A DNA stretch of 35,020 nt, taken from positions 1-35,020 of the forward strand of contig JAAYVD010000079.1 in assembly GCA_012517355.1 (NCBI GenBank), written 5' to 3'. The stretch's first letter is position 1. Every line of letters begins with the position of its first letter. Source of the stretch: Candidatus Rifleibacteriota bacterium (GTDB lineage: Bacteria > Muiribacteriota > Ozemobacteria > Ozemobacterales > Ozemobacteraceae). A program made the translations under genes and the position numbers. Shown here piece after piece: positions 1 through 35,020 of this stretch. A model generated the notes under the pieces. That model ran no database searches, was not told the DNA's origin, and was given only the letters and a program-made list of their open reading frames with translations.

Positions 1-162
1 ACTCAACCTCCCCCTTCTCTCCAACATCCTCCGGCTGGGAGGATTCTTCCGGTCTATCAGAGACTTCCCATTTCGGCGGACACCTCGAGGGCAACAGGGG
101 AATGGGAGAAAGGGGGGAAATGGCGAAGGGAGTCGCCAGCACGAATCCTGCCCTTGCCCGGC
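1..162. other. Intergenic segment at the window edge with a small hairpin
   Basis: No convincing gene reading is seen here on either strand. Positions 26-44 form a 7-bp perfect hairpin (ATCCTCC, 5-nt loop, GGAGGAT) without a following T-run, so a terminator role is uncertain. Positions 82-142 hold one copy of a dispersed repeat whose other copy lies at 17641-17703 (annotated separately). The minus-strand nucleotidyltransferase gene ends at 163, right after the repeat. Confidence 0.5.
82..142 (+). repeat. Dispersed 61-63-bp repeat, copy A
   Basis: This 61-bp stretch matches 17641-17703 with about 56 of 61 aligned bases identical and one 2-nt length change in a G-run. Both copies begin ACCTCGAGGG, contain a purine-rich centre (GGGGAATGGGAGAAAGG) and end in a small hairpin: GGCGA at 122-126 pairs with TCGCC at 133-137. 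The stem is conserved between copies while the loop differs (AGGGAG here, AGAGAG in the other). This copy is preceded by TTTCGGCGGACAC (71-83), close to the TTTCGGGGACAC start of the REP-like palindrome that sits next to copy B. Confidence 0.75.
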
Positions 163-777
163 TCATTCGCGGGTCAGCAGGCGCTCCGCCTCGGCCAGGG
201 CCTCGGGGGTGTTGAGGTTAAACCGGACCCAGCGGTCATCGACCGTGACGTGCACGATCCGCTCGGGATGCCGCTGGAAGACCCACCGCGCCCCCTCCTC
301 GAGGGGGGCCTGCCGCAGTTCCGCCGCCGCCCACCCCGGGAACACGACGGGATGGCCACGGCGCTGTTCGAAAGAGGGAACCACCAGCGCTCCGGGGTCG
401 TGGCGCGCGGCAGCGACGAGGGCGGCGAGGGTCGAAGGCTGCACGAGGGGATGATCGACCGGCCAGAGCAGGAAAGAGCGGCCCGGGGGAAGGAGATCGA
501 GCGCCAGCCGGATGGAGCTGAGCGGGCCGTCCTCGGGGCGCGGGTTCACCACCCAGGTGCCGCCCGCCCCTTCCGCCAGCGCCCGGCCCACGGCGTCGTC
601 GCCCTGGCCGACGAAGGCCAGGGGCGGCGCCAGGGCGGAACCGAGTTCCGCCAGGCCCGCCAGCAGGTGTTCGAGGAAGGTGCGCCCGCCCACGCAGACG
701 TGCTGCTTGGCCCGGCCCATCCGGCTCGAGCGACCGGCGAGCAGGCAGACGGACGACAGGGAAAACGGTTCCGGCAT
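163..777 (-). CDS. MobA-like NTP transferase (molybdenum-cofactor nucleotidyltransferase family)
   Basis: A 204-residue protein of the NTP_transf_3 / MobA-MocA-like family, cytosolic enzymes that transfer a nucleotide to molybdopterin or a related acceptor. The N-terminus carries the family signature LAGRSSRMGRAKQ (about residues 12-24), the nucleotide-binding glycine-rich loop with the conserved Lys. A downstream PVDHPLV segment supplies the metal-binding Asp of the fold. Length fits the family's usual 190-210 residues. The start is the ATG giving MPEPFSL; the much longer open frame upstream is antisense to the AAA+ ATPase gene and has no protein character. No other molybdenum-cofactor genes are present, so CTP versus GTP use and the acceptor cannot be decided. 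It is divergent from the AAA+ ATPase gene. Confidence 0.85.
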   Translation of the reverse strand: MPEPFSLSSVCLLAGRSSRMGRAKQHVCVGGRTFLEHLLAGLAELGSALAPPLAFVGQGDDAVGRALAEGAGGTWVVNPRPEDGPLSSIRLALDLLPPGRSFLLWPVDHPLVQPSTLAALVAAARHDPGALVVPSFEQRRGHPVVFPGWAAAELRQAPLEEGARWVFQRHPERIVHVTVDDRWVRFNLNTPEALAEAERLLTRE

Positions 778-918
778 GGCCCGTTCATGGTAGCCCCGGA
801 TCTGGCACCTGTCAAAGGCTTCCCCACCTTGCATTGGCCGGCGGAATTGGGGTAGCATGGCGCGAGCCTGGGCGGGGCGAAGAGGTCCCGCCAATCCCAG
901 CAGCAGAGGAGCTTGGTC

Positions 919-2205
919 ATGGCCGTCGATCTCAAGCAGTTCATTCCGAAGCAGCCCGATCAACCGATCGACCTGAAGGTCGACCTGGAGATCATCACCA
1001 ACCAGATCATGAAGGAGCTGTACGTCCACGGGAAGAAGGTTCCCCGCCACCTCAGCAAGAGCCTGAAGGTGCACGTGGACATCATCCAGAAGATCATCAA
1101 CGAGTTGAAGCAGGGCGAACTGGTGGGCATGGTCGGCGGCTCCGGCATGGGGTCCGACTACCAGTACGGCCTCTACCCGAAGGGAACCGAACGCGCCAAG
1201 TCCATCCTCGAGCGCGACGCCTACCTCGGGCCCTCTCCCGTCGGCTTCGAGGAGTATCTGCGGGTCACCCGGGCGGTTCTCGATGCCAACAAGAAGAGCT
1301 TCAACATCAACATGAAGGTCCTCGAGGAGAAGTTCCAGCACGCCAAGGGCTACAAGGACGTGTTGATGCAGATCGGGCAGGCCGTCTGCGCCCGCAAGCC
1401 GGCCTTCGTCTTCGGGTTCCCCGGCAACGGCAAGACCTTCCTGTGCAGCAGCGTCGTCCGGCTGCTGCCCCCCATGGTCGTCCCCTACGCCGTCAACATC
1501 GCCGGCCAGCTGGTGCGCATCTACGACCCCAGCTGCCACATCGCGGTGCCGAACTTCGACATGGACGGCCTCGACGAGCGCTGGGTGGTGGTGCAGCCCC
1601 CCCTCATCACGGCCGGCGGCGAACTGACCCTCGAAGACCTCGAAGTCGTCTACAACAAGAAATACGGCTGTTTCGACGCCCCCCCCCAGGTCAAGGCGAC
1701 CGGCGGCGTCCTGCTGATCGACGACCTTGGCCGCCAGCGCTGCTCGGTCGAGGAACTGTTCAACCGCTTCATCATCCCGCTCGAGAACAAGATCGACTTC
1801 CTCGTCCTCGGAGGCCAGCGCATGGAAGTGCCGACCGACGAGATCGTGCTGTTCAGCACCAACCTCGATCCCATGAAGATCGTCGACGACGCGTTCCTGC
1901 GCCGCCTTCCCTACAAGATCAACGTCCGCAACCCCCACAAGGACGAGTTCCTCGAGATCTGGAAGGCGGGCGCCGACAAGCTCGGCCTCAAGTATGACAC
2001 CGCGGTCCTCGACCACCTGTTCGGCCTGTACAAGAAGGACCGCCGCGGCCTGCGTGCCGTCCATCCCCGCGACATCCTGAACATCATCTTCGACCGCAAG
2101 CGGTTCATGGAGGTCGGTGACCTCACCATCACCCAGCAGGAGATGGAAGAAGCCTACAAGATCTACTTCGTCTCGGGCATGACCCTGATCGAGACCATCG
2201 AGTGA
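919..2205 (+). CDS. AAA+ ATPase with N-terminal winged-helix-like region
   Basis: A 428-residue soluble P-loop ATPase. The Walker A motif GFPGNGKT lies at about residues 166-173, Walker B VLLIDD at 264-269, the sensor-1 Asn in LFSTNLDP at about 311-318, and a basic LRRL segment shortly after, as expected for AAA+ proteins of the MoxR-like/dynein-related branch. Residues 1-90 are helical and charged and read like a winged-helix domain. The ATG at 919 is chosen over a TTG two codons earlier because AGGAG (907-911) is spaced 7 nt from it. A strong terminator follows, so it is probably transcribed apart from the operon behind it. Such ATPases usually remodel partner proteins; an action on the FHA/STAS/macroglobulin products downstream is an inference from position only. 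Confidence 0.9.
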   Translation: MAVDLKQFIPKQPDQPIDLKVDLEIITNQIMKELYVHGKKVPRHLSKSLKVHVDIIQKIINELKQGELVGMVGGSGMGSDYQYGLYPKGTERAKSILERDAYLGPSPVGFEEYLRVTRAVLDANKKSFNINMKVLEEKFQHAKGYKDVLMQIGQAVCARKPAFVFGFPGNGKTFLCSSVVRLLPPMVVPYAVNIAGQLVRIYDPSCHIAVPNFDMDGLDERWVVVQPPLITAGGELTLEDLEVVYNKKYGCFDAPPQVKATGGVLLIDDLGRQRCSVEELFNRFIIPLENKIDFLVLGGQRMEVPTDEIVLFSTNLDPMKIVDDAFLRRLPYKINVRNPHKDEFLEIWKAGADKLGLKYDTAVLDHLFGLYKKDRRGLRAVHPRDILNIIFDRKRFMEVGDLTITQQEMEEAYKIYFVSGMTLIETIE

Positions 2206-2218
2206 GCCGTCACCCCTA

Positions 2219-2252
2219 CCCCGGCCCCGGTCCCCACCGGAGCCGGGGTTTT
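2219..2252 (+). terminator. Rho-independent terminator after the AAA+ ATPase gene
   Basis: A 13-bp GC-rich stem (2219-2231 with 2236-2248, one C-A mismatch) closes a CCCC loop and is followed by TTTT at 2249-2252. It begins 14 nt after the ATPase stop codon, which is typical spacing for an intrinsic terminator. Confidence 0.85.
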
Positions 2253-2291
2253 CCTCGTACCGCCCTCCTCCGGGCCCGCCGGGTCCGCGGA

Positions 2292-2343
2292 GGATGCGCC
2301 ATCCTGGCGCCCGCGGCCCACTTCCGACATCGTGTCGGTCGGG
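2292..2343 (+). repeat. Shortened copy of the 81-bp palindromic repeat
   Basis: Positions 2319-2342 match 11759-11782 (the end of tandem unit 1) with one mismatch in 24 bases, and 2324-2343 match 11845-11864 (the end of unit 2) exactly over 20 bases. The shared part contains a perfect hairpin, CCGACA-TCG-TGTCGG (2324-2338). The left side (GATGCGC, six variable bases, GGCG) resembles the start of the full unit, with its middle missing. The repeat ends 7 nt before the GTG start of the FHA-like gene, so its G-rich tail lies where the ribosome binding site should be. Confidence 0.65.
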
Positions 2344-2350
2344 ACACGCC

Positions 2351-3229
2351 GTGAACCCCCGGTTCCTGGTCCACCACACCCTGGCCGGGGTGTTCGCCGG
2401 CTACGGGGCCTGGCTCACCTTCCGCGGAACCGACCCCTGGTCGTTCGGCGAGGGGTTCCTGCCGACGCTGTTCACCAGCGGCGTGTTCGCCGCCCTCCTG
2501 CTCGGCCTGGCGGCGGCCCTGCCGCCCCTGTTCGACGACTGGCAGGCCCGCAAGGCCGGCCACCAGTTCCTCGCCGCCGCCGTCCCCGCCCTGGCCTTCG
2601 CCATGCCGGCCACCGTCGTCTTCGCCATCGTGGCCGGCTCGACCGGGCTGGCCCGCGTCCTGCCCGCCCTCGTGCTGCGGGCCTTCTGGTGGTCGCTGCT
2701 GGCCGCCGCGCTCGGAGCCTGCCGCGGCTTCGTCACCGGCAACCTCCGCGCCGCGGCCACCGCTGGGGCCGGCCTCCTGCCCGGCCTCGTCGGCCCCGGC
2801 CTGATGTTCGACCTGTTCTTCCTTCCCCGCGACCTCTGGCTCCCGGGCTCCCTCTTCCTCGGGGCCGTCGCCGGGGCCTGCCTCGCCCTGGGCCTCGACC
2901 TGCTCAAGGAGGCCTGGCTCGAGGACCTGGCCGGCAGCGCCTCCTGGCGTTCCCAGTTCCTGCTGGAAACCGAGGAGTTCGTCGCGGGGGGGGACGAGGA
3001 CTGCGACCTGGTCCTGCCCGACGCCCCCGCCCAGGCCTTTTCCATCCTGGAGAAGGACGAAGGCCACGTGCTCGAGTCGCTCGACGACACCCCCATCAAG
3101 GTGACCGGCTGCCGGTTCCGCTGCCGCCTGCTGGTGGACGGCGACGTCATCGAGGCCGGCGGCCGGACCCTGGTCTACCACAACCGTCTCGCGCGTTCCC
3201 GCGACGCCGTCCCCCAACCGGCCGGCTGA
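2351..3229 (+). CDS. Multi-spanning membrane protein with C-terminal FHA-like domain
   Basis: A 292-residue protein. Residues 1 to about 190 hold around six hydrophobic stretches (for example near 6-24, 36-57, 70-95, 98-120, 128-150, 155-180), so it is an integral inner-membrane protein. Residues about 205-280 look like a forkhead-associated domain: a CDLVLPDAPAQAFSI segment matches the usual 'DIvLpD..vSr.Ha.i' region and LVDGDVIEAGGRTLVYHN matches the FHA C-terminal strands. The GR..S phosphothreonine-binding residues are not conserved (AGGDEDCD, then APAQAF), so phosphopeptide binding may be lost. The GTG at 2351 is taken as start because the codons before it lie in repeat DNA; the ribosome site is weak. 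The STAS gene follows after 30 nt. Function unknown; position suggests signalling to the macroglobulin-like protein. Confidence 0.75.
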   Translation: MNPRFLVHHTLAGVFAGYGAWLTFRGTDPWSFGEGFLPTLFTSGVFAALLLGLAAALPPLFDDWQARKAGHQFLAAAVPALAFAMPATVVFAIVAGSTGLARVLPALVLRAFWWSLLAAALGACRGFVTGNLRAAATAGAGLLPGLVGPGLMFDLFFLPRDLWLPGSLFLGAVAGACLALGLDLLKEAWLEDLAGSASWRSQFLLETEEFVAGGDEDCDLVLPDAPAQAFSILEKDEGHVLESLDDTPIKVTGCRFRCRLLVDGDVIEAGGRTLVYHNRLARSRDAVPQPAG

Positions 3230-3259
3230 GCCCATCCCCCACCGGAAGGAGAGACCGCC

Positions 3260-3631
3260 CTGAGATTCACCACCGAAATCCGCGACGGGGTGTTGATCGT
3301 TTCCCTGTTGTCCGATCTCACCTTCGAATGGTTCATGGAGTTCGACGACCAGGTCCGGCAGGCGCTGCCGGCCGGCGTCGCGGCCGGGGTGCTAGATCTG
3401 ACCGCCGTCGGGCACCTCGACAGTTCCGGCCTGGGCGTGGTCGCCCGCCTGCACCGCGACCTGAAGGCGCGCGGCGGGCGGCTGGCCCTGGCCGGCGTCG
3501 CCCCCCACCTGCAGAACCTGCTGCGGATGGTCGGGTTCCACCAGCATCTGCAGACCTGTGAAACCCTGGCGGAGGCGCTGGCCTCGTTCCGCCCCGCCGC
3601 CACCCCCGAGGATCCAAGGAGGAAGGAATGA
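3260..3631 (+). CDS. STAS-domain protein (anti-sigma-factor-antagonist type), probable CTG start
   Basis: A 123-residue single-domain STAS protein of the SpoIIAA/RsbV type, a cytosolic switch normally controlled by phosphorylation of a conserved Ser. The key segment HLDSSGLGV is intact, with candidate phospho-Ser at 55 or 56. No ATG lies at the domain start. A GTG at 3290 would begin inside the first beta strand and delete the family-typical opening RFTTEIRDGVLIVSL. The CTG at 3260 restores that strand and is placed 6 nt after a good ribosome site (GGAGAG, 3248-3253), so it is the preferred start. The stop overlaps the ATG of the giant downstream gene (ATGA), showing translational coupling. 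No cognate kinase or phosphatase gene lies in the window. Confidence 0.85.
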   Translation: MRFTTEIRDGVLIVSLLSDLTFEWFMEFDDQVRQALPAGVAAGVLDLTAVGHLDSSGLGVVARLHRDLKARGGRLALAGVAPHLQNLLRMVGFHQHLQTCETLAEALASFRPAATPEDPRRKE

Positions 3632-6600
3632 AGATGAAGACCCTGCTCGTGGTGTGTTTCTGCCTGTTGCCCCTGCTCGCGGCCCGGGCCGGCGAGATCG
3701 GCTTCGACGAGTCGTTCAGCCTGGCCGAAGACCGGCAGGTGCCGCTCCGGCAGCTGATCCCCGGCACCGAGGACTACTACTACTACCACTGTTTGTACTG
3801 GCAGAACCAGGGCCAGGGCGCCAAGGTGAAGGACCTGTTCGACCAGTGGGTCAACCGCTACGGCTACACCGGGCGCGCCCAGGAGATCCAGAACCGGCAG
3901 GCGATGCTCGACTGGCCGGCCGCGCCCGAGGCAGGCCGCCAGCACCTGCAGAACAAGCTCAACCTCACCTTCAGCCACCAGAAGAAGTTGCTGAAGCCGG
4001 TTTCCAAGCATCCCACCGCGCTGCCTCCCCAGACCCTCGCCTGGGAGGCCCTCGAACGGCGGGCCCTCGCCGAGTTCCGCGACCTGAGCGGGTTCACCCC
4101 CGCGGCCTGGCCCGCCCTGCTGGCCAAGGGGACCAGCCTCGACCCCGACCGGCGGCGCCACCTGCTGCGCCAGATGATCCGGCCCGAGGGAGACAACCTG
4201 GCCCGGCTGGTCGTCGATGATCTCAAATACGAAAACAGCGGGGGGTTCGGGTCCCACCAGGTCCACGCCAACCTGCTGCTAACCCAGCTCGAGGAGTGCC
4301 GGCGGCTGCTGCCCGAGCTGATCAACGACACCAACTACGTCGAGGCGGTGGTGCGCAAGCTGCAGCCCGGCGCCGACGTCGACTGGCGCAACGACCGGGG
4401 CGAGAAGGAGGCCTACCTCGGCCGCCTGTGGAAGTTCGTGCAGACCCTGCCCCCCGTCCACAACTCCCTGAAGGCCCACGTCCTCTACCACTGGCTGGCC
4501 CACGACCGCGGCCAGGGGGTCTACGACCGGGCCCGGTTCCTCGAGTATCTCAAGCTGCCCCGCCCCGTCCGCTACATGAACCCCAAGTACCTCGGCCGCC
4601 GCGAGATGCGGGATCACGTGGCCGACCTCGCCGCCAACTACCACCACCTCACGCAGCTGCCGGTCGTCGGGGACGACGAACCCCTCGTCCGCGACTGCCT
4701 GCGCGAGTTCCTCAAACCCGCCGAGGACGCCCGGGAATTCCAGGAATACGTCGAGTCGAACTGGCTGAAGGACCTGCTGGCCGAGACCAAGATCGTCGGC
4801 GGCATCGGCAACCTCGAGAAGTGGTTCTCGCTGCTCGAGCCGGGCCGGGTCAAGGAGATCAAGGAGCGCATCGAGCTCGACTTCCAGCCGACCTGCCGCG
4901 AGGTGGTCGGGGTGCGCGATCCCATCACCTTCGACGTCGCCGTCAAGAACGTCACCCAGCTGATCGTCAAGATCTACCGCATCAACACCCGCGCCTGGTA
5001 CCGCGCCCGCCTCGAGGAGGTCGGCACCGACCTCGACCTCGACGGCCTGGTGGCCAACGAGGAGAAGGTCTATTCCTATACGCAGCCCGAATACCTGCGC
5101 CACGTCGAGCATTTCGAGTTCCCGCAGCTCGACCTTCCCGGCGTCTACGTCATCGAGCTGATCGGCAACGGCAGGAGCAGCCGCGCCCTCGTCCGCAAGG
5201 GCCGGCTGGGCTTCATGCAGCGCCTCGGGGCCGCCGGCCACGTCTTCACCGTCTTCGACGAGGACAACGCCCAGGTCCCCGACGCCACCATCTGGCTCGG
5301 CGGCCACGAGTACACCGCCGATGACAAGGGCGAGATCACGGTTCCCTACTCCACCCAGCCCGGCCAGGTGAAGTTCGTGCTGGCCCGCGGCGAGTTCGCC
5401 TCGCTGCAGACCTTCACCCACCAGGGCGAGAACTACGATCTCACCGCCGGTTTCTTCGTCGACCGCGAGGCGTTGGCCGAGGGGGCCAAGGCCACGGTGC
5501 TGGTACGGCCCTGGCTGACCGTCAACGGCGTCCCCATCGACCTGAAGCTGCTGCAGGAGACCGCCCTGGTCATCGCCACCGTCGACCGCGACGGGGTCGC
5601 CGCCACCAAGGAGGTTCCCGGGTTCGCCCTGGCGAACGACAAGGAGACCCCCTACGAGTTCAAGGTCCCCGAGAAGCTGACCCGCATCACCTTCACCCTG
5701 CGTGGCAAGGTCGAGAACCTCAGCCGCGGCAGGAAGGAGGATTTCTCCACCAGCCGGACGATCCCCCTCAACGGCATCCACGCCGGCGACAAGATCGAGG
5801 ACCTGCTGGTGCGGCATGCCGACGGCCAGTATCTCGTCGAGCTGGTCGGCAAGACCGGTGAGCCCAAGGCTGACCGGCCGGTCACCTGCGAGTTCAAGCA
5901 CCGCGACTTCACCCGCACCGTGGTGACGACCCTGCAGACCGACGCCACCGGCCGGGTGCGGCTCGGTTCCCTCCCCGGCATCGAATGGGTCCGCCTGGAG
6001 GGCCCCGAGAAGACCTCCCGCACCTGGTCGCCGGTCCGCGATACCTGCGCCTGGCCGCGGGCCATCCACGGCCTGACCGGCGAACCCATCCGCATCCCGT
6101 TGTTCGCGGGGGCGGTGCGCGAGGGCCTGCCGGTCGCCGCCCTGTTCGAGATCCGCAACGGGGCATATGCCAACTCCTACACCGACCAGGTGAAGGTGGC
6201 CGACGGCTTTTTGGTGATCGACGACCTGCCGGCCGGCGACTTCGAACTGGTGCTGTACCCGGACACCACGGTCATCCCGATCCGGCTGACCCGCGGCGCG
6301 AAGATCGGCTCCTGGCTGGTCTCCCGCGACCGGTTCCTGCAGGCCCGGTCGGTCCAGCCCCTGCACATCGATCGCGTCGAACGCGACGACCAGACCCGCA
6401 AGGTGAAGCTGCACCTGGCCAACACCGCGGCGGGAACCCGCGTCCACGTGCTGGCCACGCGGTTCCAGACCCCGCCCACCGCCTGGGACACCCTCGGGTT
6501 CTGCGACCGCCCGGAGCTGGCCGTCACCCGCCTGACCCGCCCTCTCAGCCGGTACCTGTCCGGCCGTGCCATCGGGGACGAGTACCGCTACATCCTGGAG

Positions 6601-9600
6601 CGCAAGTATGCCCGCATCTTCCCGGGCAACATGCTGCAGCGGCCGAGCCTGCTGCTCAACCCCTGGAGCCTGCGCAAGACCGAGACCGGCACGCAGGATG
6701 CCAAGACCGGCGACCGGTGGGACCGCGTGGCCGAGCCCTGCCCCGAGCCGAGCGACGAGATGCGCGGCGGTGCCGGCCCCGGCCAGGGGGCGGGGGGCGA
6801 GGAGGACTTCTCCCAGTTCGACTTCCTGCCCGAGCCCTCGCTGCTGGTGGCCAACCTGCGACCCGACGCCGACGGGTTCGTCGAGATCCCCGGCGACAAG
6901 CTGGGCGCCAGGCAGCAGATCCAGGTGGTGGCCGTCGACCTTCGCGGGGCGGTCTTCCGCGAGATCTCGCTGCCGCTGGCCACAGACTCCAGCAAGGACC
7001 TGCGCATGGCCGGCTCGCTCGACCCGGCGCAGCACTTCTCGGAGCAGCGCAACATCTCGCTGGTGACCAAAGGCCAGGCCTTCACCATCGCGGACATCCG
7101 CACCACCAAACTCGAGGTCTACGACTCCCTGGCGGCCGTCTACCGGCTGCTGTCCACGCTGAACCCCGACCCCGCCCTCGTCGAGTTCGGGTTCATCCTG
7201 AACTGGCCCAAGCTCTCCACGGCCGAGAAGCGGACCCTCTACTCGAAGTATGCCTGCCACGAGCTGAGCTTCTTCTTGTTCCGCAAGGATCCCGAATTCT
7301 TCACCTCGGTCATCAAGCCCTACCTGAAGAACAAGAAGGACAAGACCTTCCTCGACCACTGGCTCCTCGAAGACGACCTGCAGGGCTACCTGCATCCCTG
7401 GGCCTACGGCCGGCTCAACGCGGTCGAGCGCATCCTCCTCGCCCGCCGCCTCCAGGGGGAGGGTCCGGTCACCACGCGCGCCATCAAGGACCTGTATGAC
7501 CTGATCCCGCCCGACCCCGAGCGGTTCAACCGGCTGTTCGACACCGCCGTCAAGGGCAGCGCCCTCGAGACCGACGACCGCCTCGGCTTCGACAAGGCCC
7601 AGCAGGCGGCCAAGCCTGCGCTGCCGCAGCGGCCCAAGATGGCGATGGCCCCACCCCCCCCGCCGCCCGCCCCGGCCGCCCTCCCGATGGGCATGGGAAG
7701 CGCTCTGGGAGGCCCCACCGGGACCCGGGCCCGCGCGATGCTCGAGAAGAAGAAGGCGGGCCGCCCGATGATGGCGGCCAAGACCGCCGTCGCCAAGGAT
7801 GAGGCGTCCTCCCTCATGGAGAACGAGGAGGCATTCGACAAGGGCGCCGACGACTTCGAGATGGACGCCATGGACGCCGACTCCGCCCGCCGCGAGGTCG
7901 CCCGCCAGCTGTTCCGGCAGGTCGAGAAGACCGAGGAGTGGGTGGAGAACAACTACTGGCACCTGCCGATCGAACGCCAGGTCGCCGACCTGATCGCCGT
8001 CAACGGCTTCTGGAACGACTACGCGGCCGCCCCGGCCGGGCAGCCGTTCCTGTCGACCCGGGTCGCCGAAGCCGCCGGCTCCTTCCCCGAGATGATGTTC
8101 GCCCTGGCCGTCCTCGACCTGCCGTTCACGGCGGCCGACCACACCATCGTCTTCGAGAAGAACGCCATGCGCCTCACCCCCTCGACCGACGTGATCGTCT
8201 TCCACAAGGAGATCGAGCCGGTCACCGCGATCGAGAAGACCCAGACCATCCTGACCGGCCAGAACTTCTTCGCCCACAGCGACCGCTACCGCTACGAAAA
8301 CAACGAGCGGTTCGACAAGTTCGTGACCGAGGAGTTCCAGACGCACCGCGTCTACGGCTGCCAGGTGGTGCTGACCAACCCGACCTCGACCCGCCGCAAG
8401 GTCGACGTGCTGCTGCAGATCCCGGCCGGCGCCCTGCCGGTGCTGAACGGCTTCTACACCAAAAGCACCCACGTCGCCATCGAGCCCTTCTCGACGCAGA
8501 CCGTCGAATACCACTTCTACTTCCCCGAGGCCGGCTCCTTCCCGCACTACCCCGTGCACGTGGCCGAGAACGGGAAGCTGATCGCCGCCAACGCCCCGTT
8601 CACCTTCACGGTGGTCGACGAGCCCACCCGGTTCGACACCACCTCCTGGGACTACGTCTCGCAGAACGGCACCGACGAGGACGTGCTGAAGTTCCTGGCC
8701 GACCACAACATCGGCCGCCTCGACCTCGACCTGCTGGCCTTCCGCCTGCGCGACGCCGGGATGTTCCGGAAGGTGACCGACCTGCTGCGGGCGCGACACG
8801 TCTACCACGACACCGTCTGGTCCTACAGCGTGCAGCACGGCGACCTGGCCACCCTGCGCGAATACCTGCCCCACACCGGGTTCGCGGACCGCTGCGGCAC
8901 GACCCTGATCAGCCCGCCGCTCACCCTCGACCCGGTGGCCCGGCACCAGTACCAGCACCGCGAGTACTGGCCCCTGGTCAACGCCCGCGTCTACCAGCTC
9001 GGTCAGAAGCGGAAGATCCTCAACGAACAGTTCTCGGCCCAGTACCTCGCGTTGCTGGCCGACCTGCGCTACCGCGCGGCCCTGACCGACACCGACCGGA
9101 TGGCGGCCGTCTACTACCTGCTGCTGCAGGACCGGGTCGAGGAGGCGCTGCGCTTCTTCGACCAGGTGAAGGACCCGGCCGTCGTGCAGACCCTGCAGTA
9201 CGACTACTTCAAGGCCTACCTGGCCTTCTCGCAGGAGAAGGTCGGGGAGGCGGTGGCCATCGCCAAGGCCCATGCCGAGGAACCGGTCGACCGGTGGCGG
9301 AACCTGTTCCGCGACATTTTGTCCCAGGCCGAGGAACTGGCCGGCAAGGGGCCGGCGGTCACCGACGAGGAGAGCCGCGACCAGAAGCAGAACCAGCTGG
9401 CGGCGACCGAGCCGGGCCTGGAGCTGGCCGTCGAGAACCGGAAGATCAGCCTGCGTTACCAGAATATCGCGACCTGTACCATCCGTTTCTACCAGATGGA
9501 CCTCGAGCTGCTGTTCTCGCGCAACCCCTTCGTCAAGGAGGTGGGTAGCCAGTTCGCGGTCATCCACCCCAACGCCACGATGGCGGTGCCGCTGCCGGCC

Positions 9601-9984
9601 GGCAGCACCACGGCGGTCATCGACCTGCCCGAGGCCCTGCGCGACAGCAACATGATGATCGAGGTCTCGGCCGGGCCCCTGGTGCGGTCGCAGGCCTACT
9701 ACCCGCACTCGCTGTCCGTGCAGACAATCGAGAACTACGGCCAGGTGCGGGTCGCCCACGCCGAGACGGGGGCGCCCCTGCCCAAGGTCTACGTCAAGGT
9801 CTACGCGAAGCAGAAGGACGGCCAGGTCGTCTTCTACAAGGACGGCTACACCGACCTGCGGGGCAAGTTCGACTACGCCTCGCTCAGCACCAACCAGCTC
9901 GACCAGGCCGAGCGGTTCGCCATCCTGGTGATGAGCGAGAAGAACGGCTCCCTGGTCCGGGAGGCCGCCCCGCCCCAACGCTGA
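3628..9984 (+). CDS. Giant exported alpha-2-macroglobulin-like protein, no thioester motif
   Basis: A 2118-residue protein with a classical signal peptide (MKMKTLLVVCFCLLPLLAARA, cleavage expected before GEI), hence periplasmic or surface-exposed. After a helical N-terminal region, residues about 430-700 show macroglobulin-type beta-sandwich features: a LDLPGVYVIEL strand pair near 503, then PDATIWLGGHEYTADDKG near 550, as in bacterial A2M MG domains. A low-complexity linker with a run of prolines and a Met/Lys/Ala-rich stretch spans about 1335-1400, followed by an acidic patch. The C-terminus (about 2038-2118) reads as another MG/carboxypeptidase-regulatory-like domain. No CxEQ thioester was found by eye, so covalent protease trapping is not expected. 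AAGGAGG (3616-3622) precedes the ATG, which overlaps the STAS stop. Exact role unknown. Confidence 0.8.
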   Translation: MKMKTLLVVCFCLLPLLAARAGEIGFDESFSLAEDRQVPLRQLIPGTEDYYYYHCLYWQNQGQGAKVKDLFDQWVNRYGYTGRAQEIQNRQAMLDWPAAPEAGRQHLQNKLNLTFSHQKKLLKPVSKHPTALPPQTLAWEALERRALAEFRDLSGFTPAAWPALLAKGTSLDPDRRRHLLRQMIRPEGDNLARLVVDDLKYENSGGFGSHQVHANLLLTQLEECRRLLPELINDTNYVEAVVRKLQPGADVDWRNDRGEKEAYLGRLWKFVQTLPPVHNSLKAHVLYHWLAHDRGQGVYDRARFLEYLKLPRPVRYMNPKYLGRREMRDHVADLAANYHHLTQLPVVGDDEPLVRDCLREFLKPAEDAREFQEYVESNWLKDLLAETKIVGGIGNLEKWFSLLEPGRVKEIKERIELDFQPTCREVVGVRDPITFDVAVKNVTQLIVKIYRINTRAWYRARLEEVGTDLDLDGLVANEEKVYSYTQPEYLRHVEHFEFPQLDLPGVYVIELIGNGRSSRALVRKGRLGFMQRLGAAGHVFTVFDEDNAQVPDATIWLGGHEYTADDKGEITVPYSTQPGQVKFVLARGEFASLQTFTHQGENYDLTAGFFVDREALAEGAKATVLVRPWLTVNGVPIDLKLLQETALVIATVDRDGVAATKEVPGFALANDKETPYEFKVPEKLTRITFTLRGKVENLSRGRKEDFSTSRTIPLNGIHAGDKIEDLLVRHADGQYLVELVGKTGEPKADRPVTCEFKHRDFTRTVVTTLQTDATGRVRLGSLPGIEWVRLEGPEKTSRTWSPVRDTCAWPRAIHGLTGEPIRIPLFAGAVREGLPVAALFEIRNGAYANSYTDQVKVADGFLVIDDLPAGDFELVLYPDTTVIPIRLTRGAKIGSWLVSRDRFLQARSVQPLHIDRVERDDQTRKVKLHLANTAAGTRVHVLATRFQTPPTAWDTLGFCDRPELAVTRLTRPLSRYLSGRAIGDEYRYILERKYARIFPGNMLQRPSLLLNPWSLRKTETGTQDAKTGDRWDRVAEPCPEPSDEMRGGAGPGQGAGGEEDFSQFDFLPEPSLLVANLRPDADGFVEIPGDKLGARQQIQVVAVDLRGAVFREISLPLATDSSKDLRMAGSLDPAQHFSEQRNISLVTKGQAFTIADIRTTKLEVYDSLAAVYRLLSTLNPDPALVEFGFILNWPKLSTAEKRTLYSKYACHELSFFLFRKDPEFFTSVIKPYLKNKKDKTFLDHWLLEDDLQGYLHPWAYGRLNAVERILLARRLQGEGPVTTRAIKDLYDLIPPDPERFNRLFDTAVKGSALETDDRLGFDKAQQAAKPALPQRPKMAMAPPPPPPAPAALPMGMGSALGGPTGTRARAMLEKKKAGRPMMAAKTAVAKDEASSLMENEEAFDKGADDFEMDAMDADSARREVARQLFRQVEKTEEWVENNYWHLPIERQVADLIAVNGFWNDYAAAPAGQPFLSTRVAEAAGSFPEMMFALAVLDLPFTAADHTIVFEKNAMRLTPSTDVIVFHKEIEPVTAIEKTQTILTGQNFFAHSDRYRYENNERFDKFVTEEFQTHRVYGCQVVLTNPTSTRRKVDVLLQIPAGALPVLNGFYTKSTHVAIEPFSTQTVEYHFYFPEAGSFPHYPVHVAENGKLIAANAPFTFTVVDEPTRFDTTSWDYVSQNGTDEDVLKFLADHNIGRLDLDLLAFRLRDAGMFRKVTDLLRARHVYHDTVWSYSVQHGDLATLREYLPHTGFADRCGTTLISPPLTLDPVARHQYQHREYWPLVNARVYQLGQKRKILNEQFSAQYLALLADLRYRAALTDTDRMAAVYYLLLQDRVEEALRFFDQVKDPAVVQTLQYDYFKAYLAFSQEKVGEAVAIAKAHAEEPVDRWRNLFRDILSQAEELAGKGPAVTDEESRDQKQNQLAATEPGLELAVENRKISLRYQNIATCTIRFYQMDLELLFSRNPFVKEVGSQFAVIHPNATMAVPLPAGSTTAVIDLPEALRDSNMMIEVSAGPLVRSQAYYPHSLSVQTIENYGQVRVAHAETGAPLPKVYVKVYAKQKDGQVVFYKDGYTDLRGKFDYASLSTNQLDQAERFAILVMSEKNGSLVREAAPPQR

Positions 9985-10017
9985 TCAAGCGGGCTTCTCC
10001 CGTCCCCGGTCCTTCCC

Positions 10018-10049
10018 GATCCCCCGCCCCCGGGCGGGGGATCCTTCTT
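10018..10049 (+). terminator. Terminator hairpin after the macroglobulin-like gene
   Basis: A perfect 12-bp stem (GATCCCCCGCCC at 10018-10029 and its complement at 10032-10043) with a 2-nt CC centre is followed by CTTCTT. It starts 33 nt after the stop codon of the giant gene and marks the end of the FHA-STAS-macroglobulin operon. The T-run is imperfect but the stem is very stable. Confidence 0.8.
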
Positions 10050-10131
10050 GGGCCAGCACCAGCCTGGCGGAGGCGCATTCTTTCCGCCCGGAGCGCGCCG
10101 GGGTCAGGACCACCCGGGAATTCCCCGCGGT

Positions 10132-10602
10132 TCAGTCGGTGAACCCGTGATACACCTTGCTGCACTTGATCCCACCGGAGGAACTGAAGGACGGTTCATC
10201 GACCAGGTTCCGGAACACGGGAAGGAGGAAGGACCAATGGTCGAACACCGTGTGGTTCCCGCCCTGGCAGAAGACGGTGATCTCGGGCTTCCCGTCAGGC
10301 CCCGCCGCCTTGCAGGCGAAGGAGCCCGAATACGTGTCCCGGCCGGCGGCCGGGCACACGAGCGCGTCGGCCTTCAGATAGTCGGGAACGAGCAGGGAAA
10401 GGTCGGTGATGGTGCCCGGGTGGTCAAGGTTGTACATCTCGATGGCCGAGGCGATGGACCGGAGGTTCCACCCGCACCGCTGAAGCGGTTCCTGACCGCG
10501 CCGTTCGATCGACATCCCCACCATGATCAGGACGGGGAACCCCAGGAAAAGGGCGACCAGGACGAGACCTCCGACCCCAACCCGTTCCTTCGCTTCAGGC
10601 AT
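10132..10602 (-). CDS. Pseudopilin-like single-pass membrane protein
   Basis: A 156-residue protein with one N-terminal transmembrane helix (about residues 11-32) followed by CGWNLRSIASAIEMYNLDHP and later YLKADALVCPAAG. This arrangement of a long N-terminal helix, a 'C..NL..I..A...Y...' continuation and a small globular domain with paired Cys resembles type II secretion/type IV pilus minor pseudopilins. The canonical prepilin peptidase site (Gly before Phe/Met-x3-Glu) is not seen, so it may be a membrane-retained relative rather than a processed pilin. AGGGAG lies 7 nt before the ATG. It is a single gene, with no other pilus genes nearby. Confidence 0.65.
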   Translation of the reverse strand: MPEAKERVGVGGLVLVALFLGFPVLIMVGMSIERRGQEPLQRCGWNLRSIASAIEMYNLDHPGTITDLSLLVPDYLKADALVCPAAGRDTYSGSFACKAAGPDGKPEITVFCQGGNHTVFDHWSFLLPVFRNLVDEPSFSSSGGIKCSKVYHGFTD

Positions 10603-10937
10603 CTGGATTCTCCCTCAGGAAAGCATGGGCGGTTCCGCCCCGGGGCAACATACCACAACTCCCCCCCGAAAGCCTGGCCGCGGGGCTGGCCCCAGGGCAT
10701 GCCCATGAATGGCGCCCCATCGGAGACTGGTTCCCAGCAAAGTCCCAGGACGGGGGAGATGGTGTTGCGGGTTCCGGGGGACCTCCTAGGGGCGACCGGA
10801 ATCCCGAGGGCCAGGTCCCACATCGACCACGCGGTGGGGGAACCGAGGCGCTCGCCCTGGGTCTGGCCCTGGCCCGGGGCCCGTCTCTTCGACCTGATCC
10901 CGGGGCTGCGAACCTGGTCCCGGAGGGTGGTCCGCGG
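10603..10937. other. Gap between two minus-strand genes, no gene seen
   Basis: This 335-bp stretch separates the HAD phosphatase stop from the pseudopilin-like start. Open frames here are Pro/Arg-rich shadows without a ribosome site or recognisable motif. It presumably holds the 3' untranslated part of the HAD gene and the promoter of the pseudopilin-like gene; no clear promoter hexamers or T-tailed hairpin could be picked out. Confidence 0.5.
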
Positions 10938-11540
10938 TCAGGCGCGGGGGCGGCGGAAGGGGCGGAAGTGGGCTTCGGTGGCCAGGGCGAGCATCTCGCG
11001 GTCGCCGCGGCTGTCGCCGTAGGCGTGGATGTGGTCCCCCGCGCGGAGGGGGAAGCGCTCGCGGATGCGGCGGACCTTTTCGGGGCCGATGCAGTTGGCA
11101 CCGGCGAACCGGCCGGTCACCACACCGTCCGTCATCTCGACGGCGGTTCCCAGCAGGTGGATGCCCTGTTCCCGGCACCAGGGCTCGAGGTAGAACTCGA
11201 AGGTGGCCGACACCACCGCGACGACGTGCCCCTGGTCGCGGTGCCAGGCCAGCCGGCGGCGTCCCGCGGGCCGCACCATGCCGGGCAGGACATCGCGGGC
11301 GAACTCCCGCCCGGCAGCCAGCAACCGCCCGGCGGGCCACCCCTGGAAGAATTCCGTGAAGATGGCCTCCTTGGCGGTGTGCGGCGAGGCCAGCCCCGCC
11401 CCGTAGCCGAGCACCCAGGGCAGTTGCCGCAGGCCCCCCCGGGCCAGGCGGGGCCAGCCGACCGTCTCGACGAGGAACCGGAAGAAGCTGTCCTTCCAGG
11501 TCAGCGTCCCGTCGAAATCGAAAAACGCGTACGTCGTCAT
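10938..11540 (-). CDS. HAD-superfamily subfamily IB phosphatase (SerB-like)
   Basis: A 200-residue cytosolic phosphohydrolase. Motif I is FFDFDGTLT with the nucleophile Asp8 and acid/base Asp10. Motif II is the Ser/Thr segment VVAVVSATFEFY, the conserved Lys of motif III lies in GPEKVRRI, and motif IV is YGDSRGDREML. This motif set and length match the HAD-IB family (SerB/CicA-type). The substrate could be a phosphoserine-like or lysophospholipid-like phosphate monoester and cannot be settled from sequence alone. No good Shine-Dalgarno site is seen before the ATG at 11540. The gene diverges from SUI1 across the palindromic-repeat region. Confidence 0.88.
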   Translation of the reverse strand: MTTYAFFDFDGTLTWKDSFFRFLVETVGWPRLARGGLRQLPWVLGYGAGLASPHTAKEAIFTEFFQGWPAGRLLAAGREFARDVLPGMVRPAGRRRLAWHRDQGHVVAVVSATFEFYLEPWCREQGIHLLGTAVEMTDGVVTGRFAGANCIGPEKVRRIRERFPLRAGDHIHAYGDSRGDREMLALATEAHFRPFRRPRA

Positions 11541-11700
11541 GCAAAACCGGGAACAATGTAACGGATCGGACCGGGCAGGGCAATCGGAATCATCCGACCG
11601 GCATCATCCGATCTGTCGAACCCTGCCTGGAACAGGGCAAGGGGGATCAGGCCGCGGATGAACGGGTGGAAGCGGATCGAGCGGTTCGGCATTCGGGTGG

Positions 11701-11862
11701 GCCCCTTTGCGATGCGCGCAACTGGCGTTTCGCGCCGCCATCCGTGGCGGCAAAGGGGCACTTCCGGCATCGTGTCGGTCGGCCCCTTTGCGATGCGCGC
11801 AACTGGCGTTTCGCGCCGCCATCCGTGGCAGCAAAGGGGTATGGCCGACATCGTGTCGGTCG
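11701..11862 (+). repeat. Two tandem 81-bp palindromic repeat units
   Basis: Units at 11701-11781 and 11782-11862 are direct repeats with only about six differences. Each unit begins GCCCCTTTGC and carries its inverse, GCAAAGGGG, about 40 bp later (a perfect 10-bp pair in unit 1: 11701-11710 with 11750-11759). Each ends with a hairpin, CCGACA-TCG-TGTCGG in unit 2 (11845-11859), with one change in unit 1. So each unit can fold as two successive stem-loops. The 81-bp period is a multiple of three and the units are open in several frames, but there is no start signal or protein logic, so they are read as non-coding. Related sequence occurs at 2292-2343 and inside the SUI1 gene. Confidence 0.85.
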
Positions 11863-11881
11863 GGTCTCCTGGGGAATGGCC

Positions 11882-11908
11882 TTGGCCGTGCGGAATCAAT
11901 GGTAGAAT
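11882..11908 (+). promoter_or_regulatory. Possible promoter of the SUI1 gene
   Basis: TTGGCC (11882-11887) and TAGAAT (11903-11908) resemble -35 and -10 hexamers with a short 15-bp spacer. The -10 box ends 6 nt before the ATG at 11915 and no Shine-Dalgarno site lies between, so transcription would begin at or very near the start codon and the mRNA would be leaderless. The spacer is short of the usual 17 bp, so this is tentative. Confidence 0.35.
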
Positions 11909-11914
11909 GGTCGC

Positions 11915-12355
11915 ATGGGGAACGAGCGATCGCGACTGGTCTACACCACCGACGACGGCCGGATCTGCCCCGAGTGCGGGAAGCCTGCGGCCGGCTGCGT
12001 CTGCCGCCGGGGGCGCCGGGCCGCCCCCGCGCCCGGTGAGCGCACTTCGGAACGCGATACGGGCGGTTCCCACCGTCCTCCGTGCCGGCAAGGGGGCACT
12101 GCCGGCGCCGGGGCGGCCGGCACCGCGCGGGTGCGGCGGGAGACGAAGGGGCGGGGCGGCAAGACGGTGACCACGGTTTCCGACCTCGCCCTCGACGAGG
12201 CCCGGTTGGCCGCCTTGGCCGCCGCCCTGAAGAAGCGGTGCGGATGTGGCGGCTCGGTCAAGGACGGGATCATCGTCATCCAGGGCGACCACGCCGACGT
12301 CATCGTCCAGGAGCTGCAGAAGCAGGGCTTCCCCGCCAAGCGCGCCGGCGGCTGA
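11915..12355 (+). CDS. SUI1/eIF1-family translation factor (YciH-like) with expanded linker
   Basis: A 146-residue protein. Residues 18-33 form the short Cys-rich knuckle common in bacterial SUI1 proteins (CPECG then CVC). Residues about 72-142 are the SUI1 domain: VRRETKGRGGKTVTTV, CGCGGSVKDG and the closing IIVIQGDHADVIVQEL match eIF1/YciH closely. eIF1 family members bind the small ribosomal subunit and influence start-site selection; the bacterial members are less well understood. The linker between the knuckle and the domain (about residues 34-70) is Gly/Ala/Arg-rich and longer than usual, and DNA coding for residues 47-65 is related to the palindromic repeat just upstream. The ATG at 11915 has no clear ribosome site. 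Confidence 0.9.
   Translation: MGNERSRLVYTTDDGRICPECGKPAAGCVCRRGRRAAPAPGERTSERDTGGSHRPPCRQGGTAGAGAAGTARVRRETKGRGGKTVTTVSDLALDEARLAALAAALKKRCGCGGSVKDGIIVIQGDHADVIVQELQKQGFPAKRAGG
12054..12110 (+). repeat. Diverged palindromic-repeat copy inside the SUI1 coding sequence
   Basis: These 57 bases align without gaps to 11716-11772 of tandem unit 1 with 44 identities. The core, 12079-12106 against 11741-11768, has 25 of 28 identical. The segment lies wholly in the SUI1 linker and keeps the reading frame. It is more diverged than the tandem units are from each other, as expected for an older event constrained by coding. Confidence 0.6.
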
Positions 12356-12681
12356 CGGCCCGCGGAGGCAGGGACCGACCCGCCCCCCGATGATGGCGAC
12401 GGCAGGCCAGGTGCCACGGTCAGGGCGGATCGGGCCCTGGCACCAGGGATGGCCCCCGATGGCAGGGATGGCCCAGGTTGGCTTCCTTCGCCCCGATCGC
12501 GCCGGCGGAAAGAGGAAGCCGCTCCGGCGGGGATGCCGGGCTTGGCTCGGCCCGGGGCGCGGTCTTCCCTCGAGGCACGGTCTCACCTCGGAGCAAAGGA
12601 TCGTGGTAGCATCAGGGACAGGAGAGGGAAAGCACCGACGGCGACGTGGGCCACCCCGGCCACGCCCACAGGAGGAAGCAG
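12356..12681. other. Gap between SUI1 and the propeller gene, hairpin but no gene
   Basis: No gene was recognised in this 326-bp stretch. An imperfect inverted repeat at 12407-12447 (CCAGGTGCCA with TGGCACCAGG, one mismatch, and an inner CAGGGC/GCCCTG pair) lies 52 bp after the SUI1 stop and may help end its transcript, although it lacks a T-run. The promoter of the propeller gene should lie in the last 100 bp, but no convincing hexamer pair was seen. Confidence 0.45.
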
Positions 12682-15213
12682 ATGCCCGGAACTCGTTCCG
12701 ACCGGTTGCCGTTCCTGGCGGCCATGATGGTGTTCTGCCTGCTGCACGCGCTTCCCGCGCTGGCCGGCGGGTCGTGCTGGCAGGTGGTCAACCAGGGAAG
12801 CGGTTTGCCCAGCAACAAGACCACCGCGTTCGCGACTTCCGGGAAGCAGATGGCCGTGGGAACCGATGTCGGAATCGGGCTCTACGACCCCGTGACCGCC
12901 CTGTGGGCCCCGCTGCCCCTTCCCGACCAGGTCGCCTCCTGCGAGATCCGCGACCTCGCCTACGACGGCAACCACCAGCTCTGGGTGGCCACCCCGCACG
13001 GGATCGCCCACGTGCAGGACGGTTCCATCGAGGTGTTCGGGGTGGCCGACGGCCTGCCCAACATCGACGTGGAGCGCATCCAGGTGGCGGGCCCCGACCT
13101 GTACGTGGGCTGCTTCGGCGGGTTCATCTGCAAGGCGCTGATCCCCCAGAACGGGCGCACCACCTTCACCGCGGTCAATTACGACCCCAACGAGCGCGAG
13201 GATTCCCTGCGCCTGCGGTCGGTGGGGGTGACCGCCCTGGCCATGAAGGATGGCTCGCGGGGCTTCTTCTCGACCAAGGGGGCCGGCCTCTACGAGGTCC
13301 AGGGCAGGGCCTGCCTGCCCGCCGAGCGGTCCGGCGACCTGCCCTCCGAATGGGTCGAGACCTTCACCATCTTCGAGGGGAAGTCGCGCCAGGAATACCT
13401 GATGATCGGCACCTCGAGCGGGCTTTCGCTGATGGTCGACGGCCACGTCCGGGAAGCCGACGTGCTGCCCCAGGCCGGCCTGTGGATGACCGGCCTGGTC
13501 ACCGGCACCGCCGAGCCGATGCTGCCGGTTCCCCGCAACCTGTCCGAGAACGACCGGAAACTCCGGGAATTCCTGGGCAAGCGCTACCTGTGGATCTCGA
13601 CCAGGGAGCACGGCCTGTGGCGGTTCCAGGACGGCCGCTGGACGCAGTTCCTGCCCGAGAACAGCCAACTGCCCTCGCGCACCGTGCACCGCCTCTTCAA
13701 GGTGGGCCGCCGGATCGTGGCCTGCACCGATGCCGGGCTGGTCATCATCCCGCTGCTGCCCTTCGAATACGACGAGTTCAAGGGGCGGGGGCTGGGCAGC
13801 CGCTACATGCTGACGCTCTACCCGGGGCCGGACCTGCAGAAATACATGTGCCCGGTGAACCACATCGTCCGCGGCACCGACCTGTGGGTGGCCACCGAGA
13901 AGGGGCTCTGCCGGTTCGTCGGCGTGTCTGGGGTCTCCGAAGCCCTCATGCGGTTCAGCCCCGAGATGACCTCCGCCCGCGAAGACCCCGACAAGCCGGC
14001 CGACGAGGACGAGGCGGCCGGGGCCCGCCCCGTCGCCAAGGGCGGGGAGCGCAAGTGGCAGATCTTCAAGAAGGACCCCACGCTGCTGTTCTACACCGAC
14101 GGCGTGACCTGGCCCATCTACTCGAACGACGTCACCGCGATCGTCGTCGACCGTTCCGACCATCCCTGGATGGTCTTCGAACGGAAGCTTCTGGCCAGGC
14201 TCCGCATGGTGCCGCGCCGGAAGAAGTCCGACGAGACCGACGAGCGGCTCGAGGACCCCGCCTGGGACTACATCAACAAGAGCCAGCCCTGGCCCGGCGA
14301 CACGAAGCTGAACGCCCTGTGGATGGACGAGGACAAGCTGTTCGTGGGCACCAAGGGGTGGGGGTTCTACGTGCTCGGCAATCCCGGGTACGTGGGGCCC
14401 GACGAGGCGAAGTTCGACTGGAAGAACTACGGCGACCTGGAAGGGCTGCGGAACCTGAACGTCATCGGCTTCGCCCGCCGGCGGACGCAGCAGGGCAGCG
14501 AGATCGCCCTCCTGCACCCCGACGGCCTGACCCTCTGGAACGGCAAGGATTTCGTGCCCATCGACCTGGGCGGCCGGCGAACCTATTCCTGCATCTCGGG
14601 CGACGCGCTGGGGAACCTGTGGCTGGGCTCGGACGGCGGCCTGTTCCGGGTCACGCCCGACCTGCGGGTGGTCTCGTTCACCACCGGCAACGCCTTCCTC
14701 GAGTCCGACCGCATCACCGCGGTCGCCGCCAGCAACGACACCGCCGAGGGCGGCGGCTATGCCGTCTGGGTGGCCTGCGACCAGTCACCGGCCGGCTCGG
14801 ACCAGCCTCCCAACGTGGTCAAGCGGGGTGACAAGAAGGTCGTCCTCGAGATGGACATTGCCGGGTCTTCTCTGCATTTCTTCGACGGCCACGACTGGGA
14901 CAAATGGAAGGTCGCCGGCGTGCGCTGCATGCTGCTGGAGGGCGACTACCTCTTCCTGGGCACCAACATCCGCATGCGGCGACTGAACGTTCCGATGAAC
15001 AAGATGAAGACCGAGGACTGGCGGAACGTCACCTCGGACAAGGTCTACGGGCAGGAAGCCAGGGGGGCGGCCGACGGCCTGCCCGCCAGCCAGCTGGGCG
15101 GCCCCGACGGCGCGGACGGCGACGGGGGCGCGGCCGGAGCGGCCGACGACGGCCCGGTCGGCCAGGACGAGGGGTCGGAAAACCGCGAACTGGGGCCGGT
15201 CCCCGGAGAATGA
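12682..15213 (+). CDS. Exported beta-propeller protein with two-component-propeller-type repeats
   Basis: An 843-residue protein with an N-terminal signal peptide (about residues 1-28, ending near ALPALAGG). The body has repeated short strands of the Reg_prop type: LWVATPHGIAHVQDG, LYVGCFGGFIC, LWISTREHGLWRFQDG, LWVATEKGLCRF, LFVGTKGWGFYVLG and LWLGSDGGLFRVTP. This is the periplasmic beta-propeller sensor module found in front of hybrid histidine kinases or GGDEF proteins. Here no transmembrane anchor or kinase follows: the C-terminus is a Gly/Ala/Asp-rich low-complexity tail (from about residue 793). The ATG at 12682 follows GGAGG (12671-12675) by 6 nt. It is thus a free-standing propeller, perhaps a sensor subunit or surface binding protein; the ligand is unknown. 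Confidence 0.85.
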   Translation: MPGTRSDRLPFLAAMMVFCLLHALPALAGGSCWQVVNQGSGLPSNKTTAFATSGKQMAVGTDVGIGLYDPVTALWAPLPLPDQVASCEIRDLAYDGNHQLWVATPHGIAHVQDGSIEVFGVADGLPNIDVERIQVAGPDLYVGCFGGFICKALIPQNGRTTFTAVNYDPNEREDSLRLRSVGVTALAMKDGSRGFFSTKGAGLYEVQGRACLPAERSGDLPSEWVETFTIFEGKSRQEYLMIGTSSGLSLMVDGHVREADVLPQAGLWMTGLVTGTAEPMLPVPRNLSENDRKLREFLGKRYLWISTREHGLWRFQDGRWTQFLPENSQLPSRTVHRLFKVGRRIVACTDAGLVIIPLLPFEYDEFKGRGLGSRYMLTLYPGPDLQKYMCPVNHIVRGTDLWVATEKGLCRFVGVSGVSEALMRFSPEMTSAREDPDKPADEDEAAGARPVAKGGERKWQIFKKDPTLLFYTDGVTWPIYSNDVTAIVVDRSDHPWMVFERKLLARLRMVPRRKKSDETDERLEDPAWDYINKSQPWPGDTKLNALWMDEDKLFVGTKGWGFYVLGNPGYVGPDEAKFDWKNYGDLEGLRNLNVIGFARRRTQQGSEIALLHPDGLTLWNGKDFVPIDLGGRRTYSCISGDALGNLWLGSDGGLFRVTPDLRVVSFTTGNAFLESDRITAVAASNDTAEGGGYAVWVACDQSPAGSDQPPNVVKRGDKKVVLEMDIAGSSLHFFDGHDWDKWKVAGVRCMLLEGDYLFLGTNIRMRRLNVPMNKMKTEDWRNVTSDKVYGQEARGAADGLPASQLGGPDGADGDGGAAGAADDGPVGQDEGSENRELGPVPGE

Positions 15214-15277
15214 CGGGGAGGGCAGGCGGATGCAGATGAGAACCGGTTCCCCCCACCCCGACGGCAAGGAGCAAGCG

Positions 15278-15994
15278 ATGGAAGTGAAGGTCGTTCCCCT
15301 CGATCTCGGCATGGTAAAAGCGTTCGCGGTCACCGGCCCGGGCACCGTCGTGCTGGTGGACGCGGGACTTCCCGGCCAGGAGGAACGGATCGGCGAACGG
15401 CTGCGGCAGGCGGGCATCCGGCTCGAGGATCTGCGGCTCGTCGTCATCACGCACGCCCACTTCGACCATTTCGGCAGCGCCCGCGCGCTCAAGGAGAGGA
15501 CGGGGGCGAAGATCCTGGTCCACCGCCTCGACGCCGACGCGCTGCGCGAAGGAAGCAATGACTTTCCCGCCTCTTTCAACCTCCTCGGCGAGGTCTTCGG
15601 GGCGGTGGTCCGCTTCGGCAACCGGGTGGGGGCCCTCGGACGGGGGCCGGCCCCGGGAAACGTCGGGGTGGAACCCGACATCGTCGTCGACGGCGAGTAT
15701 GACCTGCGCCCGTTCGGCCTCGCCGGCCGCATCGTTCCCACGCCCGGCCACACCCCCGGCGGGGTCTCGGTCCTGCTCGACAGCGGCGAGGCGATCGTGG
15801 GCGACCTGATCGGCACCTTCCTGCAGCCGCGCACGCCGGCGTTGCCCCTGTGGGGGAACGACCGCCGCGAGCTGTGCCGGAGCATCCGGCGGGTCATGGC
15901 CGCCCGGCCGGCCTGGGTCCATGCCGCGCACGTGGCGCGCTTCTCCCTCGCCGACCTGGAAGCCGCCTTCCCCCGCGCCCGGGAAGCCCGGTGA
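15278..15994 (+). CDS. Metallo-beta-lactamase-fold hydrolase
   Basis: A 238-residue protein of the MBL-fold superfamily. The zinc-binding motif THAHFDH (His59, His61, Asp63, His64) is complete, the third ligand His lies in PTPGHTPGG, and the bridging Asp is probably in AIVGDLIG. The fold is shared by glyoxalase II, lactonases, sulfur dioxygenases and others; no feature chooses among them, though a small ester or thioester substrate is likely. The ATG at 15278 is preferred (AAGGAGC just upstream) over an in-frame ATG at 15230. It starts 64 nt after the propeller gene and may share its transcript. Confidence 0.88.
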   Translation: MEVKVVPLDLGMVKAFAVTGPGTVVLVDAGLPGQEERIGERLRQAGIRLEDLRLVVITHAHFDHFGSARALKERTGAKILVHRLDADALREGSNDFPASFNLLGEVFGAVVRFGNRVGALGRGPAPGNVGVEPDIVVDGEYDLRPFGLAGRIVPTPGHTPGGVSVLLDSGEAIVGDLIGTFLQPRTPALPLWGNDRRELCRSIRRVMAARPAWVHAAHVARFSLADLEAAFPRAREAR

Positions 15995-16583
15995 CGGCGG
16001 AGGCCATCTCCCTGGTCCGGAGGAACAAACCCTGCTCGACATCCCTGTGCGTCGTGTAGCCGAAATCGATGGCGATCAGGGGGGGGAGGAGAAAGACCGC
16101 AGATGAAGGCTGTCGCAGCGCTTTCCAGAGCGGACCCTCCCTTCCGTCAGGGAAAGGATCGATGGGGGAACCTGCCCCTGGGAGGTCAGCGATCTCCTCG
16201 ACGAGCCCTATCCCTGACCGATTGCCCTGGCGATCCGGCGGGTGCAGGCGGCAAGGATCCGGGACCCGATGCCCATGTTGCCGCCGGCATGCCGTCAGCC
16301 CACGGAAAGAGTTCTTGGCCGGGGGGGGAAACCGGGGACCGGGGTTATTTGAAGGTCAGGCCGAACAGGGCGGCCAACCGGCCCAGGGGTTCCTGGAAAG
16401 CCCGCGAGGCTTTCAGATACCGCTTCTGGTTGCCCGACGAGTTGGGTTTTCCCGAAAGGATCGAAGGAATTCTTCCACTATGTCAGCGTTTTCGGGAAGC
16501 TCCCGCAGATCAGCAGGCTCTTCCGGAACCGCCCGATCCGGTATCCCAGCATCGGGGTCTATACCGGGGTCATCGACGGCCGG
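15995..16583. other. Eroded intergenic zone with gene scraps
   Basis: No intact gene is seen over almost 600 bp. Open frames are short, with mixed codon use. Near the right end two protein-like readings overlap: on the minus strand 16345-16440 (annotated below), and on the plus strand from about 16470, where FFHYVSVFGKLPQISRLFRN runs in frame into the PDZ-S41 protease. This looks like the wreck of one or two former genes. Confidence 0.4.
16345..16440 (-). pseudogene. Possible C-terminal remnant of a lost minus-strand gene
   Basis: Read on the minus strand, these bases encode a 31-residue stretch ending LGRLAALFGLTFK and a TAA stop, with GC3 near 85 percent like the real genes here. It includes KRYLKASRAFQEP. 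The frame meets a stop a short way upstream and shows no start signal, so at most a gene tail survives. It overlaps a plus-strand frame (YRFWLPDELGFPERIE) that is also somewhat protein-like, so only one of the two can be meaningful. The parent family is not recognised. Confidence 0.25.
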
Positions 16584-17402
16584 GTGCACGTGCTCTGGGT
16601 ACTGGACGGCAGCCCGGCCGCGCGCGCGGGAATCCGGCAGGGTGACGAGATCGTCGGCGCCGACGGCTGCCGGTTCCACCCGATCGAGTCCCTGAAAAGG
16701 CGCATCGGCCAACCGGTCCACCTGGAGATCCGGCGAAACCGGGAAGGGCCGATCGTCCCCGTCGACGTGGTTCCCGCCCTCGTCGACCCGCACCAGGAAT
16801 TCCTCGATGCCGAACTGGCCAGCGTGCGGGTCTTCCCGCGGCGGAGGCGCAGGATCGGCTACATCCACATCTGGAGCTACGCCGGGGAAGACTACCACCA
16901 GGCCTTCCTGGACGAGATCGCCGGGGGCAGGCTCAAGGAGGCCGATGGCCTGATCCTGGACCTGCGCGACGGCCTGGGCGGAGCGAACCCGACCTACCTG
17001 AACGTCTTCAACCGGAACGTCCCGGTGATCCGCTTCGCCGACAAGAGCGGGGCCGGCGGCGCCTTCGATCCCCAGTGGCGCAAGCCCGTGGTGCTGCTGA
17101 TCAACGGCGGCTCCCGGAGCGGAAAAGAGGTGTTCGCGTTCGGCTTCCAGAGGTTCGGCCTGGGCAAAGTCCTCGGGGAGCGCTCGGCCGGTGCGGTGAC
17201 GGCGGGCCGGATCATCCCGCTGTCCGATGGGTCGCTGCTCTACCTGGCGGTCGCCGGCGGCACCGTTGACGGCATTGACCTCGAGGGGGTAGGGGTGACC
17301 CCCGATTTCGTGGTTCCCATGCCGATCCCCTACCTGGCCGGCCGCGACCTGCAACTGGCGAAAGCCATCGAGTGTCTGGCGGGTGAGCAGCCGCAGGACT
17401 GA
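16584..17402 (+). CDS. PDZ-S41 protease (tail-specific/C-terminal-processing type), N-terminus missing
   Basis: The readable protein has a PDZ domain (VHVLWVLDGSPAARAGIRQGDEIVG and on, residues about 1-65) and then an S41 peptidase core: IGYIHIWSYAG, ADGLILDLRDGLGG, PVVLLINGGSRSGKE (candidate nucleophile Ser) and VLGERSAGAVTAG, ending in VDGIDLEGVGVTPDF. S41 enzymes are normally exported serine proteases with a signal peptide and an extra N-terminal domain. Here the first usable start is the GTG at 16584, inside the PDZ domain, although protein-like sequence continues in frame back to about 16470. No signal peptide or ribosome site is found. The 5' end has probably been lost or frameshifted, so the product may be inactive or not made. 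Confidence 0.7.
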   Translation: MHVLWVLDGSPAARAGIRQGDEIVGADGCRFHPIESLKRRIGQPVHLEIRRNREGPIVPVDVVPALVDPHQEFLDAELASVRVFPRRRRRIGYIHIWSYAGEDYHQAFLDEIAGGRLKEADGLILDLRDGLGGANPTYLNVFNRNVPVIRFADKSGAGGAFDPQWRKPVVLLINGGSRSGKEVFAFGFQRFGLGKVLGERSAGAVTAGRIIPLSDGSLLYLAVAGGTVDGIDLEGVGVTPDFVVPMPIPYLAGRDLQLAKAIECLAGEQPQD

Positions 17403-17444
17403 GGGGATGCGACCATGGCCGGACCGGCACGGAAGGAGTCACGC

Positions 17445-17582
17445 ATGCAGGGTTTCCTGGCCGCGTGGGTGATTCTGGGAATCCTGGGAGCCGGGGCGGT
17501 CTTCGATGGCGGCCAGCGGGCGCGCACGAAGGACGAGCCCGTTCGCGGGTTTCGGGGAACTTCGGGTTTCGGGGACACATGA
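17445..17582 (+). CDS. 45-residue membrane micro-ORF ending inside a REP-like palindrome
   Basis: AAGGAG (17433-17438) sits 6 nt before the ATG of a 45-codon frame. The product opens MQGFLAAWVILGILGAGAVF, a hydrophobic signal or membrane helix, and then turns polar (DGGQRARTKDEP). From residue 34 it reads into the repeat DNA, and the TGA stop (17580-17582) lies within the left arm of the palindrome at 17567-17588. This looks like an exported protein truncated by arrival of the repeat, or a very small membrane peptide. No homology is recognised. Confidence 0.4.
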   Translation: MQGFLAAWVILGILGAGAVFDGGQRARTKDEPVRGFRGTSGFGDT

Positions 17583-17626
17583 CCAAATTGATGAAAAACA
17601 GGCCATTTGGTCATGTGTCCCCGAAA
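17567..17626 (+). repeat. REP-like perfect 22-bp inverted repeat
   Basis: Arms at 17567-17588 and 17605-17626 are perfect inverted complements over 22 bp, enclosing a 16-nt spacer. The left arm begins TTTCGGGGACACATGACC. Upstream, a 13-bp segment (17546-17558) is repeated at 17563-17575, overlapping the left arm, as if the element's edge had been duplicated. Size and form fit REP/BIME-type palindromes of the kind mobilised by REP-associated tyrosine (IS200-like) transposases; no such transposase is in the window. Confidence 0.85.
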
Positions 17627-17640
17627 TTCCCACGACAGAA

Positions 17641-17703
17641 ACCTCGAGGGCGGCAGGGGAATGGGAGAAAGGGGGGGGAAGGGGCGAAGAGAGTCGCCAG
17701 CAC
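17641..17703 (+). repeat. Dispersed 61-63-bp repeat, copy B
   Basis: The second copy of the element at 82-142, same orientation, with a longer G-run (8 instead of 6) and the same terminal stem GGCGA (17683-17687) / TCGCC (17694-17698). It begins 14 nt after the right arm of the REP-like palindrome. Confidence 0.75.
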
Positions 17704-17783
17704 CATCGGCACGATAAGAATCGATGGGTGGATGATGAAAGGGCCATCCATGCGTCAGTCGAAATGCTGGAGTGTCTGAAAAT

Positions 17784-17816
17784 CAGGCCATTTGGTCATG
17801 TGTCCCCGAAATTCCC
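17784..17816 (+). repeat. Second copy of the REP right arm (33-bp direct repeat)
   Basis: These 33 bases are identical to 17599-17631 (the right REP arm with flanks on both sides). With the palindrome they bracket the 61-63-bp repeat and about 80 bp of unassigned DNA. The copy lies about 100 bp before the amylase start codon, so the amylase promoter region abuts or overlaps it. Confidence 0.85.
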
Positions 17817-17920
17817 TTGAGTCCGTGGTCGTTTGTGTGAGGGGGGGGCAGTACGCTAGACTGGCGGGGAGGCCGGGGCCATCCCCGGGAGAATTTCCAG
17901 CCCGGCCGGGAGGCCCTGCC

Positions 17921-20278
<2,358 letters not shown>

Positions 20279-20346
20279 GCCACCGGTCACCCTGCCGGCA
20301 AGACTCCCCACCGGGAAGGAACGTGGGGAGGAATGGAGGGAACGCC

Positions 20347-20916
20347 ATGGATGGTGGGAATCTGGCGGTCATCATGACCGGGGCGGTGGCCCTGGTCATC
20401 CTGTCCCAGGTCGCCCTGATCCTGAAGTGCTACCATCCAGCCCGCCCCGGAACGGCCCTCGTCCGGACGGGCGTCGGCGGGCCCCGGGTCTCCTTCGCCG
20501 GCACCATCGCCCTGCCCGGCCTGCACCAGGTGGAGCGGCTGGACCTGGCCGTCCGCAAGATCGAGGTCGACTGCCGGGGAGACCGGGCCCTGCCTTGCCG
20601 GGAAGGCCCCCACGCCGGCCTGCAGGCGGCCTTCCTGCTGGGCCTGGCCGAGGACCCCGCCGCCGTCCTCCAGGTGACCGGGGCTCTGGGATGCCGGCGG
20701 GCGTCCGACCCCGCCGCGCTGACCGACCTGTTCACGCCGAAGTTCCTGGCCGCCCTGCAGGCGGCCGCGCGGCAGCGGACGGTCGCCGAACTCCTGGCCG
20801 ACCCCGCCGCCTTCCAGTCGGAGGTCGCCCGGGCCGTCGCCGGCGATCTGCTGGGGTTCACCCTGCGGGACGTGGCCGTCCATTCCATCGAAGCGACCCT
20901 TCCCGGGAGGGTCTGA
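20347..20916 (+). CDS. Truncated flotillin-like SPFH-head membrane protein
   Basis: A 189-residue protein with one N-terminal transmembrane helix (about residues 7-27) followed by KCYHPARPGTALVRTGVGGPRVSFAG, which closely resembles the start of flotillin/YqiK-type SPFH proteins ('...ALVRTGVGG.kV...G'). The rest (LPGLHQVERLDLAVRKIEV and later TVAELLADPAAFQSEVARAVAGDLLGFTLRDVAVHSIE) follows the SPFH/band-7 fold to its end. Full flotillins have a further 200-400 residues of coiled coil; here the gene stops right after the head, with a normal stop codon. GGAGGG (20335-20340) supports the ATG. It lies between the amylase and amidohydrolase genes with short gaps (68 and 22 nt), likely one transcript. 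Confidence 0.8.
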   Translation: MDGGNLAVIMTGAVALVILSQVALILKCYHPARPGTALVRTGVGGPRVSFAGTIALPGLHQVERLDLAVRKIEVDCRGDRALPCREGPHAGLQAAFLLGLAEDPAAVLQVTGALGCRRASDPAALTDLFTPKFLAALQAAARQRTVAELLADPAAFQSEVARAVAGDLLGFTLRDVAVHSIEATLPGRV

Positions 20917-20938
20917 GCCGACCGCCCCGAGGCCCGCC

Positions 20939-21937
20939 ATGCCCATCAACTGTCATTGCCACATCTTCAGCCTCGAGTGCGTGCCGCTGGCGTTCCGGCA
21001 GCGGTTCGTGCTCGACCTGCGCAGCCCGCGGCAGGCGCTGGCCCACCGGGCGGTGCGCGCGGTGCTGATGCCCGGCGTGCGGCTCGAGACCTGGCTCGAT
21101 TTCACCCACCTGACCACGGCCCAGATCGCCGAAGCGCTGGTCGCCGAGATGGACGAGGCCGGGGTGGAGCTGGCCACCCCGCTCATGGTCGACATGGAGT
21201 TCAGTTCCGCCTACCCGGGCGGGGTGAAGGCCTACGACGAGCAGATCGCCGAGACCCTGGCGGCGGTCGCCCAGGTCAACGCGCGGTCCCCCGCCCCGCG
21301 GCTGCTGCCCTTCATCGGGGCCGACCCGCGCCGCCCCGGGGTGGCCGATCTCGTGCTCGGCCATCTCGCCACCGGGGCGTTCAAGGGGGTCAAGATCTAC
21401 CCCGTGATGGGCTTCCTGCCCGACGACGAGCGCCTCTACCCGGTCTACGCCTGGTGCGAAGCACACCGGGTGCCGGTCACGGCGCACTGCGAGAACGGGG
21501 GTCTGCCGGGCTACGACGGCTTCTACCACCTGGCCGCGCCCGAGAACTGGGAACCGGTCCTGCGCCGCTTCCCTGCGCTGGTGCTGAACCTCGCCCACTT
21601 CGACCGCACCGGCACCCCCTGGCAGGCCACCATCGAGGGGCTGATGCAGCGGTTCCCCCACGTCTACACCGACGTCTCCTTCGACACCGAGATGTTCTGG
21701 ATGCCCGGCCGCTACTTCGCCAACCTGCACCGGGTGCTGCGCACGCCCGTCCTGCAGGACCGCCTGCTCTACGGCACCGACTGGTACATGGGCCGGTTCC
21801 TGTGGTCGGAGAAGACCTACCTGACCTGGTTCACGCGCGGCGCCCGGCGGATCTTCTGGAGCCCGGTGCGGTTCACGCGCGGCGACCTGCGCCGCCTCAC
21901 CGAGGACAATCCGCGACGGTTTCTCGGCCTCGCCTGA
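20939..21937 (+). CDS. Amidohydrolase-family (Amidohydro_2-type) metal-dependent hydrolase
   Basis: A 332-residue cytosolic TIM-barrel protein. It opens with the metal-binding NCHCH motif (His residues in MPINCHCHIF), carries the barrel Lys/His regions FKGVKIYPVMGF and VPVTAHCENGG, a later LNLAHFDRTG, and the catalytic Asp in LLYGTDWYMG. This order matches Amidohydrolase_2 (PF04909) proteins related to aminocarboxymuconate-semialdehyde decarboxylase and similar decarboxylases or hydrolases. The substrate is unknown. The stop is followed by a structured intergenic stretch before a convergent gene. Confidence 0.85.
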   Translation: MPINCHCHIFSLECVPLAFRQRFVLDLRSPRQALAHRAVRAVLMPGVRLETWLDFTHLTTAQIAEALVAEMDEAGVELATPLMVDMEFSSAYPGGVKAYDEQIAETLAAVAQVNARSPAPRLLPFIGADPRRPGVADLVLGHLATGAFKGVKIYPVMGFLPDDERLYPVYAWCEAHRVPVTAHCENGGLPGYDGFYHLAAPENWEPVLRRFPALVLNLAHFDRTGTPWQATIEGLMQRFPHVYTDVSFDTEMFWMPGRYFANLHRVLRTPVLQDRLLYGTDWYMGRFLWSEKTYLTWFTRGARRIFWSPVRFTRGDLRRLTEDNPRRFLGLA

Positions 21938-21971
21938 CTCTTGCCACCTGACCCGGGCCCGGAAGCGGGCG

Positions 21972-22044
21972 GCGCCTTCGGGAGGCGCGCATCGGACGCT
22001 GGGCACCGACATCCACGGCCGCCGGGGGCTTCCCCGCCCGGCGG
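21972..22044. terminator. Hairpins between convergent genes
   Basis: The 191-bp gap between the amidohydrolase stop (21937) and the convergent membrane-protein stop (22129) is very GC-rich and folds easily. A 6-bp perfect stem GCGCCT/AGGCGC lies near 21973-21989, and an 8-bp perfect stem CCGCCGGG/CCCGGCGG at 22019-22044 with a 10-nt loop. Neither has a T-run on either strand, so a bidirectional terminator role is suggested by position only. Confidence 0.4.
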
Positions 22045-22128
22045 CGCGGCCGGGCCGCCCCGGAAGCCTGGCGCCCAGGATCGGGACGGGACCGACCGAC
22101 GGCCACCGTCCGCGGCCCTGGCAGGCCG

Positions 22129-22788
22129 TCAGGGAACGCTGACCGGGACCGTGCGGCGGGCGTCGCTGACCCGGCCCTGCTGGAACGTCAGGTGGAGAAT
22201 GGTTTCCGGGCCTGGGGGATGATCGCGGGTTCCCAGGCCGAACAGCCAGTGCGTGGCCCCGGTGGTCGGGGAGGTCTGGCTGGCGTTCGGCGCCCCCAGC
22301 AGGGCGGTCACCTCTTCGGGGGTCTTGCCGGCCAGGGGATGGCTCTGAAGCAGGTCGAGGATCATGGGGTATCGTTTGTCCGGCGTCGCCACCCAGGCCG
22401 CCTGGTCGAACGGTTGTGCCCCGTACCGCAGGATCTCCTCGGCCTGGGTGCTGACCACGTAGTTGGCGCCGTAACAGAAGCCGGCCAGCAGGAAGCCGGC
22501 CAGCAGGACCTCCCCGAGGTAGTGCAGCCGGATGCGCGTGGAACGGCCGAGCATGGCCCCCTCCTCCTCGTAGAAGATGGGAACCTCGGCGTCCAGTTGG
22601 GAAAGCTCCCCGGCCTCCATCTTGGTAATCTGGCCGAGAGCATCGGTGACCTTCAGGATGAAGAGGACGGCGAACGTCAGCCCGTAGAAAACGAGAGAAG
22701 CCCACCCCGCCTCGACCGGATGCTGGTTCGTCGCATACCAGAATCCCGCGGGGGAAATCAGGAAGAGAATGAAGAACAGTTGATACAT
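22129..22788 (-). CDS. Membrane protein with C-terminal BamE/SmpA-like domain
   Basis: A 219-residue protein with hydrophobic segments at about residues 3-18, 31-48 and 88-112. The C-terminal part (about 151-219) resembles BamE/SmpA/OmlA: LAGKTPEEVTALLGAPN matches the family's 'G.t.eeV...lG.P' turn, followed by an aromatic strand (THWLFGL), LTFQQGRV and a closing basic strand. True BamE proteins are small outer-membrane lipoproteins; this one lacks a lipobox and instead has transmembrane helices, so it is a relative with the domain on a different anchor. The ATG giving MYQLFF is chosen because coding character begins there; the ribosome site is poor and a GTG six codons upstream is an alternative. 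Confidence 0.65.
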   Translation of the reverse strand: MYQLFFILFLISPAGFWYATNQHPVEAGWASLVFYGLTFAVLFILKVTDALGQITKMEAGELSQLDAEVPIFYEEEGAMLGRSTRIRLHYLGEVLLAGFLLAGFCYGANYVVSTQAEEILRYGAQPFDQAAWVATPDKRYPMILDLLQSHPLAGKTPEEVTALLGAPNASQTSPTTGATHWLFGLGTRDHPPGPETILHLTFQQGRVSDARRTVPVSVP

Positions 22789-23217
22789 CGGGACGGGAAT
22801 CCTCACCTTGCAGGTGCCTGACCACGTCGGACAAGGACAGGTGTGAAGCCGCCGGGAACCCGGCCGGCCCGGTTCCGATTGTATCACGTTCCAAGCCGAA
22901 ATGGAGAACCCGCCATCCGGCGCAGGTTCCCGTTCGGGGAATGTTCACCGTCGCTTTCACCCATGCGGGACTCCCGTGTCCCCCACCCCTGCTCCCGGGC
23001 TTGCCGGGCGACCGGCCCATCCGATCGACCTGTCCATCCGATCGACCGGCCCATCCGATCGACCGGCCCATCCGATCGACCTGTCCATCCGGTCGATCTG
23101 CCTGTTCGGTCGTGACCGGGTTGGCCGTCCAGGAGCGACCACGTCCCAGCCTGCCCCGCCGAGTCAGGAATGTGATAGGATCCGTGAGGCGCCCGGGGGC
23201 GCCGGGAAAGGGGAACC
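22789..23217. other. Divergent intergenic region with 17-bp tandem repeats
   Basis: No gene is seen in this 429-bp gap between two divergently transcribed genes. It contains the six-unit 17-bp tandem repeat at 23010-23111. On the minus strand a TACAAT at about 22875-22880 could be a -10 box for the membrane-protein gene; on the plus strand TAGGAT (23176-23181) could serve the RlmN-like gene. Neither has a good -35 partner. Confidence 0.45.
23010..23111. repeat. Six tandem 17-bp repeats (iteron-like)
   Basis: Units start at 23010, 23027, 23044, 23061, 23078 and 23095. The consensus is GACCGGCCCATCCGATC. Units 1, 3 and 4 are identical; units 2 and 5 carry CTGT in place of CGGC; unit 6 is the most worn. 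Each junction between intact units forms CGATCG. The 17-bp period is not a multiple of three, so the array is not a coding repeat. The repeats abut with no spacers, which excludes CRISPR. Confidence 0.9.
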
Positions 23218-24297
23218 ATGCGGGTCATCCTGAAGGACCAGACGGCCGACGAACTGGCGGCACGGCTGGCCGGGACGGGGGTCAAACCCGCTCTGGCCCG
23301 GCGTCTTCAGGCGGCAGCCGTGGCGCGCGACCGGTGGCTGGAACCGGGCCCGGGCATCTCGGACCGGGTTCTGGCCGAGGTCCGGCGGGTGGCCGACCTG
23401 CCCCGCCTCACCGTGCTCGACCGGGTCGAATCGCCCGTCGACGGGTTCGTCCGCTACCTGCTGCGCGGGGCCGGCCCCGACCCGTTCGAGGCGGTGCGCA
23501 TCCCGCTCCTGCACCGGCCCGGGGAACCCAAGTACGTGGCCTGCGTCAGTTCGCAGGTCGGCTGCGGCATGGGGTGCGCTTTCTGCCGCACCGGCCGCCT
23601 CGGATTCCGGCGACAACTGGCCACCTGGGAGATGGTCGACCAGGTGGTGCGGATCGCCGCCGACTCGCCGCATCCGGTGCGGGGGGTCGTCTTCATGGGC
23701 ATGGGGGAACCGTTCCTCAACTACGAGTCGGTCATCCGGGCCGCCCGCGTGCTGGCCGAACCGTGCGGCATGGCCATCGCGGCCAAGGCCATCACCATCT
23801 CCACGGTCGGCGTGGTGCCTGGCATCCGGCGCTTCACGGCGGAGGGGCATTCCTTCCGGCTGGTGGTATCGCTGACCAGTGCCGTACCGGAGCGGCGGCG
23901 GGTACTGCTGCCCGTCGAGGGAACATGGCCCACGAGCGAGCTGATCGCCGCCCTGCGCGAGTACCAGGCCGCCAGCCGGCAGCGGGTCACCCTGGCCTGG
24001 ACGATGATCGCGGGCGTCAACACGGGGGTGGACGAAGCCCGGCAACTGGCCACCCTCGTGCGCGGGATTCCCGTCAAGCTGGACCTGATCGACGTCAACG
24101 ACCCCGCCGGCCGGTTCCGGCCTCCCGGCCCCGCCGAGTTGGCGGCCTTCCGGGACGCCTTGCGCTCCGAGCTCGGCCAGCCGGTGGCCCGCCGCTACAG
24201 CGGCGGGGCCGACATCGGGGCGGCGTGCGGCTTGTTGGCAGGGGCTGCCCGAGCGCCGGCCAGCCCCGCGGCCCCGGAAGACCGGCCGCCCTGCTGA
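23218..24297 (+). CDS. RlmN/Cfr-family radical SAM rRNA methyltransferase-like protein
   Basis: A 359-residue radical SAM protein. The iron-sulfur cluster motif CxxxCxxC is Cys116, Cys120, Cys123 within SQVGCGMGCAFCRTG. GVVFMGMGEPFLN is the SAM-binding stretch of the family, ITISTVGVVPGIRRF and the VSLTSAVPERR region match RlmN/Cfr, and the second catalytic Cys is Cys337 in GGADIGAACGLLAG. RlmN methylates C2 of A2503 in 23S rRNA (and A37 of some tRNAs). The N-terminal 85 residues diverge from the usual RlmN accessory domain, so it may be a paralogue with another target. It starts with a 61-nt gap after the tandem repeats' neighbourhood; GGGG before the ATG gives a moderate ribosome site. Confidence 0.85.
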   Translation: MRVILKDQTADELAARLAGTGVKPALARRLQAAAVARDRWLEPGPGISDRVLAEVRRVADLPRLTVLDRVESPVDGFVRYLLRGAGPDPFEAVRIPLLHRPGEPKYVACVSSQVGCGMGCAFCRTGRLGFRRQLATWEMVDQVVRIAADSPHPVRGVVFMGMGEPFLNYESVIRAARVLAEPCGMAIAAKAITISTVGVVPGIRRFTAEGHSFRLVVSLTSAVPERRRVLLPVEGTWPTSELIAALREYQAASRQRVTLAWTMIAGVNTGVDEARQLATLVRGIPVKLDLIDVNDPAGRFRPPGPAELAAFRDALRSELGQPVARRYSGGADIGAACGLLAGAARAPASPAAPEDRPPC

Positions 24298-24529
24298 CCG
24301 TTCTTCATCAGGTTTTCGGGGAAGCCGGCCCTCGGGACTGCGGGAATTTGGACAGCCGGGTTGACGGATTTGCGGCACGGGTTCCCGGGGCTGGGGCTGC
24401 CCAACCCATGCAAATATCGATCGAACCAGGATTTCCCCAATTTTGCAGAAGATGGCACGGCGGTTGCTGAACCTTCTATTTGCGTCGAGTTCGATGCAAC
24501 GAATCTTGAAACAACCCGGAGGGTCTCAG

Positions 24530-25192
24530 ATGAAGCGGATTTTGACGGCGATCGCGATGGTTGCCCTGGCGGTTCCCTTGATGGCGGCCCCCTTTGGCCA
24601 CGGTTCGTCCCAGCCCGGCCACGACAATCATGGCGGCCCCGGCAACCACGGCGGTTACAACCCCGGCTACCCCGGCGGCGGGTCCAATCCCGGCTTCCCC
24701 GGCAACCCCGGTGGCGGCAGCAACCCCGGCTTCCCCGGCAACCCGGGCGGCGGCTACAATCCCGGTCACCCCGGCGGCGGCAGCAACCCCGGCTTCCCCG
24801 GCAACCCGGGCGGCGGCTACAATCCCGGTCACCCCGGCGGCGGCTACAACCCCGGTCACCCCGGCCATGGCTACGAGCAGCAGCGCCTGCGCGAGTCCGT
24901 CCGCCGCATCCAGGGCCTGTTCCGCCTGGCCGAAGGCGCCTTCCGCCCCGGCATGGATCGCCGCGAAGTCATGGAATGCGCCCGCACCCTGGGCATGATC
25001 GAACGCGAGATCGGCGACATCCTCGATCTGGTCCCGATGCCCGCCGTCCGCGACCTGCAGGGCGTCCGCCGGATCGTCGGCCAGGCCCGGTTCACCCTGG
25101 TGACCGACTTCAACCCCCGCGAAGCCCACCAGTTGGTGCGCCGCGCCAGCTACGACTTCGACCGGATCACCGACCGGATCTTCTATCGCTGA
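24530..25192 (+). CDS. Exported Gly/Pro/Asn-repeat protein with helical C-terminal domain
   Basis: A 220-residue protein with a signal peptide (about residues 1-19, ending VPLMAAP). Residues about 20-117 are low-complexity repeats built from GGGYNPGHPG and GGSNPGFPGNPG. At DNA level, two adjacent 63-bp copies (24713-24775 and 24776-24838, 21 codons each) are nearly or fully identical, pointing to recent duplication by slippage or recombination. Residues about 120-220 form a compact, probably helical domain (YEQQRLRESVRRIQGLFRLA) with an ALD-like repeat of Arg/Asp residues. The start is set by GGAGGG 6 nt before the ATG. It is probably an envelope protein; no known family is recognised. Confidence 0.75.
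   Translation: MKRILTAIAMVALAVPLMAAPFGHGSSQPGHDNHGGPGNHGGYNPGYPGGGSNPGFPGNPGGGSNPGFPGNPGGGYNPGHPGGGSNPGFPGNPGGGYNPGHPGGGYNPGHPGHGYEQQRLRESVRRIQGLFRLAEGAFRPGMDRREVMECARTLGMIEREIGDILDLVPMPAVRDLQGVRRIVGQARFTLVTDFNPREAHQLVRRASYDFDRITDRIFYR
24713..24838 (+). repeat. Two adjacent 63-bp in-frame coding repeats
   Basis: Period 63 bp (21 codons), inside the exported Gly/Pro/Asn-repeat gene. Shorter, worn versions of the same motif flank the pair on both sides. Copy number is likely to vary between strains. Confidence 0.8.
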
Positions 25193-25240
25193 GATCCCTC
25201 CCGACCGGCGGCATCTCCGCCGACAGGCTCCACGTCACTG

Positions 25241-25270
25241 ACCGGGCCCCCCACGGGGCCCGGTTTCCTT
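25241..25270 (+). terminator. Terminator after the repeat-protein gene
   Basis: A perfect 10-bp stem (ACCGGGCCCC at 25241-25250 with 25255-25264) closes a CCAC loop and is followed by TTCCTT. It starts 49 nt after the stop codon. Confidence 0.8.
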
Positions 25271-25327
25271 GTCTGGCGGCAACGGGAATGCTATGCTGCC
25301 AGGGACTTCCCCGGTGCGGAGGAACCC

Positions 25328-25813
25328 ATGATGAGGCTGGCCATCGTTCTCGCCGCCGTGATGAGCGGCGGGATCGGCTGCCCCGCGGTTGCCGGGCAGG
25401 AAAGCCCCCTCCCCGCCCTGCTGCAGGAGATCCTTTCGCACGCCAGACCGGCCACCGATCTCCGGGTCCATTACACCGACATGTCCGGCCTGTATGGCGG
25501 GGATGTCTTCGCCCTCGACGGCAGCGGAACCCTGGTCCATACCTTCCGGGACCGCCGCGGCCAGGGCGGGCAGACCTCCCATCCGGTGTCCCCCGACGGA
25601 CAGGAACAGGTGGTCCGCCTCCTGCTGGCGATCAAGGCCTGGGAGCAGCGGGTTCCGGACGCGCCCATGGTTCCCGACGAGAGCCGGGCCTATCTGCAGA
25701 TCGATGTGGGAAGCGCTTCCTCGAATATCTGGGAGCGGTATTCGGACCTCGACACCGGGAACCGCATCCGGCAGGTGTCCGACCTGCTCCGCTCGTTCAC
25801 CAGGTCCCGCTGA
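25328..25813 (+). CDS. Small exported protein of unknown function
   Basis: A 161-residue protein with a signal peptide (about residues 1-22, MMRLAIVLAAVMSGGIG then CPAVAGQ). A Cys at residue 18 follows GGIG, which could be read as a weak lipobox, so a lipoprotein is possible. The mature part alternates strands and turns (DLRVHYTDMSGLYGGDVFALDGSG, a beta-hairpin) and ends in a basic helix. No family is recognised; the pattern of a YTD.sGLYGG strand followed by Gly-rich turns resembles small beta-sheet domains. GGAGG lies 5 nt before the ATG. It is a single gene between a terminator and the Hsp20 gene. Confidence 0.65.
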   Translation: MMRLAIVLAAVMSGGIGCPAVAGQESPLPALLQEILSHARPATDLRVHYTDMSGLYGGDVFALDGSGTLVHTFRDRRGQGGQTSHPVSPDGQEQVVRLLLAIKAWEQRVPDAPMVPDESRAYLQIDVGSASSNIWERYSDLDTGNRIRQVSDLLRSFTRSR

Positions 25814-25846
25814 CGGGGGCTTCCCGGCTTCCGCCCACGGCCGTGG

Positions 25847-25852
25847 TATAAT
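25847..25852 (+). promoter_or_regulatory. Possible -10 box of the Hsp20 gene
   Basis: A perfect TATAAT lies 68 bp before the Hsp20 start codon in otherwise GC-rich DNA. No standard -35 hexamer is found 16-18 bp upstream, and no CIRCE or ROSE-type element was noticed in the leader. Confidence 0.35.
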
Positions 25853-25920
25853 GAGCCGGTCGGGGCGGGAGGTCCCGGTCCCCGCTGCCGCGGCACCCAC
25901 ATCGTCCACAGGAGAAAGGC

Positions 25921-26400
25921 ATGCAGAAGATCATTCCCACCAGTTTTCCCGAGGTGAAATCCTCGCTGGAAACCCTCAAGAACGCCTTCACCAGTTCCCT
26001 GCACCAGCTGGTCGTCAAAGGCAACGAGCTGCAACAGGTCGCCGAGCACCTGGTGACCGGCACCGTGGCCCGCGATTTCCCGCGGTGCGACCTGGTCGAG
26101 GGCGGTGGGGAACTGCTGATCCTGTTCGAACTGCCCGGCCTGGCCCGGGAGGACTTCCAGCTCGAGATCGGCGGCGGCCTGCTGACCCTGCGCGGCGAAA
26201 AGAAAAGCCGCATCCAGGGCCGGGGGGCGGCCATCCACCTGGGCGAATGCCTCTACGGCGCCTTCGAGCGGACCATCTCCCTCCCGGTGAAGGTCACCGA
26301 GGAGAAGGCCGTCGCCGAACTCACTGCCGGCGTGCTGGTCGTCACCATCCCCAAGGCCGAGGCCGGCGACCACCCCAAGCACCCCATCCCCATCAAGTAA
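25921..26400 (+). CDS. Hsp20/alpha-crystallin small heat-shock protein
   Basis: A 159-residue ATP-independent chaperone subunit that holds unfolding proteins. The alpha-crystallin domain spans about residues 52-150: CDLVEGGGELLILFELPGLAREDFQLEIGGGLLTLRGEKK is its first half, and the hallmark AELTAGVLVVTIPK is the A-x-x-x-G-V-L-x-h-x-h-P motif near the end. The C-terminal IPIK is the I-x-I/V tail used for oligomer contacts. The N-terminal 50 residues are longer and more helical than average. AGGAGAAAGG precedes the ATG. It stands alone, with no other heat-shock gene close by. Confidence 0.93.
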   Translation: MQKIIPTSFPEVKSSLETLKNAFTSSLHQLVVKGNELQQVAEHLVTGTVARDFPRCDLVEGGGELLILFELPGLAREDFQLEIGGGLLTLRGEKKSRIQGRGAAIHLGECLYGAFERTISLPVKVTEEKAVAELTAGVLVVTIPKAEAGDHPKHPIPIK

Positions 26401-26574
26401 CCATCAGACCGCCAGGAAACCGCTCCACCCCGGCCGTCGCCGCCCCCGAGGGCCTGGCCCCCTGACTCACGTTTCATCCCTGTCGTCCCCGACCGGTGTT
26501 TCCTGCCTCAACGGCTTTCCGGCATCGCCACGCACAGAATGACGGCCGTTCCCGGCCCCCAGGAGGTTCCCACG

Positions 26575-26961
26575 ATGTCCCGCAAGCTCCTGTTCCTGGT
26601 CTTCACCGATGAACCCTGCAAATCGACCCACGCCTTCTGGTATGCCCTCGACCTCCATCGCCACGGCCACCGGGTGACCATCGTCCTCGAGGGCCCGGGA
26701 ACCGCCTGCCTCGCCCGGGCCGCCGACCCCGCCGAGAAGGAGTTCGGCGACCTGGTCGGCCAGGTCAGGGAAGCCGGCCTCCTGGCCGGGGTCTGCGCCA
26801 CCGCCGCGCGCGGCTGCGGCACCGCCGGGGCCGGCGACGCCGACGCCCCGACGAACGCCGACCGGGCTCGGCAGGCGGGGATCCCGCTCCTGGGCGACAT
26901 GAACGGCCACGCCGCCATCGACCGGTTCGTCGCCGAGGGCTACGAGATCGTCACCTTCTGA
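26575..26961 (+). CDS. DsrE/DsrF-like small cytosolic protein
   Basis: A 128-residue protein of the DsrE-like fold: the opening SRKLLFLVFTDEPCKSTHAFWYALDLHRHGHRVTI is the typical first Rossmann strand with the 'd.p...' loop and following helix. The internal Cys residues (LLAGVCATAARGCG) are where related sulfur-relay proteins keep their reactive Cys, and the chain closes with an EIVTF strand. Related proteins carry persulfides or bind small ligands, but no sulfur-oxidation genes are present, so a sulfur role is not shown. AGGAGG is 8 nt before the ATG at 26575, so the longer in-frame start at 26539 is not used. Confidence 0.75.
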   Translation: MSRKLLFLVFTDEPCKSTHAFWYALDLHRHGHRVTIVLEGPGTACLARAADPAEKEFGDLVGQVREAGLLAGVCATAARGCGTAGAGDADAPTNADRARQAGIPLLGDMNGHAAIDRFVAEGYEIVTF

Positions 26962-27063
26962 GAGGCCAGGGGCCGACCGCGGGAGTGCCGGTTGGAACGC
27001 CGCCACGCATGGTCGGGGCGACGTCAGGGGGTCGGTCGGTTCAGCCGGGGCGAGGGATTCCCC

Positions 27064-28695
27064 TCAATACCACTGCTTCAGCCTGCTGCCCGGATAGAAG
27101 TGCGACAGGATCCGGTCGAAGGTCCAGCCCCGCTTGGCCTGGGCCTGGGCGCCGGTCTGGCACATGCCGACGCCGTGGCCGAAGCCGGCGCCGGTCAGGT
27201 CGACCCCGGTGATGAAGCCGGCGGCGTCGCGCTTCCAGGCGGCGACGAAGCAGGAGCTGCGCAGGCTGCCGAGCAGCTGCCGGATGGCCAGTTCCTTCTT
27301 GACCGTCTTGTTGCCTGACTCGCCGACGAAGGTCATCTGGTAGATGCGGCCGGAGAAGCCGCGGGCGATGTCGGTGACCTTTTTGATGCGGCCGACGCCG
27401 AGTTGGCCTTCGATGGCCTTCCAGTCGGTGGCGCCGATCGCCTTCGTCCAGCGGAACTTGTCGCCGCCCTCGACGGTGGGATCGTTGCAGAAGCAGCCCG
27501 CGGGCGGGGTCTTGATGAAGACGCCGGCCTGCTCCTCTTCGGTGAGGTCGAGCGCGGGAGGGGTCGCGGCGTCCCAGATGCCGCCCAGGATCGGGTCGGG
27601 CTGGGTGGACCAGACGAGGTGGTTGGCCTCGCTGTGCCCGCCGCAGTTCGAGGAGTAGACCGCGCTGAGGACGGCCCCGTCCGGTTTGGCCAGGACCAGG
27701 CCGCGGGTGGGGGCGATCTTCTGGGCGATCGGCGCGACGTAGGCCGTCTCGCCGTTGTAAACCTGGCAGTGCTGCTCGGCACAGGTATCGAACCCTTCCG
27801 CGGCATGGCGGACGCCGATCATCGCCATGATCTCGCCGCGCGCCGCCACGGCCTGGGCCTGCAGGGCGGCGGTCTCGGCCTTCGCCGAGATCTCGGAGGG
27901 GACGATGCCGGCGAGCACCGCGTCGAGGTCGTGCTGCAGGATGCAGTCGAGGGCGTCGTGGGCACCCCACCGCACATGCAGCCGGCCGCGGTAGTCGCGG
28001 TCGGCGAACCCGTGCCAGGGATAGCCGACGGCGTATTCCACTTTGTACAAACGCACGAGCTGCGTCGGTTCGAGGACCAGTTCCTGGCCAGTGGCCTGGA
28101 CTTCGCCGTCGACCTTCAGGGTGACGCTGCCCTGGGCGAGGTGGATGACCTCCTCATGGACCCGGCAGGTCTCGCCGGCGGCGGTCAACGAGGCGACCAG
28201 GGCCTCGGCAGGGGCGGGATCGTCGGAGACGGAGATGGCCAGCAGCAGGCGGCGGCCGTCGGCCACGGGGGTGGCGCCGTCGGGACCGGTGAAGGCCTTG
28301 CCCAATTCCAGGGTGTGCAGGGGCCAGCCGGCGGCTTTCCAGCCGGCGGCCACGTCATCGAGCTTGGCGGCTTCGCCGCGGGGCAGGTCGGCGACCACGA
28401 CATGGAACCGCTTGACGGCGCGGGCGGCGAGGGTTCCCTGGATCAGGCCCTTGGCGCCCGGCTTGATCTGGCCCGTGCGGCCGCCCAGCGCCCAGGCGGC
28501 GCCGTCGGCGCAGGTGAACTCGAGGGTGCGCGGATACTGGGCGACCTTGATCAGGATTTCCCGTTCACCGCCAAAGGCGGGCAGCACCGCGACAAAAAGA
28601 CAGGCGACCACCAGGGCCAGCCACCGGAACAGGCTCGGCCGCCGGCCGCCCCGCCCCGAACGAGGCCCGTGGTCCATGCGGATGAAACTTGGCAT
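27064..28695 (-). CDS. SpoIID/LytB-domain protein (amidase-enhancer-like)
   Basis: A 543-residue exported protein with a signal anchor at about residues 24-42 (WLALVVACLFVAVLPAFG). The C-terminal half is a SpoIID domain: a LQAQAVAARGEIMAMIGVRHA helix, FDTCAEQHCQVYNG, the long catalytic-cleft segment SAVYSSNCGGHSE, and the closing GAGFGHGVGMCQTGA, which matches the family's 'GhGvGmsQ.Ga' tail. SpoIID trims peptidoglycan during spore engulfment; homologues in non-sporulating bacteria act on the wall or in amidase regulation. Residues about 45-290 form a family-variable N-terminal region. The ATG at 28695 is taken (AGGGAG upstream); one at 28704 is also possible. Its upstream DNA is a large palindrome. 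Confidence 0.88.
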   Translation of the reverse strand: MPSFIRMDHGPRSGRGGRRPSLFRWLALVVACLFVAVLPAFGGEREILIKVAQYPRTLEFTCADGAAWALGGRTGQIKPGAKGLIQGTLAARAVKRFHVVVADLPRGEAAKLDDVAAGWKAAGWPLHTLELGKAFTGPDGATPVADGRRLLLAISVSDDPAPAEALVASLTAAGETCRVHEEVIHLAQGSVTLKVDGEVQATGQELVLEPTQLVRLYKVEYAVGYPWHGFADRDYRGRLHVRWGAHDALDCILQHDLDAVLAGIVPSEISAKAETAALQAQAVAARGEIMAMIGVRHAAEGFDTCAEQHCQVYNGETAYVAPIAQKIAPTRGLVLAKPDGAVLSAVYSSNCGGHSEANHLVWSTQPDPILGGIWDAATPPALDLTEEEQAGVFIKTPPAGCFCNDPTVEGGDKFRWTKAIGATDWKAIEGQLGVGRIKKVTDIARGFSGRIYQMTFVGESGNKTVKKELAIRQLLGSLRSSCFVAAWKRDAAGFITGVDLTGAGFGHGVGMCQTGAQAQAKRGWTFDRILSHFYPGSRLKQWY

Positions 28696-28786
28696 GGGTT
28701 CCATACTCCCTACTTCGTACTCGATGGGATCTGAGACAAGGATATCACACTCCCGGGGGGGAATGGAACACGGCACGGGGGGGCAC

Positions 28787-28944
28787 CGCGAAAATGGGTG
28801 CCACCGTCCATTTTTCTCGATCGACTCCGGAGGCCTTTCTCGGAAGGGCAAGGTGTCCCGGTTTTCGAGGGGGACACCTTGCCCTTGGCAAAGCCGCTCG
28901 GGAGGCGAGTCGGGAAAATAGTACGGTGGCACCATTTTTCCCGG
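28787..28944. repeat. Nested palindromic element, about 150 bp
   Basis: Three nested inverted repeats share one centre. Inner: a perfect 16-bp pair, 28844-28859 with 28871-28886 (AAGGGCAAGGTGTCCC and its complement), 11-nt loop. Middle: CGACTC (28822-28827) with GAGTCG (28907-28912). Outer: about 17 bp, 28791-28807 with 28923-28938 (TGCCACCGT/ACGGTGGCA core) with one 1-nt bulge. The inner arms contain GTGTCCC/GGGACAC, also the core of the REP-like palindrome at 17567-17626. The element lies directly after the stop of the PII-like gene (28945) and upstream of the SpoIID-like gene on the same strand. Confidence 0.85.
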
Positions 28945-29250
28945 TCAGGTCGCGGAGGTGACGGGAAGGACGAGGATGGGGGCGTCGTCGGGTTGGCCGA
29001 TCTTCGCCTTGCCGGCGATCGTGTCCACGACCCGGCCGACAAGGTCGTCGGGACAGGGGATTTCGAGCCGGACGGCCGGGGGATACCCGGCGGGGGGGTC
29101 CCCTTCCCCCTCGTCCGGCGAGGCGGTGGGCGCCGGGCCGATGCGCTGCACCTCGGCGACGGTTCCGCCCGGGAAGCCTTCGATGGCATGGAGGGCGAAG
29201 ACGACGGTGTCGAGCAGGACGGGCCGGAAGGTGGCCACGACGAGTTTCAT
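28945..29250 (-). CDS. PII-like protein (PII-NG type, metal-efflux associated)
   Basis: A 101-residue protein with the ferredoxin-like PII fold: the opening MKLVVATFRPVLLDTVVFALHAI is the first strand and helix, and AVRLEIPCPDDLVGRVVDTIAGKAKIGQPDDAPILVLPV matches the PII signature 'ki.ivv.de.v..vv..i...a.tG.igdgkifV.pv'. The T-loop is a Pro/Gly-rich stretch (APTASPDEGEGDPP) without the Tyr51 uridylylation site. Non-canonical PII proteins of the PII-NG group are known beside CusA/CzcA pumps. Its ATG overlaps the pump stop as ATGA, with GGAGG just before it, so it is made together with the pump. It is probably a trimeric cytosolic sensor regulating the efflux system. Confidence 0.85.
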   Translation of the reverse strand: MKLVVATFRPVLLDTVVFALHAIEGFPGGTVAEVQRIGPAPTASPDEGEGDPPAGYPPAVRLEIPCPDDLVGRVVDTIAGKAKIGQPDDAPILVLPVTSAT

Positions 29251-32200
29251 GGGAGGATCCTCCGTTTCGCGAAGTGGGTTTCGACCAGGCCGTAGAAGGC
29301 GGGGATGACGAAGAGGGTCAGGAAGGTGGAGGTGGCCAGGCCGAAGACCACGACGACGGCCAGCGGCCGCTGGACTTCCGAACCCGCGCCGGTGGCCAGG
29401 AGCAGGGGCAGGAGGCCGAAGACGGTCGTCAGCGCGGTCATGAGGACGGGCCGGAGGCGCAGGAGGGTTCCCTGCAGGACCGCCTCGTCGATGCCCTTCC
29501 CCATCTCGCGCAGATCGTTGAAGTAGGTGACGAGGACCATGGCGTTCTGCACGGCGATGCCGAACAGGGCGATGAACCCGACCGAGGCCGGCACCGACAG
29601 ATACTCGCCCCACAGCAGCAGGCCGACGATCCCGCCCACGAGGGCCAGGGGCACGTTCACCATGATGATGCCCGCCTGCCGCAGGGACCCGAATCCCAGC
29701 CAGAGCATCAAAAAGACCCCGGCGATGACGATGGGAACGATGATGAGCAGACGGTTCATGGCGCGTTGCTGGTTCTCGAACTGGCCGCCGTACTCGATGG
29801 TGTAGCCGGCCGGAAGCTTGACCCTGGCGGCGATGCGGTCCTGGATGTCGTGGAACACCCCGCCGATGTCGCGCCCCCGGACGTTGCCCTGGACGACCCA
29901 CCGGCGCTGGTTCTTCTCGCGGCTGATCTGGATCGCGCCAGTGACCTGCGTGACCTGGGCCAACTGCCCGAGCGGAATCGGGGAATTGTCTGCGGTGGCC
30001 AGCAGCATGTTGCGGATGGCCTCGGGATCGGCGCGGAACTTCTCCTGGTACCGGAGGTGGATGCCGAACCGGCGGGTGTTGAGGTAGATGTGGTCGACGA
30101 CCTCGCCGCCCACGGCCAGTTCCACCATTTCCAGGATCTGGCTGACGCTGACGCCGTAGCGGGCGCAGGCGGCGCGGTCGGCCGTGATCTGCACCTGGGG
30201 CTGCCCGTAGCTCTGCTCGACGCTGAGATCGACGAGGCCGGGCACCCCCTCGATGGCCTCCTTGATCTCGCCGGCCTTCTGGCGCAAAACGGTCAGGTCC
30301 TCGCCGAACAGCTTGATGGCCAGCTGGGTCTTGACGCCCGACAGCAGTTCGTCGAAGGCGTTCTGGATCGGCTGGGTGAAATTGAATTGCACGCCCGGGA
30401 CGCGGCCGATCTTCTCGCGGATGGCCGAGATGATGGCCGGTTTCGTCATGCCCGGCCGCCATTTGGCCGGGGGCTGGAGCTCGACGTGGATCTCCCCCGT
30501 GTTGACCGGATGCGGGTGGCTTCCCGCCTCGGGGCGGCCGATGCGTGAGACCGTCTCGCGCGCTTCGGGGACCTCGAGGACGAGGCGCTCGAGGGCCATG
30601 ACCGTCTCCGTGCCTTTCTCCAGCGAGATCGAGGGGGCCATGGACACGCCGATGAAGATCGATCCCTCCTCCAGGGTCGGGATGAATTCCGTCCCGATCC
30701 GGGTCAGGGCCAGCAGGCTGAGCAGAAAGGAACCCACCGCCAGGCCGATGACCGTCTTCCTGAAGCGGTAGGCCAGGTCCAGGCAGGGCCGGTAGAGGCC
30801 GATGGCGGTGCGCATCAGCCAGTTCTCCCCGTGCGCTTCTGGCCTGAGCAACAGGACGGAAAGCGCCGGGGTCAGCACGAGCGCGGTCAGCATCGACCCG
30901 ATCAGGGCGAAGCCGATCGAGAACGCCATCGGGGAGAACATCTTCCCTTCGATCCCCTCCAAGGTGAAGAGCGGCAGGAAGACGAGCACGATGATGGCGA
31001 TGGAGAACAGGATGGGGTTGACCACCTCCCCCGCCGCCTCGAGGATGATCGCGCTGCGCGATTCCTTCCGTTCGGCCGCCTCCCCCATGTGCCGGAAGAT
31101 GTTCTCGACCATGACGATGGAACCGTCGCCCAGCATCCCGACGGCGATGGCGATGCCTCCCAGCGACATGAGATTGGCGGAGATCCCGTACAGCTTCATG
31201 CCGATCACCGCGATCAGGGCGCAGATCGGCAGCGAGAGGGCGACGATGAAGGAGGTCCGCCAGTTGCCCAGAAAGACCACCAGCGTGAAGATGACGAGGA
31301 GGCCGCCCTGCCACAGCGACGAGAGGACGGTCGAGGTGGCGTTGCGGACCAGCGCCGCCTGTTCGTAATACGGCACGATGGTGACCCCCGGCGGCAGGGC
31401 CTGGCGGACCGCCTCCACCTTCTGGTACAGACGATCGATCACGCTGGAGGTGTTTTCCCCGAACAGCTTCATGACGATGCCGGAAACCACCTCCTGGCGG
31501 CCGTTGTGGGTCACCACGCCGCGCCGGATCTCCTTGCCGTATTCCACCGTCGCGATGTCCCGCAGGAAGACGGGGGTGCCGTCGACCACCTTCACGGGAA
31601 TGGTGCGGATGTCCTCCAGCTTGTCGATCAGGCCGACGCCCCGGACCAGGTGCTCCTCGGACCCGAGCACGAGGAACTGGCCGCCGACGTTGCGGTTGTT
31701 CTGGTTGATGCTCTCGATGACCTGGTCGAGCGAGAGCTGGTATTTGCGCAGGGAGTTGGGATCGATCTGGACCTGGTACTGCAGGACGTGGCCCCCCATC
31801 GAGAGGACGTCGGTCACGCCCGGCACCGTCTGCAGCTGGAACTTGACGACCCAGTCGTTCAGCTCGCGCAACCAGGTGTCGAGGTCCTTGCCGCCGGTAT
31901 CCACCTTGGCGGGGTCGGCTGTCAGGTAATAGATGAAGATCTGTCCCAACCCCGTGGAGATCGGACCGAGGGTGGGGGGCTCGTCGGTCTTCGGCAGTTC
32001 GGCCGAGGCGGCGGCAAGGCGTTCCGCCACCAGTTGCCGGGCGAAGTAGATGTCGACGCCGTCCTCGAAGTAGACGTAGACGACCGCCATCCCGAACGCC
32101 GAGGTCGACTTGATCTGGGTGACCTTCGGCAGCCCGTTCATGGCCGACTCGATCGGGTAGGTGATCAGCCGCTCGATCTCCTCGGGGGCCATGCCGTGGC

Positions 32201-32354
32201 CCTCGACGAAGACAGGGACCATGATCGGCGAGATGTCGGGGAAGGCGTCCACGGGAAGGGTCTGCCAGGTGCGGATGCCGAAGAGGATGGTGGCGATCGT
32301 GACCAGCACGATCAGCCCCGGGTAGGTGAGGGCAAAACGGATGATGTTCTTCAT
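29247..32354 (-). CDS. Heavy-metal efflux RND pump (HME-RND, CusA/CzcA family)
   Basis: A 1035-residue inner-membrane proton-driven exporter with 12 expected transmembrane helices and two large periplasmic loops. The N-terminus (NIIRFALTYPGLIVLVT then LPVDAFPDISPIMVPVFVEG) is typical of HME-RND pumps. The TM4 proton-relay region reads GGIAIAVGMLGDGSIVMVEN, with the conserved Asp and Glu. The three methionines that bind Cu/Ag in E. coli CusA (Met573, Met623, Met672) appear replaced: the matching regions read SIFIGVSMAP, HPVNTGEIH and FDELLSGVK (alignment by eye from memory). That argues for a divalent metal such as Zn, Co, Ni or Cd. Only 18 bp separate it from the adaptor gene; the ribosome site is weak. 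Confidence 0.93.
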   Translation of the reverse strand: MKNIIRFALTYPGLIVLVTIATILFGIRTWQTLPVDAFPDISPIMVPVFVEGHGMAPEEIERLITYPIESAMNGLPKVTQIKSTSAFGMAVVYVYFEDGVDIYFARQLVAERLAAASAELPKTDEPPTLGPISTGLGQIFIYYLTADPAKVDTGGKDLDTWLRELNDWVVKFQLQTVPGVTDVLSMGGHVLQYQVQIDPNSLRKYQLSLDQVIESINQNNRNVGGQFLVLGSEEHLVRGVGLIDKLEDIRTIPVKVVDGTPVFLRDIATVEYGKEIRRGVVTHNGRQEVVSGIVMKLFGENTSSVIDRLYQKVEAVRQALPPGVTIVPYYEQAALVRNATSTVLSSLWQGGLLVIFTLVVFLGNWRTSFIVALSLPICALIAVIGMKLYGISANLMSLGGIAIAVGMLGDGSIVMVENIFRHMGEAAERKESRSAIILEAAGEVVNPILFSIAIIVLVFLPLFTLEGIEGKMFSPMAFSIGFALIGSMLTALVLTPALSVLLLRPEAHGENWLMRTAIGLYRPCLDLAYRFRKTVIGLAVGSFLLSLLALTRIGTEFIPTLEEGSIFIGVSMAPSISLEKGTETVMALERLVLEVPEARETVSRIGRPEAGSHPHPVNTGEIHVELQPPAKWRPGMTKPAIISAIREKIGRVPGVQFNFTQPIQNAFDELLSGVKTQLAIKLFGEDLTVLRQKAGEIKEAIEGVPGLVDLSVEQSYGQPQVQITADRAACARYGVSVSQILEMVELAVGGEVVDHIYLNTRRFGIHLRYQEKFRADPEAIRNMLLATADNSPIPLGQLAQVTQVTGAIQISREKNQRRWVVQGNVRGRDIGGVFHDIQDRIAARVKLPAGYTIEYGGQFENQQRAMNRLLIIVPIVIAGVFLMLWLGFGSLRQAGIIMVNVPLALVGGIVGLLLWGEYLSVPASVGFIALFGIAVQNAMVLVTYFNDLREMGKGIDEAVLQGTLLRLRPVLMTALTTVFGLLPLLLATGAGSEVQRPLAVVVVFGLATSTFLTLFVIPAFYGLVETHFAKRRILP

Positions 32355-32372
32355 CGTGTCATCGTCCCGGGG

Positions 32373-34247
32373 TCAGTGCCCGTGGCCGGCATGGCTGCCC
32401 GCGCCGCTGGTGACGTTCACCGCCTTGAGATCGAACGCCCCGTGGGCGACGTAGGCCTGGCCGGCGGCGAGGCCGGACACGATCTCGACATTCTCGCGGT
32501 CGCCGCGACCGACGGTGACCGGGACCGGCCGGAACCCCTGGCCATCCGGCACGAACACGACGTCCTTCCCCTCGATGTTCTGGACCGCCATGCGGGGAAC
32601 GACGACGGCGACGTGGTCGGCCGCACTGCGGACGTATCCCGTCACGAAGGTGCCCGGACGCCAGATGCCCGACGGATTGGGCAGGACGACCCGGGCCACC
32701 GCGGTCCGGGTGTCCTGGCTCACGATCGGCAGGATCCTGGCGATGGTCCCTTCCGAGTTGGGGCCCTGCGGGCACTCGAACAGGATCGGCATCCCTTCCC
32801 GCAGCAGGGGAAGGTCGCGGGTGGCCACCCGGAAGTTCACCCACACCGTGCTCAGGTCGGCGATCGTGAAGGCCTCCTCTTCCCCCGACAGCCGTTCCCC
32901 GAGGGCGGCATGCTTCCCGATGATGGTTCCGGCCTCCGGGGCGACGATGGAGAACTCGGTGAAATGGTGCTCATGGGCCGCCTGACTCCCGGCGAGGGGG
33001 GTGGTTTCGGTTTTGCAGGCCGGGTCGGTGCAGAGGGTGGGGCCCGTCACCTCCCCCGGGATTCCGGCGGTCCGGCTCAGGCGGGCGATCTCCCGGTCCC
33101 CGAGTCCGAGAATCCGGAGCTTCCGCTCGGCGGTCTCGAGCCGGAAGCGGGTCACCCGCTGGGTCTGCTCGGCCTTGAGACGTTCCTGGGTGACCAGGAA
33201 CCCGGCGACCCCGCGACTGGTGTAGGAGTCGGCCTGGGCCTTCTCCAGGGCGGCCTTGGCCTGGAGGTAGTCGTTCTCGCTCGCCAGGTTCTCCTTGGCG
33301 AGCCTGGCCTTGCGGTCGAACACGCTCTGGCTGAGCAGCATCTCGGCGTAGGCCGACAGCACCCGGCCGCCCTGCTCCCCCGCCGCCCCGTATTTGCGGC
33401 TGTTCAACTCCTCGAGGGAGGGTTTCTTTTCGAGGGTGGCCAGCAGGCCGAGGACAGCGCTCTCGACCTCCCGGGCCCGTTTCAGCTCGGTCTGGCAGTA
33501 GCCGAGTTCGTTGAAGACCTCGAAGTAGGCGGCCTTGGCCTCGCCCAGTTCGGGGCTGTCGATGACGGCCAGCACATCGCCGGCCTTTACCTGCTCGCCG
33601 ACCGTCCGCATCGCCTTGAGGACGATGCCGGGAACCCTCGGCACGATGTGGATGAGCGTGTCCTCGTTCATCCCGACCTCGCCGGGAAAGGAAAGTTCGG
33701 TGAACAGCCGGCCCGGCCCGGCCTTCTGGATCGTCTGGCCGACGGTCTGGCGCTGCGCTTCCGTCAGGACGACGAGGCCCTCCTGGCCGGCGTGGGCATG
33801 GCCCGCGTGGCCGCCTTCCCCAGCGTGACCGGCAGGAGTGGCGGCGTGGGCGTGGCCTTCAGAGCCGGCCGCCCCAGCGTGGTCGGCGTGGTCAGCCTCC
33901 CCGGCTTCGTGGGCATGGCCCGCGTGGCTATCCTCCCCGGCGTGTTCGTCACGGCCAGCCTGGTCGACGGCACTGGCAGGTCCTTTCTCTCCGGCGTGCT
34001 CATCGTGCTCATCGTGGTCGTCGTGGTCGTTGCGGTCCGCCCTGCCCGTCGCGCCCGTTCCAGGCGCGGCGTGGTCGCCATGGTCGTCATGGTCGTCCCC
34101 CGCGGCGCCGGGGGACGCGATCGAGGCACCCTGGAGGCCCGCGACGGGGGCCACTTCGGCCCCGGAACCGGCCTGGATGGTCCAGGTCGCCAGCACGAGA
34201 GAGAGGGTGAGGAGGATGATAGTGGCAGGACGGATGTGCGTGTTCAT
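32373..34247 (-). CDS. Periplasmic adaptor (CusB/CzcB family) with long His-rich N-terminal region
   Basis: A 624-residue membrane-fusion protein linking pump and outer-membrane channel. A signal peptide (about residues 1-27) is followed by an exceptional His/Asp-rich region: residues 51-154 contain 19 His among many Asp, Gly and Ala. The canonical part starts near 158: the barrel-sandwich (PGIVLKAMRTVGEQVKAGDVLAVID), a long helical hairpin (about 230-350), the second lipoyl half (FTEFSIVAPEAGTIIGKHAALGERL) and a beta barrel. A short insert with two Cys and HEHH (LCTDPACKTE...AHEHHF) may bind metal, and the C-terminus ends AGHGH. The ATG at 34247 is preferred (AGGAG 6 nt upstream) over one at 34274 that overlaps the channel stop. 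Confidence 0.92.
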   Translation of the reverse strand: MNTHIRPATIILLTLSLVLATWTIQAGSGAEVAPVAGLQGASIASPGAAGDDHDDHGDHAAPGTGATGRADRNDHDDHDEHDEHAGEKGPASAVDQAGRDEHAGEDSHAGHAHEAGEADHADHAGAAGSEGHAHAATPAGHAGEGGHAGHAHAGQEGLVVLTEAQRQTVGQTIQKAGPGRLFTELSFPGEVGMNEDTLIHIVPRVPGIVLKAMRTVGEQVKAGDVLAVIDSPELGEAKAAYFEVFNELGYCQTELKRAREVESAVLGLLATLEKKPSLEELNSRKYGAAGEQGGRVLSAYAEMLLSQSVFDRKARLAKENLASENDYLQAKAALEKAQADSYTSRGVAGFLVTQERLKAEQTQRVTRFRLETAERKLRILGLGDREIARLSRTAGIPGEVTGPTLCTDPACKTETTPLAGSQAAHEHHFTEFSIVAPEAGTIIGKHAALGERLSGEEEAFTIADLSTVWVNFRVATRDLPLLREGMPILFECPQGPNSEGTIARILPIVSQDTRTAVARVVLPNPSGIWRPGTFVTGYVRSAADHVAVVVPRMAVQNIEGKDVVFVPDGQGFRPVPVTVGRGDRENVEIVSGLAAGQAYVAHGAFDLKAVNVTSGAGSHAGHGH

Positions 34248-34270
34248 GCGTGACTCCTGTGTGCGTCCGG

Positions 34271-35020
34271 TCATGGGGCCCCCCGTTTCCCGGTCAGGCC
34301 GGGCAGCCAGAATTCGAGTTCGGCGAAGAGTTGGTAGGCTTCGGCCTGCATGTCGAGCGTGGCGCGGCGGGCGGCGAGAAGGGTCCGCTGGGCGTCGAGA
34401 AGATCGAGGAGGGTCAGTTCGCCGAGGCGGTAGCCGCGTTCGGTGGCGGTGAAGTTCTCTTCCGCCCCGGGAAGGATGGTCTCCCGGTGGAGCTCGATCC
34501 CCCGGCGGAGCCCCTGGAGGCGCTCGAGAGCGTCCAGGATCCGTTCCCCGACCTCGAGCCGGGCATCTTGGGCCCGCAGCACGGCGGCGGCGAGGTGTTC
34601 CTGCTTCCCCCGGATCTCGCCCCGCTTGCGGTCGAACAGGGGCAGGGTGATGGCGAACCCGGCCATGGCGGCCCGATCGCCCGTCTCCCGGAACCGGCGA
34701 TAGCCGGCGGTGATCTCGAGATCCGGCGCGGCCTCGGCCCGGGCGGAGCGCAGGCCGATCCGGGCACCATCCACGCCGTTGTCGGCGAGGGCGAGGGCCG
34801 GGTGGCTGGCCACGCGCCGCAAGGCCTCTTCCGCCGTGGGAATCGGGGGAAGGGTCCCGGCATCGGGCATGACGAGAGGGCCCAGGTCGGCGGTCGTTCC
34901 ACCCCACATCGAGACCAGCTGGACGCGCGCCCCCCCGAGTTCGCGGCGGAGGCGTTCGAGCGCCGCGCGGGAGGCCGCAAGTTCGACCTCCGCCTTCGTC
35001 TTCTGGAGCGGCAGGACCTC
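34271..35020 (-). CDS. TolC-like outer-membrane channel (CusC/CzcC type), cut by window end
   Basis: The last 249 residues of an outer-membrane efflux protein. Reading continues in frame to the window edge (EVLPLQKTKAEVELAASRAALERL), so the start lies outside. Typical OEP features: helical ALERLRREL and PTAEEALRRVASHPALALA stretches, the PDLEITAGYRRF strand, a FAITLPLFDRKRGEI repeat ('P.fd...r'), and YRLGELTLLDLLDAQRTLL, the second-repeat signature 'y..G..s..dlLda...l'. It is the first gene of the efflux operon on this strand; its stop overlaps an optional upstream start of the adaptor gene. Confidence 0.9.
   Translation of the reverse strand, partial: EVLPLQKTKAEVELAASRAALERLRRELGGARVQLVSMWGGTTADLGPLVMPDAGTLPPIPTAEEALRRVASHPALALADNGVDGARIGLRSARAEAAPDLEITAGYRRFRETGDRAAMAGFAITLPLFDRKRGEIRGKQEHLAAAVLRAQDARLEVGERILDALERLQGLRRGIELHRETILPGAEENFTATERGYRLGELTLLDLLDAQRTLLAARRATLDMQAEAYQLFAELEFWLPGLTGKRGAP

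Follow-up and report, generated by a model that had tools for sequence, protein, structure and literature searches.

An 81-bp palindromic repeat dispersed in a bacterial genome lies in frame within protein genes, very probably including that of a SUI1-family translation factor

The SUI1-family gene in a 35,020-nucleotide stretch of a Candidatus Rifleibacteriota genome (the window) is one of many genes with in-frame copies of an 81-bp palindromic repeat. We interpret this repeat as a non-autonomous mobile palindromic element, which spreads, forms arrays and is tolerated in frame within proteins; we place the probability of this reading at about 0.88. The linker of the SUI1 protein very probably holds a decayed element, an old insertion that now serves as a flexible linker. 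The best-known cases of palindromic elements inserted in frame into conserved genes come from Rickettsia and Wolbachia.

In the window, two A-type units lie head-to-tail on the + strand upstream of the SUI1 gene. Unit 1 (11696..11776) begins with the left hexamer GGTGGG, which follows a GGnnGG pattern, and is matched by the repeat profile at 11697-11776 (E 2e-22) and by the RNA model at 11700-11780. Unit 2 (11777..11863) is matched at 11777-11857 (E 1e-21) and ends in the hexamer GGTCGG (11858-11863), as located by right-end boundary analysis. Segments 11696-11776 and 11777-11857 are 91% identical and contain internal inverted repeats, in agreement with a preliminary description of this DNA, which had reported two near-identical 81-bp units of this kind before the gene. 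The gene itself (11915..12355, +) encodes a 146-aa SUI1-family translation factor with an N-terminal Cys knuckle, CPECGKPAAGCVC (residues 18-30; 11966..12004, +), recognized in an alignment of relatives. Its SUI1 domain (12125..12334, +) was identified by Pfam PF01253 (E 4.5e-20, residues 71-140). Between the two lies the decayed in-frame copy, which spans 12047..12109 (+) and corresponds to unit positions 14-76. A further A-type copy, possible and very degraded, lies at 21970..22028 (+), with a profile E of 0.09 that is not significant alone; it is intergenic, between a predicted gene end at 21937 and the next start at 22129.

The 81-bp unit is a dispersed repeat. In 1.88 Mb an iterated nucleotide profile found 269 units at E <= 1e-3, a number that rose to 304 when the threshold was relaxed to E <= 0.1. 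This 1.88 Mb is a sample of the 7.1-Mb source assembly (184 contigs; the window contig is G000:C158) and consists mostly of contigs already known to bear hits. Reversed sequence of the same 1.88 Mb gave 0 profile matches at E <= 0.1. Extrapolation to the whole genome gives, very roughly, ~1,000 units, a figure that the sampling bias may inflate. The 162-bp pair, used as a query, found 49 matches within its own genome. Units occur as singletons or in head-to-tail arrays, mostly intergenic. At E <= 0.01 there were 214 arrays, comprising 157 single units, 45 pairs, 10 triples and 2 quadruples, with a step size that was most commonly 81 bp and next most commonly 84 bp. Identities of 100% and 98.8% occur between units at unlinked loci, and these have therefore spread recently; other copies fall below 70% identity to the consensus. 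In a covariance-model search of 57 genomes, the family was present only in its own genome and in G002, one of the two other genomes of the same genus, which gave six weaker matches. Neither blastn against plasmid and phage records nor an exact-pattern search of viral contigs gave a match to the repeat.

A second type of unit, B, is about 60 bp long; its 5' palindrome differs from that of A, and the 3' module CACTTCCGACATCGTGTCGGTCGG is common to both. One B-type unit lies in the window at 2281..2342 (+). At other loci B-type units adjoin A units, and they were found on contigs C13, C34, C124 and C153. Tandem B units were observed in G002 (L065). Separately, a SpoIIE/HAMP gene (G000:C22:129353 region) contains short tandem repeats resembling the 3' hairpin module only.

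The ends of the arrays bear on how the element moves. The left boundary is a GGnnGG-like hexamer with nn free (GGACGG, GGTCGG, GGAGGG and GGGCGG among others), while the right boundary is GGTCGG in 63 of 93 arrays. This right end itself matches the left-end pattern, and junctions inside arrays are mostly GGTCGG. Left and right hexamers are identical in 10 of the 93 arrays only; because they differ in the other 83, we see no ordinary target-site duplication in the hexamer register, at which the comparison was made.

We suggest that new copies would be placed at GGnn(GG) sites with a net gain of exactly 81 bp. The copy's own GGTCGG end would offer a further target, and arrays may thus grow by whole 81-bp steps. 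Since 81 = 3 x 27 and all six frames of the consensus are free of stop codons, insertion into a gene lengthens the protein by 27 x n residues. Linkers and surface loops could accommodate the added residues, and the palindrome would be lost once the copy is in a gene. Movement itself may be a single-strand, hairpin-recognising transposition carried out in trans by a separate enzyme. We offer this specific mobilisation mechanism tentatively, at somewhat worse than even odds. The six open frames are not remarkable by themselves, as dinucleotide shuffling of the consensus also gives all six open in 18% of cases; the idea that they are a special adaptation was dropped on this ground, helpful though they are.

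Where arrays in the 1.88 Mb lie close together, the genes separating them are ordinary cellular ones, and no transposase or other mobilising enzyme was found among them. A search for gene families adjoining arrays gave a best enrichment of p 0.0013 (15 of 31 genes), which was unconvincing after multiple testing and was set aside. The genome does contain a single RAYT-like Y1 transposase (G000:C109:4387-4713, L057), and its presence raises the alternative that this enzyme mobilises the units, which would then be REP/BIME-type elements. Such an origin would fit elements that form hairpins and lack ordinary target duplications. However, no unit occurs in the 3.3-kb locus around the transposase gene, which is bordered by its own palindromes GGGGACATGATACCGAACTC, a distinct family, and an 81-bp unit with a three-way junction plus a hairpin also argues against it. 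We consider RAYT mobilisation unlikely.

Insertion in genes extends well beyond SUI1. Among the 304 sampled units, 38 (about 13%) lie inside other predicted reading frames, as called with a home-made simple codon model, whereas coding sequence accounts for 83% of the total. Units are therefore strongly depleted in genes, yet not rare there. Counted as units and not as independent events, they use frames f2 (14), r0 (10), r1 (8), f0 (5), f1 (1) and r2 (0). Comparison with homologues covered five sites in four genes, and insert lengths in the compared genes were near 27 x n, UbiB excepted. In a GlcNAc-2-epimerase-like gene, three units fall within the enzyme, and two of these are near-perfect. 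At its first site 79, 79, 75 and 80 aa are missing from four relatives (three units would give 81), and at its second site 55-57 aa are missing from relatives. A UvrA carries 84 extra aa relative to four relatives, which are also missing from solved structures including PDB 2r6f. In an HI0933-like flavoprotein, two units in the FAD domain correspond to a net 56 aa relative to PDB 2i0z, close to the 54 of two units. The agreement was inexact for a UbiB-like kinase with two units (net 38-50 aa vs 54 expected) and for a RimK-like ATP-grasp protein (an insert of 19 aa vs 27).

Four units at three separate sites lie in a 2,382-aa guanylate-cyclase/HAMP receptor (G000:C183:31047-38195), one of them apparently within a cyclase domain. 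In the UbiB-like orthologue of G002 (L235) the long inserts are different, occur both at the same positions and elsewhere, and perhaps come from another insertion family.

These insertions also help in judging whether the SUI1 copy arose by local duplication or recombination of the adjoining array, without a separate insertion. The array precedes the copy by 190 bp and has the same orientation, as such an event would have it. Against this, other in-gene inserts occur in both orientations and many have no adjoining array; moreover, the SUI1 copy is more diverged than its neighbours, with 75% identity to the consensus vs 86-90% for the neighbouring units. Local duplication is thus improbable, to about the same degree as RAYT mobilisation, and we favor an insertion in its own right.

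The fold of the A-type unit is a three-way junction with a constant 3' hairpin, made of an outer stem GCCCCTTTGC/GCAAAGGGGC, two inner hairpins and the 3' hairpin CCGAC-atcgt-GTCGG. A stable fold of this kind could mean that intergenic units are selected functional elements, such as terminators, mRNA-stability elements or regulatory RNAs, and that in-gene copies are accidents. Unit 1 has a folding z of -3.4, with 0 of 200 shuffles equally stable. In the 58 distinct strong copies 93.6% of cells are paired, and both-side changes number 18 vs 7.0 in shuffles; this covariation in the strongest copies also speaks for function. However, the excess disappears when all copies, old ones included, are considered (121 paired both-side changes vs 123 in shuffles), and structure therefore belongs mainly to young copies, with pairing lost in older ones. 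Orientation relative to genes showed no clear bias (63 vs 48), the excess of units between convergent genes was slight with no strong bias in neighbour configuration, and an Rfam scan of the window matched no family. We judge selection for such a function slightly less probable still than the two alternatives above, and retain the reading of a mobile element.

Consistent with insertion of such an element, the SUI1 segment 12047-12109 scored 33.6 bits (E = 5.9e-8 in 1.88 Mb) against a profile built from 175 other units, with the SUI1 copy left out. When the codon order of SUI1 was shuffled 2,000 times, the top score was 11.6 bits, and codon shuffles of the linker only gave no profile match. The ungapped alignment of 12054-12110 to 11716-11772, with 44 of 57 identities (77%), was reproduced as first reported. 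The match to the consensus extends without gaps over 12053-12120 (about 53 of 68) and includes a terminal GGTCGG-like hexamer. The whole inserted unit is thus probably ~12034-12120, its left ~19 nt no longer recognisable; the location first proposed for the insert stands, while its extent is a little wider than the 12054-12110 given then. The reading frame of the copy is the commonest one among in-gene copies (RDTGGSHRPPCRQGGTAG vs consensus RETGVSRRHPWRQRGTSD). Of its 15 scorable stem pairs 53% form, and 0 of 7 changed pairs are kept; with its palindrome lost, the SUI1 copy is therefore a decayed insertion.

The copy sits in the stretch that joins the Cys knuckle to the SUI1 domain, where AlphaFold gives a pLDDT below 50 over residues 35-67, in line with the flexible linker into which the preliminary description had placed it. 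The linker is 43 aa long here, vs 14-19 aa in 70 distant homologues, and 43 - 27 = 16, the length left after removal of one 27-residue unit. Linkers of relatives are also shorter, at 16-17 aa in G009 and G007 (17 in the latter), 24 in G004 and 33 in G003. The preliminary description had proposed that a palindromic repeat entered the SUI1 reading frame, and had named many genomic copies and a shorter linker in relatives as what would support this; both were found, with hundreds of copies and linkers of 14-33 aa, and its proposal is upheld by the profile match, the shuffles and these lengths. The linker residues, instead of being conserved in distant SUI1 homologues, are absent from them. Because linker length varies in the family even without this element, as the 33 aa in G003 illustrates, it is mainly the profile match that supports the SUI1 case. 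Neither of the other two genomes of the genus, G001 and G002, has SUI1; the insertion is therefore not datable within the genus, and these genomes provide no empty site at the DNA level.

The similarity might instead be a chance match of two G+C-rich sequences, given that the alignment is 77% over 57 bp and that the linker is variable across the SUI1 family. This is very unlikely in view of the gap between 33.6 bits and the shuffle maximum, the lack of hits in the reversed genome and the extension of the similarity to the right boundary hexamer of the family. The reverse derivation, of the non-coding units from SUI1, had been left open at first and is now virtually dismissed despite the sequence similarity and the 190 bp proximity, since hundreds of palindromic copies exist elsewhere in a large genus-restricted family, SUI1 genes of relatives lack the segment, and the copy in SUI1 has decayed and is no longer palindromic. 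We conclude that insertion of the repeat into the SUI1 reading frame best accounts for the linker.

This route to new protein segments thus has a breadth that reaches outside Rickettsia and Wolbachia, operating here in a 7.1-Mb genome. Young, middle-aged and decayed copies coexist in one organism, which allows the stages between selfish DNA and protein linker to be compared. In addition, the 27-residue step supplies a concrete rule for inserts that keep the reading frame. It is possible, though we would not bet on it, that these repeats represent a class of mobile palindromes not described before, which form tandem arrays and whose ends reproduce their own target. Such elements would always be added in whole steps of 81 bp, or 27 codons, and may have supplied residues to perhaps at least 100 proteins of one genus, catalytic domains and a translation factor included.

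Several known systems share part of this behavior. IS200/IS605-type single-strand transposition uses hairpins, makes no duplication and inserts beside a short fixed target. By analogy, such a mechanism would account for the hairpins, the lack of duplication and insertion beside a short target in the 81-bp family, whose ends are GGnnGG on the left and GGTCGG on the right; no element-associated transposase was found for this family. REP sequences, in one account palindromes of 20-40 bp (PMC3733652), and BIMEs resemble our units in being many hairpin copies without target-site duplication; in contrast, our unit is much longer, has several hairpins and shows no association with the RAYT gene of its genome. 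Correia/NEMIS (107 bp) and ERIC are short non-autonomous repeats whose open frames are fused in frame to genes (PMC2229807). The 81-bp family is likewise short and non-autonomous with in-frame gene fusions, but differs from such MITEs in lacking target-site duplication (hexamer register) and TA termini and in forming tandem arrays. PARCEL repeats are palindromic coding repeats, translated and tandem, found mostly in membrane and surface-protein genes of many taxa (PMC2996958); our repeats are palindromic, tandem and, within genes, predicted to be translated, but they are mainly intergenic and were found in one genus.

The closest likeness is to the Rickettsia palindromic elements (RPE), which are palindromic, dispersed, intergenic and also in frame within conserved protein genes (PMC2229807, PMC10969869), with a length of 105-146 bp (PMC2229807). 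The 81-bp family shares with them a palindromic dispersed repeat that lies in frame in conserved genes and is absent from homologues. It differs in its 81-bp unit, head-to-tail arrays, three-way junction with constant 3' hairpin, share of about 13% of units in genes and 7.1-Mb host genome, and probably falls outside the described families. The 81-bp family thus resembles RPE and their Wolbachia counterparts in behavior, with a different anatomy.
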